From Corynebacterium suedekumii (GTDB lineage: Bacteria > Actinomycetota > Actinomycetes > Mycobacteriales > Mycobacteriaceae): DNA of 64,000 nucleotides. The DNA lies in assembly GCF_030252185.1 (NCBI RefSeq), contig NZ_CP126970.1:124001-188000 (forward strand), read 5' to 3'. This document shows positions 1 to 64,000 of the stretch, piece after piece; the first letter of the stretch is position 1, and each line of letters opens with the position of its first letter. The position numbers were made by a program, and so were the translations under genes. The notes below the pieces were generated by a model. The model searched no databases. It saw only the letters and a program-made list of their open reading frames with translations, and was not told the origin of the DNA.

Positions 1-511
1 CATCGACGACAAGGCGCAGACCATCAGCGACCGCCTCCGGCTCGTCGACGTCGCCGAGGGCACCGTCGTCCTCGACGAGCAGCGAGTCACCGAGGCCATC
101 CTCGAGCTGTACGGCAACGCCCTGCGCTACAGCGAGGGCACCATCGACCTGGCGTCCGAGTTCGCCGGGACCGGCCCGGACCGGGTCCTGCGGATCTGGG
201 TTCGCGACCACGGCCCCGGTGTGCCCGAGGAGAAACGTGCCGCCCTGTTCAGCCGTTTCTCGCGGGGCGACAATGCGGTGGGCACCCACCGCCCCGGAGG
301 CGCGGGCCTGGGACTGTCCATCGTCCAGGCGATCGGCGAGGCCCACGGCGGCCGTGCCTTCGTCGAGTCCACCGTCGGCCTGGGCTCCATCTTCGGCCTC
401 ATCATTCCCGCCCCGGAGACGGCCGAGGCATCTGAACCGTCCGCCAACGCCGACAACGCCGACAACACAGCCAACCCCGACAGCGCCGACGGCACCGCCC
501 CGGATATGTAA
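1..511 (+). CDS. sensor histidine kinase, C-terminal part
   Basis: The gene enters from the left edge; codons are in register from base 2 and the stop is TAA at 509-511. The visible part is the HATPase_c domain: an N-box (ELYGNALRYS), a G1 box (DHGPG) and a G2 box (GAGLGLSI). It ends in a low-complexity tail rich in Asn, Asp and Ala. As a family, such kinases autophosphorylate a His located in the missing part and pass the phosphate to a partner regulator. The OmpR-type regulator 12 bases downstream is the obvious partner. The sensor domain and signal cannot be judged. Confidence 0.93.
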   Translation, partial: IDDKAQTISDRLRLVDVAEGTVVLDEQRVTEAILELYGNALRYSEGTIDLASEFAGTGPDRVLRIWVRDHGPGVPEEKRAALFSRFSRGDNAVGTHRPGGAGLGLSIVQAIGEAHGGRAFVESTVGLGSIFGLIIPAPETAEASEPSANADNADNTANPDSADGTAPDM

Positions 512-523
512 GGATATGTAGAC

Positions 524-1201
524 ATGAGCAGGATTCTCATCGCCGAGGACGACCGCGGCATCGCCGACTTCATCAACCGTGGCCTCACCTCGGCCGGGTA
601 CGCCTGCGACGTCGTCGACTCCGGCCCCGCCGCCTTCGCCATGGCCCGGTCCGGCGACTTCGACCTCATGATCCTCGACCTCGGCCTGCCCCACATGGAC
701 GGCGCCGACGTCCTGGAGCAGCTCCGCGCCCTGCGGGTGAGCCTGCCCATCATCGTGCTCACCGCCCGCACCAAGCTCGAGGACCGGATCCGCTCGCTCG
801 AGGGCGGCGCCGACGACTACATGCCCAAGCCCTTCCAGTTCGCCGAGCTCCTCGCCCGCGTCCGGCTGCGCCTGGCCGACAAGGTCGCCAACGGCGACAA
901 CACCCCCACCGACGGCGGGTTCCGCATGGTCCGCGGCGATCTCACCCTCGACCTGCGTACCCAACGCGTCAAGGTGGACGGGGCGTGGAAGGACCTGTCC
1001 CGGCGCGAGGTCGGCCTGCTGGAGACCCTCATGCGCCACCCCGGCCAGATCCTCTCCCGCGCCCAGCTGCTGAGCATGGTGTGGGGCATGGACTTCGATC
1101 CCGGCTCCAACGTCGTCGACGTCTACATCCGGACCCTGCGCAAGAAGATCGGCGCGGAGAAGGTGGAGACGATCCGCGGCTCCGGGTACCGGCTGGTGTG
1201 A
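524..1201 (+). CDS. OmpR/PhoB-family response regulator
   Basis: This 225-residue protein is a full two-domain response regulator. The receiver domain (about residues 1-115) has acidic D9/D10, phospho-acceptor D52 (in ILDLGLPHMDG), T80 and K102. The C-terminal winged helix (about 125-225) has the usual DNA-binding end (NVVDVYIRTLRKK ... IRGSGYRLV). It follows the kinase after 12 bases and its TGA overlaps the GTG of the next gene, so the three genes form one operon. The regulon and signal are not visible. Confidence 0.95.
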   Translation: MSRILIAEDDRGIADFINRGLTSAGYACDVVDSGPAAFAMARSGDFDLMILDLGLPHMDGADVLEQLRALRVSLPIIVLTARTKLEDRIRSLEGGADDYMPKPFQFAELLARVRLRLADKVANGDNTPTDGGFRMVRGDLTLDLRTQRVKVDGAWKDLSRREVGLLETLMRHPGQILSRAQLLSMVWGMDFDPGSNVVDVYIRTLRKKIGAEKVETIRGSGYRLV

Positions 1202-1950
1202 CGGTGGTGGACAAGGTGGTGGACACGGTGCCGCGCCGTCCCCTGCTCTTCCTCGGCACCACCCTCGTCTGCTCCCTCCCCTGCTACGCGCTCAACCGAC
1301 TCGATGTCCGGGTGCCGTTCGGGCTTCCACCCAGTGTCGTCATGATCGGTGTCCCCGCCGCCGTCGCCGGCACGTTCGTCGCCCGCGACGAGGGCAGGCG
1401 GGGTGTCCGCCGCTGGCTCGCCTCGCTTGTCGACGTCCGCCGTACCCCACCCCGCGTTCTCCTCACCGCCGCGCTCCTCATGCCCGCCGTCCACCTGGTC
1501 GCGGCGGGCCTGTCCGGTGCCGTGACACCGGTGACACCCAGTGCAGCCGCGCTCACCCTGGTCGTGTTCATCCTCGGCGCGATCCCGGAGGAACTCGGTT
1601 GGACGGCCTACGCCACCGGGCCGATGCAGGAACGATTCGGCGTGACCGGGGCCGGAATGGTCATCGGCGCGGTGTGGGCCGGGTGGCACGTCGTGCCCTG
1701 GCTGAGCATGGGGCACAGCTGGCGGTGGGTCGCCTGGCAGTCGGCGGTCACCGTCGCGATGCGCGTCATCATGGGGCACCTGTTCCGGATGTCCGGCAGG
1801 AGCGCCGCGACGGCCCTGGTGTTCCACGCCCTGTCGAATGCGTCACTTGAGATCCTCCCCGGTGGCGTGGAACTGAGGCGGACGGCCATCGTCGGAACCC
1901 TGCTCATTCTGCTGGCTGCCGGGGTGACGAAGGTGAACCGGGATACTTAG
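1198..1950 (+). CDS. CPBP-family intramembrane metalloprotease
   Basis: About 250 residues with many hydrophobic segments. The CPBP (Abi/CAAX protease) motifs are visible: the paired glutamates in PEELGWTAYA, the histidine in WHVVPW and a last HALSN motif. GTG 1198 was chosen because it overlaps the regulator stop (GTGA), the usual sign of translational coupling; the reading frame is open further upstream, inside the regulator gene. Known family members are membrane prenyl-protein proteases or bacteriocin self-immunity proteins. Linkage to a two-component system suggests an envelope-stress or peptide-resistance output, which is inference. Confidence 0.85.
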   Translation: MTVVDKVVDTVPRRPLLFLGTTLVCSLPCYALNRLDVRVPFGLPPSVVMIGVPAAVAGTFVARDEGRRGVRRWLASLVDVRRTPPRVLLTAALLMPAVHLVAAGLSGAVTPVTPSAAALTLVVFILGAIPEELGWTAYATGPMQERFGVTGAGMVIGAVWAGWHVVPWLSMGHSWRWVAWQSAVTVAMRVIMGHLFRMSGRSAATALVFHALSNASLEILPGGVELRRTAIVGTLLILLAAGVTKVNRDT

Positions 1951-2086
1951 CTACAGCTGGCCTCCCGGGTACCCCGGACCACGCCCGCCGAGGGGCCGAA
2001 CGGGGCCGGCCAGCCGGTGCCGCTGGTACACGGCCGCATGGGCGTCGGCAGGGCGACGCTCACCCTCGGCTACGGGCTGCTGTTCC

Positions 2087-2905
2087 TCACCGGGCGTCGA
2101 GCATCATCCCCGCCAGCTCCTCGGGCCTGATCTCGGCCGGCCAGTCCGGGGTGTCACCGGTCGGTGACCAGGTCACCACCCAGGACTCGCGTTCGCGGGG
2201 ATGGTCGCCACCGTGGCCGCCGGTGTCGAGGTGGCCGTGATCGGTGACCAGGACGACGAGCCAGTCCTCCCCTTCCTGCTGCGCGCGGGCGGAGACGGTG
2301 TGGATGAGGCGGGTGACGTGGGCGTCGATACGCCGGAGCGCATCGCGGTACTGCTCCCCCTCGATGAGGCCGTAGGTGTGGCCGGCGTCATCGGCGTCAT
2401 CGGCGTCGCAGAAGTAGACGAAGCCGACGTCGAAGTCGGCGCCGCGGAGCGTGGCCACGGTGATGTCGGTGATCTCGGCGTCGATGCGTTCGTAGCCGTG
2501 GGTCTCGCCGTCGCGGACGATGACGCGGTGCAGGCCGGCGAACTGCTGCTCCACGCGCGGGTGGATGACGGGGCCGAGACCGTCCGGGTCGACGAGGACG
2601 GGCCAGCCGGCAGCGGCGAAGGTGCGGGTGGACTGGTCGCGGTAGAAGGCCTTTGACAGCACGTCGGGGCGGGACCACAGGCGGGAGCCGACCATCGTGT
2701 TGTCGCGCACCCCGTGCTCGGCGTGGCTGGAGCCGGTGAGGATCGACGACCAACCGGGCCCGGAGATGGTGGGCACCTCCATGGCCATCCGGTGCCAGCG
2801 CCCCTGGTCAGCGAGGGTCCGGACGGTGTCGGCGACGCCGGGTTCGGCGAGGATCTCCCAGCGGGCGCCGTCGATGCCGATGATGAGCAGGTGGCGGGGG
2901 CTCAC
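2087..2905 (-). CDS. alkaline-phosphatase-superfamily phosphodiesterase/phosphonoacetate-hydrolase-like protein
   Basis: 272 residues with type I phosphodiesterase/nucleotide pyrophosphatase signatures: metal ligand D12 (IIGIDGARW), a nucleophile region at PTISGPGW (S48 or T46), and metal ligands in the DADDADDAGH segment and in VTDHGHLDTGGHGG. No signal peptide is seen, so it is probably cytoplasmic. The GTG start overlaps the stop of the ABC ATPase gene (GTGA), so it is the last gene of the importer operon. Its likely job is hydrolysis of the imported organophosphorus compound. Phosphonoacetate hydrolase and phosphodiesterase are both possible; the exact substrate is not deducible. Confidence 0.82.
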   Translation of the reverse strand: MSPRHLLIIGIDGARWEILAEPGVADTVRTLADQGRWHRMAMEVPTISGPGWSSILTGSSHAEHGVRDNTMVGSRLWSRPDVLSKAFYRDQSTRTFAAAGWPVLVDPDGLGPVIHPRVEQQFAGLHRVIVRDGETHGYERIDAEITDITVATLRGADFDVGFVYFCDADDADDAGHTYGLIEGEQYRDALRRIDAHVTRLIHTVSARAQQEGEDWLVVLVTDHGHLDTGGHGGDHPRERESWVVTWSPTGDTPDWPAEIRPEELAGMMLDAR

Positions 2906-4023
2906 CGGTAGGTCTCCACCTGGGACAGGGCCTGGGCCTCGGCGGCCTCCCGCTCCGTGGGGTGGTCGATGACGGTGTCGCGGCGCTGGACGGCCATCTG
3001 CACGCCCATGCCCACCTGGAAGCGGTCGGCGGCGCGGGTGGGCAGGTCGATGCGCAGGGGCTGCTCGAGGACCTCGTCCTGGACCATGACGGCGGTGAAG
3101 ATGCCGCGCAGCTGCTTGTCCGTCACCTTGAAGCGGGCGGCGTCGTCGTGGGCGAGGTCGATGTCCTCGGGGCGGATGAGGGCGGTGGCGGGCTGGGCGG
3201 CGTCGACACGCAGCTCGGGGTTGACGATCTCCAGATCGGCGCCGAGGACCCGGATACCGCCGTCGGTGACGATGCCGGGGATGCGGTTGACGATGCCCAC
3301 GAAACCCGCGATGAACGGCGTCTGCGGGTTGCCGTAGAGGTCGGCGGGGGTGCCGATCTGCTCGATGCGGCCGTCGCGCATGACGCCGACCCGGTCGGCC
3401 ATGATGATGGCCTCCTCCTGATCGTGGGTGACCAGGAGGGTGGCGATGCCACGGGAGAGCTGGATTCGGCGGATCTCGTCGCGCAGCTGGCCACGGACCT
3501 TCGCGTCGAGGGCGGAGAGCGGCTCGTCGAGCAGGAGGACATCCGGCTCGATGGCCAGGGAGCGGGCCAGGGCGACGCGCTGCTGCTGACCGCCGGACAT
3601 CTGGTTGGGATACTTGTCCACGTGCTCGGACAGGCCGACGAGCTCGAGGAGCTCACCGGCACGGCGGCGTCGCTCGGCGGTCTTCACGCCACGGATCCGC
3701 AGGCCGTAGGCGACGTTGTCGCGGGCGGTGAGGTGCGGGAACAGGGAGTACGCCTGGAAGACGATGCCCATGTTGCGTTCCCGGGTGGGGGTGGCGGAGG
3801 CGTCCTTCCCGCCGATGAGCACCTGGCCGGAGTCGGCGGACTCCAGGCCGGCGAGGATGCGCAGGGAGGTGGACTTGCCGCAGCCGGAGGGGCCGAGCAG
3901 CGCCACCATCTCGCCTTCCCCGATGGAGAGGGTGAGGTCACGCAGGACGGTCTTCGGTCCGTACTTCTTCACCACGTCGCGCAGTTCGACGTGCGGTCGG
4001 TTGAGGGATCGGGGGTGGTTCAT
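2902..4023 (-). CDS. ABC transporter ATP-binding protein (PotA/FbpC/PhnT type)
   Basis: 373 residues. It has Walker A (GPSGCGKST), Q-loop (FQAYSLFPH), ABC signature (MSGGQQQR), Walker B (LLLDEPLSALD) and H-loop (VTHDQEEA). A C-terminal TOBE-like region of about 130 residues is typical of importers of spermidine/ferric iron/2-aminoethylphosphonate type. The ATG at 4023 gives a normal N-terminus; the frame is open further upstream inside the permease gene. It powers the two permeases just upstream and overlaps the hydrolase gene downstream. Confidence 0.93.
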   Translation of the reverse strand: MNHPRSLNRPHVELRDVVKKYGPKTVLRDLTLSIGEGEMVALLGPSGCGKSTSLRILAGLESADSGQVLIGGKDASATPTRERNMGIVFQAYSLFPHLTARDNVAYGLRIRGVKTAERRRRAGELLELVGLSEHVDKYPNQMSGGQQQRVALARSLAIEPDVLLLDEPLSALDAKVRGQLRDEIRRIQLSRGIATLLVTHDQEEAIIMADRVGVMRDGRIEQIGTPADLYGNPQTPFIAGFVGIVNRIPGIVTDGGIRVLGADLEIVNPELRVDAAQPATALIRPEDIDLAHDDAARFKVTDKQLRGIFTAVMVQDEVLEQPLRIDLPTRAADRFQVGMGVQMAVQRRDTVIDHPTEREAAEAQALSQVETYR

Positions 4024-4034
4024 GGGGAGGCCTC

Positions 4035-4898
4035 TCAGTTCTTCCGGACCTTGTCGGTGGCTGTGTCGGTGGCTCTGTCGGCGCGCGACATCGCGGAGAT
4101 GGCGACGAGCAGCAGCCAGGTGATGATGACGGTGATGAACGACAGGGCGGCGATGCCGCGGGGGTTGTTGTTGGACACCTCGACGAGGAACACGGGGAAG
4201 GTGTAGTGCAGCAGCAGGGACGCCATGGCGTACTCCGCCAGGCACATCGCCACCGACAGCAGCGCGGCCGACAGCATGGCCACCCGCAGGTTGGGCAGGA
4301 CGACACGGAGGAGGGTGGTCCAGGTGCCCGCGCCGAGGGAGGAGCTGGCGGCGAAGAGGGTGCGCAGGTCCAGTGCCTTCACGCCGGCGTCGATGGCGCG
4401 GTAGCACAGCGGCATGGAGAGGATGACGTAGAGGGGGACGAGCGACCACAGCGAGTTGATGAACGCCGGGGCGACGGCCCGGTAGAACTGGCTCACGCCG
4501 GAGACCAGCGCCACGGCGGAGATGACCAGCGGCAGGACGGAGAGCATCTCGGCGACCTTGGCCAGCTGCGGTGCCCGCAGGTTGAGGAAGATGTTGGTGG
4601 GCACGAGCAGAGCGAGCATGAGCAGCGTGGAGGCCAGTGTGAGCAGCAGGGTGTCCCGGATGGCGGGCAGCGCCTTCGGGTTCTGCAGCGACTCCAGCAG
4701 CGGTGCGGCGGTGATCCCCTCGCCGGGGCGGGTGAAACCGAACACGGCCGCCGCGATCCAGGGCAGGAAGAAGAAGATGAGCGCGACGACCAAGATGGCG
4801 GTGGTGGCGGCGTTGCCTCCACGGCCGCCGGAGCTTCTCGACGTCCGCGTGCTCACCGTCGGCGCATTCGGCCGGTCGATCACTAGTTGCTCAGCCAC
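4035..4898 (-). CDS. ABC transporter permease (second subunit)
   Basis: 287 residues with about six transmembrane segments. The cytoplasmic EAA-type loop reads ASSSLGAGTWTTLLRVVLP. The N-terminus is soluble and rich in Ser, Arg and Gly. It overlaps the preceding permease gene by 16 bases and lies 11 bases from the ATPase gene, so it is co-transcribed. It pairs with the upstream permease as the membrane channel of a polyamine/iron/aminoethylphosphonate-type importer. Confidence 0.92.
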   Translation of the reverse strand: MAEQLVIDRPNAPTVSTRTSRSSGGRGGNAATTAILVVALIFFFLPWIAAAVFGFTRPGEGITAAPLLESLQNPKALPAIRDTLLLTLASTLLMLALLVPTNIFLNLRAPQLAKVAEMLSVLPLVISAVALVSGVSQFYRAVAPAFINSLWSLVPLYVILSMPLCYRAIDAGVKALDLRTLFAASSSLGAGTWTTLLRVVLPNLRVAMLSAALLSVAMCLAEYAMASLLLHYTFPVFLVEVSNNNPRGIAALSFITVIITWLLLVAISAMSRADRATDTATDKVRKN

Positions 4899-5827
4899 TG
4901 GTCACTCTTTCTGGTCAGCAGGAATCGGATGCCCATGGCGGCGAGGATGATGATCATCATCCACGTGACCAGGGCGGCGGCCAGTCCCGGGTTGAGCAGG
5001 ACGTTGCCGCTGATGAGGAAGCCGATGACGATGGGCACCAGGTTCAGCGACCCGCCCGCCAGCGCGTAGGCGGTGGCGTAGGCGGCGAAGGCGTTGGCGA
5101 ACAGCAGCAGCAGCGAGCCGATGATCGAGGGCCACAGGACGGGCACGGCGACGTCGCGAAGGTACTGGAACCTGCTCGCCCCGAGGGAGGCGGCGGCCTC
5201 GTACCAGGCCTTCTTCACCCCGCCCATGGCCGGCAGCATGAGGATGGCCATGAGCGGGACCTGGAAGAAGAGGTAGACGATGGTGACGCCGAGGAAACCG
5301 GTGATGGAGAACTCCGCCATCGCCCCCGGGGCGATCGACTCGATCCAGCCGGTGACCATGCCCTGGGTGCCCAGCATGGCGACGAACGCGAACGCCAGCT
5401 GCACGCCACCGGACTGGGAGGCCAGGGCGGAGAAACTGCTGACCAGGGAGGTGAGCCAGCGGGGGCCGTCGGCGCTGACCAGCGCCCAGGCGAGGATGAC
5501 GCCGAGCACGCCGCCGATGACGGCGGTGAGCAGGGAGAGCTGGGTGGTCAGCCAGAAGGCCTGGCGGTAGGTCGGGCCGACCGCCTCGGCCATGGTGGCC
5601 ACGGAGAACCGGCCCGCCGGGTCCTGGAAGGCGCGGATGAGGTTGGCGATGATCGGGATGATGAGGAAGGCGGCGACGAAGGCGAAGAACGGCAGCGCAC
5701 CCAGCACCGATCCGGAGGTCAGGGTGCGGAAGGTGAAGCGGGAGCTCTTCTTCTCTGCCGGCTCCGGCCCGGTGCTGTCCGGGGCGTCCGGGGTATCCGG
5801 GGTCAGGGCGTCGACGGCGGCGGTCAT
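4883..5827 (-). CDS. ABC transporter permease (first subunit)
   Basis: 314 residues with a charged, Pro- and Asp-rich cytoplasmic N-terminus, then about six membrane helices. The EAA loop is recognisable as YEAAASLGASRFQYLRDVAVP, read here with its key residues EAA-x3-G. It starts one base after the stop of the binding-protein gene. With the second permease it forms the heterodimeric channel of the operon. Related permeases move Fe3+, spermidine or 2-aminoethylphosphonate. Confidence 0.92.
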   Translation of the reverse strand: MTAAVDALTPDTPDAPDSTGPEPAEKKSSRFTFRTLTSGSVLGALPFFAFVAAFLIIPIIANLIRAFQDPAGRFSVATMAEAVGPTYRQAFWLTTQLSLLTAVIGGVLGVILAWALVSADGPRWLTSLVSSFSALASQSGGVQLAFAFVAMLGTQGMVTGWIESIAPGAMAEFSITGFLGVTIVYLFFQVPLMAILMLPAMGGVKKAWYEAAASLGASRFQYLRDVAVPVLWPSIIGSLLLLFANAFAAYATAYALAGGSLNLVPIVIGFLISGNVLLNPGLAAALVTWMMIIILAAMGIRFLLTRKSDQWLSN

Positions 5828-5828
5828 G

Positions 5829-6977
5829 CTAGATCCTCACCTTCGTGGCCCAGTCGGCGGCGATGACCTTGTCGGCGTCCTCGCCCTGCTCGGCGGTGGG
5901 CAGCTCGACCTGGGCGACGATCTCCGGGGCGGGCAGGGAGTCGAGGGCCTCCTGGGAGAGCTTGCCGGCCTCGGCGAGCTCGGTGAAGCGGGCGGGGACG
6001 GCACCGCCGAGGGCGTACTGCTCGGAGCCCTCGTCGGAGGTGAGCCAGTCCACCCACAGGCGGGCGGCGTTGGGCTGCGGGGAGCCGATGGTGACGGGCT
6101 GGGCGGAGTAGTTGCCGAACACGCCGTCCTCGAGGACGGTGTACTCGAAGTCGACGCCGTCGCGCTCCAGCTGCTCGGTGCGGCCGAGCCAGTTGTAGTT
6201 CCAGTCGAAGACGACCGCGGCCTGACCGGTGGTCAGGGCGGAGGACTCGTCGGAGATGGTCACCAGGTTGCCCAGCTCGGCGAGTTCGGCGAAGAACTCG
6301 ATGCCCGGGGTGATGTCGTCGAGCGAGCCGCCGTTGGCCAGGGAGGCGGCGAAGACGGTGGCGATGGAGGATGCGCCGGAGCGCGCGTCACCCGGCAGGG
6401 CGATCTTGCCGCGGTACTTCGGGTCCTTGAGCTCGGCGAAGGAGGTGGGCACATCCGCGGCGGCCTTGTTCACGCCGACGGCGAGGACGCCGTAGTAGGC
6501 GCCGATCCACTGGCCCTCCGGGTCCTTGAGGTTGTCCGGGATGGCGTTGAAGTTCGACGGCTTGTAGGGCTCGATGAGGCCCTGGTCGATGGCCGGCTGG
6601 GTGAAGGAGTAGCCGATGTCGAGCACGTCGGGCTGGGAGGGGTGGCCCTTGAGGTTCTGCACGGCCTGGAGTTCCTCGGCGGAGGAGGCGTCCGGGGAGT
6701 CGACGACGACCTCGACGCCGTACTTCTTCGTGAACTCCGCGAAGTGTCCCTTGTAGTTCGCCCAGGTCTCCGGGTAAGCGATGAGGCGGACGGTGCCCTC
6801 CTCCTTCGCCTTGGCGGCGATCTCGTCGAGGGAGCCGCCGATGGCGGAGGCGTCGGTCGGTCCGGAGGAGCCACCGCCGCAGGCGGCGAGGACGGGGCCG
6901 GCGGCGACGAGGCCGGCGCCCAGGCCGAGGGCGCGGAGCAGGGTGCGGCGGGAGACGGTGGTGCGGGGTGCGGACAC
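5829..6977 (-). CDS. extracellular solute-binding lipoprotein of the ABC importer
   Basis: 382 residues. The N-terminus carries a twin-arginine motif (SRRTLLRALG), a hydrophobic stretch and a lipobox (LAAC), so it is probably a Tat-exported lipoprotein. The mature part resembles family-1 binding proteins for Fe3+, spermidine and 2-aminoethylphosphonate. It is the first gene of a five-gene minus-strand operon: binding protein, two permeases, ATPase, hydrolase. A phosphonate or phosphodiester ligand is inferred from the linked hydrolase, HAD protein and HutC-type regulator, not from binding residues. Confidence 0.88.
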   Translation of the reverse strand: MSAPRTTVSRRTLLRALGLGAGLVAAGPVLAACGGGSSGPTDASAIGGSLDEIAAKAKEEGTVRLIAYPETWANYKGHFAEFTKKYGVEVVVDSPDASSAEELQAVQNLKGHPSQPDVLDIGYSFTQPAIDQGLIEPYKPSNFNAIPDNLKDPEGQWIGAYYGVLAVGVNKAAADVPTSFAELKDPKYRGKIALPGDARSGASSIATVFAASLANGGSLDDITPGIEFFAELAELGNLVTISDESSALTTGQAAVVFDWNYNWLGRTEQLERDGVDFEYTVLEDGVFGNYSAQPVTIGSPQPNAARLWVDWLTSDEGSEQYALGGAVPARFTELAEAGKLSQEALDSLPAPEIVAQVELPTAEQGEDADKVIAADWATKVRI

Positions 6978-7173
6978 GGAAGGACCCTTTCGATCACGGG
7001 ATGGGGAGGTGACGGGACAACCACCGGCGATGACCGGTGGCTGCGACTGGGCTCAAGTGCGGCAATCGTTGTTGTCGCCAACGTTCCCGTGAGGTGAACA
7101 ACAGGAGAATTAACCGCTAGACCTTTTCGCATATTCGCAGGCCTTTAGGCTGCAGGCCCAACACTCGGGCCCG
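6978..7173. promoter_or_regulatory. divergent promoter region of importer operon and HAD gene
   Basis: 196 bases between the minus-strand binding-protein gene and the plus-strand HAD gene, so it must hold both promoters. The importer side has an AAGGGTCC ribosome-site-like stretch before its start. A TAGAC at 7118-7122 followed six bases later by GCATA looks like half of an McbR box but is too degenerate to call. No clear GntR-type palindrome could be picked by eye. Confidence 0.4.
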
Positions 7174-7896
7174 ATGACCACTCCCGAGCAGCAGCTGGCC
7201 GACCTCCTGCCCACCGCCCGCGGCATCCCCTTCGACTTCAACGGCACCCTCAGCGACGACGAGGCGGAGCTCGCCCGGGCCTACGCCGAGGCGCTGACCG
7301 CCCTGGGCCTGGAGCCGATGCGCGACGGCGAGTACGACGCGCTGCTGGGCCGCAGCGAACCCGACATCGCCCTGGCCCTGGTCACCGCCCGTGGCCACTC
7401 CCCCGCCACCGCGACCGCCACCGCGACCGCCACTGCGACCGCCGCTGCGACACGGCTGCTCGACCATGTCGCGGACCAGTACATCGCCCTGTGCGCGGAA
7501 CGCCCCCGGGTCGCCGACACCACGGTGGCGATGGTCCACACCCTCCGGGAGCGGGGCGTGCGGGTGGGGATCGTCACCGGAACGCTGCGCCGGCTCATCA
7601 CCCCGGTGCTCAGCGAACGCGGGCTGACCGACGCCGTGGAGGCGCTCGTCACCGTCGAGGACGTCACCCGCGGCAAGCCCGATCCGGAGGGGTTCCTCGC
7701 CGGTGCCCGGGCCCTGGGCCTGGCGGATGACCCGGGCGGCGTCGTCGTGTTCGAGGATTCCCGGGCGGGGGTGGCGGCCGCTCAGGCGGCCGGGATGCGG
7801 GTGATCGGGATCGGTCCGGCCGCCGGCACGGACCTGACGTTTCCCGCCATGACGGACGTGGCCGAGGTGGTGCTCAGCTCCCCGTCGAGTCGGTGA
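7174..7896 (+). CDS. HAD-superfamily hydrolase (phosphatase/phosphonatase-like)
   Basis: 240 residues with HAD motif I at D21-F-N-G-T25, motif II (VGIVTGT), a Lys in GKPDPEGF and motif III/IV (VVFEDSRAGVAAA). The residue two after the nucleophilic Asp is Asn (N23), where ordinary HAD phosphatases have Asp. Phosphonatases also lack that Asp (they carry Ala), so a phosphonatase-like chemistry is conceivable. The cap region contains a run of Ala-Thr pairs made by a 12-bp tandem repeat. Its last 23 bases overlap the convergent GntR gene. It probably works with the neighbouring organophosphorus importer. Confidence 0.82.
   Translation: MTTPEQQLADLLPTARGIPFDFNGTLSDDEAELARAYAEALTALGLEPMRDGEYDALLGRSEPDIALALVTARGHSPATATATATATATAAATRLLDHVADQYIALCAERPRVADTTVAMVHTLRERGVRVGIVTGTLRRLITPVLSERGLTDAVEALVTVEDVTRGKPDPEGFLAGARALGLADDPGGVVVFEDSRAGVAAAQAAGMRVIGIGPAAGTDLTFPAMTDVAEVVLSSPSSR
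7405..7452 (+). repeat. four 12-bp tandem repeats inside the HAD gene
   Basis: Units GCCACCGCGACC (7405-7416, 7417-7428), GCCACTGCGACC (7429-7440) and GCCGCTGCGACA (7441-7452) are consecutive. Each encodes Ala-Thr-Ala-Thr or a close variant, so gain or loss of a unit keeps the frame. The repeat falls in the likely cap domain of the hydrolase. Confidence 0.9.
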
Positions 7897-8611
7897 TCAC
7901 CTGGATCTGGGCGACATCCGAACGCAGGGCGTCCTCGGAGTACTCGACGACCACCCCGCGGGCGGTCTCCGCGGTGCGGTTGATGCGCAGCAGCGGGAGG
8001 TTCCGGGAGATCCGCAGGATGTTCTGCTCCCACCCGGAGGCGATGCCCGGGGTGATGGTCTCGGACTTGCGCACCGGCGCGAGGTCCCAGTTCCGGCGCA
8101 GCAGCTCGTAGACGGATCCGGTGAGGTCCTCGTCGAGCAGCCCCGGGACCAGGGCGGCGGGGAACCAGGAGTTCTCCAGCAGCAGCGGGGTGTTGTCCAC
8201 GGTGCGCAGCCGCAGCAGCTGGAAGGCGGGTTCGTCCCGCTCGATACCCAGGGCCTGGGCCACGGTGCCGGGCGCGGGCACGAGGGACGCCTCGAGCACC
8301 TCGGAGGTCACCATGATGTCGCGTTCACGCAGCTGGGGCATGAACCCCTCGATGCGGGTGAGTTCCACCACCGGCGGGACGCTGCGGACGAAGGTGCCGC
8401 CGGTCCGCCCGCGACGACGGTCGATGAGGCCCTCGAGCTGGAGGATGTCCAACGCGTGACGCACGGTCATGCGGGCGACGTGGAACTCCTCCACCAGTTC
8501 CCGTTCCGCCGGAAGTTTGTCACCGGCGGTCAGGTCACCGCGCTCGATACGGGCCCGTAGCTCATCGGCGATGACGAGATACGCCGGGGGGCGGCGGCCT
8601 GAAGTTTCCAC
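7874..8611 (-). CDS. GntR/HutC-family transcriptional regulator
   Basis: 245 residues. The N-terminal winged helix-turn-helix (about 8-75) has the GntR signature LPAERELVEEFHVARMTVRHAL. The rest is a UTRA ligand-binding domain ending in a VVVEYSEDALRSDV-type motif. The GTG start gives a conventional N-terminus. A TATCCT box six bases before it suggests a leaderless transcript. HutC-subfamily regulators in such clusters usually sense the substrate or a breakdown product; control of the importer operon and HAD gene is inferred from position only. Confidence 0.9.
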   Translation of the reverse strand: METSGRRPPAYLVIADELRARIERGDLTAGDKLPAERELVEEFHVARMTVRHALDILQLEGLIDRRRGRTGGTFVRSVPPVVELTRIEGFMPQLRERDIMVTSEVLEASLVPAPGTVAQALGIERDEPAFQLLRLRTVDNTPLLLENSWFPAALVPGLLDEDLTGSVYELLRRNWDLAPVRKSETITPGIASGWEQNILRISRNLPLLRINRTAETARGVVVEYSEDALRSDVAQIQVITDSTGS

Positions 8612-8681
8612 CCAGCAAGGATAACTAATGCATTATGGAGTTTGCATATGACCCGCCTTAAGTGCGACTATTCCCACCGGC

Positions 8682-9908
8682 TCAGCGGAAACGCGCCGGC
8701 ACCGTCGGCTCGCCGAGGCCGAGCATGAGCCGGTTCGCCCAGTTGAAGAAGGCCGTGGCGTAGAGGTGATCGAGCAGGTCAGCCAGGGTGAGACCGAGCC
8801 CCCGCAGCTGCTGGACCGTTGCTGCGTCGTAGGCGATCGGGGTCCGTGTCAGCGCCACGGAGGCGTCCCGCAGGCCCGCCCACACCGGCGTGTCCACCGC
8901 CGTGCCCACGCCGTCCGCCAGGAGCGTATCGACGTCGCGTTCCTCCCCGCCCTCCTCGATCGCCCGGGCCGCATGCACCGACGCGCAGTACACGCACCCG
9001 TTGAACCGGGAGGTCACCGTCGCGGACCATTCCCGGTCGGCGCGGCTGAGCCCGCCGTCGGTGTTGCAGAAGATGTCCAGGTCCGTCAGCGTCCGTGCCT
9101 TGAGCGCGGCCGGGTCGCGGGCCAGCAGCCGGAAGTAGGGCATGTCCGCCCGCTCCGGACGGATAAGCGAATCGAGCTGCTCCTCGCTGAGATCGGCCTT
9201 GTCCACGGGCGTCACCCACGGTGTCCAGCCGAGGGAGTGGCGGACGAAACGTTCCGGACGGACCGGATCGACCTCGACCGGTTCCGGGGAGCGGCCGTCC
9301 CCTGTGAGGCGGGTCGCCTCCGCGACGGTCACCGGGCGGCCGGAGAGGACCTGCAGCCCGTGGACCACGCGCAGCTGGAAGGCGAGGAAGGAGACGAGCT
9401 GGGCCAGACTGACCACGTCATCGGCGGACCAGCCGGCCGCGGTGAGCCGGTCGATCGTCTCCGGCCGGGCGTCCCGCGGGTGGAAGGTGAGCAGGTGCGC
9501 CAGGTCGAAGGCCGCGGCCAGCCGCTCCCCCAGGGCACCTGCGTCATGGGTGACGTGGCCGCCGGGTTCGGACTCGTCGACGAGACCGGACTCCCGGTAG
9601 GTCCCGTAGGGACCGGTGGACAGGGCGTGGTCCACGGCGGTGAGGACGGCGTCGCGGAGGGTGGCGGGGGCGTCGTCAAGCAGGAGTTCGGAGTAGAGGG
9701 TGCGCGCGTTGGCCACCTGGTGGACGCCGGCGACATAGGTGGCCACGGCGTAGCGCTCGCCGTAGGTGAAGGTGCCCGGATTGACGGGCTCGAGCAGCGC
9801 CTCGAAGCTGCGCTGCGCGTTCGCCAGGGCGTCCGGGCGGGCCTGGCGGGCGGCGACGAGTTCATGGTCCGGCGGGAGGGTGGCGAGCAGGTTGATGATG
9901 TCGGTCAC
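8682..9908 (-). CDS. CMD-domain/alkylhydroperoxidase (AhpD-like) fusion protein
   Basis: 408 residues made of two related all-helical halves. The N-terminal half (about 1-200) resembles the CMD-domain protein seen beside KPN_01854-type ABC systems, but its redox cysteines are absent. The C-terminal half (about 205-400) has the AhpD redox motif in NGCVYCASVHA (CxxC then His). In other bacteria these halves are usually separate neighbouring genes. Here they are fused and form the last gene of a peptide/opine-type ABC operon, 12 bases after the ATPase gene. The chemistry is probably thiol-peroxidase or decarboxylase-like; the substrate is unknown. Confidence 0.82.
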   Translation of the reverse strand: MTDIINLLATLPPDHELVAARQARPDALANAQRSFEALLEPVNPGTFTYGERYAVATYVAGVHQVANARTLYSELLLDDAPATLRDAVLTAVDHALSTGPYGTYRESGLVDESEPGGHVTHDAGALGERLAAAFDLAHLLTFHPRDARPETIDRLTAAGWSADDVVSLAQLVSFLAFQLRVVHGLQVLSGRPVTVAEATRLTGDGRSPEPVEVDPVRPERFVRHSLGWTPWVTPVDKADLSEEQLDSLIRPERADMPYFRLLARDPAALKARTLTDLDIFCNTDGGLSRADREWSATVTSRFNGCVYCASVHAARAIEEGGEERDVDTLLADGVGTAVDTPVWAGLRDASVALTRTPIAYDAATVQQLRGLGLTLADLLDHLYATAFFNWANRLMLGLGEPTVPARFR

Positions 9909-9920
9909 GGGATACTCCTT

Positions 9921-11543
9921 CTACAGGCCCAGGTTGAGGTCGCCACCACGGTAGCGACGCCCCGGGATGGCGTCGATGAGCTGGCGGGTGAAGTCTGATT
10001 CGGGGGCGCGGAAGACCCGCTCCGTGGGGCCGGCCTCGACCTGCCGGCCGCGGCTCATGACGGAGACGGTGTCCGAGATCTGCCGGACCACCGCCAGGTC
10101 GTGGGAGATGAACACGTAGGTCAGCCCCAGCTCGTGCTGCAGCTCGTCGAGCAGCCGGAGGATCTGGGCCTGGACGGTGACGTCGAGGGCGGAGACCGCC
10201 TCGTCGAGGACGAGCAGCTCCGGCTCGAGGATGAGCGCCCGGGCGATGGCCACGCGCTGACGCTGACCGCCGGAGAGTTCGGCGGGTCGGCGCGCCGCGG
10301 TGCCGGAGTCCAGGGCCACCAGATCGAGGTAGCGCTCGACCCGGGTGGCGGCCTCCGCCTTCCCCGAGCGGGTGAAGTTGCGCAACGGCTCGGCGACGGT
10401 CGCGCCGATGGTCTGGCGCGGATCGAGGGAGGAGTACGGGTTCTGGTAGACCAGCTGGATGCTGCGGCGCAGGTCGCGGCGCTGTTTCCGGCCGAGGGTG
10501 GTGATCTCGGTGCCGTCGACGGTGATGGACCCGGCGGTCGGCTGGTTGAACAGGGCGATGGACCGGCCGAGGGTGGTCTTGCCGGAACCGGATTCGCCGA
10601 CGACGGCGTGCGTGGTGCCCCGGTCGACGGTGAAGGAGACGTCGTCGACGGCGGTGAAGTCGCCGAAACGCTGGGTGACACCGTCGACCACGAGCAGCGG
10701 CGGGGCGTCCCCGTCGGGGACGGGCCGACGCCGGTGGACGTCGGCGACGGCGAGGGAGGGGGCGTCGGCAAGCAGCTGGCGGGTGTAGGGGTCGCGCGGA
10801 TCCGTGAGCACCGTCGCGGCGTAGCCGGACTCGCGGACCTCACCGCGCTGCATGACCACGATGTGATCGGCGCGGTCGCCGGCGACCGCCAGGTCATGGG
10901 TGATGAACAGGATGCCGATGCTCAGCTGCCGACGCATGTCATCGAGCAGGTCGAGGATGATCTTCTGCACCGTCACATCCAGGGCAGAGGTCGGCTCGTC
11001 GGCGATGATGAGGTCCGGCTCCAGCGCGACGGCCGCGGCGATGAGCACGCGCTGCTTCATGCCGCCCGAGAGCTCGTGCGGGTACTGGTCGTAGCGGCGG
11101 GCGGGATCGTCGATGCCCACCTGTTCCAGCAGCTCCAGGACGCGGGCCTTCCGGGTCGCCGCTGTCCCCCGCCGGTGGACGGCCAGCCCCTCGGCGACGG
11201 ACTCGCCGATCGTCTTCACCGGGTTGAGCGAGTTGTTCGGATCCTGCGGGATCAGCCCGATGCGGGTGCCGCGGATCCCGCGCCACTGCTTCTCGGACAG
11301 CCCGGCCAGGTCACGGCCGTCCAGCCGGATCTCCCCGGCGTCGATGTCGGCGTTGCCCGGCAGCAGACCGATGATCGCCTGCGCCGTCGTCGACTTACCC
11401 GACCCGGATTCACCGACGATGGCGGTGATCTGGCCGGCGTGCACGGCCAGCGAGACGCCGTTGACGGCGTGGACCTCCCGGCCGCCGGCGGTGGCGTAGG
11501 AGACGACGAGGTCGGTGACCTCGAGCAGGGGCTGACGTGTCAT
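9921..11543 (-). CDS. dipeptide/oligopeptide-type ABC transporter, two fused ATPase domains
   Basis: 540 residues holding two complete ABC cassettes, equivalent to DppD and DppF. The first has Walker A (GESGSGKST), signature LSGGMKQR and Walker B ([12 protein letters not shown]). The second has [17 protein letters not shown] and [12 protein letters not shown], where the usual catalytic-loop DEP reads DEA. It starts one base after the DppC-type permease gene ends. It energises the two permeases upstream. The substrate class is a peptide, opine or similar small molecule; the McbR site ahead of the operon points to a sulphur compound. Confidence 0.93.
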
Positions 11544-11544
11544 G

Positions 11545-12420
11545 TCAGGCCTCCTTCCGGATGAGCTGGGCGAGGTAGTTGGTGGCGCACACCACGGCGA
11601 CGATGACCAGTCCCGGCAGGACGGTCAGCCACCAGGAGGTGGCCATGTAGTCGCGCGCGTCGGCGATGATCAGGCCCCACTCCGGGGTGGGCGGCGGGGC
11701 ACCGTAGCCGAGGAAGCTCAGCGTGGACAGCTGCAGGATGGCCGAGCCGAACTGCAGGGCCGCCAGGGCCAGCACCGGGGTCAGCGAGTTGGGCAGGATG
11801 TGACGCACCAGCACCTGCCACTGCGTGCCGCCGGAGCCGTAGGCTGCCTCGACGTAGTCGGACCCGGCGACCGAGAGCACCTGCGAGCGGGCCAGGCGGG
11901 CGAAGGTGGCCACCGAGGTGACGCCGACGGCGATGGCGGCGTTCATCGTGCCGAAACCGAGCAGGATGATCACCGACAGGCTCAGCAGCAGCGCGGGGAT
12001 GGACAGCAGGACATCGATGAAACGCATGAGCACCGAGTCGACCCAGCCACGCTGCGTGCCGGCGAGCAGGCCGATGAGCGTGCCCACCACGAGGCCGACA
12101 AGCACGGCGATGACCGCGCCGGTGAGGGATTCGCGGGTGCCCCACACCACGCGGGTGAACAGGTCACGGCCGACGGCGTCGGTGCCGAACCAGTTGGTGG
12201 CGTTCGGCTCCAGCAGCGGCTGGAAGGTGCCGACGTTCGGCTCATGGCTGCTGAACACCTGCGGGATCAGCGCCCACAGCAGGGCGACGACGAGGACGGC
12301 CGCCGAGATGAGGGTGCCGGGACGCGTCCACACGCTGCGGCGGAGGCGCCGGCGGCGGGGTGTGTCGGTGGCCGTGGGGGTTGCGGCGGGGCCGGTGGCG
12401 GTGAGGGCTGTCGTGCTCAT
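11545..12420 (-). CDS. DppC-type ABC transporter permease
   Basis: 291 residues from ATG 12420, which overlaps the stop of the DppB gene (ATGA). A Thr-, Ala- and Pro-rich N-terminal tail and an Arg cluster precede the first helix. The OppC N-terminal region (HEPNVGTFQPLLEPNATNWFGTDAVGRDLFTRVV) is recognisable by its FGTD-x2-GRD core. A conserved EAA loop (YVEAAYGSGGTQWQVLVRHILPN) is present, shown here by its EAA-x3-G spacing. It is one half of the channel. Confidence 0.93.
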   Translation of the reverse strand: MSTTALTATGPAATPTATDTPRRRRLRRSVWTRPGTLISAAVLVVALLWALIPQVFSSHEPNVGTFQPLLEPNATNWFGTDAVGRDLFTRVVWGTRESLTGAVIAVLVGLVVGTLIGLLAGTQRGWVDSVLMRFIDVLLSIPALLLSLSVIILLGFGTMNAAIAVGVTSVATFARLARSQVLSVAGSDYVEAAYGSGGTQWQVLVRHILPNSLTPVLALAALQFGSAILQLSTLSFLGYGAPPPTPEWGLIIADARDYMATSWWLTVLPGLVIVAVVCATNYLAQLIRKEA

Positions 12421-13358
12421 GAGCGGACCTTCCTGCGCAGGCGGGCATCGAGGACCGGGTAGAGCAGATCGACGATGAGGTTGATGAGGACGTAGAGGGT
12501 CGCCGCGATGACCACCACGGCCAGCAGGACCGGGGTGTCCCGGTTGGCCACGGCCTGGACCGTCATCTGGCCGAGCCCGGCGCGACCGAAGACGGACTCG
12601 GTGACCACGGCGCCGCCGACGAGTTCGCCGAACAGCAGGCCGGCCATCGTGAGCGCCGGGAGCATGGCGTTGCGCAGGATGTTGCGCCAGAAGATCCACA
12701 CCTCACCGGCGCCGCGGGCCCGGACGGCCTGGATGAACGGTTGTCCCTTGACCTGGTCGATGGAGCGGATGAGCACCTGCGCCAGCGGGGCGGCGATGGG
12801 GATGGACAACGTGATGGTCGGCAGGATGAGGGCCTGCGCGGTGCTCGCCCCGATGACCGGGACCCACCCCAGTCGGAAGGAGACGAGCTGGATGATGACG
12901 ATGCCGAGCCAGAACGTCGGCAGGGAGACCATGAACGCGGGCAGCGAGCGGAAGACGTCACCGACGGCGCGGAACTTCTCCGAGGTGCCCACGATGGCGA
13001 TGCCCAGCGCGAGGACGACCGCCAGCGCGAACGCCAGGAGAGCGAGTGCCACGGTGCCGGGAATGGCCTCCGCCAGCAGCGTGGACACGGCGGTACCCGT
13101 CTGCACGGAGTACCCGAAGTTTCCGGTGACAAAGCCGCCGAGCGCCTGGACGTACTGGGCCAGGATCGGCTCGTCCGCACCGTAGGTGTCCCGGATGCGC
13201 TGCAGTTCCTCGGCCGACAGCGCCAGGTCGGGGCTGGCGTAGCGGGCCATGACACCGTCGGACGGCAGGGCGGAGAGCAGGATGAAGGCCAGGGTGTAGG
13301 TGATCAGCAGGACCAGCACGGCCTGGCCGATGCGCCGGAGGATCATCGAGGAGGTCAC
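12417..13358 (-). CDS. DppB-type ABC transporter permease
   Basis: 313 residues with a typical DppB N-terminal helix, a periplasmic loop and about six membrane spans. The EAA loop is visible as IQAVRARGAGEVWIFWRN. It overlaps the binding-protein gene by four bases (ATGA) and the DppC gene by four bases, so translation is coupled along the operon. Confidence 0.93.
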   Translation of the reverse strand: MTSSMILRRIGQAVLVLLITYTLAFILLSALPSDGVMARYASPDLALSAEELQRIRDTYGADEPILAQYVQALGGFVTGNFGYSVQTGTAVSTLLAEAIPGTVALALLAFALAVVLALGIAIVGTSEKFRAVGDVFRSLPAFMVSLPTFWLGIVIIQLVSFRLGWVPVIGASTAQALILPTITLSIPIAAPLAQVLIRSIDQVKGQPFIQAVRARGAGEVWIFWRNILRNAMLPALTMAGLLFGELVGGAVVTESVFGRAGLGQMTVQAVANRDTPVLLAVVVIAATLYVLINLIVDLLYPVLDARLRRKVRS

Positions 13359-15022
13359 TGGTCGTCCCCTTCCGTGTGGTTGTCACCGTGGTCGAGCCAG
13401 ACCCCGTAGAAGGACGGCCGGCCGATGGCGTCGGGCTGGAAACCCTTGACGTAGGGCTGGGCGCCGTAGACCTGGGGTTCCTCGAACAGGGGCAGGATGT
13501 AGGCCTGTTCGGTGAGGTAGTCCTGGACACGGCCGGTCATCTCGGCGCGGTCCTCCTCCGCGGGCAGGGAGGCGATCTGCTGGAGCATGTCCTCGAGCTG
13601 CTGGTCGTGGACCTGCCTGGTCTCCTTGTCGCCGTTGAGCAGTTCGTTGCGGTTGTCGGAGTGCCACATCGACTTGATCACGTCGTAGTCGGCGCGACCG
13701 ACCATGGTGTGCCGGATCTGGATGTTGTCGTACGACAGGGAGTCGGCGTTCTGGGTGGCATTGTCACCGGGGTTGAGGTGGACCTCGATGCCCACGCGGC
13801 GGAGTTGCTCCTGGATCTTGGTGATCACCTCACGTGAGCGGGGCTGCGGGACAGCCTCGTTGATGGTGAAGCTCAGGCGCTGCCCGTCCTTGACGCGGAT
13901 GCCGTCCGGTCCGGGGACCCAGCCGAGCTCGTCGAGCAGGGCCTCGGCCTCGGCCCGGCCGTGGCGGTAGGCGTCGCCCTGATCACGGAAGCCGAGGGCG
14001 GTGTGGGCGATGGCGGAGCGGGCGACGGGGTAGGACTCGGAGAACAGGGTGTGGTTGATTTCCTCGCGGTCGATGGCGCGGATGATGGCCTGCCGCATGC
14101 GGATGTCCTCCAGCAGCGGGTGCATGAAGCGGAAGCTCAGGCCGTTGTTCACGCCGTTGGTGCCGTGGGAGATGACCTGGAGACCCTGGTCGCGGAGGTG
14201 GCGTTCGACGGGGGCCTCGATCTGGCGGGCGAGGTCGGCCTGGTCAGCGACGAGGCCACCGACGCGGACCGATTCCTCGGCGGCGAGGACGTAGTCGATC
14301 TGGTCGAGCCGCGCCCGGCCCTGGTGGGGGTGCGCGGGCGGGGCCCAGTCGTAGTCCTCGCGGGCCGTGAGTGTCAGGAGGGTGCCCAGGTCCTCGGATT
14401 CGATGACGAAGGGGCCGGAGCCGATGACGCCGGTGGCGTTGCCCGGTGCGAAACCGTCGTTGCCGAGGGCGAGCGTGGCGTCGGAGAGTAGTCCGGCGTT
14501 GAAGGAGCTGGTGGCCTGGGCAAAGCCGGGGGCGGGGGCGGAGAAGTGGAAGCGGACGGTGTCGGCGTCGACGACCTCGCCGCGTTCGTAGTTGGTGATC
14601 TGCTCCGAGGAGGTCAGGGTGCGGTCGGAGTCGCCGAGACCGTAGAGGTCGAAGTTGGCGACGACGTTCTCCGGGGTCAGCGGGGTGCCGTCGGAGTAGG
14701 TGACGTCGGTGCGGATGTCGAAGGTGTACTCGGTGGCGTCGGCGTTGACCTCGGGCAGGTCCGTGGCGATCCACGGGCTGAGTTCGAGGGTCTCCGGGTC
14801 CTGGTAGAGCAGCCGGTCGGTGATGTTGTTGACCACGCCGCCGTTGGGGTAGAAACCGGCGCCCGGCGGGTAGAGCGTGGCGAAGAAGATCGGCTCGAGG
14901 TAGGTCAGCCGTTGGACGTCGTCGTCCGGGCCCGTGGTGGCGCAGGCCGTGAGCAGCCCGGCACCCAGGGTCGTGGCGACGACCGCGGCCACGACCCTCG
15001 CCAGTCGCTTTGTCAGGGACAC
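13355..15022 (-). CDS. ABC transporter substrate-binding lipoprotein (family 5, KPN_01854-like)
   Basis: 555 residues. The signal peptide ends in a lipobox (LLTAC), then a family-5 oligopeptide-binding fold follows. It starts at GTG 15022 behind a GGAG ribosome site. The order binding protein, DppB, DppC, fused DppDF, CMD-AhpD protein matches clusters built round KPN_01854-family binding proteins. It is the first gene of a minus-strand operon. A perfect McbR box lies 66 bases upstream, so repression by McbR in sulphur-rich conditions is likely. Confidence 0.88.
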   Translation of the reverse strand: MSLTKRLARVVAAVVATTLGAGLLTACATTGPDDDVQRLTYLEPIFFATLYPPGAGFYPNGGVVNNITDRLLYQDPETLELSPWIATDLPEVNADATEYTFDIRTDVTYSDGTPLTPENVVANFDLYGLGDSDRTLTSSEQITNYERGEVVDADTVRFHFSAPAPGFAQATSSFNAGLLSDATLALGNDGFAPGNATGVIGSGPFVIESEDLGTLLTLTAREDYDWAPPAHPHQGRARLDQIDYVLAAEESVRVGGLVADQADLARQIEAPVERHLRDQGLQVISHGTNGVNNGLSFRFMHPLLEDIRMRQAIIRAIDREEINHTLFSESYPVARSAIAHTALGFRDQGDAYRHGRAEAEALLDELGWVPGPDGIRVKDGQRLSFTINEAVPQPRSREVITKIQEQLRRVGIEVHLNPGDNATQNADSLSYDNIQIRHTMVGRADYDVIKSMWHSDNRNELLNGDKETRQVHDQQLEDMLQQIASLPAEEDRAEMTGRVQDYLTEQAYILPLFEEPQVYGAQPYVKGFQPDAIGRPSFYGVWLDHGDNHTEGDDQ

Positions 15023-15087
15023 GTGTTTCTCCTTTGGTCAGATTCCGGGGACCTTACCACGCCCTAGACTGGTTGGTATCCGACAGG

Positions 15088-15103
15088 TAGACCGTCTAGT
15101 CTA
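15088..15103. promoter_or_regulatory. McbR operator (TAGAC-N6-GTCTA)
   Basis: The 16 bases TAGACCGTCTAGTCTA match the published corynebacterial McbR consensus TAGAC-N6-GTCTA with no mismatch. The site sits between the divergent binding-protein gene (start 15022) and the FAD/NAD(P) gene (start 15130), where it can block both promoters. A second, degenerate copy (TAGAC-N6-GTATC) is at 15065-15080. McbR is the TetR-type repressor of sulphur metabolism in corynebacteria. Actual binding is inferred. Confidence 0.78.
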
Positions 15104-15129
15104 TTTATATCGACGGTATCGTCATCCCC

Positions 15130-17114
15130 ATGACAGGAGCAGCGTTGTCCCATCCCACCCCCGCCACCCCGGCCGGCCCCACTGACCCGGCTCTGGCCAT
15201 CGTCGGCCTCGGCCCCCGCGGCATCTCGGTCATCGAACGCATCGCCGCCGCCCTGCCCGCCGACCGCGGCCTCACGCTCCACCTCATCGACGACGCCCAG
15301 CACGGCGCCGGCCGCGTGTGGGACACCGACCAGACCCGCACCCTGTGCATGAACACCCTCTCCGGCGCCGTCACCCTGTTCACCGAACCCGGTTCCTCCG
15401 TCACCGCACCCGTCCTCGAGGGCCCGATCCTCCACGAGTGGATCCGTCTGCTCCGCGGCGACCGCGACGGCATCTCCCCCGCCGCGATCGCGCTTTACGA
15501 CGCCCACCCTCCCGCACCCGCCATCGCCACCTCCTTCGCCGAGGAACTCGCCGTCACCGTCCCCGAGTCCAACCCTTCCCGCGCCCTCTACGGTGCCTAC
15601 CTGCGCTGGGTCTACGACGTCGCCCTGGCCCAGCTGCCCGACAGCGTCCGGGTCCTCGACCACCACTCCCGGGTCACCGGCATCACCGAGGTCGCCGGCC
15701 GTGACGTCCTCGAGTTTGCCGACGGCTCCACCGTCACCGCCGACGCCACCGTCCTCGCCTACGGCTGGCAGCCACCCGGACCCTCCCCTCCGAGGCTGCC
15801 CTCGCCGAAGCGTCGGACGCCGCCGACCTCACGTGGATCCGCCCGGGCAACCCCGTCGAGCAGCCCGTCCACCTCGTGCCCGAGTCCGGCACCGTCCTCG
15901 CCCGCGGCCTGGGCATGGGTTTCTTCGACGTCATGGCCCTGCTCACCGTCGACCGCGGCGGCTCCTTCGTCGAGGACCCCACCACCCGCTCCGGACTGCG
16001 CTATGAGCCGTCCGGCCGCGAACCCCACCTCGTGGTCACCTCCCACCGCGGCTACCCCTACCTGCCCAAGTCCGAGTTCCACGCCCTTCCGCCCGCCGCC
16101 CGACTCACCCGGCTCACAGCTGTCATCGCGGAGCTGGCCGACCGGACCGCCCCGGCGAGCATCGACTTCGACACCGAGGTGTGGCCCGCCGTCATCGCCG
16201 ACGCCTACGAGGCCTACTACCGGGTCCTCGCCCGCGTCCGCCCCGACAAGGTGGTGACCTCCTTCGACGAGATCGTCGCCACCATCGAATCGGCCGTCCG
16301 CGACGGTGCGATCACCGCCGACCTCACCGCCCTCCACACCGCCCTCGCCCCGCACACCACAGAGCCCTTCGACCTCACCCGCTGGCTCGACCCGCTGCGC
16401 GGTGTCGGCGGATCACTCGACCTGGTCACCGAACAGATCGCCGCCGGCATGGCCTCCGACATCACCGAGGCCGAAGCCGGACTCGACAGCCCCCTCAAGG
16501 CGGCCCTGTGGTCGGTCAGCGCCTCCCGCAAACCCGCCTCGATCCTCGGGGCCGAGGGCCGCTACACTCTCGAATCGCGCCGCAACCTCTTCCGCACCAC
16601 CATGTCCCTGGGGCAGATGGTCGGTTCCGGCCCGCCGCTGTTCCGCACCCGCCAACTGCTCGCGCTCGTCGACGCCGGCCTCGTCTCCTTCCTCGGCGCC
16701 GACCCGACCGTCGAGGTCGCCGACGGCGCCGTCGTCGCCAGCTCCCCCACCACCCTGGGCGAGCCGGTCCGCGCCACCACGCTCATCGACGCCTGGATGC
16801 ACCGGCCCGACGTCCGCCGCCCCGGCGACCCCCTCGCCGTCTCGCTTCACGACGCCGCCCGCACCCGCCCCTTCCAGCTCACCGCCGCCACCGGCCGCAC
16901 CGTCGACAGCGGCTCCCCCGAGGTCGACCCGGCCACCCGCCTGGCCGTGCGTGCCGACGGCACCCTCGACCCCCGACTCCACATCATCGGCATCCCGACC
17001 TGGGGCCAACTCCCCGACACGACCATCTCCCCCATGCCTGGGACCGACCCGCTCATGCTCCAGGAGACCGACAAGGCGGCCCGCAGCGCTCTCGCCGTCG
17101 CCCTCGACGACTGA
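15130..17114 (+). pseudogene. FAD/NAD(P)-binding oxidoreductase (NAD_binding_9 type), frameshifted
   Basis: The N-terminal part has a dinucleotide-binding motif (IVGLGPRGISVIERI) of the NAD_binding_9 family. It runs in one frame to about 15776 (ending YGWQPP). Homology-like sequence then continues in another frame (RTLPSEAALAEASDAADLTW ...) to the stop at 17112-17114. One missing base in the C-rich tract at 15772-15783 explains it; restored, the protein would be about 661 residues. It could be a true null allele, a sequencing error or, less likely, programmed slippage. It lies divergent from the McbR-linked importer, so it probably served in oxidation of the imported compound. Confidence 0.8.
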
Positions 17115-17119
17115 CCCCC

Positions 17120-17202
17120 TTCGGGATCAGCCCGTCGGAAGGAGTACTGATCCCGAGTCCAGATGAGCTGACACCGGGTGATCCCGACGGGCTGATCCCG
17201 AA
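17120..17202 (+). repeat. 83-bp palindromic repeat, copy 1
   Basis: Begins TTCGGGATCAGCCCGTCGG and ends with its exact 19-base reverse complement, with an internal TACTGATCCCGAGT arm. It starts 5 bases after the oxidoreductase stop. An 83-bp copy lies in inverted orientation at 18290-18372. The hairpin could act as a terminator or be a small non-autonomous mobile repeat. Confidence 0.85.
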
Positions 17203-17304
17203 CCTATATCGTCCGGCGCCGCAACCCGAGGAGCTGTCCATCTGTGGACAACTCCGGTTATCCACAGACTCCGACCCCACTCGTAGACGTGAAGCTGGAC
17301 CATC

Positions 17305-18283
17305 GTGGCCAGACGGTTCAGCGTGGGAGCCATGAAGAACTGGCCGGACCACTTTTGCCTCATCCAACTTCGACGCCTCACGCTCAAGGACCAGGATGTC
17401 CTCGCCAAGGTGGCTGACGGAACTCTTCGGAAGCTCACCAAGGAGATCGCCATGGATGCACGTGCGTTCGCTGATCTTCCACCCTGGGACAAGGCCACTG
17501 CCCGGGCCGCGGCGGTCGGGCTCACTGCCGACACCGCGGTGGTGGCGGGGCCCGCGGCCGCCCGGCTGTGGGGAATCGATGTGCTGGGACACGACGACAC
17601 CACCGAGCTGCTCCTTCCGGGGTCAGCCCGACCGGGGTCGAAGAAGGGCTGGCCACCGGGTGTGGTCTACCGCAGCGGTTTTCTCCATCCCGACGACATC
17701 CATTCGGAGCACGGTATCCGGGTCACCCGACTCATCCGCACGCTCGCCGACATCGCCCGCCACCACACTCTCGAGCAGACGGTCGTCGCCGTGGATTCCG
17801 CCCGGAGGCTGTGGCCGGAGTTGACTCCCGCGACGTTGGATAACCTGGCGGATTTCTCTCGGCCCGTTCCATCGGACCCGGACACTGCGGCAGGCGATTG
17901 CGCTGTCCCGTCCGGAGATCGGCAGTGCGCTGGAGTCCCAGGCGAGGTTCCGGCTGTGGGAGGCCGACCTACCGGGCGTGCATCGAGTGGAGACGCAGGC
18001 CCCCATTACCGTGAACCACGGCATCACCTACCGGGTCGACCTGCTCATCAACGGATGGCTGGTCGTGGAGGTGGACGGAGAAATGAAATATCGCGGCGCA
18101 TTCGGTGTCACCCCTGACGAAGCCATTCGCCGGGAGCGCAGGAGGGAGAAGGAGATTCAGAATCTGGGATATGTCGTCCTGCGGATCAGCGCGGCGGACC
18201 TCCGTGACCCGGCCGGGTTCCTCACCCTCATCGCCGACACCCTGGCGAACACCACTGTCCCGGCTCATCTGGTCCACGCCTGA
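17305..18283 (+). pseudogene. AbiEi-antitoxin-like/DUF559-domain protein, frameshifted
   Basis: The N-terminal frame (17305 to about 17860) encodes a helical domain with motifs common in actinobacterial AbiEi-like proteins (VVAGPAAARLWGIDVL; GIRVTRLIRTLADIAR). The C-terminal part continues in the next frame (RTLRQAIALSRPEIGSALES ...). It ends in a DUF559/PD-(D/E)XK-like endonuclease domain (YRVDLLI-x5-VVEVDGEMKY ... GYVVLRIS). A one-base shift near 17853-17862 joins them; intact length would be about 325 residues. The start is uncertain (GTG 17305 or ATG 17332). The gene is framed by two inverted 83-bp repeats. Confidence 0.72.
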
Positions 18284-18289
18284 CCGAAG

Positions 18290-18372
18290 TTCGGGATCAG
18301 CCTGTCGGGATCACCCCGCGTTCGCGGGTTAGAACTCGGGATCAGTACTCCTCCCGACGGGCTGATCCCGAA
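18290..18372 (-). repeat. 83-bp palindromic repeat, copy 2 (inverted)
   Basis: The reverse complement matches copy 1 over the first 39 bases with one difference and over the last 25 with one difference; only the middle diverges. It starts 7 bases after the DUF559 gene stop and lies between two convergent genes. A bidirectional terminator or a MITE-like element are both possible. Confidence 0.85.
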
Positions 18373-18394
18373 TCCTGGGAGGAGGGCGGCTTCT

Positions 18395-19111
18395 CTACCG
18401 GTCCGACAGCTCCACCCGCGGCCGCACGGCCACCTCGGTGATCTGGGTGGAGGGCCCGGCGTCGACGACCATGCGGACGGCTCGGGCGACCTCGACGGGT
18501 TCGATGTAGTGCTCAGGCCGGTACTCCTGCCCCGCCTGCCCCTGCAGTCCCTGGAGCATGGGGGTGTCGGTGGGGCCGGGGGCGACGGTGGCCACCCGCA
18601 CGCCCGCGCCGGCCTCGCCCTTGCGCAGCCCGTCGGCGACGGCGCGGAGTGCGTGTTTGGTGGCGGCGTAGACGACGTTGTCGGGGTAGGCGCCCCGGCC
18701 GGCGCCGGAGTTGATGAAGATGACGGTGCCGTCGCCGGCACGCAGGGCGGGCAGGAGTCGGCGGGTCAGTTCGGCCGGGACGTGGACGTTGAGGTCCATC
18801 ATCTGCCGCCAGTCGGAGACGCCGGCGGTCTCCACGGAGAAGCGGGAGGCGACGGCGGCGGCGTGGACGAGGACGTCGATACGCGAGAGGTCGACGAGGC
18901 GTTCCACCGCACAGGAGGTGCCGGCGGAGTCCAGCAGGTCAACGACGAGGTCGGTGCTGACGGGGGTGACGGATTTCAGGGCCCCGAGTTCGGCGAGGGC
19001 GGTGTCGCTGCGGCCGAGGGCGTAGACGTGGTGGGTGCGGGTGAGGTCGGCGACGATCTCGCGGCCCATGCCGCCGGTGGCGCCGGTAACGATGGCGATC
19101 TTCTCGGTCAT
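18395..19111 (-). CDS. short-chain dehydrogenase/reductase
   Basis: 238 residues. Classical SDR features are the cofactor loop TGATGGMGREI, an active-site YAATK (Tyr-x3-Lys) preceded by the catalytic Ser in FINSGAG, and a PGPTDTPM motif. The substrate is not predictable. ATG 19111 lies seven bases after a TAAGGT box, suggesting a leaderless message. It is divergent from the DMT transporter gene; the two starts are only 37 bases apart. Confidence 0.9.
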   Translation of the reverse strand: MTEKIAIVTGATGGMGREIVADLTRTHHVYALGRSDTALAELGALKSVTPVSTDLVVDLLDSAGTSCAVERLVDLSRIDVLVHAAAVASRFSVETAGVSDWRQMMDLNVHVPAELTRRLLPALRAGDGTVIFINSGAGRGAYPDNVVYAATKHALRAVADGLRKGEAGAGVRVATVAPGPTDTPMLQGLQGQAGQEYRPEHYIEPVEVARAVRMVVDAGPSTQITEVAVRPRVELSDR

Positions 19112-19148
19112 GAACTGGACCTTAGTCGGACGGGACTAGGGTGTCCTC

Positions 19149-20090
19149 ATGCTCGCTCTCATTTTCGGTGTCCTCGTCGGCGCCGGCATGCCGCTGCAGA
19201 CGAGCGCGAATTCGCGCCTGCGCCTGTCAGTGGGGTCGCCGTACCTGGCGTCGTTCATCTCTTTCGCGGTGGGCACGCTGACGCTGCTGGTGGCCACGCT
19301 GCTGCTCACCGGCGGTCTGCCTGACCTGACGGAGGCGGCGGGCGGCCCGGCGTGGTTGTGGATCGGCGGCCTGCTCGGAGTGGTCGTGCTCACGGGCAAC
19401 ATCTTTTTGTTCCCGCGGCTGGGCAGCGTGCAGACGGTGGTTCTGCCCATCACGGGCCAGGTGCTCATGGGTCTGCTCATCGACCATTTCGGGTGGTTCA
19501 ATGCACCGCAGGCTCCGTTGACCATCGCCCGGTTCCTCGGCGCCGGCCTGCTCATTCTCGGTGTCGTCGGGGCGATCGGGCTTCTCGATGCCGTCCTGCG
19601 CCGCGACACCGTCATCCCCACCGGCGCGAGCCGGGGCGCGGGTCTGTGGCTGTGGCGGCTGGCCGGGGTGGTCTTCGGCATGTTCTCGGCGACGCAGACG
19701 GCGGTCAACGGTCAGCTCGGTGTGGTGCTGGGGTCGGCGGTCAGTTCGGCGCTGATCTCGTTCACGGTGGGGGTGGCCACACTGCTGCTCATTGTCCTGG
19801 CCACCCGGGCGCGGTGGCGGGTCGAGCGGGTCGAGGAGAACGTCCGCAATCCGTGGTGGATGTGGATCGGCGGGTTCCTCGGGGCGGCGTTCGTGTTCGG
19901 TAACGCGTTCCTCGCACCGGTCATCGGCACGGGGCTGACGGTCATGGTGATCCTGCTGGGCATGATGGCCGGAAGTCTGCTCATCGACCAGTTCGGGCTG
20001 CTGGGGGCACGGAAGAAGCCGACCACCGTGCTGCAGGCGCTGGGTCTGCTGTGCATGGTGGCCGGCGTGGCCGTGATCCGCCTGCTCTGA
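19149..20090 (+). CDS. DMT-family transporter (YdcZ/DUF606 type)
   Basis: 313 residues with about ten membrane helices in two homologous halves. Each half has the DUF606 pattern (AGMPLQTSANSRLR / FSATQTAVNGQLG, and GNIFLFPRLG / GNAFLAPVIG). YdcZ-type proteins usually have one half of about 150 residues; this is the fused two-repeat form. The substrate is unknown. ATG 19149 lies six bases after TAGGGT, so the transcript is probably leaderless. Confidence 0.88.
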   Translation: MLALIFGVLVGAGMPLQTSANSRLRLSVGSPYLASFISFAVGTLTLLVATLLLTGGLPDLTEAAGGPAWLWIGGLLGVVVLTGNIFLFPRLGSVQTVVLPITGQVLMGLLIDHFGWFNAPQAPLTIARFLGAGLLILGVVGAIGLLDAVLRRDTVIPTGASRGAGLWLWRLAGVVFGMFSATQTAVNGQLGVVLGSAVSSALISFTVGVATLLLIVLATRARWRVERVEENVRNPWWMWIGGFLGAAFVFGNAFLAPVIGTGLTVMVILLGMMAGSLLIDQFGLLGARKKPTTVLQALGLLCMVAGVAVIRLL

Positions 20091-20101
20091 CGGTCGATCG
20101 G

Positions 20102-21247
20102 TTAGAGCGAGGCGACCGCCGCCAGCGCCGCGTCGACGTCGGCGAGCAGGTCGTCGATGTCCTCGATGCCGACGGAGATGCGCACCAGGTCACGGGGCAC
20201 CTCGAGCTGGGAGCCGGCCGCGGACTGGTGGGTCATGGTGGCGGGGTGCTCGAGAAGCGACTCGACACCGCCGAGGGACTCGGCGAGGCAGATGAGCCTG
20301 GTGTTGAGGCAGAAGGCGCGGGCGGCCTCCTCGGAGTGGAAGCGGACCGAGACCATGCCGCCGAAGCGGGTCATCTGCTTCGCGGCGACCTCGTGGCCGG
20401 GGTGGGATTCCAGGCCCGGGTAGAGGACGGTGGCCACGTGGTCGGAGGCGTCGAGGTGGGCGGCGATGGCCTCGGCGTTGTCGCAGTGGCGGTCCATGCG
20501 CACGGCGAGGGTCTTGATGCCGCGGGCGGTGAGGTAGGCGTCGAAGACGGAGGGGATGGGGCCGACGCCGCCCTGGTAGAAGTAGACCTCTTCGTCGAAG
20601 GCCGCGTCGTTGGTGACCACCATGCCGCCGACGACGTCGGAGTGGCCGCCGAGGTACTTGGTGGTGGAGTGCAGGACGATGTCGGCACCGAGCGCCAGCG
20701 GCTGCTGGAGGTAGGGGGAGGCGAAGGTGTTGTCCACGACGAGCTTGGCGGTGCCCTTGATACCGGCGACGGCGGCGATGTCGGTGATGCCCAGTGCCGG
20801 GTTGGTGGGGGTCTCCAGCCAGATGAGTTTGGTGTTCTCGCGAACGGCGGCCTCGACGGCGGCCACGTCCGCGGTGTCGACGACGGTGTACTCGACACCC
20901 CAGGAGGCGAAGACCGTGTCGATGAGCCGGAACGTGCCACCGTAGGCGTCGTTGCCCAGGATGAGGTGGTCGCCGGGGCGCAGGAGGATGCGCAGGATGA
21001 TGTCGGTGGCGGCCATGCCGGAGGCGAAGGCCCGGCCGTGGGCGGCGCCTTCGAGGGCGGCGACGGTCTTCTCCAGGGCGTCGATGGTGGGGTTGCCGCA
21101 GCGGGTGTACTCGAAGCCGCCGCGCAGCTCGTTGAGCCCGTTCTGCGCAAAGGTGGTCGACGCGTAGATGGGGGTGTTGATCGGGCCGTACAGGCTGTCG
21201 GGGTCGTAGCCGGCGTGGATCGATTCGGTGGAGAAGCCGTGAGTCAT
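20102..21247 (-). CDS. metB: cystathionine gamma-synthase
   Basis: 381 residues, PLP-dependent. The lysine that binds PLP is K197 in HSTTKYLGGHSD, and the sequence (FSTESIHAGYDP; NTPIYASTTFAQN) closely resembles C. glutamicum MetB. It joins an O-acylhomoserine to cysteine to make cystathionine in methionine synthesis, in the cytoplasm. The start ATG 21247 lies six bases downstream of a TATAGT box, suggesting a leaderless mRNA from a promoter inside the end of the upstream ABC gene. A degenerate McbR-like box overlaps that promoter. Confidence 0.93.
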   Translation of the reverse strand: MTHGFSTESIHAGYDPDSLYGPINTPIYASTTFAQNGLNELRGGFEYTRCGNPTIDALEKTVAALEGAAHGRAFASGMAATDIILRILLRPGDHLILGNDAYGGTFRLIDTVFASWGVEYTVVDTADVAAVEAAVRENTKLIWLETPTNPALGITDIAAVAGIKGTAKLVVDNTFASPYLQQPLALGADIVLHSTTKYLGGHSDVVGGMVVTNDAAFDEEVYFYQGGVGPIPSVFDAYLTARGIKTLAVRMDRHCDNAEAIAAHLDASDHVATVLYPGLESHPGHEVAAKQMTRFGGMVSVRFHSEEAARAFCLNTRLICLAESLGGVESLLEHPATMTHQSAAGSQLEVPRDLVRISVGIEDIDDLLADVDAALAAVASL

Positions 21248-21273
21248 GGCGCCACTATAGACCAAGCGGTTCA
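21248..21273 (-). promoter_or_regulatory. metB promoter with McbR-like box
   Basis: On the minus strand a TATAGT -10 box (21259-21254) is six bases from the metB ATG. Overlapping it, 21258-21273 reads TAGAC-N6-GTTCA on the plus strand: one perfect half of the McbR consensus and a weak second half. metB is an established McbR target in C. glutamicum, which supports the reading. Confidence 0.5.
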
Positions 21274-22043
21274 CCGTGGGCGAACCATCGGCCGGACTTA
21301 TATTCAACGGCCACGGGCATGTCGTAGAGGCGGCTGAGGTTGTCGGCCGTGAGCGTCTGCTCCACCGGCCCAGCGGCGAGGACGCGGGCGTCCTTGAGCA
21401 GCAGGACATCGCTTGTCGACGCCGCGATCTCCTCCACGTGGTGCGTCACCAGCACCGTCGTCAGGTCGGGGCGCTGCCGACGCAGCGTGTCGATGACCCC
21501 GAGCAACCGCTCTCTGCCCGGCAGGTCGAGGCCGGTGGTGGGCTCGTCGAGTAGCAGCAGGTCCGGCTCGGTCATCAGGGCCCGGGCGATGAGAGTCCGG
21601 GCGCGTTCCCCCTGGCTCAGCTGCGTCCACCGTAGGCGACGCTTGTCCGCCAGGCCGGTCAGGGCGAGCAGGTGGTCGAGCCGGCCGAGCTCGTCGTCGG
21701 TCGGCGACCACCGCGGCAGGTAGCCGTTCGAGCCGGTCACCCCGCTGAGGACGGCTTCGGTGACGTCGATGTCGCCGAGTCGCTGGCGCGGGTCGACCCA
21801 GCCGATCCGCCGGCGCAGTGCCTGCAGCTCGACCCGGCCCAGCCGGTGGCCGAGGATGTCGACGGTCCCGGTCGTCGGGTACCACCAGCCGCCGGCCAGG
21901 CGCAGGGCGGTGGTCTTGCCGGCCCCGTTGGGGCCGAGGACCGCCCAGTGGGAGCCGGCGGGGACGTGCCACGTGAGGGCGTCGAGAAGCAGGGTGGCGC
22001 CACGACGGACGGTGACGGAATCGAGGAACAGGGCATCAGCCAT
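21255..22043 (-). CDS. stand-alone ABC transporter ATP-binding protein (YlmA-like)
   Basis: 262 residues with Walker A (GPNGAGKTT), signature LSQGERAR, Walker B ([12 protein letters not shown]) and H-loop (VTHHVEEI). ATG 22043 was chosen for a normal N-terminus (MADALFLDSVTVRRG); the frame stays open far upstream as antisense of the next gene. No permease gene is adjacent, so its partner and role are open. It is divergent from the MscS-type gene and may be co-transcribed with metB. Confidence 0.88.
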   Translation of the reverse strand: MADALFLDSVTVRRGATLLLDALTWHVPAGSHWAVLGPNGAGKTTALRLAGGWWYPTTGTVDILGHRLGRVELQALRRRIGWVDPRQRLGDIDVTEAVLSGVTGSNGYLPRWSPTDDELGRLDHLLALTGLADKRRLRWTQLSQGERARTLIARALMTEPDLLLLDEPTTGLDLPGRERLLGVIDTLRRQRPDLTTVLVTHHVEEIAASTSDVLLLKDARVLAAGPVEQTLTADNLSRLYDMPVAVEYKSGRWFAHGEPLGL

Positions 22044-22073
22044 GTCGGGAAGTCTAGGTACGCTGGCACCCTG

Positions 22074-23033
22074 ATGGCTACAACAACGCAGACTGTAAGT
22101 ACCTGGTGGGAGAGTCCCGCCGTCCAGACGTGGCTGGTGGAGCGGCCGGTCGAGATCATCCTCACTCTGGTGGTGGCGGTGGTGGCGCACTGGCTGCTGC
22201 GCCGGGTGATCGACAAGCTGGCCCGGCGTAATCTCGCCGCCCGCCTGCCCAACCTCGCCTCCGCGTTCGGTCGCGGCTCGAACCAGGAGGAGGAGGTCAC
22301 CGCGCAGATGGCGGCCATCCGCCGCTCCCAGGAGTCCCGCCGCAAGGCCCGCATCCGGACCCTGGCCGACGTGGGCAAGTCCGCCGCCGCGATCCTCGTG
22401 TGGACGTGGGCGGGCCTGGCGATCATCTCGTCCCTCGGCGTCAACATCGCCCCCATCATCGCCTCCGCCGGCGTCGCCGGTGTCGCCCTCGGTTTCGGCG
22501 CGCAGTCGCTGGTCAAGGACTTCCTCTCCGGCATCTTCATGCTGCTGGAGGACCAGTACGGCGTCGGCGACACCATCGACGTCGGCGACGAGATCTCCGG
22601 CACCGTCGAGGAGGTCACCCTGCGCGTGACCACGCTGCGCGACATCGACGGCACCCTCTGGTACGTCCGCAACGGCGAGATCCTGCGCGTGGGCAACTTC
22701 TCCGACGAGTACTCCATCGCCCGCATCCAGGTCCCCGTCGGCCTGTCCAACAACGCTGAACAGGCCGCCGAGGTCATGCTCGCCTCCGCCCAGCGCACCG
22801 TGCAGGACGCCGACATCGCCGACGTCATCCTCGACGAGCCCGAGTTCAACGGCATCACCGACTTCGCCCCCGACCACCTGAGCATGCGCCTGTCCGTGAA
22901 GACCCTGCCCGGACAGCAGTGGACCGTCCAGCGTCGCCTCCTCGGCCGGGCGTTGGCCGACATGCAGGCCGCCGGCATCACCACCCCCTACCCGCACGGC
23001 ATCGGTGTCCGACCCCCGGGCGAGACTGGTTAG
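22074..23033 (+). CDS. mechanosensitive ion channel of the MscS family
   Basis: 319 residues. Three membrane spans lie in the first 150 residues. The pore-lining helix has the MscS signature (AGVAGVALGFGAQSLVKDFLSG), quoted by its core GFGAQSLVKD, and is followed by the beta domain (VGDTIDVGDEISGTVEEV) and the C-terminal alpha-beta domain. Such channels release solutes on hypo-osmotic shock. It lies directly upstream of the globin gene. Confidence 0.93.
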   Translation: MATTTQTVSTWWESPAVQTWLVERPVEIILTLVVAVVAHWLLRRVIDKLARRNLAARLPNLASAFGRGSNQEEEVTAQMAAIRRSQESRRKARIRTLADVGKSAAAILVWTWAGLAIISSLGVNIAPIIASAGVAGVALGFGAQSLVKDFLSGIFMLLEDQYGVGDTIDVGDEISGTVEEVTLRVTTLRDIDGTLWYVRNGEILRVGNFSDEYSIARIQVPVGLSNNAEQAAEVMLASAQRTVQDADIADVILDEPEFNGITDFAPDHLSMRLSVKTLPGQQWTVQRRLLGRALADMQAAGITTPYPHGIGVRPPGETG

Positions 23034-23042
23034 GGTGGAGCC

Positions 23043-23456
23043 ATGACCCAGTCCCTCTACGACGCCGTCGGCGGCCAGCCCACCTTCGCCCGCATGGCCG
23101 CGGGGTTCTACGAGCAGGTCCGCACCGACGACATCCTCGGCCCCATGTACCCCGCCAACGACTGGGAGGGCGCGGAGAACCGCCTGGCCTGGTTCCTCGC
23201 CCAGTACTGGGGCGGCCCGCAGACCTTCAACGAACAGCGCGGCGCCCCCATGCTGCGCCGCCGTCACATGCCCTTCCCCGTCGACCGCGCCGCCGCCGAA
23301 CGCTGGCTCGAACTCATGGGCCGTTCCCTCGACCAGATCGATGAGGAGACCATCCCTCCCGTGTACCGCCACGCGATCTGGGACCACATGCAGCGGGTCG
23401 CGGCGATGCTCATCAACACCGCCGACGAGGGCACTCCCCCGCCGATCGCCCACTGA
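23043..23456 (+). CDS. glbO: group II truncated haemoglobin (trHbO)
   Basis: 137 residues. Truncated-globin landmarks include the YDAVGGQPTF start, the MYPANDWEGAE segment, YWGGPQTF and RRRHMPFPV with the proximal His, and the WDHMQ helix end. Family members bind O2 and NO and are linked to respiration. The ATG is six bases after TAGGGT (overlapping the channel gene stop), so the message is probably leaderless with its own promoter. Confidence 0.93.
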   Translation: MTQSLYDAVGGQPTFARMAAGFYEQVRTDDILGPMYPANDWEGAENRLAWFLAQYWGGPQTFNEQRGAPMLRRRHMPFPVDRAAAERWLELMGRSLDQIDEETIPPVYRHAIWDHMQRVAAMLINTADEGTPPPIAH

Positions 23457-23490
23457 GCGGGGCGCGCCGTCCGGCCCTAGGATCATCGTC

Positions 23491-24693
23491 GTGTCCGATC
23501 ATGATTCCCGGCCCGGCCGTCTCGGCGAGGTCATCCGCTCCTTCGGTCTCCTGAGCGTCACCGCCTTCGGTGGCCCCACCGCCCATCTCGGGTACTTCCG
23601 TGAGGAGTTCGTCGCCCGTCGCCGTTGGCTGAGCGAGCGTTCCTACGCCGACATCGTCGCCGTCGCCCAGTTCCTCCCCGGCCCCGCCTCCTCCCAGGTG
23701 GGCATGGCGCTGGGCTACCACCGCGCCGGATGGGCGGGCATGGCCGCCGCGTGGCTGATGTTCACCGCCCCCTCCGCGATCATCCTCGCCGCCTTCGGGC
23801 TCCTCCTCGGCACGGTCGGGGTCGAGGGCGGCTGGATCGCCGGGCTCCTCGCCGCCGCCGTCGCCGTGGTCTTCCACGCGGTGTCCGGCATGGCCCGGTC
23901 GATGGCCGACACCCCGCTCACTGCGACCATCGCGGTCCTTGCCGGCCTCATCGTCCTCGCCCTGCCGAGCCCGCTCACCCACGTCGCGGTGATCCTCCTC
24001 GCCGGCCTCGCCGGGATACTGCTGCGCCGCACGCTTATCGACGCCTCCCCGTCCCCCGACACCGCCGATCCCGACTCCGATGCGGTGCGCCCGGTCTCCG
24101 CCCGGGCCGCCACCATCAGCCTGGGACTGTTCTTCCTGCTCCTGCTCGGCCTGTGGCTGGGCGCCACCGTCCTGGGCGGCTGGCTGCTCACCCGGCTCAA
24201 CGCCTTCGTCCAGGCCGGCGCCCTGGTCTTCGGCGGCGGTCACGTCGTCCTGCCGCTGCTGGAGCAGCAGACCGTGGCGACGGGGTGGATCTCCCAGGAC
24301 GCCTTCCTCGCCGGTTACTCCGCCGCCCAGGCCGTGCCCGGCCCGCTGTTCACCTTCGCCTCCTACCTCGGCGCGGTCGACGGCGGGATCGGCGGGGCAC
24401 TCCTGGCCACCGTGGCGATCTTCGCCCCCTCCGCCCTGCTCATGACCGCCGGCCTGCACTTCTGGGGCCGTTGGCGTCACCTGCCCGCGCTACGCTCGGC
24501 GTTCACGGCGGTCAACGCGGCGGTCGTCGGGCTCCTCGGTGCCGCCTTCTGGGACCCGGTTCTCAGCCACGGCGTCACCGGGATCCGCTCGCTGGCCATC
24601 GCCGTGCTGTGCTGGCTGGGTCTGGCGATGTGGAAGCTCCCACCCTGGTCGATCGCGGTGTTCGCCGCGGCGGCGGGAGCGGTCCTGCTCTAG
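23491..24693 (+). CDS. chrA: chromate transporter, two-domain ChrA type
   Basis: 400 residues with about ten to twelve membrane helices. Two CHR domains are visible: FGGPTAHLGYFREEFV ... QFLPGPASSQVG in the first half, and FGGGHVVLPLLEQQ ... QAVPGPLFTFASYLG in the second. Long ChrA proteins export chromate. GTG 23491 lies seven bases after a TAGGAT box, consistent with a leaderless start. The stop overlaps the convergent next gene by four bases. Confidence 0.9.
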   Translation: MSDHDSRPGRLGEVIRSFGLLSVTAFGGPTAHLGYFREEFVARRRWLSERSYADIVAVAQFLPGPASSQVGMALGYHRAGWAGMAAAWLMFTAPSAIILAAFGLLLGTVGVEGGWIAGLLAAAVAVVFHAVSGMARSMADTPLTATIAVLAGLIVLALPSPLTHVAVILLAGLAGILLRRTLIDASPSPDTADPDSDAVRPVSARAATISLGLFFLLLLGLWLGATVLGGWLLTRLNAFVQAGALVFGGGHVVLPLLEQQTVATGWISQDAFLAGYSAAQAVPGPLFTFASYLGAVDGGIGGALLATVAIFAPSALLMTAGLHFWGRWRHLPALRSAFTAVNAAVVGLLGAAFWDPVLSHGVTGIRSLAIAVLCWLGLAMWKLPPWSIAVFAAAAGAVLL

Positions 24694-25490
24694 CGGCGGA
24701 TCTGGGAGGCGATTGCGGCGAGAAGCACCACGGCCGCGGCGGCCGCAGCCGTCCACACCAGTGCCTCACTGGCGAACTCCCCCTCGGTGCGGGCGACGGC
24801 GATCCACGCCAGTCCCCACGCCGTGGCCAGGGCCGGGGCGATGCGACCCCCGTCGCGGAAGGCGGCCAGGGCCGCAACCGCCGCGGCGACCACGAGGCCG
24901 ACGATGCCCACCGGGACCTCCTCGAACGCCGTCACCCCGGCGTCGGCGAAGGTGGCCCAGGTGTTGGCGAAGGTAGCCGCCAGCACCCAACCGAAGTACA
25001 GGCCGAAGGTGCCGTCGGTGAGGACGAGCTCGACGACCCCACCCGTGCGGGGACGACCGAGGAGGTACAGGATGCGGATGAGCACCGCGAGCAGGGCGAC
25101 GATCACCACCACCGACAACCACAGCTGGTCCAGTTGCACCGTGAACAGCCAGCCCGCGTTGAGCAGCGCGGACAGCAGAGCCCACGGGCGCAGGGCCCGC
25201 TGGCGCTCCGACGCCCGGGCGGTGGGCGTCAGCTGCCAGATTGCGTAACCCGCCAGGCCGAGGTAGATCACGGCCCAGATGGAGAATGCCGCACTGGCCG
25301 GGGCGAGCGGGGTGGCGTCGGCGGAGAGGGCACCCCCGGCGGCCTCCGCCACCGGGGTGCCGACGAGTGCTCCGCTGCCCAGGTAGGCCATGGCGATGGC
25401 TGCCGCGATACCGAGGACGGTGAGGATCGGCATCGCCCAGGAGGTGCGGGTGGACTGATGGTCACGGGAGGCTGCTGTTGTTGTCGACAT
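24690..25490 (-). CDS. membrane protein, tryptophan-rich sensory (TspO/MBR-like) family
   Basis: 266 residues with seven or eight predicted membrane helices. The segment PASAAFSIWAVIYLGLAGYA and the paired Trp residues in later helices resemble long TspO/MBR-related proteins of actinobacteria. It is about 100 residues longer than classical TspO. Ligand and role are unknown. It is convergent with chrA. Confidence 0.6.
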   Translation of the reverse strand: MSTTTAASRDHQSTRTSWAMPILTVLGIAAAIAMAYLGSGALVGTPVAEAAGGALSADATPLAPASAAFSIWAVIYLGLAGYAIWQLTPTARASERQRALRPWALLSALLNAGWLFTVQLDQLWLSVVVIVALLAVLIRILYLLGRPRTGGVVELVLTDGTFGLYFGWVLAATFANTWATFADAGVTAFEEVPVGIVGLVVAAAVAALAAFRDGGRIAPALATAWGLAWIAVARTEGEFASEALVWTAAAAAAVVLLAAIASQIRR

Positions 25491-25515
25491 ATTAGTTATC
25501 GACTATAGGGGAAAG

Positions 25516-26142
25516 TCAGAACAACGACAGCGAGGTGGAACGGTAGACGGACCCGAAGGGGGCGTCGACACGCACCCAGCGTCCCACCGTGGACACCCGC
25601 AGATGACGGGGAACGTCGATCGGGGCGGCGAATCCCGGGATGAGGCCGAGGGCGGTGCACGCGAAAATCATCCGCATGGGGACCTCCGCGGTGCGGCCCT
25701 CCCCCTCCACCGTGATGACGGTCTGATCGAGCAGACTCGCCGGCGGGCCCAGCGGCCCCGAGAACTGCCGGGCCAGCGCCTGACCCTTGTCGGCGAGCTC
25801 CCGCACCACCTGCACGGGCAGCGTGTCCACCAGCTCGAAACCGGCCGCCGGCGGCAGGGCACCGGGCCAGTTCGGGTCGCGGGCCGGACCGATCTCGGAT
25901 GCGCCGGCCCGGAGGGCGTCGAGAAGATCGGTGGCCGCCACCACCGCCCCGTCGCGGGACGCCTCACCGCTCACCCGGCGGGAGGCGACCACCTGGAAGG
26001 GGGTGGTGACGAAGACATCCACCGAAGCATCATCGATCTGGCGCAGGCGGGCCGACGCCGACGCATCGAGCCCCACCGCCCGGCCCACCAGGGACTGCAG
26101 GCCCGGGCCGCCGTCGACGATCCGCAGGGACTCGGGAATCAC
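25516..26142 (-). CDS. conserved actinobacterial protein of unknown function (Rv2474c-like position)
   Basis: 208 residues, soluble, without recognised catalytic motifs. Its ATG overlaps the stop of the thioesterase gene (ATGA), so the two are translationally coupled. In M. tuberculosis a hypothetical gene (Rv2474c) occupies the same place next to a thioesterase, EttA and an SSB-like gene, so the pair is an old actinobacterial unit. The function is not known. Confidence 0.75.
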   Translation of the reverse strand: MIPESLRIVDGGPGLQSLVGRAVGLDASASARLRQIDDASVDVFVTTPFQVVASRRVSGEASRDGAVVAATDLLDALRAGASEIGPARDPNWPGALPPAAGFELVDTLPVQVVRELADKGQALARQFSGPLGPPASLLDQTVITVEGEGRTAEVPMRMIFACTALGLIPGFAAPIDVPRHLRVSTVGRWVRVDAPFGSVYRSTSLSLF

Positions 26143-26585
26143 TGGTCCTCGTCGCCGGTGAGCTCGTGCGCATCCTCCGCGCGGGTGAGGATCTTCACCT
26201 CACGCTGGGTGATCGACCGCGGGCGCTCCGTGTTCATGTCGATGGCCACCTGCACGCACTCCACGATGCAGGCGGTCCGTCCCTGCCGGTCCTTGATCTC
26301 CTGACGCGTGGTGAACGACGTGTTGCCGATCTCCACCACCTGCGTCTCAATGAGCAGCTCCGTCGTGTCGGGGAGAACCGGGCGAAGGAAATCCGCGTCG
26401 ATGTGACGGACGAACACCGCGAAATCCAGGCCCTTGGAGGTGAACTCGTCCTCGGCGAACTTCAGGCGCGCCTCCTGGGCGAGCTCGATGTAGTTCGCGT
26501 TCATGATGTGACCGTAACGGTCAAAATCGGCCCACCGGACCGGGATGACGGTCTCGTGGAGAGCGGAGTTCTGGTCGGTGTTCAT
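26139..26585 (-). CDS. acyl-CoA thioesterase, 4HBT hotdog fold
   Basis: 148 residues. The 4-hydroxybenzoyl-CoA thioesterase signature is clear (VRWADFDRYGHIMNANYIELAQEAR), quoted by its core DFDRYGHIMN, with the catalytic Asp. A hotdog fold is expected and it probably cleaves fatty acyl-CoA. ATG 26585 gives the usual short N-terminus. It is followed by the coupled gene of unknown function and preceded by ettA. Confidence 0.88.
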   Translation of the reverse strand: MNTDQNSALHETVIPVRWADFDRYGHIMNANYIELAQEARLKFAEDEFTSKGLDFAVFVRHIDADFLRPVLPDTTELLIETQVVEIGNTSFTTRQEIKDRQGRTACIVECVQVAIDMNTERPRSITQREVKILTRAEDAHELTGDEDQ

Positions 26586-26680
26586 GCGGGTGAGATTCCT
26601 TGTCCGGGGTCTGCTGGCGCGGGTGCCCGCGCTGTTTCCTCCGTCCAATCTATACCGCTGGCGCTCATCGGGTGTGACGA

Positions 26681-26722
26681 AGGCCCGGCACCCCACCTCA
26701 TGTTCGGTGGTGCGCCGGGCCT
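26681..26722 (-). terminator. hairpin terminator after ettA
   Basis: AGGCCCGGC at the left and GCCGGGCCT at the right form a long GC-rich stem with further pairing CCCACC/GGTGG and a small loop. On the minus strand it lies 22 bases after the ettA stop. The T-tract is short, so termination strength is uncertain. Confidence 0.65.
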
Positions 26723-26744
26723 CACGTCGCCCAGTTCGGACCCG

Positions 26745-28415
<1,671 letters not shown>

Positions 28416-28477
28416 TGTTCCCCTTATAACTAGTGCGATGAGATCAGCCATAAGGGTACATGACCCCTCCGGTGCTG

Positions 28478-29041
28478 CTAGAAGGGAGCGTCTGCCGGCT
28501 CTTCGCTTGCCGACGCCGCCGCGTCCCCCACCGTGTCCACAGGCGTGTCCGCCGGTGCAGGTTCCACGGCGGAGGTCTCCACCGCCACGTCCGCCGACTG
28601 GTCCGCGATAATCTCGTCGTAGAGCGTGGGCGGGTTCTCCGAGTCGGGCAGGGCGGCGCCGATGAGGTTGCGTTCGGCGTGCTCGACCTTCTTGCTGCCC
28701 ACGACGTACCGGTTGAGGTCCACGCCGACGGCGGTGGCGCGGACGAGGTTGGACTGGCGGGGATTGCCCTGCTTGTCCTCCCAGAACTCGGTGTGCAGGA
28801 CGCCGGTGACGATGACGGGCATGCCGCGGGTCAGTGACTTCTTGCAGTTGATGGCCAACGGTCCCCAGACGTCGATGTTGATGTAGAGCAGGTCGGCCTC
28901 CTTCCACTCGTTCTCGTTGGCCTGGTAGCGCCGGCTGGCGGCCACGCGGAGTCGGGCTTTGGAGGTGCCGGACTTCTCGAAGAGTTTGAGGTCGGGTTCG
29001 TGGGTGAGGTTGCCGGTGATGGTGATGGTCGTCTGCGCCAT
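28478..29041 (-). CDS. single-stranded-DNA-binding (SSB-like) protein
   Basis: 187 residues. The N-terminal 120 residues form an OB fold typical of SSB (ITITGNLTHEPDLKLF; ADLLYINIDVWGPLA; TRGMPVIVTGVLHTEFW). The acidic Ala/Pro-rich tail ends EEPADAPF, a variant of the DDIPF-type tail. It is the counterpart of the second actinobacterial SSB (Rv2478c) rather than the essential one near rpsR. The start MAQTTIT follows an AGGGG-like ribosome site. Confidence 0.88.
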   Translation of the reverse strand: MAQTTITITGNLTHEPDLKLFEKSGTSKARLRVAASRRYQANENEWKEADLLYINIDVWGPLAINCKKSLTRGMPVIVTGVLHTEFWEDKQGNPRQSNLVRATAVGVDLNRYVVGSKKVEHAERNLIGAALPDSENPPTLYDEIIADQSADVAVETSAVEPAPADTPVDTVGDAAASASEEPADAPF

Positions 29042-29140
29042 GATGTCCCCTTGGTTGATGTGTGGTGCTGACACCTGCGAGGGTGACAGAACCGCGCACG
29101 GGGGACAACGGGGGCGTCGCAAAGCTGTGGACAACTCCCG

Positions 29141-31264
29141 TTATCCACAGCTCCCCGGCTCACTCCCGGGGTCGGACTTGCGGAATTCCTCGCCGTAGTA
29201 GTCGGTGTGGCGGTTCTGGCCGGAGTTCATGCGGGCGAGCATCTCGTTGTAGGCCTCGTAGTCGTCGTCCTCGCCGGCGTCGACGCGGGCGTCGTAACGC
29301 TTCTCTATCACCCGGTCGTCCCGACGCCACTCGAGGAACAGGAGGGTGAACACCAGGGCCAGCGGGAAGGAGCCCGACGCCCAGCCGATGCCGCCGCCGG
29401 CGCGCTGGTCCTCGAGGAGGTTGAGCTCCCACGGCAGGCCGAGGGAGGTGTAGAAGTCCTCGCCGAGGATGGTGGTCAGCTGCATGAGGTAGATGCCGGC
29501 GAACAGGTGGAACGGCATGGAGCCGGTGAGCCACGCGAGGCGGATCGCGGCCGGCCGGTGCACCGGCAGCGGGTCCTTGCCCACCAGTTCCCAGAAGTAG
29601 AGGTACCCCGACGCCAGGAACACCCAGTTCATGGCCAGGTGGCCGGCGTGCTCGGAGATCATCAGCTCATACAGCGGGATGATCAGGTAGAGGATGTAGA
29701 AGAAGAAGAGGAACTGGGCGGTGTTGACCGCCGGGTGGGTGAGCACCTTGAGCAGCGGGGAGCGGGTGTAGGCGTTCACCCAGTCATGGACGGTCGGCTG
29801 GCCCGGCTCACCCGGGTCGTAGGCGGCCATGAGCAGGCGCAGCGGGGCGCCGAGGACGAGGAACAACGGCACGACCATGGACAGGACCATGTGCACGATC
29901 ATGTGCATCGAGTACATGGCCGGCATGTTCAGGCCCATGCCGGAGCTGGTGGTGATGAGCAGGGTGCCGGTGCCGAGCAGCCAGAACACCGTGTTCTGGA
30001 CCGGCCACGTGTCGCCACGTCGGCGCACCCGCCACAGGCCGTAGAGGTAACCGGCGGTGAGGAGGAGTGCGATGGTGCCGAACATGACGTCGAAACGCCA
30101 CATGGTGAACACGTTGGCCAGGGTGGGCTTCTCGTAGAGGTCATAACCCATCTGGATGGCCATGGTGGACAGGTTCGGGTCCCGCGGCGGGGGCGGCGGA
30201 GTACGGCCCATGGTGATGGCCACGCCGCTGACCGCGGCCATGACGATGACCTCGACGACGGCGAAGCGGACGAACAGCCCGGGGCGCTGCCCGATCCGGG
30301 GGATGATCACCGCCCGGTGGGCGAAACCCATGAGCCCGAGGATGATGACACCGGCGGTCTTGGCCAGCAGGATCGCCCCATAGGTGGTTCCGAACCAGTC
30401 GGACCACTCGATGCGGATGGCCGCGTTGATCAGGCCCGAGACCCCCATGACGACGATGGCGAACAACGCCACGGTGGAATACCGGCGCAGCCCCAGTTCC
30501 AGGTCCGGGCCGAGGCGCCGGCCGTGCGCGATGAGCGCCATGAGCCCGCCGACCCACACCATCATGAACACCAGGTGCCACAGGTAGGAGTTCGTGCCGT
30601 AGTCGTGCGCGCCGCCGGACGCCGAGTGCCCCTCCATGCCCAGCGGCACGATCATGAGGATCGCCCCGAGCACGAGCAGCGTCTGACTCAGCCACGACCG
30701 GGCCACCAGCCCACCGATGCCGACGACCAGCGCGATCGCCGCCACCGCCGCCCACGCCTTCGCCGTGGCCACCTGGTTGACCGCCGTGATCCAGCTCGTC
30801 GGGTTGAGTGTCTGCGCCAGCGGCGTGCCGGAGACGTCCGAGAGCACCAGCGGGATCATGAGCAGCCCGATGAGCCCGAAGCACAACGCCGCGACCGCAC
30901 CCGTCCGACTCGCCAGGTGGCCGTCGACGCTGAGCTGGGCGCGCACGAGCTGATCATTGTCATTGCCCGGCACGCGTGGCGAGATGTAGAACGCCGCGAA
31001 CATGAACGACCCCACCGACAGCGCCGCCAGCATCCACCCGACCGCCCGGAAGAAAGGCAGCCCGAACGTGGTCACCCGACCCGGATCCGGGATACCGAGT
31101 GCCACGAGCGAGTCCTGCAGCAGCCCGACGGAGATCGTCGCCCCCACCATGCCCGCCACCGCGAGGAACAGCAGGTAGAGAGGCCACGTGGCCCGGACCT
31201 TCCGGCCCGCGCCTATCGACGCCGCCGCCGTACCGTCCGAGCCGTCCTTCAGGGGTGTTGACAT
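29141..31264 (-). CDS. CopD/CtaG fusion, copper and cytochrome c oxidase assembly membrane protein
   Basis: 707 residues with about fifteen membrane helices. The first half is CopD-like (NSYLWHLVFMMVWVGGLMAL). The second half is a caa3_CtaG domain (SMHMIVHMVLSMVVPLFLVLGAPLRLL) with several His and Met residues suited to copper. The architecture matches Rv0102-type actinobacterial proteins. It probably delivers copper to cytochrome oxidase. ATG 31264 was preferred; GTG 31273 is three codons upstream. Confidence 0.88.
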   Translation of the reverse strand: MSTPLKDGSDGTAAASIGAGRKVRATWPLYLLFLAVAGMVGATISVGLLQDSLVALGIPDPGRVTTFGLPFFRAVGWMLAALSVGSFMFAAFYISPRVPGNDNDQLVRAQLSVDGHLASRTGAVAALCFGLIGLLMIPLVLSDVSGTPLAQTLNPTSWITAVNQVATAKAWAAVAAIALVVGIGGLVARSWLSQTLLVLGAILMIVPLGMEGHSASGGAHDYGTNSYLWHLVFMMVWVGGLMALIAHGRRLGPDLELGLRRYSTVALFAIVVMGVSGLINAAIRIEWSDWFGTTYGAILLAKTAGVIILGLMGFAHRAVIIPRIGQRPGLFVRFAVVEVIVMAAVSGVAITMGRTPPPPPRDPNLSTMAIQMGYDLYEKPTLANVFTMWRFDVMFGTIALLLTAGYLYGLWRVRRRGDTWPVQNTVFWLLGTGTLLITTSSGMGLNMPAMYSMHMIVHMVLSMVVPLFLVLGAPLRLLMAAYDPGEPGQPTVHDWVNAYTRSPLLKVLTHPAVNTAQFLFFFYILYLIIPLYELMISEHAGHLAMNWVFLASGYLYFWELVGKDPLPVHRPAAIRLAWLTGSMPFHLFAGIYLMQLTTILGEDFYTSLGLPWELNLLEDQRAGGGIGWASGSFPLALVFTLLFLEWRRDDRVIEKRYDARVDAGEDDDYEAYNEMLARMNSGQNRHTDYYGEEFRKSDPGSEPGSCG

Positions 31265-31315
31265 GCCCCTCACTGTATCCGCCGGACCTTTGTGGGTGAC
31301 AAGTGGTCGGTGGGC

Positions 31316-31321
31316 TAGAAT
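31316..31321 (+). promoter_or_regulatory. -10 box of tRNA-Arg
   Basis: TAGAAT lies 11 bases before the tRNA 5' end, as expected for a tRNA promoter. No clear -35 box at ideal spacing could be chosen. Confidence 0.6.
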
Positions 31322-31332
31322 CTCACCCGCAC

Positions 31333-31406
31333 GCCCCCATAGCTCAGTGGATCAGAGCATCCGGTTTCTACCCGGCTGGTCGCGGGTTCGAATCCTGCTG
31401 GGGGCA
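31333..31406 (+). tRNA. tRNA-Arg (anticodon TCT)
   Basis: A cloverleaf is readable: acceptor GCCCCCA/TGGGGGC, D-arm GCTC/GAGC, anticodon loop TTTCTAC with TCT, T-arm GCGGG-TTCGAAT-CCTGC and discriminator A. The outermost pair of the anticodon stem (T27-C43) is mismatched. CCA is not encoded. Confidence 0.9.
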
Positions 31407-31416
31407 CCCCGGAATG

Positions 31417-31458
31417 AGGCCCCGATCGAGAGCATCCGCTCCCGGCCGGGGCCTTCGT
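31417..31458 (+). terminator. terminator after tRNA-Arg
   Basis: AGGCCCCG (31417-31424) pairs with CGGGGCCT (31447-31454) and is followed by TCGT. It lies 10 bases after the tRNA end. Confidence 0.65.
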
Positions 31459-31693
31459 CATGCGCGTCCTGCGCGTCATGCGCGTCGCGGGAATTCGGGT
31501 GGCACGAACGTCCCGAAAACGCCGATTCCGGTCCGTTCGTGCCATGCGAAGGAACGCAGCGGCTCGGTGCGTGCCAGTTGGACGGAGGAATCCCGGATTT
31601 CACATTCTCACTATGGTGCAGATCACACCACGGGCGTACGCTGGTGCCTGTTTCCGCTCGGAGACACTTCCTCTAGAGCTAAGGATCACGGTC

Positions 31694-32497
31694 ATGGCAC
31701 GCACCGGAACGCCGGTCTGGATTGACCTCGGCACCCATCCCATTGACGATGCAGTCTCCTTCTATTCCCAGGCCTTCGGCTGGACCATCCCGGAGGGCAA
31801 CCCCGAGTTCGGCGGTTACCGGATGGCCGAGTCGGGTGGCGCCCCGGTCGCCGGCATGATGAGTTCCCTCATGGGGCCGGACGGGGAGGCTGATGAGCCG
31901 CAGTACCCGACCTGGTGGACGGTCTACCTTGCGGTGGAGGACTGTGCGGCGACCACCCGGGCGGCCGTCGCCGCGGGCGGCAGCATCGCCGTGCCCACCA
32001 TGGAGATCGCCGGCCTGGGCGCGATGGCCGTGATCATCGACCCTTCCGGTGCTGCCGTCGGACTGTGGGAGGGCCGGGAGCTCGGCGGTTTCGAGTTCAC
32101 CGGGCAGCCCGGCTCCCCGGTGTGGTTCGAGCTGATGACCACCGACTTCGATGCCGCCGCCCCGTTCTATCAGCGGGTCTTCGGCTGGCAGCTGGCCTAC
32201 ATGGGTGAGGACGGTGAACCGACCGAGGGCGCCGCGGCCAACGGCATCCGCTACGCCACGAACTTCCCCGGCGAGGAGGCCTCGGCCGGGATCTGCGAGG
32301 CCGATTCCTTCCTGCCCGAGGGTGTGCCGAGCTTCTGGCGCGCCTACCTCGGGGTGGCGGACACGGATGCGGCGATCGAGAAGATCACCGGGCTCGGTGG
32401 CGCCCACACGGACGGCCCGATGGATCCACCCTTCGGGCGGGTGGCCACCGTGGAGGATCCCCAGGGCGGGATGTTCCAGATCGTATCGGTCAGCTGA
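31694..32497 (+). CDS. VOC-family (glyoxalase-like) protein, two domains
   Basis: 267 residues made of two vicinal-oxygen-chelate repeats. The halves share W(I/F)(D/E)L and FY-x2-FGW motifs (PVWIDLGTHPIDDAVSFYSQ and PVWFELMTTDFDAAAPFYQR). Each half ends in a DP-x-GA/GG-type strand. ATG 31694 is preceded by AAGGA eight bases upstream. Similar proteins are annotated as hydroxylases or glyoxalase/bleomycin-resistance proteins; no substrate can be assigned. Confidence 0.85.
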   Translation: MARTGTPVWIDLGTHPIDDAVSFYSQAFGWTIPEGNPEFGGYRMAESGGAPVAGMMSSLMGPDGEADEPQYPTWWTVYLAVEDCAATTRAAVAAGGSIAVPTMEIAGLGAMAVIIDPSGAAVGLWEGRELGGFEFTGQPGSPVWFELMTTDFDAAAPFYQRVFGWQLAYMGEDGEPTEGAAANGIRYATNFPGEEASAGICEADSFLPEGVPSFWRAYLGVADTDAAIEKITGLGGAHTDGPMDPPFGRVATVEDPQGGMFQIVSVS

Positions 32498-33853
32498 CTA
32501 CAGCACCATCGCGGCGATGAAGCCGGAGATGAGCAGCGGGATGTTGTAGTGGATGAACGTCGGGATGACGGTGTCCCGGATGTGGTCGTGCTGGCCGTCG
32601 GCGTTGAGGCCGGCGGTCGGGCCGAGGGTGGAGTCAGAGGCCGGTGAGCCGGCGTCGCCGAGGGCACCGGCGGTGCCGATGATGGCGACGGTGGCCACCG
32701 GGGAGAACCCCATCGCCATGCAGAGCGGGACGTAGATGGTGGCGATGATCGGGAGCGTCGAGAAGCTCGAGCCGATGCCCATGGTGACGATGAGGCCGAC
32801 GATGAGCATGACCACCGCGGCGGCGGCCTTGTTGCCGGCGAACATGTCGGCCGAGGCGGTGACCAGGGACTCGACCTCGCCGGTGGCGGACATGACGGCG
32901 GCGAAGCCCTGGGCGGTGATCATGATGAAACCGATGAGCGCCATCATCTTCATGCCGGCGGTGAACACGTCGTCCGCCTGGTGCCACTTGACGGCGCCGG
33001 TGACCATGAAGATCGCCAGGCCGGTGAGCGCGCCGATGAGCAGGGAGTTCGCCTCGGAGCCGGTGGCCTGCAGGACCACCTGGATGACGAAGGTGGCCAC
33101 GATGGCCACGAGCGCGACGATGACGCGGTAGCGGGAGACCGGCTCCTCGTCGGCCTCGGTGCCGGCGGTGATCGGCCGGTCGGCGTAGACGCGCGGCTTC
33201 CGGTAGGTGACGAACACCGCGATGAGCAGGCCGACGATCATGCCGAGCGCCGGGATGGTCATGGTGGAGAAGATGTTGATGCCGGAGGTGTCCATGCCGG
33301 CCTTCTCGATGTTGCCCAGCAGGATGTCGTTGAGGAAGATGTTGCCGAAGCCGACCGGGATCCACATGTACGTGGTGACCAGGCCGAAGGTGAGCACGCT
33401 GGCGACCAGGCGGCGGTCGAGCTGCAGGCGGTTGAAGATGGCCAGCAGCGGCGGGATGATCAGCGGGATGAACGCGATGTGGACGGGGATGAGGTTCTGG
33501 CTCATGATCGCCATCGCCAGGATGCCGGCCACCATGCCCCACTTCGTCATGGCCACCGTGGTGCGGCGGGCACTCTCGCTGGTGACGTCGAGTCTGCCGA
33601 TGAGCCAGTTCGCCAGCAGCGTCGGCAGACCGGAGCTGGCCACCGCCATGGCGAACGCGCCGAGCAGCGCGTAACTCAGCGCGATCTGCGCACCTCCCGA
33701 CAGGCCGTCCTGGAAGGCGACCATCGTCCCCTCCAGGCCGAGACCTCCGAGCAGACCGCCGACGAGGGCACCGATGAACAACGCCAGGACCACATGGACC
33801 CGGGACACAGCGAGGATGAGCATCACCAGGACGGCGATCAGCACGGCATTCAT
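32498..33853 (-). CDS. Na+/H+ antiporter-family membrane protein
   Basis: 451 residues with about eleven membrane helices. The sequence resembles the YuiF/NhaC-like antiporter family (SQNLIPVHIAFIPLIIPPLL; GDAGSPASDSTLGPTAGLNADGQHDHI, cited by its core SPASDSTLGPT). It could equally move an organic anion with sodium. ATG 33853 is chosen as the first plausible start before the hydrophobic N-terminus. Confidence 0.78.
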   Translation of the reverse strand: MNAVLIAVLVMLILAVSRVHVVLALFIGALVGGLLGGLGLEGTMVAFQDGLSGGAQIALSYALLGAFAMAVASSGLPTLLANWLIGRLDVTSESARRTTVAMTKWGMVAGILAMAIMSQNLIPVHIAFIPLIIPPLLAIFNRLQLDRRLVASVLTFGLVTTYMWIPVGFGNIFLNDILLGNIEKAGMDTSGINIFSTMTIPALGMIVGLLIAVFVTYRKPRVYADRPITAGTEADEEPVSRYRVIVALVAIVATFVIQVVLQATGSEANSLLIGALTGLAIFMVTGAVKWHQADDVFTAGMKMMALIGFIMITAQGFAAVMSATGEVESLVTASADMFAGNKAAAAVVMLIVGLIVTMGIGSSFSTLPIIATIYVPLCMAMGFSPVATVAIIGTAGALGDAGSPASDSTLGPTAGLNADGQHDHIRDTVIPTFIHYNIPLLISGFIAAMVL

Positions 33854-33933
33854 GGGGATAAGAATATGACGGTGCCGGGCGGCGGGGACCACGGGGCGTC
33901 GATTAGCGTGGGGAGGCGACGAAAGGAACCCAC

Positions 33934-34737
33934 ATGTCCCTCCCCTCCCCCAGCCCGACCTCGCGCGCGCTCGTCACCGGCGCCAGCCAGGGCATCGGCA
34001 TGGCGATGGCGCGCGATCTGGCGTCCATGGGCCACAACCTCATCATCGTGGCGCGCCGCGAGAACGTGCTCAGCGAGCTCGCCGCCGACCTGGAACGCCG
34101 GCACGGCGTCACCGTAGAGGTGGTGGCGGCGGACCTGAGCAAACACGACGAGGTGAGCAGGGTCATCGATCTCATCAATGACCGCGAGGTGTCCATCCTC
34201 ATCAACTCCGCCGGCATCGCCTCCTTCGGGCCGCTGATCAAGCAGGACTGGACCTACGAGGTCGACCAGTTCCACCTCAACGCCACCGCCGTGCACCGGC
34301 TCACCCGCGCGGTCCTCGACGGGATGGTCCCCCGGAAGCAGGGCGCGATCTGCAACGTCGGGTCTGCGGCCGGCAACGTGCCCATCCCGAACAACGCCAC
34401 GTACGTGTTCACCAAGGCCGGTGTCAACGCCTTCACGGAGGCGCTGCACTACGAGCTCAAGCCGCTGGGCATCCACTGCACGTTGCTGGCACCGGGCCCG
34501 GTTCGCGACGCCGTGATCCCCGACGAGGAGAAGTCCATCGTCGACCGCGTCGTCCCCGACGTCCTGTGGACCACCTACGAGTCCTGTTCCCGCGAGACGC
34601 TCGAGGCGATGGCGAAGAACCAGCGTCGCGTCGTGCCCGGCCCGCTGAGCAAGGCGATGAACGCGATCTCGAAGGTGGCCCCCACGGGCCTGCTCTCCCC
34701 GCTCATGGGGCATTTCTACGCGAAGATGGGGAACTGA
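33934..34737 (+). CDS. cmrA: mycolate reductase (SDR family)
   Basis: 267 residues with the SDR cofactor motif TGASQGIG, the NSAG motif and an active-site YVFTK (Tyr-x3-Lys). The position immediately upstream of oligoribonuclease and the length match CmrA of C. glutamicum and Rv2509 of M. tuberculosis. That enzyme reduces the beta-keto group of newly made mycolates, completing the mycolic motif. AAAGGAAC provides a ribosome site. orn follows one base after the stop. Confidence 0.88.
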
Positions 34738-34738
34738 C

Positions 34739-35368
34739 ATGACCACACCCGCCAAGAATGACCGTCTCGTCTGGGTCGACCTGGAGATGACCGGCCTCGA
34801 CGTGCACCGCCACGTCATCGTCGAGGTCGCCGCCCTGGTCACCGACGCCGACCTCACTATCCTCGGCGAGGGCGTGGACCTGGTCGTCCACGCCACCGAG
34901 GAGGAGCTGGCGCAGATGGACGACTTCGTCACCAGCATGCACGGCAACTCCGGCCTCACCGAGCAGATCCGCTCCTCCACCGTCACCATGGAGCAGGCCG
35001 AGGACGCCGTCCTCGCGCTCATCGCCGAGCACTGCTCGCCCGAGCACCCCGCCCCGCTCGCCGGCAACTCCATTGCGACGGACCGCACGTTCATCCGGGA
35101 GCAGATGCCGCGTCTCGACGCCGCCCTGCACTACCGCATGGTGGACGTCTCCTCCATCAAGGAACTCGCCCGCCGCTGGTACCCCAAGGCCTACTACAAC
35201 CAGCCCCCCAAGGGCCTGGCCCACCGGGCGCTCGCCGACATCGTCGAGTCCGTCCGCGAGCTCGACTACTACCGACGCGCCGTCTTCGTCGACTCCCCCG
35301 GCCCCACTTCCACTGAGGCCGCCGAGTCCGCCCGCGCCGCCACCGACGCCTACCAGCGGTTTTTGTAA
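34739..35368 (+). CDS. orn: oligoribonuclease
   Basis: 209 residues with DEDDh exonuclease motifs: [10 protein letters not shown] (first D-x-E), [10 protein letters not shown] (second Asp) and [10 protein letters not shown] (His and last Asp). It degrades di- to pentaribonucleotides to mononucleotides and is normally essential. It is co-transcribed with cmrA and followed by tRNA-His. Confidence 0.95.
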
Positions 35369-35417
35369 ATTCGAGGCCATGCGTTAGTCTTGATCTCGCT
35401 GCAATTGCGCAGCGATG

Positions 35418-35490
35418 GTGGCTGTAGTTCAGCTGGTAGAGCACCAGGTTGTGATCCTGGGTGTCGCGGGTTCGAGCCCCGTCAGCCACC
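35418..35490 (+). tRNA. tRNA-His (anticodon GTG)
   Basis: Acceptor GTGGCTG/CAGCCAC, anticodon stem CCAGG/CCTGG with loop TTGTGAT, and T-arm GCGGG-TTCGAGC-CCCGT. The extra G-1 is encoded at 35417 and the discriminator is C. The accessory island begins about 450 bases downstream. Confidence 0.93.
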
Positions 35491-35496
35491 CTCAAG

Positions 35497-35535
35497 AAGT
35501 ACCCTTACCTGCACAAAAAGGTAAGGGTACTTTTT
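35497..35535 (+). terminator. rho-independent terminator after tRNA-His
   Basis: A perfect 13-base inverted repeat (AAGTACCCTTACC / GGTAAGGGTACTT) is followed by a run of T ending at 35535. Confidence 0.9.
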
Positions 35536-35651
35536 CGCTCTTATGCCCGTTCAGCTTTGAACTACGCTTAAGAATTGGGATTCACCTAGCGCAGCAGAGC
35601 TGCGCCGATGGCACGGTCGACAAGACCGTTCATCGAAAGGGCACCAACGCC

Positions 35652-35987
35652 ATGCACAACCACATCAGTCACGCCCTCAGCAGCCACCTGCACGCAGCAT
35701 CCCCAATCCAGGATCGACTCGGCCGGGAACGGCACATCCACTCAGTAGCTGTGAAGATTAATCAGGAGGACCCACAGACCGCGTGGGTCACCATCACCGA
35801 TCGCACAGACACCGGTGAACTCAGCGATCACCTATTCAGCTACTCCTGGCCCGGCAGATTGTTCGTCGACAGTCTCACCGATGCCATTCTTGAGTCCTAT
35901 CTGCATGTGATCACGGGCGACGAGTACGTGGGGGTGTCCCCCTTGAGTGGACACGCAGGATTGATCAAGCAGCGGGTGCCACGGTAA
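35652..35987 (+). pseudogene. hypothetical protein truncated by an IS3 element
   Basis: An open frame of 111 codons starts at ATG 35652 (MHNHISHALSSHLH). The first 94 or so residues are native. From 35935 the frame runs into the left end of an IS3-family element, which supplies the last 17 residues and the stop. The native part is unremarkable: a His-rich start and an alpha/beta-like sequence (VAVKINQEDPQTAWVTITDR). No family is recognised. Confidence 0.55.
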
Positions 35988-36258
35988 CAGCCGTGGCGCG
36001 GTGTTCGAAAGCTCTCGGCGATAAGTAACTGATCCCGGAGTGCCGACGACGTGTGTTGTACCTCGTGATCCACCGGAACACCTCCCGTCGACACTGAACC
36101 GGCGACGCCCAACCACCAGAACCTTGCAGCGTCTCCCGCTTCAGCGAGGCGTTGAACGACTCAGCGATCGCGTTATCCGCACTCGATCCGATCCGGCCCA
36201 TCGACTGGCGGATCCCCAGCCTCCGGCACGTGGCCTGGAACGCTGAGGAGGTATAGAC

Positions 36259-37756
36259 GGCGGGTTCAACCGGTCGTTGCAACACCGGGTTGTTGGAGTA
36301 ACTGTAGCTGCTCGGCGAATACCTCGGCCGGGGTCTTCCAGTTGAGGATTTTTCGGGGCCTGTTGTTGAGCGCGATGGCGACGGCTTCGAGGTCCTCAGC
36401 CGACCAGCGGGAGAGGTCGGTGCCTTTCGGGAAGTACTGACGTAGCAGCCCGTTCGTGTTCTCGTTCGTGGGCCGTTGCCAGGGCGAGTGTGGATCAGCG
36501 AAGAAGACCTTGGTTCCGGTGTCAAGCGTGACCTGCGCATGTCCGGAGAGCTCTTTCCCACGATCCCAGGTGAGAGTCTTGCGTAACTGAACAGGCAGCG
36601 CTGTGAGAGACGTGCTCAGCGCAGCGTTCATCGCACCAGCACCGTAGCCGCCCAACGCGGGGCCGTTCTTCACGACAGGTTGCTCGCCCCATCCCGTCAG
36701 GCGGGGCAGATGCACCAACATAGTGGAACGGCTCGAGCGTTCCACGAGCGTCCCGATCGCCGACCGGCCCGTACCGATGATCAGATCACCCTCCCAGTGT
36801 CCGGGAACCGCCCGATCGGCGGCCTCGGCGGGCCGTTCGGACAACACGACGTCCGCGGTGACGTGACCCTGGGGTGTATTCCGTGACCGTTCCCGGGGTC
36901 GGCGCAGCGCCCGCCCAGGACGCAAGCAGGTGACCAACTCACGTTTCAGGCCGCCACGACCCTCGATGAACAGTGACTGGTAGATCGCCTCCGGGCTGAT
37001 GCGCATGGATTCATCATCGGGGAAATCGATGGTCAACCGGTGAGAGATCTGCTCGGGACTCCAGGCAAGCGACCAGCGACGATCCGCCCGATGCGGCTTG
37101 TTCAACCCTTTCCACGGCACCGGTGTCGGCCCATCAACCACGGATCCGTCAGAACGGCGAATGTTGCCGGAGAGTCGCTCCTGCACATACTCACGCAGCA
37201 CCACGTGAGAGACGAGTTTCGCAGTTTTCGGGCGCTTCGCGGCCTGTTGCGCTTTCCACTGTGCCACCACCGCCCGATACTCTTGTTTCCCGCTGCGGGT
37301 TGCAGCGTTGCGCCGCAGTTCCCGCGAGTTAGTCCCCGGGTCACGCCCCAGCTCACGGGCGATCTGCCGCACTCCCAAGCCCGTGGCCCGCAGGATCGCG
37401 ATCTCCTCGAGCTCTTCGAACGACAGGTACCTACCCGAGGGCTCGTTCAGGCTCAGTGGTGGCATGCCCCCAGCATGCCGAAACCAGCGCGTACCCACCG
37501 GCACGGACACTCCTACTTTGAGCGCTGCCTCCGCCGAGGTGATGCCCGTCGCGATCAAGCGCCAGAACTCACGCTGCACCTCCCGCGAGGGTTCCGGACG
37601 ACCGGGCGACCGCATCGGGGGCCGCAACGCCCGATCCGCACGCCACTGCCGCCGCGCACCCTCGTCCACATCGCTCGTCCTCGCGATCCAATCCTTCGTC
37701 GCCACAGCTGAACACCTCCATCAAAAGGGGTGTTGCGACGACCAGTTGAATCCGCC
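36259..37756 (-). mobile_element. IS30-family insertion sequence, 1498 bp
   Basis: The terminal inverted repeats are 28 bases (36259-36286 and 37729-37756) with three mismatches, starting GGCGGRTTCAAC. A 3-bp GAC duplication flanks it (36256-36258 and 37757-37759). Removing the element and one GAC restores the IS3 orfB reading frame (HGS-V-YTSS), which proves the boundaries. It carries one intact transposase gene. Confidence 0.95.
36266..37705 (-). CDS. IS30-family transposase
   Basis: 479 residues, apparently intact. An N-terminal helix-turn-helix region (YLSFEELEEIAILRATGLGVRQIARELGRDP, core GVRQIARELGRDP) is followed by a DDE core. The catalytic residues lie in GHWEGDLIIG (first Asp), TWDRGKEL (second Asp) and PTNENTNGLLRQYFPKG (Glu). 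The start is GTG 37705. The gene nearly fills its element. Confidence 0.93.
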   Translation of the reverse strand: MATKDWIARTSDVDEGARRQWRADRALRPPMRSPGRPEPSREVQREFWRLIATGITSAEAALKVGVSVPVGTRWFRHAGGMPPLSLNEPSGRYLSFEELEEIAILRATGLGVRQIARELGRDPGTNSRELRRNAATRSGKQEYRAVVAQWKAQQAAKRPKTAKLVSHVVLREYVQERLSGNIRRSDGSVVDGPTPVPWKGLNKPHRADRRWSLAWSPEQISHRLTIDFPDDESMRISPEAIYQSLFIEGRGGLKRELVTCLRPGRALRRPRERSRNTPQGHVTADVVLSERPAEAADRAVPGHWEGDLIIGTGRSAIGTLVERSSRSTMLVHLPRLTGWGEQPVVKNGPALGGYGAGAMNAALSTSLTALPVQLRKTLTWDRGKELSGHAQVTLDTGTKVFFADPHSPWQRPTNENTNGLLRQYFPKGTDLSRWSAEDLEAVAIALNNRPRKILNWKTPAEVFAEQLQLLQQPGVATTG

Positions 37757-38359
37757 GACGCTGCCGTGGTCCGAGTGAAATATTGCCCCGTCCAGGGAGC
37801 CTCTCGTGCGTGCCGCGTCCTCAATCGCGTCCTGGACGAGACTGGTACGCATGTGGTCCGCAAGCGAGTAGCCGACCAGACGCCTGGAACAGACGTCGAT
37901 GACCGTGGCCAGGCACATGAATTCCTCCTTTCCCGCAGGGCAAGTAGGTGATGTCGCCGATATAGAGCTGGTTGCAGTCCTCGGCGGTGAAGTCTCGGCC
38001 GACGAGGTCGTCGAAGACCCTCGCGTCCTGGTCCGGGATGGTGGTGCGTCTCTTCTTGCGCAGGTTCACCCCGGCGATCTGGTGCTGGCGCATGAGACGT
38101 TCGATGCGTTTGTGGTTGACCGGCGTGGGCGCGGTGTCGTTGATTTCGGCGGTCATGCGGCGCACTCCGATCGTGGCGTCGAACTCCTCGTGGTAGTCCC
38201 GCATCTGGGCCACCAGCACCTCATCGGCGTGCTGGCGCTGCCTGCGGGCAGGCTTGCCGTCCCGCCACTTGTAAAAGCTTGACCGGTTCAGATTAAGGAC
38301 ATGACACAACCGCTTCACCGAGTAGGTGGTGGCGTAGTCGTCAACGAACTGGAAGCGGA

Positions 38360-38670
38360 TCACCAGGTCGTCTCTCCCGCGAAATACTTCGCGGCCTTGC
38401 GCAGGATATCGCGCTCGGTGGAAAGCTTCTGGGTCTCCGAGCGCAGGTGCTGGACTTCTTTGCGCAGGCGCAGCAGCTCGTCGGTGGGGTCCGCGGCGGT
38501 GCGGCTGGGCTGGACGCCGCGGCCCTGCGGGCGGCGTAGACCCAGTTCTTCAACGTCGCCCGGCTGATGCCGAGGTCCACGGCGATTGAGGAAAAAGAAG
38601 CGCCCTTGGTGTCCTCGTAGAGCCGGACCGCGTCGGCTTTGAACTCATCGGTGTAGGTGTTCTTCGGCAT
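38360..38670 (-). pseudogene. IS3 orfA (helix-turn-helix), frameshifted
   Basis: It starts MPKNTYTDEFKADAVRLYED, a typical HTH_Tnp_1 N-terminus. After VYAARR the original frame is lost near 38530 (GCAGGGCCGCGGCG). It continues in another frame as DELLRLRKEVQHLRSETQKL and ends KYFAGETTW, where TGA overlaps the orfB GTG. One missing base explains the shift; intact length about 103 residues. Confidence 0.75.
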
Positions 38671-38735
38671 GGTGGTCTCTCGCATTCTCCGGCCCATTCT
38701 GGGCCAGGGTCAGCGTGTCCACCAAACAGGGGACG

Positions 38736-38813
38736 GCCCCCAGGACCCCTATATGTTGTGCCACCCCGAACCCCACCCCATGGTCAGCTACGCACTCCGA
38801 AACGCGAAGAGCC
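38736..38813 (-). mobile_element. solo end of an ISL3-family element
   Basis: The reverse complement begins GGCTCTTCGCGTTTCGGAGT and matches the left end of the ISL3 element at 47168 almost base for base for about 78 bases. It then stops where the IS3 element begins. It is in opposite orientation to that element, so two ISL3 ends point into the interval 38814-47167. Confidence 0.85.
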
Positions 38814-38864
38814 GGTTAAGCTGACAATAGGAGAACATCGTCGTGAGGTGTTTGAGAAGATCGC

Positions 38865-39008
38865 CTATCCTCGTGGGCAGTTCCTTTTGTCATGCCCGTG
38901 GTAGCCACACACGCTGCACTGACCTGCGTTAGAGGAAACTTCACAAGAACGCTTGTCGTGTCCCGATTCTCCACACCAAGAGCATGTACGGGTTCTAGAT
39001 GACTCCAC
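38865..39008 (-). CDS. 47-residue protein with two CCHC zinc knuckles
   Basis: The frame opens at GTG 39008, with AAGGA seven bases upstream, and stops at TAG 38865-38867. It encodes two copies of C-x2-C-x4-H-x4-C: CSWCGESGHDKRSC (residues 9-22) and CSVCGYHGHDKRNC (31-44). They are joined by an eight-residue linker, with GHDKR repeated in both. Zinc knuckles of this form bind single-stranded nucleic acid in retroviral Gag and eukaryotic RNA factors and are rare in bacteria. It lies downstream of, and on the same strand as, the GmrSD-type nuclease gene, with its own palindrome-rich upstream region. It may be a free microprotein or the end of a lost larger gene; an in-frame stop just upstream favours the former. 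Confidence 0.55.
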   Translation of the reverse strand: MESSRTRTCSWCGESGHDKRSCEVSSNAGQCSVCGYHGHDKRNCPRG

Positions 39009-39218
39009 AGTTAATTCCTTCGCATTTTAAGAGGATAATTCCGAAAACAAGCTTATCAGGTGCTGTTATAACAGTTGATTCGACGGTGTTTAAACAGGAA
39101 TTTCTGCTTACCAACTATTGGTAATCGTGCAGCAAACGATAGGCCGAAATTCTGTTGATTTGGCCCAAACCGCGAGTTTTCCACCACCCCATTCGCAGGG
39201 GAAGGGCCGCTAACCCTG
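39009..39218 (-). promoter_or_regulatory. AT-rich upstream region with three palindromes
   Basis: Between the GmrSD-type gene and the zinc-knuckle gene lie CTGTTATAACAG (39063-39074, perfect), TGTTTAAACA (39087-39096, perfect) and TACCAA-CTA-TTGGTA (39109-39123, perfect 6-base arms). The first two share TGTTWWAACA and their centres are 23 bases apart, about two helical turns. That is what a cooperatively binding dimeric repressor would use. A TTGACA occurs just after the nuclease gene stop. The region is much richer in AT than its surroundings. Confidence 0.5.
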
Positions 39219-41136
39219 TCAAAACATTGCCGGTTCGTCGTCTACCTCCACTAGGATCAGGAGTTTTTCCAGCGGTACCCGGGCCTCGGGATCAGCTTTA
39301 CCTGCCGAGGTGAACTCCAGCCCTTCGTCGGTGAGGACTTCTCGTGCGGTTCGGGTCTCGCGGGGATCCAACCAACGGAAGTTCTCCGCCACAGCCCCGT
39401 CACCTCGTAGCACCCGGTGGGCATTGAGGACCTCGTGCTCGGCAAGGTGATTGCCAACTGATTGGGCGTTGGTTCCCGCGGCAGCGGCGACATCCCCGTA
39501 GCTTGCCCAGTGACCAGCGGGAATAGTCGCCACAATCGACCTGACCTTGCTCCACAGCGGCGACAGATCAGTATCTGCCACCCCGACGTCGATGGGGCCC
39601 GGCCAGGTGTCGATGATCTGATCCGCCAGCAGACGGGCCCGCTCCCGGATCTCATCGGGACCCCACGTCTGGAAATCCTCGAGGGTTCGGCTCAGCGCGA
39701 GACCGGACTTCAGGTACGCGTCCTTTTTCAGATCGAACGACTTGTTGCCCATCTCGCTGTTGTACCCGGTCAGCGTGAGATTACCCAGCGTGTGCACGGT
39801 TGCGTTGTGCATCTCTTCGACCTGGTCGTCCCCGTAGACGGAAGCCAGATGAGCGCGCCACTCTGCATTCAACGTCTGCGGCATGATGTGCTCGATGCTC
39901 AGCTTCGCGGTGTCGACCGGTTCTTTCGAACCGAAGGACTCCTCCAGCCACCGCAACACGATACTGCGGTGGCTGCGCCGGCCATTGAGGAAGTATGGAG
40001 ATTCAGCCACACCCGCTCGGACGCGCTCGTCGGTGGCGAAGTGGCGCCGCCCGGTGGACAACAGGCGGTGAATCTGCCGGTCGACCGGCTCCTGGTCGTC
40101 CAGCTGGTTGAGGATCTGCGGGAAAATCCGGTTGAGTCCCTGAGTGCTTTGCCCCATCAGAAGGCGTCGGACCAGGTATGACTCGATCAGATGCAGTGCT
40201 CGTTCAAGTTCCTCGTTGCTGACACTGCCCTGTGCGCGGCGACGCAGCAGTTCCAGCATCAGGGCATGCGGGGTCGAGGCATCCCAGGCTTTCAGCCGCT
40301 TCAAGCGGAAGCGGACACCCGGGTCTTTCTCCCGCGCGGGGTCGAGAATCAACGCGTACTGGCCGGCCAGGGAGGCCAGACGGGCGACCTCGTGTTCGAT
40401 GTCATCCTCGGTTCCCAGGTTGGACAGCTTCTTCTGGTACTCGTTGAACGTGTCGTTGATCTTCAGGGTGGGTTTGGTGGCCAGCAGATCCAGCCAGAAC
40501 AGCTGCTCGAGGGCCTCGTTGGTGGGAAGCAGGTTCTGCATCGGCATCCAGTACCGCTTATGAACGCTGTCTCCGCGGGTGGGCAGGCCCATGAAGATGA
40601 AGTTGCGGATCAGATCACCCTGGGTGAGCTTGAGTCCGGTGTTGTTCAGGGACTGGAAGATCCGGTGGACGTTGTCCTCCGGATGGGTGCTGATGGATAC
40701 CACTGTCAATCCCATCAGGACCGCAGTTTCCAGGTGGGCGATGTCCTCGGGGTCGTCAGGGTCGTCGAACTCTTCCAACCGGGAGCGGAAGAACCGGAAG
40801 GCTGCGCCGACCTGGTCGTCACCTCCGCTGTGGGCATCGCGGTTGATCACCGCGAAGTAGGCGTCCCGGTCCTGCTGGGTGGGCACCAATTTCACATGGC
40901 GATCTCCTTCCTCATACTGGTTGGTGAGGTAGGTGTTATGGATCCGCTCGCCGGCATACGGTTTTTCATGTGCGTTGCGGTAATCCCGGATAGCGGCTAG
41001 AAGCAGCGTGAGGGTGGTCAGTCGCTGCTGGCCGTCAACCACGAGGAAGCGGGAGATACTCACCGCGCTTTGTGCCGCGTCCACGGGCACCAGCACTAGC
41101 GAGCGGGTCTGGTGCAGGGACTGGTGACAGTTCTGG

Positions 41137-42039
41137 TTAGGCCGCGAGGGCCAGGTCGTTGTTCATGATGGTCTCGAACTCGATGGGCGTCAAACGGCCC
41201 AGGCGGACCTGTCGACGTCGCCGGTGATAGGTCCGCTCGATCCAGGTCACGATCGCGATGCGCAGCTGTTCGCGGGTGGCCCAGGAGCGCCGGTTCAGGA
41301 CGTTCTTCTGCAGCAGGCTGAAGAACGATTCCATCGCCGCGTTGTCGCCGCAAGAAGCAACCCTGCCCATCGAGCCGACGAGATTATGGGTAGCGAGTTC
41401 GCGGCGCAGCTTCCTGCTTCGAAACTGCGACCCTCTGTCCGAATGAACGATGCAGCCGTTCACGTTTCCGCGCATCCGGGCGGCGTTGCGGACAGCGCGA
41501 ACCGCGAGAGATGCCTTCATGCGCGAGTCGATCGAGTAGCCCACGATCCGGCCGCTGAACGCATCCTTGACCGCGCAAAGATAAAGTCGGCCTTCGCTCG
41601 TTTTGTGTTCCGTGATGTCGGTTAGCCAGAGCTGGTTCGGTCGGGAAGCGACGAACTGGTGGCGCTCCCGGCCGCGCTCGTCGATGACGACACAGAGATC
41701 ATCATGAACAGCAGGGCCAGGCTTCTTGCCGTTCTTGCTCCGCTTCTTCCCGAACACACTCCACCAGCCGTTCAACGATGCGATCCGCCACGCCGTCCGA
41801 TCCGCCATCGGCTCGCCCTCGTCGCGGGCTTCGTCGGCGAGGAGCCGATACCCGAACTCCGGGTCGTCACGGTGAGCATTGAACAGCGCGTTCGCGCGAT
41901 ACGCCTCCTCCAACTCCCGCCTTGTGACGGGGTTGTTCAGCCAGCGGTAGTACGGCTGACGAGCGAGCTTCAATACCCGACACGACACCACGACAGGAAT
42001 CCCGTCCGCGGCGAGCTCGGAAACGAGCGGGTACATCAT
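41137..42039 (-). CDS. IS3-family transposase OrfB
   Basis: 300 residues with an N-terminal HTH_21-like region and a complete rve integrase core. The catalytic residues lie in LTDITEHKT (Asp), IVHSDRGSQF (Asp) and DNAAMESFFSLLQK (Glu). Its ATG overlaps the orfA stop (ATGA). No disruption is seen, so the element may be active. Confidence 0.93.
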   Translation of the reverse strand: MMYPLVSELAADGIPVVVSCRVLKLARQPYYRWLNNPVTRRELEEAYRANALFNAHRDDPEFGYRLLADEARDEGEPMADRTAWRIASLNGWWSVFGKKRSKNGKKPGPAVHDDLCVVIDERGRERHQFVASRPNQLWLTDITEHKTSEGRLYLCAVKDAFSGRIVGYSIDSRMKASLAVRAVRNAARMRGNVNGCIVHSDRGSQFRSRKLRRELATHNLVGSMGRVASCGDNAAMESFFSLLQKNVLNRRSWATREQLRIAIVTWIERTYHRRRRQVRLGRLTPIEFETIMNNDLALAA

Positions 42040-42329
42040 TTTCCCGGCAGATGAGCCTGAGACAGATACGCGGTCGCGCGGCGCAGGACCTCGACCTCCT
42101 GCTCGAGGAGGCGATTGCGCTTACGGAGATCACGCAACTCCACGGACTCCTGCTTCGTCTCACCCGGCTGTTCGCCGGCCTCGATGCGGGCCTGCCGCAT
42201 CCACTTATCGAGAGTTCCGACATGGACGCCGAAGTCCTTCGCGATCTGCGCGAGCGTCACTTCCGGATCACGATTCTCCGCCACGCGGATCACGTCGTCG
42301 CGGAACTCCTTGGGGAACGGCTTGGGCAT
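42036..42329 (-). CDS. IS3-family transposase OrfA
   Basis: 97 residues. The helix-turn-helix N-terminus (MPKPFPKEFRDDVIRVAEN ... VHVGTLDKWMRQ) is followed by a leucine-zipper-like region (LRDLRKRNRLLEQEVEVLRRAT) that usually mediates pairing with OrfB. It is the first gene of the IS3 element. Confidence 0.92.
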   Translation of the reverse strand: MPKPFPKEFRDDVIRVAENRDPEVTLAQIAKDFGVHVGTLDKWMRQARIEAGEQPGETKQESVELRDLRKRNRLLEQEVEVLRRATAYLSQAHLPGK

Positions 42330-42726
42330 GATGACATCCTTCCAGGCCAGCCCTCTCGGCTAGCCACGCTCGATGTCACCAGTTCCTGCACCAGACCCAG
42401 CCGATGAAGTGGTTGGTTTTCGGGTTGTCCCGGCGGTCTTTGACCAGCTCGACCACGTCATCCCATAAGGTCTGCCACTGCTCGGTATCCCACTGGTAGG
42501 GACGCTGATACAGGGGCACCATGTACTGGTTTTCCCCTTCCAGCACTTTCCTTAAGATCGCTTCATCTGCTTTGACCATCGGATGCTCTCCATCTGCTTG
42601 CTTCCGCCAGGTGCGCTGTTCAGCCTGCACCAAGCGCCAGCGTTGACGACTATCTTCCTGTAAACCTCCACCGTACTGGGCTTTTTTGAAGACAGCAGGT
42701 AAATAAGAGGGTCTAGACCCCTTCTA

Positions 42727-43314
42727 TTATTCGACCTCAAAAGGGATGTCATGAACACGGACCTTCTGCACTGCCCCCGGGATAACGAAGGCTTCGTAGA
42801 CACGCATCTTGTCGCCCAGATCAACGGTGGAAGACCAAGACTCGTGCCCTTCATCTGAGGATCGGCAGTCCACCGACATCTCCACGGACTGGGTATACCC
42901 CTCGGCATCGATGATGTCTGGATCTCGGAGCATGATCCAGTCGTTAGTGGTCCGGGGATTCTCGAGAGCGGTAACCTCGACATCCGCCCAAATCTGGAGA
43001 TACTGCTGTCCTGGGGCCAGCTTGCCGAATTCCAGATCAGACTCTCCGCCGTAGTCGTTGGTTCCGTAACGGCATTCCTCACCCACCGTGATCTCGGTAA
43101 TCGTGAGGGTAACGTCATTGCCAGGAAGAGTCGCGATACTGATGGGATTACCGACTTCACCGTTTTGAGGAGCAGCCGCTTCAGTGGTGACCTTCTCCGA
43201 GGCAGGGGGCTGCTGTGTGATAGTTCCGGTGGCGGTGTCCTCGCTATTACTGCAGGCAGTGAGGGCAAGAACGAGACTCACACCTGTAGCTGCAATCAAG
43301 GTGGTTCGAATCAT
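42727..43314 (-). CDS. lipoprotein of unknown function
   Basis: 195 residues. The signal peptide (MIRTTLIAATGVSLVLALTAC) ends in a lipobox with Cys 21, followed by a Ser/Thr/Pro-rich linker. The mature domain (about 55-195) is beta-rich with three Cys and resembles DUF4352-like immunoglobulin-fold lipoproteins (GQQYLQIWADVEVTALENP). It lies about 150 bases upstream of the GmrSD-type gene on the same strand, but nothing shows a functional link. Confidence 0.75.
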   Translation of the reverse strand: MIRTTLIAATGVSLVLALTACSNSEDTATGTITQQPPASEKVTTEAAAPQNGEVGNPISIATLPGNDVTLTITEITVGEECRYGTNDYGGESDLEFGKLAPGQQYLQIWADVEVTALENPRTTNDWIMLRDPDIIDAEGYTQSVEMSVDCRSSDEGHESWSSTVDLGDKMRVYEAFVIPGAVQKVRVHDIPFEVE

Positions 43315-43428
43315 GGTGATGTCTTTCTGAGTTTCCGCTGCATATAAGCTGTTAATCAAAAAGTATCAGGAACCTCGGACATTCCTGAGGAAACCATCGA
43401 ACACATGACAGCAGGCCACAGAATCGAC

Positions 43429-44541
43429 CTATTCGGCCAGCGCTCGGTAGAGGGTGGCTCTGCCAACGCCGAGGTCTTTGGCGATGGCGACCTTGGATGC
43501 GCCGGCGGCCACCCGTTGGCGGGCTTTCTCCAGGTCCTCGGGGCTGATGGCGCGTTTGCGTCCCTTGTACTTGCCCGCCTTCTTCGCCAGGGCAATCCCC
43601 TCGGCCTGACGCTCGCGGATGATGGAGCGTTCAAATTCAGCAAACGATCCCAGGATGCTGAGCATGAGAGTGTCTCTCGGATCGGTGGAGTCCCTCGAGA
43701 ACGTCAGGCTCTCCTTGAGAAAGTGCACCGAGGCGCCCTTGGCGGTGATCTGGTCGATGATGCCGCGCAGATCCACCAGGGAGCGCGCGAGCCGGTCGAT
43801 GGAGGCGACATAGAGTTCGTCGTGGTCGCGCAGGTAGTCGATGCAGTTGTCCAGGCCGGGCCGGTTAGCTCTGGAGCGGGCGGAGAGCTCGTCGATGAAT
43901 TCCTTGTCGACTGCGCCGATCATGGCGCGTTGGCGGGCAAGGTTCTGGTCCGTGCTCGAGACCCGCAGGTAGGAAAACCGTTGCCCCTTCGGCGCCGACA
44001 CCAGTGCCGCAGGGGTCGGGACCGCGAGCTGCGTGGTGGGGGTCGTGGTCGGCGCCACCGCGGGCTCGCCCTGTGGCTGCTTCTCCCCTACGTCTTCGGC
44101 AGGCTCCGAGGATTGTCCGTCGGGCTCGTTGGTGATCTCGGCGGGGTGGTGCCAGGTGGGGATGGCCCAGCCGATGCTCGCACCACCGTCGAAGCAGATG
44201 TCCCTGGTCGAAAAGTCCTGGACACCAGACCACGAGTCGTCCCCGAGGTAGGCCTGGGCCTTGGTGATCACCGCATAGACCCGCTGGATCTTCAGCCGAG
44301 CCTGCGGCGTCCCCGCCAGGCCGAGATAGGTCGCATGCCCCGGATTCTGGGCGTGCTGTTCGAAGCGGGCGCCACCGTCGTCAAGGATCAGCTCGGTGGC
44401 CACGAGCTGATCGGTAGGTGACCAGGAGCGACCGTCGTTGGTGGAGTGGCGGATCCGGGTGGTTTTCTTCGACTTGCGGATGATCTCCACCCGGTCCTCG
44501 GGCCGGCCGACGGTGTCGAGCAGCGTGCCGAGTCTGACCAT
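43429..44541 (-). CDS. serine recombinase (resolvase/invertase) with unusual N-terminal domain
   Basis: 370 residues from ATG 44541, which has GGAGG five bases upstream. The C-terminal half is a complete resolvase: the catalytic region YLRVSSTDQNLARQ, VASIDRLARSLVDL, GSFAEFERSIIRERQAEGI, and a final helix-turn-helix (VAIAKDLGVGRATLYRAL). The first 185 residues are not part of any resolvase known to me. They include a globular part (about 1-135, e.g. GHATYLGLAGTPQARLKIQRVY) and a Pro/Thr/Gln-rich linker. It is divergent from the RloC-like gene. It may move or rearrange the island. Confidence 0.85.
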   Translation of the reverse strand: MVRLGTLLDTVGRPEDRVEIIRKSKKTTRIRHSTNDGRSWSPTDQLVATELILDDGGARFEQHAQNPGHATYLGLAGTPQARLKIQRVYAVITKAQAYLGDDSWSGVQDFSTRDICFDGGASIGWAIPTWHHPAEITNEPDGQSSEPAEDVGEKQPQGEPAVAPTTTPTTQLAVPTPAALVSAPKGQRFSYLRVSSTDQNLARQRAMIGAVDKEFIDELSARSRANRPGLDNCIDYLRDHDELYVASIDRLARSLVDLRGIIDQITAKGASVHFLKESLTFSRDSTDPRDTLMLSILGSFAEFERSIIRERQAEGIALAKKAGKYKGRKRAISPEDLEKARQRVAAGASKVAIAKDLGVGRATLYRALAE

Positions 44542-44728
44542 CCCCGCCTCCAATGTCTAACAGAGTTATTGACCTCATAGGGCTTATTGATACAGGGGAT
44601 ATTCCTGTCGGCCAACCGTCTCCCTGGGGTGTAGCCCATTCGTCACGAGCTGAGTTATAGACAGAGCCGAGTCAAGGCAGCTAAGGTTTAGAGAACTTTC
44701 CCTTGAGTATCTTAAAAGGTGACTTGAC

Positions 44729-46981
44729 ATGATCGAAGTTGAAGCCAATAAATCTGTAAAGAACGTCGCAGAAAATGCTTTGGCTGGGGTACGGCTGTTG
44801 ACAGATTCAGTCTTTTTTGGAGTCAATGGTGCCGGAAAGTCAACAGTTTGTGAGGTACTCAATCAGGCCGCAACTTTGAGGCACGATCGGCTAGATGCGG
44901 AAGGACCACTTCATGTCTTCGCCTTCGACGATAAATGGCGGAAGGATAAGGTTGGGGATTTCGTCGAAGGCGGATCAGCGGAGGGCGTCACTACTGTCAA
45001 ACTGAACGATGGTGCGAGCGGTCTTGAAGAAAAGATTCGAGAGGCCCAATCGGAGTGGGAAGCGGCTAGAAGCGACGTGAAGGCAAAGACGCTGTTGAAG
45101 CAGTCCGCTACAGATCGCCAGAAGGCGATTGTGAATAATGTTGCCGAGGGCGTCCGGAAGACACTTGAAAAGGAGTGCCCCAGCTTGAGCGGACAGCGAT
45201 TTCAGCGGCCAGCAATTCGCGCGTTACTGGAAGAGGGAGACTCCACAGTTTTGAGTCAGAGTAAAGTCGAAGAGAAGCTTGTCATTGCCGCCTCTCAAGC
45301 TCCTGGGTTTCTTCCTCAGCTGCCAAGTCCTCCGCGGGAATGGTCCTTTACCGATCACCTATGGCAGGAAGTAACCGCGGAGCCTTCCGCTTCTCAAACG
45401 ATGGTTTTAATCATCAACGACTGGGTCCGTGAAGGTATAGAAGTACATGAAGCCGGAGATTCCTGCCAATTTTGCGCAGGAACGGTCACGACAGAGAGGA
45501 TGGAGGCCCTCAAGAGTGCGGTCCGCCAGGCTGAGGAAGAAGCATCCTCATTAATCAAGAGCGAATTAGCAGAATGCAAAAGCGTTTCTTTAACGCTGCG
45601 AAAATTCAAGGACGCGTTAGAAGCGACTGATCTCTCCTCGTCAATTTACGGCGCAGATTTGCAGCCGAAGAAGACCGAAGCTCTGCTCGAAATAGGACCT
45701 GTACTGGATGGACTTAAGGCTTCGGAAGATTTACTCGAAGAGCGGGCAAAGAATCCCCGACTTCCAATTCATGGAGCGAAACCGGAGATTAATTTTTCTA
45801 AGCTCCTAGGAAAGTACAGTTCCCTCAAAGAGAGTCACTCCAAAGCGACTGAGGAAATAGCGCAGCACTCTCAAAATCAAGCGCTGGCAGTTAACCAGTT
45901 GAAGAGGCATTGCTGCGCTACGGACGGATCTGGATGGAGTTCCGCTGCAGTAGCACTTGAAGAAGCTGAGCGAGAGACGGTGGCGGCAATCAGAGCGGAG
46001 AAGTCCGCGAAGGACAACCTCGACGATCTCAAGCGACAAGTGTCAACTACCGCTGATACGGCGGAATTTCTCGATAACAGTTTGGGATTAGTCCTGGGAG
46101 AAAAAACCCTGCGCGTGTCGGAGGGAAGTCTAGGCGAGGGATACCGCATTACCCGCCACGATCAGAGAGCCGATGGAATGTCAGAGGGTGAGAAAAAGCT
46201 GGTCTCGCTACTCTATTTTTGCGCAGAGTTTCTAGCAGAAAATCGAAAACAGTTGCTAAAATACAGCGTAATTATCTTCGATGATTTGGGGTCGGAACTG
46301 GACGAGCCTCGATTGCTGGCAGTTGACAGATTCATCTCCAACCACTTTCAGAACCCGAAACCTGCTGCGCTTCTTTATTTCACCCACAGCCATACATACC
46401 TAAAAATCTTACAATCTCGCCTTGGCGGACGGGCTGTTGAGACTAAACGAAAGGACCAGGTCGTTCCCCCGAAAGCAGTGTTCTACGAGGTCTATAAAGA
46501 CAGCTTCAGCGGTCGGAAACAGTCCACCCTTTGCCGTAAGTGGGATGATGAAGCGATAAAACTGACCAACGATTATTGGCTTTCGTTCTATATGGTGCTG
46601 CGAGCGTTCGAGGACTTACAAGCCGGCGCACTGCCCACTCTGGGGACAGGGAATTTCTGTCGTAAGGTCCTCGAAGGGTTTACCGAGTTTCGAGCACCAG
46701 GTGATGAGCAGTTTGGTTCTCGAATCGATAAAATTCTATCGGAAAAAAGACTTTCCTTATCGCCCGCGCTTTCGAAGATCGTTAACGGACTCTCCCACTC
46801 CGATCTGAACAAGTCTGGTGGTGTGTTTTCGCGAAATGAAGTGGAACACTCGGTAGTGCAAACGCTCAATTTGATGCGGCTAGTAGATGAGGAACACTTC
46901 CTTGCGTTGTTGATTAAATTCAGGGGTAAGCAAGACGCTAATAGCATTGAGAAGGCTTTGCAGCAACGGACAGGGATATAG
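44729..46981 (+). CDS. RloC/PrrC-like AAA_13 ATPase, putative anticodon nuclease
   Basis: 750 residues. Walker A GVNGAGKST is at 31-39, ABC-type signature MSEGEKK at 484-490 and Walker B VIIFDDL at 514-520. The centre is largely helical, with a CQFC motif (C246-C249) like the zinc hook of RloC and Rad50. The C-terminal 130 residues contain NFCRKVLEG (R645, E649) and NGLSH (H690). This is the R-x3-E ... H arrangement of PrrC/RloC anticodon nucleases, so tRNA cleavage on phage attack is plausible. Base composition is much AT-richer than the core genes, indicating transfer. AAGGTGA precedes the ATG. No type I restriction genes are adjacent, which fits RloC better than PrrC. Confidence 0.72.
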   Translation: MIEVEANKSVKNVAENALAGVRLLTDSVFFGVNGAGKSTVCEVLNQAATLRHDRLDAEGPLHVFAFDDKWRKDKVGDFVEGGSAEGVTTVKLNDGASGLEEKIREAQSEWEAARSDVKAKTLLKQSATDRQKAIVNNVAEGVRKTLEKECPSLSGQRFQRPAIRALLEEGDSTVLSQSKVEEKLVIAASQAPGFLPQLPSPPREWSFTDHLWQEVTAEPSASQTMVLIINDWVREGIEVHEAGDSCQFCAGTVTTERMEALKSAVRQAEEEASSLIKSELAECKSVSLTLRKFKDALEATDLSSSIYGADLQPKKTEALLEIGPVLDGLKASEDLLEERAKNPRLPIHGAKPEINFSKLLGKYSSLKESHSKATEEIAQHSQNQALAVNQLKRHCCATDGSGWSSAAVALEEAERETVAAIRAEKSAKDNLDDLKRQVSTTADTAEFLDNSLGLVLGEKTLRVSEGSLGEGYRITRHDQRADGMSEGEKKLVSLLYFCAEFLAENRKQLLKYSVIIFDDLGSELDEPRLLAVDRFISNHFQNPKPAALLYFTHSHTYLKILQSRLGGRAVETKRKDQVVPPKAVFYEVYKDSFSGRKQSTLCRKWDDEAIKLTNDYWLSFYMVLRAFEDLQAGALPTLGTGNFCRKVLEGFTEFRAPGDEQFGSRIDKILSEKRLSLSPALSKIVNGLSHSDLNKSGGVFSRNEVEHSVVQTLNLMRLVDEEHFLALLIKFRGKQDANSIEKALQQRTGI

Positions 46982-47167
46982 CAAGCCGCCCCACGAAGCT
47001 GAAAGTCAAGGCTTAGTGAGATGTGCAGTATGTCTCATTCGCGCATACCCCAAGAAGGCGGTTGAGTCTTCTAAACCAGCAAGGACACCGCGGCGGCCCC
47101 TCAAGTGCATTACCCCACCCTTTAACTTGCACTGGGCAGGCCATATGCGGAGAAATCGGGCTTAGGC

Positions 47168-48625
47168 GGCTCTTCGCGTTTCGGAGTGCGTAGGTGAGCC
47201 CAGGGTGGAGTTCGGGGTGGCACAACATGTAGGGGTCTTGGCCGGTACAAGATGAGAGTTGCGAAGCTTCCATCTGACCGAACCAGGACCCTACTGTGCA
47301 GCCTACTACTGGCAACCTCGTGGCCGACACCATCTGCCGTACTGCGGAAATCGGCCTGACCATCACCGGTGCCGCCGACGCCGGTACCCTCACCATCATC
47401 GACGCCGCACCTGTGACCGTGGACGGACTCTGCCCCGAGTGCGGAAATCCCGGAAAGCTACGGGACCACATCGTCCGGACCCTGGTCGACCTTCTCGTCG
47501 TGGGGTTCCCCACCCGCCTTCATGTCCGTGTCCCGAGGTTCACCTGCAGCTATCCAGCCTGCGGCAGGAAGATCTTCCAGGCCTCCCTGACGTGTGCCGA
47601 TGATGGTGCGAAGCTGACCCACCGGGTCACCCGCTGGGTCCTCCAGCGCCTGGCAGTCGATCGCATGAGTGTGTCCGCCACGGCGAAAGCACTCGGGGTG
47701 GGCTGGGAGCTGGTCAACCAGGTCGCTGTCCACGCCTGCCGCAAGCTTGTCTACGACAACCCCTCCCACCTGGACGGCGTACGCATCCTCGGGGTCGACG
47801 AGCATGTGTGGAAGCACACCCGCCGCCCCGGCCAGCCCTCCTCGTTCGTGACGGTCCTGGTGGACCTCACACCCCTGGTCACCGGGGCAGGTCCTGCCCG
47901 GTTGCTGGACATGCGCCCGGGACGCAGTGCCGAGGTCCTGCGAACCTGGCTGCAGGAACGCAGCCCTGAGTTCAGGAGACAAGTGCAGGTAGTGACCATG
48001 GATGGCTTTGCCGGCTACGCCACCGCAGTGGACCAGGCGCTGCCTCAGGCGAGAAAGGTCATGGATCCCTTCCATGTCGTGCACCTGGCCGCGGACAAGC
48101 TCGACCTGCTGTCGGCAACGCCTGCAACGTGAAACCTCGGGGCGGCGTGGGCGTAAGGATGATCCATTATACAAGTACCGACGCACCCTGTTGACCAGGA
48201 CGAACTACCTCACCGAGCGGCAGAACAGGCGGCTGGACCTGTTGTGGGCCACCGACGATGAGTACGTCGCACTCGAAGTCACCTGGATGATCTCACAGGA
48301 CCTGATCCAGGCGTACGGGCATCCGAAGAAATCGGAGGGCAAGAAGCTCATGAGCAGGGTGATCAACAGCATTCGTAAGGGCCTACCCGAAGGTCTCACG
48401 GAGCTTGCCCAGCTGGGACGGACCTTGTGGCGCCGGCGTGAGGATGTCCTGGCGTACTTCGACATCGGTGCATCCAACGGCCCGGTCGAAGCCATCAACG
48501 GACGGCTTGAGCACCTACGCGGCATCGCACTCGGGTTCCGGAACCTCGACCACTACATCTTGCGGTCACTGATCCACTCCGGCCAGCTGCAGGCCAGGAT
48601 CACGCACTCTAAATCGTGAAGAGCC
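47168..48625 (+). mobile_element. ISL3-family insertion sequence, 1458 bp
   Basis: The terminal repeats begin GGCTCTTCGCGTTTCGGAGT on the left and, reverse-complemented, GGCTCTTCACGATTTAGAGT on the right. No 8-bp target duplication is seen (GCTTAGGC against ACTTTGAC), so the flanks have been rearranged since insertion. It marks the right edge of the accessory island. Confidence 0.92.
47296..48619 (+). pseudogene. ISL3-family transposase, frameshifted
   Basis: The first frame (47296 to about 48108) has a zinc-finger-like region (CPECG ... CSYPACG) and catalytic motifs VDEHVWKH and MDGFAGY. It ends prematurely after HLAADKLDL. The rest continues in the next frame (CRQRLQRETSGRRGRKDDPL ... GASNGPVEAINGRLEHLRG) with the last acidic catalytic residue. 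One extra base near 48110 separates them; intact length would be about 440 residues. Unless slippage in the CTGCTG run rescues it, the element cannot move itself. Confidence 0.88.
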
Positions 48626-48697
48626 ACTTTGACCTTGGACGCCAGTTCAGTTGGAAATCTTCGGAGCTTATCTGGCTGTCGCTGGTACCCTCCCCTC

Positions 48698-49399
48698 ATG
48701 AAGATGCCCGCCTCGCTCGCGATCGTCGCCGCCTGGATCGCGGCTTCCGCGTGGGTGGCGTGGACCATCGGCGGGCTGCCCGGTTACGTCGTGGGCATCG
48801 TCGGTGCAGTCACCGGCATCGCCCCGCATGTGCCGGTGACGCCGAAACCGGACTCCCCCGAGGAAGCTCCGGAGATCGAGGTGCTCGCGCAGGCCCGGGG
48901 AGAGCACCGCGCCGTGCTCGACAAGTACGCCGAGTGGGAGTTCAACCCGGAGATGCTGCTGCGTTTCCCCGGGCTGTGGGACCAGTCGAAACCGGAGGTG
49001 CACCGCTTTTTCGACGCCCTGTCCGCCGCCACGCTCGCGGAGCCGGAGGGCCGGGCGAGCGATGCGCAGGTCGGACGCTACGCGGCGGCGGTGGAGGAGC
49101 TGCAGATGGCGTGGGCCGGGGCTGAACGCCACGCACGCTCAACCGGCACGACGAATCTCTCCGCCCGGTTCCGGAGTGAGGCGGACACCGGTCTCAAGCT
49201 GTATCGCCACGCGCAGGGAGCGGTGACCGCCGAGGAACGGCAGACCTACTACCGGCGGGCCCTGGAGAAGGTCCGCGCCCTCGTGCAGGCGGGGCTGCTC
49301 CCGGCGACGCTGCCGGCGGTCGGCCGGCTGGAAGCGGAGCAGCGTGACGAACTGGTCAGCCCGCCGGGGCCGACGTCTCCTCGGCTCCGGGGGCGTTGA
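48698..49399 (+). CDS. membrane-anchored protein of unknown function, paralog A1
   Basis: 233 residues. Two hydrophobic N-terminal helices are followed by a helical soluble domain (about 60-220) with EFNPEMLLRFPGLWDQSKPE, MAWAGAERHARSTGT and LKLYRHAQGA motifs. A close paralog (A2) lies at 50628-51299. TACCCT six bases before the ATG, in the shared 12-mer GCTGGTACCCTC, suggests a leaderless start. The 3' end overlaps the convergent partner gene B1 by 44 bases. No known family is recognised. Confidence 0.8.
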   Translation: MKMPASLAIVAAWIAASAWVAWTIGGLPGYVVGIVGAVTGIAPHVPVTPKPDSPEEAPEIEVLAQARGEHRAVLDKYAEWEFNPEMLLRFPGLWDQSKPEVHRFFDALSAATLAEPEGRASDAQVGRYAAAVEELQMAWAGAERHARSTGTTNLSARFRSEADTGLKLYRHAQGAVTAEERQTYYRRALEKVRALVQAGLLPATLPAVGRLEAEQRDELVSPPGPTSPRLRGR

Positions 49400-50570
49400 T
49401 CACCCGGTAGACGGGCCCGTCCCTTTCTGCCCGCAGCTGCCAGGTGAAGGGCAGATCGGTCGGCTCGAAGACGCGGTCAAGGCCGGGCGGGATCTCGTCG
49501 AGGGGCAGGTACCCCAGCCCGTCGACTTCGTTGCGCTCGCGGATCTCCGGGAAGCGGCCGATGCCGACGGTCACCGCCAGGTGCTCCCCGCCGACGGTGC
49601 CCCGGAACTCCACTCCGCCGTGGCGCGGACGGTCGTCGAAGGACGGGGACTCGTGGAGCTTGGCGGGGGTGCGGGCGGTGAGGGTCTGCAGGCGGGCGGG
49701 GGACGTGCGGTCGTCGAGAAGCAGGGCGTCCCGGACCATCTGCGCGGACGCCTCGGGATCGGTGAGGTCGAACCAGGAGTCCGGGAGGGTGCCGTCGGCG
49801 AGGGCCTGGGCGGTGATGTCACGGCCGCCGACGTGGGAGCGGAACTCCAGCACCGGCAGGGCCCGGGGGTTGGCGGAGGCCAGCGGTTGCATGGCGGAGT
49901 GACCGGGGACGATGTAGACGGTCTCGAACGCCGGCCGCAGGCCGATGCCCTGCGCCCGTTCCTCGAGTTCCGCCAGGACCGGGGCGTAGGAGAGAGTGAT
50001 GTCGCGTCCGTCGAAGGTGGGGGACTCCAGCGAGCTCCGGCGCTTCTTCCACGTCCACTGCCGCTCCGGGTACCCCTCCAGGCGGGCGGTGACCACGTCG
50101 CCGTTGTCGTCCCAGACGGACACACTGCTGCCGGTGGTGGCCACGTCGGTGGTCAGTGTCATGTCGATCAGCTTCGACGATCCGTCGGGGACGAGGGTGT
50201 CCGCCACCGCCAGGGCGTGATCCTGGAGGGCCTCGAGGTCGTGGACGACGCTGGCGGGGTGGGTACCGCTGTCGATGATCCGGTTCGCGCGGTTGGTGTC
50301 GAAGGCGCCCGGGTTGAGCATCGCCATCGACACGACGACCGTCAGCACCAGGGCCGGGACCAGCGCGCTGAGAACGGCGACGACGGGGCGGGAGTGTCTG
50401 TTCACCGTCCACACGATGAGCAGGGCGCCGAGGACGGCGAATCCGGCGCCGATCAGCACTTCCCGGGTGCCGTTGTCCTCCCAGGCCACCGCGCCGAGCC
50501 CACCGGCGACGGCGAGGCCGCCGCCCACGGCCGCACGCCGGTGGTGTCTGTCCATGGGCCGCTCGCTCAT
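49356..50570 (-). CDS. membrane protein of unknown function, paralog B1
   Basis: 404 residues. About three N-terminal membrane helices (to about residue 85) precede a large, probably extracytoplasmic domain. Motifs shared with B2 include YPERQW, a PGHS-x-MQPLASANPR segment, TLTARTP and GGVEFRG-x-VG. Start ATG 50570; GTG 50576 is an alternative. It is convergent with A1 and divergent from A2, whose start is 57 bases away. Confidence 0.78.
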   Translation of the reverse strand: MSERPMDRHHRRAAVGGGLAVAGGLGAVAWEDNGTREVLIGAGFAVLGALLIVWTVNRHSRPVVAVLSALVPALVLTVVVSMAMLNPGAFDTNRANRIIDSGTHPASVVHDLEALQDHALAVADTLVPDGSSKLIDMTLTTDVATTGSSVSVWDDNGDVVTARLEGYPERQWTWKKRRSSLESPTFDGRDITLSYAPVLAELEERAQGIGLRPAFETVYIVPGHSAMQPLASANPRALPVLEFRSHVGGRDITAQALADGTLPDSWFDLTDPEASAQMVRDALLLDDRTSPARLQTLTARTPAKLHESPSFDDRPRHGGVEFRGTVGGEHLAVTVGIGRFPEIRERNEVDGLGYLPLDEIPPGLDRVFEPTDLPFTWQLRAERDGPVYRVINAPGAEETSAPAG

Positions 50571-50627
50571 GCGCACAACAGTATCGGCCCCGGGTATCGG
50601 CTCGCCCCCGCTGGTACCCTCACAGCC

Positions 50628-51299
50628 ATGAAACCGTCAGCCGGCATGGCAGTCGCCGTCCCGTGGGTGGGGTTCGCCGCCCTCGTCGCCTGGGCGTTGG
50701 GTGGCACGGTCGGCTTTCTCGCGGGCGTGGGTGTCGCGCTCGTCGGCCTCATCGTCATCGTGGCCACGATGAAACAGCCACCGTCAGAGCTGCCCGCCGA
50801 ACCGCAGATCTCCCCGCTCGACCAGGCCCGCATACAGCACCGAGAGGTGCTCGACGCCTACGCCGCGTGGGAGTTCGACCCGGAGATGCTGCTGCGTTTC
50901 CCCGGCCTGTGGGACCGCTCGCGCCCGGAGGTGCACCGCTACTTCGACGCCCTCGCCGCCGCCACCCGGGCGGAACCGGAGTCCGAGGGCACGCCCGCCC
51001 AGGTCGACGCCTACGTGGATTCGGTCCATGAGCTGCGGATGGCGTGGGCGGGTGCGGAGCGCTACGCCCGCTCCACGGGTACCTCGAACCTCTCGGCCAC
51101 CTACCGGGCGGAGGCGGAGACCGGGCTCAAGCTCTACCGGCATGCGCAGGGCGCGGCGACGGAGGATGAGCGGCAGACCTACTACCGCCGGGCACTGGAG
51201 ACGGTCCGGTCACTGGTGCAGGCTGGCCTGCTGCCGGCCTCACTGCCGGCGGTCGCCCGCCTCGAACGTGTGCAGCGCGGGGAACTGCCCTCGGCCTGA
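50628..51299 (+). CDS. membrane-anchored protein of unknown function, paralog A2
   Basis: 223 residues, same plan as A1: two N-terminal helices, a short linker, then a helical domain. The conserved core includes WEFDPEMLLRFPGLWD, TGLKLYRHAQGA and ERQTYYRRALE. The same GCTGGTACCCTC box sits just before its ATG (50610-50621), again with a leaderless layout. The high similarity to A1 through the soluble domain points to tandem duplication of the A-B pair. Confidence 0.8.
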   Translation: MKPSAGMAVAVPWVGFAALVAWALGGTVGFLAGVGVALVGLIVIVATMKQPPSELPAEPQISPLDQARIQHREVLDAYAAWEFDPEMLLRFPGLWDRSRPEVHRYFDALAAATRAEPESEGTPAQVDAYVDSVHELRMAWAGAERYARSTGTSNLSATYRAEAETGLKLYRHAQGAATEDERQTYYRRALETVRSLVQAGLLPASLPAVARLERVQRGELPSA

Positions 51300-51307
51300 C
51301 GGCCCGC

Positions 51308-52519
51308 CTAGAGGCGGTGCCGCTGCTCCGGGACGCCGGGGGCCTCGATGACGCGGAGGATCGTTCCGCCCGGTTCCGCGCGCACCTGCCAGGCCACGGG
51401 CTGATCGGTGTCCGGCAGGAACCTGTCCAGGGAGTCCGCCGGGATGCTGTCGAGCGGGACTGATCCCAGGCCCTCGGTGGGCGTGCGGGAGAAGACGGTC
51501 GGGAACTGGCCGACGCCGACGGTGACCTGCAGGGTCTCGGCGCCGACGGCGCCGCGGAACTCGACGCCACCGTAGACCGGGCGGTCGTCGAGACGCGGCT
51601 CCAGGGCCGTCGGGGTGCGGGCGGTGAGGGTCTGCACATCGATGCCGGTGGTGGGCCGGTTGTCCAGGCGCAGGGCGGCGATGATCTCATCGACAACTGC
51701 CGACTGGTCGGTGATGTCGAAGAACGTGCCCGGCAGGGTGCCGTCGCCGAGGATCTGGGGACGCAGCTCACGACCGTCCACCGTGGAGTTGAACTGCAGC
51801 ACGGGCAGTTTTCGGGGGTTGGCGGACTCCAGCGGCTGGAAGCTGGAGTGTCCCGGATCGATCCACACCGACTCGTAGGCGGCGTTGATGCCGATCGTCG
51901 CGGCATCCTCCCGGAGCTGCGCCATCGTGGTGGCGAAGTCGAGGGTCACCTCGTGGCCGTTGAAGGTGGTCTTCTGCAGCGAATCGATGCGCTGTTCCCA
52001 CTGCCATTCCCGTTCGGGGTAGGTCTCCAGGCGGGCGCGGTAGACGGAGTCCCCCTCGACGACCTCGATGAGTGAGCCGCCGGCGTTGACGTCCGTCTTC
52101 AGCTGCGAGCGGAACACCCGCTCCGAACCGCCGTCGGTCAGCTGGTCGGCGATGTCGAGGGACTGGGCGTGCAGGTCCGTCAGGTTCGCCACCGGCGGGG
52201 CGGGGAGGGTACCGGACGCCACCGCGGTGGTCTCACCGATCCCACCTGCCCCGTTCTGCGGGGACGGCGTGTCCGGGGAGGCCTGGTACAGCCACATCGT
52301 CATGAATCCGGCGGCGACGAGCGAGGGGACCAGCGCGGAGAGGAAGGACTCGAGGCGCCGGGTTCCCTTGGACACCCGCCACACGAGGACGAGGGCGGCG
52401 ATCATCGCCACTGCTGCCCCGACCACCCGCGGGGTCTGCCCCAGCGCGTCCCAGGCAGCGAAGCCGAGGCCGGCGACCATGACCACGGCCGAGGCGTTCT
52501 TGAGATTCCATCCGCGCAT
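51308..52519 (-). CDS. membrane protein of unknown function, paralog B2
   Basis: 403 residues with N-terminal helices (to about residue 75) and a large C-terminal domain matching B1. Shared motifs are TYPEREWQWE, a DPGHSSFQPLESANPRKLPV region (core PGHSSFQPLE), TLTARTPTALE and GGVEFRGAVG. It ends 9 bases from the convergent A2 stop and is divergent from the ATP-grasp gene. No enzymatic motif is recognised. Confidence 0.78.
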   Translation of the reverse strand: MRGWNLKNASAVVMVAGLGFAAWDALGQTPRVVGAAVAMIAALVLVWRVSKGTRRLESFLSALVPSLVAAGFMTMWLYQASPDTPSPQNGAGGIGETTAVASGTLPAPPVANLTDLHAQSLDIADQLTDGGSERVFRSQLKTDVNAGGSLIEVVEGDSVYRARLETYPEREWQWEQRIDSLQKTTFNGHEVTLDFATTMAQLREDAATIGINAAYESVWIDPGHSSFQPLESANPRKLPVLQFNSTVDGRELRPQILGDGTLPGTFFDITDQSAVVDEIIAALRLDNRPTTGIDVQTLTARTPTALEPRLDDRPVYGGVEFRGAVGAETLQVTVGVGQFPTVFSRTPTEGLGSVPLDSIPADSLDRFLPDTDQPVAWQVRAEPGGTILRVIEAPGVPEQRHRL

Positions 52520-52583
52520 GCCCACCACTGTATCGGCACCGAACTCCCCACCTGCCCCGCCGACGACACATAAGATGGCGCTC

Positions 52584-53582
52584 ATGTTGAGTCGTCTCGA
52601 CGATCCGCTCACACCGGACCGTCCACTCATCGTCATTCTCGGCGATGACACGGACGAGGAGGACCATGACCTCCTCTTCCCGGCACTCCGCGCGCGTGGG
52701 GTGTCGGTCATCCGGGTGCATCCACATGACATCGTCACCAGGATGGACCCGGACGAGGTGAGCTTCAGCGTCGGCCCCCTGGAGCTCCACCCCGACCTCG
52801 TCGTCGGCTGGGTCCTCGATGACCTCCTGGTGCCGGGCATGTCCTACCTCGACGTGTTCGCGCGGCTCGGGGTGCCGGTGATCAACGACGCGATGACGCT
52901 GTTCCGCGCGCAGAACAAGTTCCTCGACTCCACTCTGCTCAGCGACGGTGGTGCGCTGCGCTACCCCGTCATCACCGGGCGCGACGACACCGCCCTGCAG
53001 GACTGGCTCGAGGATCTCGACGCCCCCGCCGTGGTGAAGCCGCTGGTGGGGCACGGGGGCCGCGGCGTCGAGAAGCTTGCCGACGCCGCCGACGCCCCCG
53101 CCCTGCTCGCCCGGCTGCGGGAGCGGGACGAGGGCTACTACGTCGTACCCTGGATCGACAATCCGGGCCGCGACATCCGCGTCTACACCGTCAACCACCA
53201 CCCCGTGTTCGCCATGTACCGCTACGCCCCGCCCGGGAAGTGGATCACCAACATCCTCGCCGGCGGCCACCTCGCCCCCTGCCCGCTCACCCCGGAGCTG
53301 TCCGAGTTGGCGGCGCGTGCCTCCCGGGCGGCGGGCACGCTCATCGGCGGCATCGACATTGGCGAGAACCGGGCCACCGGCGAACTGGTGGTCTACGAGG
53401 TCAACTCGTGTCCCACCTGCGAACCACCGGTGATCGAGGCGGTCGCGGACTTCCTCGCCGCGGCCGCCGTGGACCTGGAGCAGGCCCGGGCGACCTGGCG
53501 GCCCGCCCGCGTCCACACTGATCCCCCGCCTGACCCGGAGCTGTTCCACGCCAGCAAGCGGGACCGGATCCGGCCCGACTAG
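52584..53582 (+). CDS. ATP-grasp protein of the RimK family
   Basis: About 332 residues. RimK-like features are PVINDAMTLFRAQNKFLD, VVKPLVGHGGRGVEKL, GGIDIGEN and the metal-binding VYEVNSCPTCEPP. Such enzymes ligate an amino acid to a carboxylate using ATP (for example glutamate tails or peptide-like cofactors). A TAAGAT box seven bases before ATG 52584 suggests a leaderless start there; ATG 52575 in the same frame is the alternative. The substrate is not predictable. Confidence 0.82.
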   Translation: MLSRLDDPLTPDRPLIVILGDDTDEEDHDLLFPALRARGVSVIRVHPHDIVTRMDPDEVSFSVGPLELHPDLVVGWVLDDLLVPGMSYLDVFARLGVPVINDAMTLFRAQNKFLDSTLLSDGGALRYPVITGRDDTALQDWLEDLDAPAVVKPLVGHGGRGVEKLADAADAPALLARLRERDEGYYVVPWIDNPGRDIRVYTVNHHPVFAMYRYAPPGKWITNILAGGHLAPCPLTPELSELAARASRAAGTLIGGIDIGENRATGELVVYEVNSCPTCEPPVIEAVADFLAAAAVDLEQARATWRPARVHTDPPPDPELFHASKRDRIRPD

Positions 53583-53739
53583 TCCTTGACCAGGCCACCG
53601 TCGACGACCAGGTTCTGGCCGGTGACGGATCGCGCCCACGGGGAGGCGAAGAACAGGATGGCGTCGGCGAATTCCTCCGGAGTGGTCACCGACTGCAACG
53701 GGGTGCCCTCGGCGATGAGGTCGAAGACCGCGTCCGGAC
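53579..53739 (-). pseudogene. C-terminal remnant of an SDR oxidoreductase
   Basis: The minus strand encodes FDLIAEGTPLQSVTTPEEF ... FFASPWARSVTGQNLVVDGG, then LVKD and a stop. This is the typical end of a classical SDR (the TGQ-x2-VDGG motif). The first 200 or so residues, including cofactor and catalytic motifs, are missing. The remnant abuts a TPP riboswitch directly, so the original 5' half was replaced or deleted. Confidence 0.8.
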
Positions 53740-53740
53740 A

Positions 53741-53826
53741 TTCCCTTCGCCAGTGCTAACTGGATCAGGTTCGACGGGTGTGTTCTCAGCTGCTCCGATG
53801 GGCGGGCAGCACCCCGTGTCACGAGA
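53741..53826 (-). promoter_or_regulatory. TPP (THI-box) riboswitch, orphan
   Basis: Read on the minus strand, it contains ACGGGGTGC, GCTGAGA, ACCCG and GAACCTGATC, then AGTTAGCACTGGCGAAGGGA. These are the conserved core of the thiamine-pyrophosphate aptamer in the right order. Nothing thiamine-related follows: only the SDR remnant and then the antisense of the ATP-grasp gene. Confidence 0.9.
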
Positions 53827-53844
53827 CCGTCACCTTAGCAAGCG

Positions 53845-54417
53845 TCAGGCGTTGCGGACCTTGAAGGCGGCGATCACGGCGACGATGCCGAAGACGATGC
53901 CGTAGATCGCGGCGACCCAGATGAACGCCCCGAGGGCGACGGCCGGGTTGGTCCACAGGGCGACGGCGATGGCGATCGCGGCGAGGATGTTGATGATGCC
54001 GAGCGCGATACCCCAGCCCCCGAGCTGGCGGTCACCGAGCTCGAGGACGCCCCGGATGAACAGGCCGGCGACGAGGAACCAGAGGATGATGAGGGTGCCG
54101 GCCACCGCGGCTGTCAGCGGGTAGATGATCGCGCCGATACCGATGAGGACGGCGGCGATACCACCGGCGAGCGTCCACCCCCAGCCACTGACATCGTGAT
54201 TCTTCTCCTTGAAGGCGAAAGAGCAGGCGGTGAGACCGTCGAGGATGAGCCAGAATCCGATGAACAGGACGACCATCGTGGCGAGGATGGTGGCGCTGGT
54301 CAGGGGTGCGATGAGGAGCAGAACGCCGAGGATGATACCGAGGATGCCGCGGATGAGCAGGGCGGTGAAGCCGGCGGAACGGAGGGCGCCGAGGCGCCCG
54401 GAATCAGTGGTGGTCAT
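53845..54417 (-). CDS. HdeD-family (DUF308) membrane protein
   Basis: 190 residues with about six membrane helices. DUF308 repeats are visible (GILGIILGVLLLIAPLTSA; GGIAAVLIGIGAIIYPLTAA). ATG 54417 has an AGGAG ribosome site nine bases upstream. HdeD-like proteins are linked to acid and stress tolerance, but the role in actinobacteria is not established. Confidence 0.85.
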   Translation of the reverse strand: MTTTDSGRLGALRSAGFTALLIRGILGIILGVLLLIAPLTSATILATMVVLFIGFWLILDGLTACSFAFKEKNHDVSGWGWTLAGGIAAVLIGIGAIIYPLTAAVAGTLIILWFLVAGLFIRGVLELGDRQLGGWGIALGIINILAAIAIAVALWTNPAVALGAFIWVAAIYGIVFGIVAVIAAFKVRNA

Positions 54418-54506
54418 GGAAAAACTCCTGAAAAATATGGTGACTATGAGGTACGCGACCAATAGTAATACCTATACTTGGGAGTTTCCTGTGTGCCGGG
54501 GGCCGG

Positions 54507-55424
54507 TCACACCAGCTCAGCCAGCAGCTCCTCCGACCGCGCCCGCCCCGCGGGATCACTCATCCCGCCGGTGACCAGCACGTCGCCCAGTCCGCGCAGG
54601 TGCTTCTCGACGTCCCGCGGGGTCCCCCACACCGCCATCGCCAGGGTCTCCGCCATCCGGCGTCGTTCCTTCTCCGTGGGCGTCGGCAGCTCATCGACCG
54701 GGCGCAGCGCCTCGAACACGCCGGTCGTGCGGGCGTGAGCCTGCGCAAAGGCCTCCGGCAGGAGGAGGTCGCGGGCGGCGTCCGTCGTGTCGGCGACGGC
54801 GACGTTGAGGGAGTGGATGACCTGCGGGGCGTCGATACGCCCGGGGCGGAAATTGCGCCGGTAGAGGTCGGCGGCGTCCGCCTGGTTGGGGCCGCCGAGG
54901 ATGACGCCGAGGCCGAGTTCGGCGGCGAGCAGGACGGAGCGGAAACCGGCGAGCAGCCACACCGGGGTGTCCGTGGTCAGGTGGCCGAGCATCTCCCGCA
55001 GGTCCTCCGGGTAGCGGGCCTTCAGCTCGGCCGCATCCCCCTGCCGCAGGGACGCGCGGACCGCGGCGGTGAAGCCGACGGAGGAGCCGATGCCGGCGTC
55101 GACACGCCCGGGGTACAGGGCCTCGAGGGTGGTGATCTGCTCGGCGACGATGAGCGGTTGGTGCGCCGGCAGCATGATCCCGGCGGTGCCCACCCGGATC
55201 CGGCTGGTGGCCGCGCCGACGGCGGTGGCGAGCATCGCCGGCTGGGTGCCGGGGATGCCGGGGACGCCGTGGTGTTCGGCGACGAAGAAGCCTGCGAAGC
55301 CGAGGGCTTCGACGTGGCGGGCGTGGTCGAGCACACCCTGCAGGACGTCGGCGGTGGAGGAGATGGTGGCGGTGCCGGTGGCGGTACTGGTGGCGTTGGC
55401 CCGGTCGAGAACGGAGAGGCGCAT
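54507..55424 (-). CDS. LLM-class flavin-dependent oxidoreductase
   Basis: 305 residues with a bacterial-luciferase-like TIM barrel: MRLSVLDR start, FFVAEHHGVPG, RIRVGTAGIMLP and RVDAGIGSSVG. It uses reduced flavin to oxidise an unknown substrate. ATG 55424 is preferred because the family normally starts at this MxLSVLD motif and a TATCCT box lies seven bases before it. ATG 55466 in the same frame is possible. Confidence 0.87.
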   Translation of the reverse strand: MRLSVLDRANATSTATGTATISSTADVLQGVLDHARHVEALGFAGFFVAEHHGVPGIPGTQPAMLATAVGAATSRIRVGTAGIMLPAHQPLIVAEQITTLEALYPGRVDAGIGSSVGFTAAVRASLRQGDAAELKARYPEDLREMLGHLTTDTPVWLLAGFRSVLLAAELGLGVILGGPNQADAADLYRRNFRPGRIDAPQVIHSLNVAVADTTDAARDLLLPEAFAQAHARTTGVFEALRPVDELPTPTEKERRRMAETLAMAVWGTPRDVEKHLRGLGDVLVTGGMSDPAGRARSEELLAELV

Positions 55425-55492
55425 GCCGTCCAGGATATGGGTACTCTGGGCGCTCACATCAGACATGACTAATGCGTGACAGGAGGACCACC

Positions 55493-56368
55493 ATGCATGA
55501 CCCCCGTTCCCTCTACCCCACCATCGAGCCACCCGAGCAGCGCCAGCCCCACCCCGGCCTGGACAAGGAGATGGAGCCGAAGGCCGACATCGGCCTGGAC
55601 AGCTACGTCGGCCACGGCCGCCTCCAGGGGCGCAAGGCCCTGATCACCGGCGGCGACTCCGGCATCGGGTCCGCCGTCGCCGTCGCCTACGCCCGGGAGG
55701 GCGCGGACGTGGCCATCTCCTACCTCCCCGAGGAGCAGGCGGACGCCGACCGCGTCATCGAGGCCATCGAGGCCGCCGGCCAGAAGGCTCTCGCCCTGCC
55801 GGGTGACCTGTGCGAGCTGGCGCAGTGCGAGAAGATCGTCCGCGACACCGTCGAGGCGTTCGGCGGGCTGGACATCCTGGTCAACAACGCCAGCCGCCAG
55901 ATCTGGCACGACGGCATCGAGAACATCCCCGACGAGGATTTCGACGCCACCATGAAGTCCAACATCTACAGCGCCTACCGGGTGACCAAGGCGGCGATCC
56001 CGCACCTGCAGCCGGGTTCGGCGATCATCTTCACCAGCTCCATCCAGGCCTACGAGCCCTCGGCGACGCTGCTGGACTACGCCATGACCAAGGCCGCGAT
56101 GAACAACCTGTCCAAGGGGCTGGCCACCCAGCTGACCCCGAAGGGCATCCGGGTCAACGCCGTCGCTCCGGGCCCGATCTGGACCCCGCTGCAGCCGAGC
56201 TACGGCCAGCCGATGGACAAGCTCACCGAGTTCGGCCAGCAGGCACCGGTCGGCCGGGCCGGTCAGCCCGCCGAGCTCGCCGGGGCGTACGTGTTCCTCG
56301 CCTCCGACGAGGCCTCCTACGTCATGGGCGAGACGCTCGCCGTCACCGGCGGCACCCCCACCCCGTAA
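55493..56368 (+). CDS. short-chain dehydrogenase of the YhdF/YghA (glucose-1-dehydrogenase-like) type
   Basis: 291 residues. A 45-residue N-terminal extension (HPGLDKEMEPKADIG) typical of this SDR subgroup precedes TGGDSGIG. NNAS, the catalytic Ser in IFTSSIQ, YAMTK and PGPIWTPLQP follow. The ATG has AGGAGG nine bases upstream, one of the strongest ribosome sites in the window. Substrate unknown; members are often stress-induced aldehyde or sugar dehydrogenases. Confidence 0.9.
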   Translation: MHDPRSLYPTIEPPEQRQPHPGLDKEMEPKADIGLDSYVGHGRLQGRKALITGGDSGIGSAVAVAYAREGADVAISYLPEEQADADRVIEAIEAAGQKALALPGDLCELAQCEKIVRDTVEAFGGLDILVNNASRQIWHDGIENIPDEDFDATMKSNIYSAYRVTKAAIPHLQPGSAIIFTSSIQAYEPSATLLDYAMTKAAMNNLSKGLATQLTPKGIRVNAVAPGPIWTPLQPSYGQPMDKLTEFGQQAPVGRAGQPAELAGAYVFLASDEASYVMGETLAVTGGTPTP

Positions 56369-56377
56369 CGCGGGCGG

Positions 56378-57595
56378 TTACCAGGAGCTGGTCTCGTCGG
56401 CGTTGCCGGCCTTCCACGTCTCCCACGGGATGTTCCAGTCGCCCAGGCCGTCATAGCCGGACAGGGTCCCGCCGATGGTGTTCTTCACCACGACGGGGTC
56501 GCCGCGCTTGACGGTGTTCTGGAACCAGGCGGCAGCCTCCGTGGTCACGTTGATGCAGCCGTGGGAGACGTTGGAGTAGCCCTGCTGCCCCACCGACCAG
56601 GGGGCGGCGTGGACGTAGATGCCGGAGTAGGACATCTGGGTGGCGTAGTCCACGGCGGTCTTGTAGCCGCCGTCCTCGTAGGCCAGGCCGAAGGTGGTCG
56701 AGTCCATGACCAGCGACTGGTGTTCGTCGCCGATGATGTAGGTGCCGTTGGGGGTGGGCCAGCGGTTCGCACCGAGGGAGACGGGGATACTGCGCAGGAC
56801 CTCGCCGTTGCGGGACACGGTCATGGTCTTGGTGTTGTCGTCGACGACGGTGATCACCTCGTCGCCGATGGTGAAGTTCGTCGCGTTGTCCGACTCACCG
56901 TAGACGCCGCCGCCCAGGTCCTGTCCGTAGATGTCGGCCTCGACGCTGACCTTCGTGCCCGGCTCCCAGTACTCCGCCGGGCGCCAGCGGACCTCGGAGT
57001 TGTTGAGCCAGAAGAACGCACCCTCGACCTTCGGTTCGGTGGTGATGGTGATGGCGTCCTGGGCGGCCTGGCGGTCCGTGATCACCGAGGAGAAGCGGAA
57101 CGCGATGGTCTGTGCGACACCGACCTCCGCGCCCTCGACCGGCGAAAGGTACACAGAGGCGGTGGCCGCGGGGGTGGACGTGGCGAACGTCGCCGTCGAC
57201 GTCTCCCCGTTCCGGTCTGTCGCTTCGAGTGTGTAGGTGCGGTTGTAGCCGAGCACCTCCGCGGTCGCCCACGACTTCTTGTCCGCGGACAACTCCGCCT
57301 CCACGACCTTGCCGTTCTCGTTGGTCATGGTCACCTCGGACAGCCCCTCACCCTGCGAGGTCACCGTCACCGGCTCGGCCGGGTTCACATCCTCCGCGCC
57401 GTCCTTGACGGACAGCTCCGGCGGCAGGTCCTGCTCCTGCGTCGCTTCGGCGGCGTGGTCGGCGCTTTCCGACGCCTCCCCCTCCCGCTCGATCGTGCAC
57501 GCCGTGAGCATGCACGCCCCGAGCACCATCGCCGTCGCCCCTGCCATCATCCGCCGCACGGCGGAAACACTCTTCTTCAACGCGCAAAACTCCAT
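56378..57595 (-). CDS. L,D-transpeptidase, LdtMt2-like lipoprotein
   Basis: 405 residues. The signal peptide ends in a lipobox (LTAC). Two immunoglobulin-like domains (about 70-250) precede the YkuD catalytic domain, whose active site is SHGCINV with the nucleophilic Cys. It also holds IYVHAAPWS and [11 protein letters not shown]. It forms 3-3 cross-links in peptidoglycan outside the membrane and can resist many beta-lactams. Length and layout match LdtMt2 (about 408 residues). ATG 57595 was chosen since it leads into the signal peptide. Confidence 0.93.
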
Positions 57596-57773
57596 AACCC
57601 GGCACAACCACTCGACCAATTCGCCCCACCATAACGCCTGAGAAGGACATGAGGACAGACCAATCGCCGACCTCACACCCGCGTCGCCCACCCCCGGATG
57701 GTCATCCCTTCCGGATTCTCCCGGCATTTACGCACGCTGACCTGGCGATTTTACTACGTAAGCCGCATGCTGT

Positions 57774-57779
57774 TATATT
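57774..57779 (+). promoter_or_regulatory. -10 box of tRNA-Lys
   Basis: TATATT lies in an AT-rich stretch 50 bases before the tRNA, with TTTTAC (57750-57755) 18 bases upstream as a weak -35 box. The distance implies a short 5' leader. Confidence 0.45.
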
Positions 57780-57829
57780 TTTCTTCGTTGCCAGCACGGC
57801 CCCGACCGGGACCGGAACGGATGACACCA

Positions 57830-57902
57830 GCGCCATTAGCTCAATTGGTAGAGCAACTGACTCTTAATCAGTGGGTTCGGGGTTCGAGTCCCTGATGGCG
57901 CA
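57830..57902 (+). tRNA. tRNA-Lys (anticodon CTT)
   Basis: Acceptor GCGCCAT/ATGGCGC, D-arm GCTC/GAGC, anticodon stem ACTGA/TCAGT with loop CTCTTAA, T-arm CGGGG-TTCGAGT-CCCTG and discriminator A. CCA is encoded at 57903-57905. Confidence 0.95.
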
Positions 57903-57908
57903 CCATAC

Positions 57909-57945
57909 ACCCCCGGTGACCTGCACAGACAGGCGCCGGGGGTTC
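57909..57945 (+). terminator. terminator after tRNA-Lys
   Basis: ACCCCCGG (57909-57916) pairs with CCGGGGGT (57936-57943), followed by a short T-run. It sits between the tRNA and the convergent GAP-family gene and may serve both. Confidence 0.7.
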
Positions 57946-57965
57946 TGCGTTGCGCTGACCCGGAT

Positions 57966-58628
57966 CTACAGCAACGACACGACACCCATGACGGTGAGCA
58001 CCACGGCGACGATGTAGCCGGCGAGCTTGACCATGAGCTCCTGGCGGGTGCGCATCCACTCGAAGGCGCGGCCGAAGGGGCTGTGCGGGTAGGCGCGGAC
58101 CATGCCGACGAAGATCGCGGAGATGGCAGGCAGGCTGAGCGCGAGGCTGGCGTAGACGACGAGGCCGACATAACGGACGACGGCCGGATAGTCGCCGGCG
58201 GAGAGGAATCCGAGGCCCGCGAAGAAGGGCACGGAGGTGGCGGACTGGACCACGCCGAGAATGAAGCCGACACCGATGGTCTTCAGCGACGGGGTTTGCA
58301 GAGGCCCGAGCAACCGGCCGATGAGCGCATTGTCCCCCTTGCCGCCGCCGCGGAGGGTGAGCACGAGGGAGAGCACGCCCGTGGCGATGAGGAGGATGCC
58401 GAAGACGGGGGATTCCAGCGCCCGCTGGACCAGGTCGCCGAGGCCGTCGAAGACGACCATGGTGACCACCGAGAGCAGGAACACCCCGAGCCAGTCGCCG
58501 AACACGAGCAGGGTGGCGATGCGCCGGTAGGGCGCGGTCCGCGGCAGCATGACGCCGAGTGCGACGATCACCCCGATGAGGAGGACGTTGAGCGAATCGA
58601 GCAGCGCGAAGGAGACGGCGTGGAGCAT
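57966..58628 (-). CDS. GAP (Sap)-family membrane protein
   Basis: 220 residues with about six membrane helices. The pattern resembles the LysE-superfamily GAP/Sap proteins (SLKTIGVGFILGVVQSATSVPFFAGL, core GVVQSATSVP). Mycobacterial relatives help export glycopeptidolipid or sulfolipid; here the cargo is unknown. ATG 58628 is preferred over GTG 58637. It follows the two small membrane genes of the glutaminase operon after 21 bases and may be its last gene. Confidence 0.75.
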   Translation of the reverse strand: MLHAVSFALLDSLNVLLIGVIVALGVMLPRTAPYRRIATLLVFGDWLGVFLLSVVTMVVFDGLGDLVQRALESPVFGILLIATGVLSLVLTLRGGGKGDNALIGRLLGPLQTPSLKTIGVGFILGVVQSATSVPFFAGLGFLSAGDYPAVVRYVGLVVYASLALSLPAISAIFVGMVRAYPHSPFGRAFEWMRTRQELMVKLAGYIVAVVLTVMGVVSLL

Positions 58629-58649
58629 GGGCACCACTCTAGGCTGACG

Positions 58650-58952
58650 TCAATACCGTCCCTGCCGCCACGCCCACGTGGATGCGGCGGCGCCGACGAC
58701 GGCGAGCAGGCCCGTCAGCCAGGTGGCGTCGTAGGCCTCCCCGTCGCTGAGCGGCAGGTACATGGTCGGGTGGAACTCCACGGGTGCGTAGCCGGCGAGG
58801 GCGGCAGCGGTGGCCAGCACCGTCACGGGGAAGGTGACCCAGAACCACGGGAACCCGGGCCGGTTGTGGCGGCGCCGCACGACGGACGCGGCGACGAGCC
58901 CGACGATGACGGCGGCGAACACGATGAGCCAGGTGGCGTCGGGCAGGTACAT
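58650..58952 (-). CDS. small membrane protein, GFPWFWV paralog 2
   Basis: 100 residues with three predicted helices. It shares GFPWFWV and a TW-x-GLLAVVG segment with the gene immediately upstream (GFPWFWV and TIWMGLLAVG), so the two are tandem paralogs. It starts one base after the upstream stop. The function is unknown. Confidence 0.72.
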   Translation of the reverse strand: MYLPDATWLIVFAAVIVGLVAASVVRRRHNRPGFPWFWVTFPVTVLATAAALAGYAPVEFHPTMYLPLSDGEAYDATWLTGLLAVVGAAASTWAWRQGRY

Positions 58953-58953
58953 C

Positions 58954-59277
58954 TCAGACCCGCCGCCCCAGCCAGGACCAGACGGTGCCGGTCAGGCCCA
59001 CCGCGAGCAGCCCCATCCAGATGGTGGTCGCCCGGTTGTAGTCCTCGAAGCTCCACAGCTGCTCGTTGGACAGGTACTGCATGGGCTCCCCCACCGGCGG
59101 GAATCCCGTCTCGGGGGCGAGGATCCGCGCTGCGGTGACCGCCACCGCGAGGGCGAGGAGGGGGAGGAACACCCAGAACCAGGGGAACCCCGTCAGCTCC
59201 GCCTCCCTGCGGCGCGGCAGCACCACCGCCGCGACCACCCCCACCACGGCGAGCGCGGCGACGGCGTACCAGGTCAT
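58954..59277 (-). CDS. small membrane protein, GFPWFWV paralog 1
   Basis: 107 residues with three predicted helices (first at 1-20, then GFPWFWVFLPLLALAVAV, last around TIWMGLLAVG). Its ATG overlaps the glutaminase stop (ATGA), which implies translational coupling. A role in glutamine or glutamate handling at the membrane is only a guess from position. Confidence 0.75.
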   Translation of the reverse strand: MTWYAVAALAVVGVVAAVVLPRRREAELTGFPWFWVFLPLLALAVAVTAARILAPETGFPPVGEPMQYLSNEQLWSFEDYNRATTIWMGLLAVGLTGTVWSWLGRRV

Positions 59278-60524
59278 GTCAGGGTGCCCACGGTGTCGGC
59301 GTAGGTGCCGTCGGAGAACTCGAGGTCGGTCATGACCTCCTCGGGGTCGTAGACGTAGACCTCGAAACCGTTCTCGCGGTAGCGGCGGAAGCCCTCCTTG
59401 ACCATGCGGCGGCCCATCTTGTTGAAGCCGGTGACGCGCGAGATGTCGAGGACGAGTTCGTTGCCGCCGAGGCGCTGCTCGGTGAGGTCGTGGAGAATGT
59501 CCTCGGCCGCGGGGAAGTTGATCATGCCCTGGAGGCGGACGATGGTCTTGTCGCCGTCGCGGGTGATGGAGCGGATGCCGGGGACGCTGTAGTAGTCGGA
59601 GGACATGAGGTGCAGGCCCATGTCGTGGGAGAGGCGTTCGAAGATCTTGACGCCGCGGACGCTGTTGCCCTGGGCGTCGAGACGCGGGGAGAAGGTGGCG
59701 ATGCCGAGCTGGCCGGGCAGGTTGCCGATGAGCCCGCCGGCGACCCCGGACTTGGCGGGGATGCCCACGTTCGCCATCCAGCGGCCGGCGGCGTCGTACA
59801 TGCCGGCGGAGCTCATGACGGACAGGGCGAGGCGGCAGGCCTTCGCGCCGAGGATGCGGTCGCCGGTGATGGGCTGGACGCCGCCGTTGGCCAGGGTGGC
59901 GGCCATGACGGCGAGGTCGCGGGTGGTCACGAGGATGGAGCACTGGCCGGTGTAGCTGGTGACGGCGTCGTGGGCCTCGTCCTTGATGATGTCGTAGCTG
60001 CGCAGCACATGGGCGATCGACAGGTTACGGTCGGCGCCCTTGAGCTCGGACTCCTCCAGCTCCGCGTCGACCGTGAGCTCGCGCCCGGCGAGGCGGGAGA
60101 AGAGGTCCCGGATGCGCTCCACCCGGTCCTCGACGGAGGAGTCCTCGCCGTTGATGAGCTGGTTGACGGCGATGGCGCCGGCGTTGATCATCGGGTTGAC
60201 CGGACGTTTGTCGTTGTCGTCGAGGGAGAGCTCGTTGAAGGCCTCGCCGGAGGGTTCCATGCCCACGACCTCGTTGACGGCGTCGGCGCCGAGTTCCTGG
60301 ACGGCGAGCGCGTAGACGAAGGGCTTGGAGATGGACTGGATGGTGTATTCGACGTCGGCGTCCCCCACCGAATAGAGGTGCCCGCTGGTGGTGCACAGGG
60401 CGATGCCGAGTTTCTCCGGGTCGGCGTCGCGGAGCTCGGGGATGTAGGCGGCGACCTCTCCGCCGTCCTCGTCACGCACGCCGTCGAGAATGTCGTCCAG
60501 GTAATCCGGGATGGGGGTCTGCAT
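59274..60524 (-). CDS. glsA: glutaminase A with C-terminal STAS domain
   Basis: 416 residues. The N-terminal 300 residues are a serine-dependent glutaminase with the Ser64-x2-Lys67 pair (QSISKPF), VNPMINAGAI and GIPAKSGVAGG motifs. Residues about 320-400 form a STAS domain (IVRLQGMINFPAAEDIL; ELVLDISRVTGFNKMG). It converts glutamine to glutamate and ammonia. STAS fusions occur in actinobacterial and animal-type long glutaminases and may regulate activity. TAGGCT eight bases before the ATG suggests a leaderless mRNA. It is divergent from the LacI-type gene. Confidence 0.93.
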   Translation of the reverse strand: MQTPIPDYLDDILDGVRDEDGGEVAAYIPELRDADPEKLGIALCTTSGHLYSVGDADVEYTIQSISKPFVYALAVQELGADAVNEVVGMEPSGEAFNELSLDDNDKRPVNPMINAGAIAVNQLINGEDSSVEDRVERIRDLFSRLAGRELTVDAELEESELKGADRNLSIAHVLRSYDIIKDEAHDAVTSYTGQCSILVTTRDLAVMAATLANGGVQPITGDRILGAKACRLALSVMSSAGMYDAAGRWMANVGIPAKSGVAGGLIGNLPGQLGIATFSPRLDAQGNSVRGVKIFERLSHDMGLHLMSSDYYSVPGIRSITRDGDKTIVRLQGMINFPAAEDILHDLTEQRLGGNELVLDISRVTGFNKMGRRMVKEGFRRYRENGFEVYVYDPEEVMTDLEFSDGTYADTVGTLT

Positions 60525-60570
60525 GGCATCCCAGCCTACCCACCGGCCGGTCCCGCGTATTGTCGGCGGC

Positions 60571-61629
60571 ATGGGGAAAGACGCGACGATCTATGACGTG
60601 GCCACGCTGGCCGGAGTCTCACCGTCGACCGTGTCGCGCACCTTCTCCCGGCCGGACCGCGTGAGCTTCCGCACGGCCGAGAAGATCCGGGCCGCCGCGG
60701 AGGAGCTGGGCTACCGCGCCGAGGTGGAGACCCGGGGGTCGACGAAGCCGCCGTCCCACTCCCTGGGACTGGTGGTCGCGGACATCACCAACCCCTTCTT
60801 CCAGGAGGTCTTCCGCGGCACGGAGCACGCCGCCCGGATGGAGGGGATGCTGGTCACGGTCGCCGACACGCACGAGTCGGTGCCGCGGGCGCGGGCCGCC
60901 GTCGACCGGATGCTGCCGATCGTCGACGGCCTGCTGCTCGCCTCCACCCGCCTGGCCAACGGGGAGATCCAGAAGATCGCCCGCACCATCCCCACCGTGA
61001 GCCTCAACCGCCCGGTCCCCGGCGTGCCCAGCGTGCTGGTGGACAACTACGAGGGGGCGATCAAGGCGGCGGTGCACCTCGAGTCGCAGGGCGTGCGCTC
61101 CATCACCTACCTCGCCGGCCCCCACGATTCCTGGGCTGATGCGACGCGCTGGCGCGGGCTTCTCGACGCCGTGGGAACCCCCGCCGAAACCGCCCCCGAC
61201 ACGTTCACCCGCAGCACCGCCCTGCCCGCCAGCGAGGCCCGGCGGCTGCGGCGCATCAGCGTGCGTCAGCTGCGGGTGGACCAGCCGACGATGCTCGGCG
61301 GGCGCCGTGCCTTCGAGGCCTGGCGCACCGATCCCACCGACGCCGTCCTGTGCTTCAACGACCTCGTGGCCATCGGCTTCCTCGACCAGGCTCACCGCGA
61401 GGGCGTCTCGGTTCCCGACGACGTCGCGGTCGTCGGTTTCGACAACACGGAGATCACCGCGCTCATCCCGCCGGGACTGACCACCGTCGCGGGCCCGCTG
61501 CACACCGTCGGCCGCGTCGCCGCCGCCAACCTCATGGCACTCATCCACGGGATCAAGGCCCCGCTCGCCCGCCCCCGGGTGCTGCCCACCCGCCTCATCG
61601 TGCGGGGCTCGAGCCGCCGCCTATCCTGA
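60571..61629 (+). CDS. uxuR: LacI-family regulator, probably UxuR
   Basis: 352 residues. The N-terminal LacI helix-turn-helix (TIYDVATLAGVSPSTVSRTF) is followed by a hinge and a periplasmic-binding-protein-like sensor domain. The next genes encode uronate isomerase and a fructuronate-reductase-like enzyme. This matches corynebacterial hexuronate clusters, where a LacI-type UxuR represses uxaC-uxuAB. TATTGT seven bases before the ATG suggests a leaderless start. The symbol is assigned by context. Confidence 0.8.
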   Translation: MGKDATIYDVATLAGVSPSTVSRTFSRPDRVSFRTAEKIRAAAEELGYRAEVETRGSTKPPSHSLGLVVADITNPFFQEVFRGTEHAARMEGMLVTVADTHESVPRARAAVDRMLPIVDGLLLASTRLANGEIQKIARTIPTVSLNRPVPGVPSVLVDNYEGAIKAAVHLESQGVRSITYLAGPHDSWADATRWRGLLDAVGTPAETAPDTFTRSTALPASEARRLRRISVRQLRVDQPTMLGGRRAFEAWRTDPTDAVLCFNDLVAIGFLDQAHREGVSVPDDVAVVGFDNTEITALIPPGLTTVAGPLHTVGRVAAANLMALIHGIKAPLARPRVLPTRLIVRGSSRRLS

Positions 61630-61640
61630 CGACCCCCGGG

Positions 61641-61660
61641 TCGGCAACTGTTGGCAACTC
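61641..61660 (+). promoter_or_regulatory. direct repeat upstream of uxaC, candidate operator
   Basis: TCGGCAACTG and TTGGCAACTC are tandem 10-base copies just after the uxuR stop and 38-57 bases before uxaC. TTGTCT (61662-61667) and TTGGAT (18 bases further) could be the -35 and -10 boxes. The repeat would then flank the promoter, as expected for a regulator site. It lacks the usual LacI palindrome centre. Confidence 0.35.
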
Positions 61661-61697
61661 CTTGTCTGTGACCTGCGTCCCCGACTTGGATGTAGGC

Positions 61698-63104
61698 ATG
61701 ACCAGATCACACGCCTACCACCCTGACCGGCTGCTCCCGGCGGAACCGGGCGTCCGCGACATCGCCCGCCGCCTGCTCGCACACGTGGAGGATCTCCCGA
61801 TCATCTCCCCGCACGGCCACCTCGACCCCGCCATGTTCGTTGACGACGAACCCTTCCCCGACCCCACCGCCCTGCTCATCAGCCCGGACCACTACCTCAC
61901 CCGCGTCCTGCACTCCGCGGGCGTGGAACTGGCCGACCTGGGCGTCGGCGGCCACGACTGCGTCCCCCGCGAGGCGTGGCGGATCTTCTGCTCCCGCTTC
62001 GACCTCTACGCGGGCACCGCCTCCGGCTACTGGCTGGAGCAGGAGTTCGCCCAGGTCTTCGGCATCGACCCGGAACGGCTGACCGCGGACAACGCCGACG
62101 AGGTCTACGACGAGCTCGCCACCATCCTCGCCCAGCCCGACTTCCGCCCCCGCGCCCTGGCCGAGCGTTTCGGCCTCGAGGTGCTGGCCACCACCGACGA
62201 CCCGCTCGACGACCTCGCCGCGCACCGCGCCCTGGCCGAGGACCCGTCGTTCACCTCCCGGGTACTGCCGACCTTCCGCCCCGACGCCTACACCAAGATG
62301 TACAAGCCGGAGTTCGCCGACAACGTCACCCGGCTCATCGACTCCGCCGGCGACGGAAAGTCGGGGTACGAAGGCTATCTGCAGGCCATGCGCAACCGTC
62401 GCCAGTACTTCATCGACCACGGCGCCACCAGCTCCGACCACGGCACCCACGACGCCGGCTCCACCCCGCTCTCCGACGCGGAGGCGCAGGCCCTGCTGGA
62501 CAAGGGCCTGCGCGGCGACGCCACCCGCGCGGAGGCACTGGCCTTCGAGGCGAACATGACCTACCGCTTCGCCGAGATGGCGCAGGACGACGGCCTGGTG
62601 ATGACCCTGCACCCGGGTGTGTACCGCAACCATTCGACGAGCACCTTCCAGAAGTACGGTGCCGACGTCGGCCACGACATCCCCTTCCGGATGGAGTACA
62701 CCGAGGGCCTGCAGCCGCTGCTGAGCTCCTTCGGCGAGAACCCCGACTTCCACTTCGTGCTCTTCACCATCGACGAGACGACCTTCTCCCGCGAGATCGC
62801 CCCGCTGGCCGGCTATTACCCGTCCGTCTACGCCGGCGCCCCGTGGTGGTTCATCGACGAGATCGACGCCATGAACCGCTTCCGCGCCGCCACCACCGGC
62901 ACGACCGGGTTCTCCCGCTACTCCGGTTTCATCGACGACACCCGCGCCTACTGTTCCATACCGGCGCGCCACAACACCTCCCGCCGGGTGGAGGCCGGCT
63001 ACCTCGCCCGCCTGGTCGCGGAGCACCGGCTGTCCGAGGAACGGGCCGCCGACGTCATCGTCGACCTCATCGACGCCTCCCCGAGGCGGGTGTTCAAGCT
63101 GTGA
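61698..63104 (+). CDS. uxaC: glucuronate (uronate) isomerase
   Basis: 468 residues, the usual UxaC length. An amidohydrolase-like metal site is visible in ISPHGHLDPAMF. Further motifs are GLEVLATTDDPLDDL, the TLHPGVYRNHS segment and a C-terminal ARHNTSRRVEAGYLARLV. It converts D-glucuronate to D-fructuronate in the cytoplasm. Its stop overlaps the next gene start (GTGA), so the pair is coupled. Confidence 0.93.
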   Translation: MTRSHAYHPDRLLPAEPGVRDIARRLLAHVEDLPIISPHGHLDPAMFVDDEPFPDPTALLISPDHYLTRVLHSAGVELADLGVGGHDCVPREAWRIFCSRFDLYAGTASGYWLEQEFAQVFGIDPERLTADNADEVYDELATILAQPDFRPRALAERFGLEVLATTDDPLDDLAAHRALAEDPSFTSRVLPTFRPDAYTKMYKPEFADNVTRLIDSAGDGKSGYEGYLQAMRNRRQYFIDHGATSSDHGTHDAGSTPLSDAEAQALLDKGLRGDATRAEALAFEANMTYRFAEMAQDDGLVMTLHPGVYRNHSTSTFQKYGADVGHDIPFRMEYTEGLQPLLSSFGENPDFHFVLFTIDETTFSREIAPLAGYYPSVYAGAPWWFIDEIDAMNRFRAATTGTTGFSRYSGFIDDTRAYCSIPARHNTSRRVEAGYLARLVAEHRLSEERAADVIVDLIDASPRRVFKL

Positions 63105-64000
63105 GCACTCCCCTGACCCGCACCACGGACACCCCCACCCCGCCGATCCGCCTCGTCCACCTGGGGCTCGGCGCGTTCCACCGGGCACATCAGGTCTGGT
63201 ACACCCAGCAGGCGGAGGCCGACCCGGCCGACCCGCAGTGGGGGTACGCCTCCTTCACGGGCCGTGGCCCGCTCATGGCGGACCAGCTCGACCGGCAGGA
63301 CGGCCTGTACACCCTGGTCACCCGCTCGGGCGACGGTGACAGCTGTGAGCTGATGACCTCGCTCGTCGAAGCGCGGCCGGCGGACGACATCGTCCGCCTG
63401 GTCGAGCTCCTCGCCGACCCGGCCACCGCCGTGGTCACCATGACGGTCACCGAGGCCGGCTACCACCTCGCCGCCGACGGCTCCCTCGACGAGACGGACG
63501 AGGAGGTCACCGCCGACACCCGCATCCTCCGCGAGGTGCTGGACACCTCGGGCAAGGTCCCGGACACCCTCGACACCGCGGCCGGCAAAATCGTGCTCGG
63601 CCTGGCGGCCCGGCGCGCCAACGGCGGCCCCGGCATCGCCGTGATGAGCTGCGACAACGTCGCCGACAACGGCGCACTGACCCGGGCCTCCGTCATCGGC
63701 CTGGCCCGTCAGCTGGACGAGGAGCTCGCCGGGTGGATCGAGGAGAACGTCACATTCCCGTCGACCTCCATCGACCGCATCACCCCGGCGGCCGACGACG
63801 AGCTGGCGGCGGATGTCGCCGAGCAGACCGGGCACGACGACCTCGCCCCCGTGGTCACCGAGCCCTTCGCCTCCTGGGTCATCGAGGGTGGGTTCCCCGC
63901 CGGCCGCCCCGACTGGGAGGACGCCGGCGTGGTGTTCGTGGATGACATCGAGCCCTTTGAGCGTCGCAAACTGTGGCTGCTCAACGGCTCCCACTCGCTC
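63101..64000 (+). CDS. uxuB: mannitol dehydrogenase-family protein, probable fructuronate reductase (partial)
   Basis: It starts at GTG 63101, overlapping the uxaC stop, and runs open for 300 codons to the window edge. The N-terminal Rossmann motif VHLGLGAFHRAHQVWY is typical of the mannitol dehydrogenase/UxuB family. TVTEAGYHL, MSCDNVADNG, the conserved TSIDRITPA and SWVIEG follow. The last residues seen (RRKLWLLNGSHS) lead into the catalytic helix. With uxaC upstream, reduction of fructuronate to mannonate is the likely reaction. Confidence 0.88.
   Translation, partial: MSTPLTRTTDTPTPPIRLVHLGLGAFHRAHQVWYTQQAEADPADPQWGYASFTGRGPLMADQLDRQDGLYTLVTRSGDGDSCELMTSLVEARPADDIVRLVELLADPATAVVTMTVTEAGYHLAADGSLDETDEEVTADTRILREVLDTSGKVPDTLDTAAGKIVLGLAARRANGGPGIAVMSCDNVADNGALTRASVIGLARQLDEELAGWIEENVTFPSTSIDRITPAADDELAADVAEQTGHDDLAPVVTEPFASWVIEGGFPAGRPDWEDAGVVFVDDIEPFERRKLWLLNGSHSL

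Follow-up and report, generated by a model that had tools for sequence, protein, structure and literature searches.

What does an intact gene in an IS-riddled region of Corynebacterium suedekumii encode, and does the divergent C-terminus of its product mark a separate branch of a known family? The gene lies at 44729-46981 in the window, the whole 64,000-nucleotide stretch of DNA that we analyzed. A preliminary description, made from the sequence alone, had called the product an RloC/PrrC-like ATPase with a zinc hook and an anticodon-nuclease triad, and had added that it may be a distinct branch. We conclude that it is very probably an RloC: an abortive-infection protein that stands alone, moves horizontally and has putative tRNA-cutting activity. 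In kind it is an ordinary, real RloC; its hook class and its set of cysteines are unusual.

RloC motifs and the C-terminal domain

The gene is an uninterrupted open reading frame on the forward strand that encodes a 750-residue RloC-type protein, and its start methionine is common to most aligned relatives. The preliminary description had the frame, its coordinates, Walker A, the MSEGEKK signature, Walker B, the CQFC motif and R645/E649/H690 right (Table 1); it made no mention of C150 or of H394-C395-C396. In the available sections of the defining paper, RloC is a protein of 658-897 aa with PrrC-like ABC motifs, an ATPase domain split by an insert with a CX2C motif, and a C-proximal Arg-X3-Glu-X36-52-His motif in which Ser often precedes the His (PMC2610378). 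The window protein has all of the RloC ABC motifs: Walker A, the signature, a Walker B/D-loop sequence (IIFDDLGSELD, around residues 518-525) and the switch histidine. An insert splits its ATPase between Walker A (31-38) and the signature (484), C246 and C249 form the central CxxC hook, and R645 is followed by E649 and, after 40 intervening residues, by H690, with Ser689 before it.

Table 1. Coordinates of the rloC-type gene, its motifs and neighboring features in the window
Feature	Position	Strand	Remark
rloC-type gene, 750 aa, intact ORF	44729-46981	+	
Walker A, residues 31-38, G-x-N-G-x-G-K-S	44819-44842	+	
C150	45176-45178	+	39/40 HCC-clade rows, 0/22 other H-type rows
H-type hook, H240-x5-C246-Q-F-C249	45446-45475	+	CQFC is 246-249
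H394-C395-C396, second arm	45908-45916	+	Clade-specific motif; 37/37 homologues
ABC signature MSEGEKK, residues 484-490	46178-46198	+	
Walker B acidic residues D518-D519	46280-46285	+	
H553, switch/linchpin histidine position	46385-46387	+	Invariant; role taken from the RloC paper by analogy
R645-x3-E649 of the anticodon-nuclease triad	46661-46675	+	
H690 of the triad	46796-46798	+	Preceded by Ser689
H723	46895-46897	+	Outside the published triad; kept in both RloC classes
tRNA-His	35418-35491		Left edge of conserved synteny
Transposase, HTH_38 and integrase-core parts in overlapping frames	35965-37705		Presumably IS30-like
IS3-like fragment	37821-38363		
GmrSD-like gene	39219-42633	-	C-terminal alkyltransferase-like DNA-binding domain (PF01035)
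IS3-type element splitting the GmrSD-like gene	41105-42398		25-nt inverted ends
Resolvase	43429-44553	-	About 190 residues before the catalytic domain
ISL3 transposase in two frames	47296-48619		

Profile matches extend over nearly the whole protein. Pfam AAA_13 covers residues 30-696 (E = 1.8e-48), and the gene is the sole AAA_13 match in the genome (one contig, 2.86 Mb). PADLOC PDC-S06, a candidate single-gene defense whose model entries carry no description, covers residues 92-727 (E = 2.1e-52). In an alignment of the query with 31 of its 37 homologues, from which six shorter matches (482-733 aa) were excluded, R645, E649, H690, C246 and C249 are invariant in 32/32 sequences that share 31-94% identity. 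Together with the published triad motif and hook, these whole-length matches uphold the RloC half of the label "RloC/PrrC-like". The PrrC half falls: PrrC proper shares the ABC ATPase and the R-E-H triad, but, compared by description, it is a protein of 341-416 aa that is R-M-linked and has no hook insert (PMC2610378).

The same searches bear on whether the protein might instead be an SMC/RecF/RecN-like DNA-repair ATPase devoid of nuclease function; best matches to SMC or RecF without a HEPN-like domain were what the preliminary description had named as fatal to its proposal. SMC_N does reach 22 bits over residues 365-542 and RecF 30.5 bits over residues 482-538, but the curated cut-offs are 40 and 172 bits, AAA_13 and PDC-S06 are the best families, and the RloC triad is present in the C-terminal domain. 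We regard a repair ATPase as extremely improbable.

We scored residues 570-750 against profiles built from outside the HCC clade, the sub-branch with the H394-C395-C396 motif, and used 1000 shuffled versions of the window protein as the control. A profile of 14 non-HCC rows of the H-type class, which has H240 before its hook, gave E = 9e-20, compared with 0.096 for the best shuffle; the C-termini of two non-RloC AAA_13 proteins scored 4.4 and 9.8 against it. Against all 160 RloC rows outside the clade, E was 5.4e-7 (best shuffle 1; hhalign 92.7%), with CRKVLE aligned over MRRILE and LSHS over GSHN. R645, E649 and H690 align in register on the RloC triad. These profiles identify the C-terminal domain as the RloC nuclease domain by way of H-type intermediates. 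RloC and PrrC nuclease domains have been assigned to HEPN (PMC3710099, in the part available). The motif layout, family membership and domain homology of the window protein are established.

The route through intermediates matters, because the match to the class with CPFC hooks is weak: against the CPFC-class profile, the window protein gave E = 0.037 (best shuffle 0.38), and 26/40 clade rows beat the best shuffle. Homology to that class therefore rests on the intermediates. This distance, an hhalign probability of 16.9%, is one point in favor of a different substrate, in which an ABC-ATPase effector with an RloC-derived C-terminus would cut other RNA (mRNA, rRNA or another tRNA) and not the wobble position of tRNA-Glu, tRNA-Gln or tRNA-Lys. 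The sequence does not reveal substrate choice, and the tested RloCs differ in theirs (tRNA-Lys/Glu for Geobacillus kaustophilus, Glu/Gln for Acinetobacter baylyi, in the portions of the reports available). Against such a target, the intermediates keep the RloC-like order and spacing of the triad, the one exception being L097 with Asp for Glu. We consider another RNA target unlikely, and we retain tRNA as the expected substrate of the RloC. The distance from E to H is 41 in 39/54 H-type rows and 38 in 126/146 CPFC-class rows.

Several further residues stand out in this part of the protein. H723 is present in 146/146 CPFC-class, 40/40 HCC and 22/22 other H-type rows and is possibly a further active-site or structural residue. 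C644 (46658-46660) adjoins the catalytic arginine and occurs in 40/40 clade rows and 0/22 other H-type rows; it could confer redox sensitivity on the nuclease. C498 is found in 40/40 HCC-clade rows vs 1/14 other H-type rows. Separately, five AAA_13-type proteins (L033, L034, L070, L071 and L072) have CP[FY]C hooks, R-P-x-x-E and H-H for S-H, lack the H723 position and are maybe another ABC-HEPN class.

H-type hooks and the HCC clade

The closest tested relative in layout is the G. kaustophilus RloC, an anticodon nuclease whose triad is R692, E696 and H737; alanine at any of these abolishes activity (PMC2610378). Compared through its published residue numbers and CPFC-class relatives, not by sequence, it resembles the window protein in size class, split ABC ATPase, CxxC hook, R-x3-E and an E-to-H distance of 41. 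It differs in that the window protein has an H-type hook, with H240 and no proline after the first cysteine, and the HCC motif.

We aligned 209 sequences and then removed seven rows that lacked a complete RloC-type C-terminus. Leaving aside two isolated H240 rows (P0099 and L119) as well, the class counts cover 54 H-type and 146 CPFC-class rows. H240 is present in 29/29 dereplicated H-type rows. The dereplicated CPFC-class rows all have Pro247 and Asn374 (70/70), and most of them (45/70) have Leu or Tyr at position 240.

A tree of 100 rows below 62% identity, built without the hook and HCC columns, separates the 29 H-type rows from the 71 others with an SH-aLRT of 100 and places 20 HCC rows on one side of a branch with an SH-aLRT of 99. 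The tree was made by a quick method without bootstrap and is midpoint-rooted, with some long branches. Our first motif filter missed variant Walker A and signature sequences; 14 rows were added, of which eight with H240 were counted and six without it were not. With the eight in the tree, where they were not checked against the 62% identity limit, support is 99 for the H-type class and 98 for the HCC clade. Their hooks are looser, with a histidine 3, 4, 5 or 8 residues before the first cysteine and, in one, CIHC. The tree thus supports the earlier suggestion of a distinct branch: judged by sequence, the claim holds for an H-type class, with H240 before a CxFC-like hook, apart from the CPFC-hook class, and for the HCC clade inside it. 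We found neither the H-type nor the HCC branch described in the accessible parts of the open-licence literature searched.

The HCC clade comprises proteins of Corynebacterium, Trueperella and Arcanobacterium and adds to the hook the arm residues C150 and H394-C395-C396. All 37 homologues, which were picked by similarity rather than by motif, have HCC. C395 and C396 occur in 40/40 clade rows and C150 in 39/40, the exception being P0022, in which HCC is present and position 150 is Ser. C150 and C395 are absent from the 22 other H-type rows, and C396 occurs in one of them, L007; none of the eight added H240 rows has any of the three. In the 346-column insert, the 14 clade-invariant columns hold 4/6 cysteines (Fisher p = 2.4e-5), a value that is partly circular, HCC having been the criterion by which the clade rows were selected.

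Counted from the head ends of the arms, C150 is 58 residues along arm 1 and C395 is 44-50 residues along arm 2; an antiparallel hairpin like that of Rad50 could thus bring the two face to face midway. From this conservation we infer that C150, H394, C395 and C396 may form a second metal- or thiol-type site, a "clasp", midway along the coiled-coil arms. HCC has a single origin on the tree, and the joint appearance of the cysteines is therefore not independent evidence of contact. The serine of P0022 also speaks against the clasp, and covariation gave it no decisive support. Searches by sequence found no solved relative of the protein. Our tentative reading, which we think less likely than not, is an RloC branch with two metal/thiol switches in one sensor arm, the H-type hook and a C3H clasp, that would give two-input gating.

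H394 could alternatively belong to the hook of the same RloC, such that H240, C246, C249 and H394 complete a metal site within a single chain; the hook then need not join two molecules, and the extra CC pair would be accessory. H394 is present in 52/54 H-type rows of the first set and in 27/29 dereplicated rows, where it is the best-kept insert position after R257. Yet it is found in only 2/8 of the further H240 rows, and we rejected its near-invariance across the class. With 40/40 in the HCC clade but 14/22 in other H-type rows, H394 is not a mark of the whole H-type class. It lies about 145 residues beyond the hook, and histidine occurs at 394 without H240 in 5/70 dereplicated CPFC-class rows. 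Covariation was also tried as proof of contact and was not decisive, as the mutual information of 240 and 394 ranks 1483 of 225250 pairs and rests on only 2 independent contrasts. A single-chain hook seems to us quite improbable, and we keep H394 in the proposed clasp.

H-type RloCs also occur on mobile elements: Rhodococcus/Dietzia plasmids (L059, L060), a Klebsiella plasmid (L063) and viral-collection contigs (L095, L096, L098, L099, L100, L102 and L104). These ten share the H240 hook and the triad with the window protein, and 9/10 have H394, but they lack C150 and C395 and show about 17-26% identity. The plasmid of L063 is typed as conjugative, and its RloC is present at at least 99% identity in 88 plasmid records.

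Mobility and surroundings of the gene

At E <= 0.001, 37 protein clusters match the 750-residue protein. The named clusters come from Trueperella, Arcanobacterium and Corynebacterium, apart from one labeled Chlamydia trachomatis, which we take for a mislabeled sample. Matches are found in 13/242 Corynebacterium genomes: six, the window's own included, have full-length clade members (751-1209 bits), one has the gene in two frames, and six matches are weak. Phage records gave no match at 1e-5. The Corynebacterium glutamicum plasmid pCG4 (L064 3962-4417) retains a remnant of the last 131 residues, matching residues 620-750 at 93.9% identity, which suggests recent movement of the gene. Genes for an Abi family protein and a PIN-family toxin lie close to this remnant.

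The gene is AT-rich against its neighbors, as had been noticed, with a GC content of 0.502 vs 0.678 in the rest of the window. It is likewise AT-richer than its flanks in 6/6 relatives (GC 0.45-0.49 vs 0.54-0.65). It also stands alone, between a resolvase on the other strand and an ISL3 transposase. The promoter of its own that the preliminary description gave it did not appear in a consensus scan of 44300-47300 (0 sigma-70-like promoters vs a mean of 1.5 in shuffles) and is implied only by the fact that the upstream gene points the other way. The type IV restriction-like gene reported nearby is indeed GmrSD-like, but it is not intact, being split by an IS3-type element.

On the left side, 25/25 relatives match; in 23 the match ends at 35489-35498, the 3' end of tRNA-His, and two match in short pieces only. 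Matches on the right side consist of short pieces in 15/25 relatives. The left boundary fits a variable region that begins at tRNA-His, although the conservation of the tRNA itself would also make matches end there. A search for a tRNA-His attachment repeat found only 13 nt, in another tRNA. An 82-nt inverted repeat (38740-38821 / 47160-47241) is 88% complementary; its right arm overlaps the ISL3 left end, and the left arm may therefore have been left behind by an element of this type. The rloC-type gene has survived intact in a worn, mobile, IS-riddled region.

We compared ORFs within 8 kb of the gene in the window and six relatives by all-against-all BLASTP. The loci have in common IS proteins, a LacI-like pair (25%) and short frames, and no fixed neighbor was seen among them. 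A hidden partner gene was considered and rejected: of ten neighboring ORFs in Trueperella, Corynebacterium sp. MSK008 and C. meridianum, seven matched nothing in Pfam, and no family is common to the remaining three. A GmrSD-like gene also lies near L127 (3-2105; 28.8% over 476 aa, 3e-43), making a loose GmrSD link possible (2/7 loci).

Proposed mechanism and implications

In the mechanism that we propose, the two split ABC-ATPase heads would act as a pair, and the long helical insert with its metal hook would serve as a DNA sensor, probably of free ends, that keeps the C-terminal HEPN-class domain silent. Once activated, this domain would cut, and probably excise, the tRNA wobble nucleotide by means of R645/E649/H690, and translation would stop. 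We would expect the protein to remain silent until DNA breaks, as in phage attack, and then to cut tRNA and arrest translation. The C150/H394/C395/C396 site could be a second lock or a redox/metal input.

We carry over three features by analogy from the tested RloCs: activation by DNA breaks, control by metal and the cutting of tRNA. In the available parts of the reports, hook mutations raise and zinc lowers the activity of the G. kaustophilus protein (PMC2610378), which is activated by linear DNA with ATP hydrolysis, and the A. baylyi protein is activated by a DNA-break inducer and cuts tRNA-Glu and tRNA-Gln (PMC3874168). In a Streptococcus thermophilus survey, RloC is entered as "not tested" against phage, in the part available (PMC12322248). 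We looked in the genome for a type I partner in trans and found no HSDR_N match, in line with the internal switch described for RloC (PMC3874168).

RloC is a tRNA-cutting defense with a built-in trigger, and in the portions of the literature consulted the control of the nuclease by the hook is not settled. A natural class with a different hook, together with a cysteine-rich sub-branch, offers ready-made comparisons for metal control. If the two-switch reading is true, the hook would not be the sole gate of the nuclease, which would answer to two inputs, for example DNA ends and the zinc or redox state.
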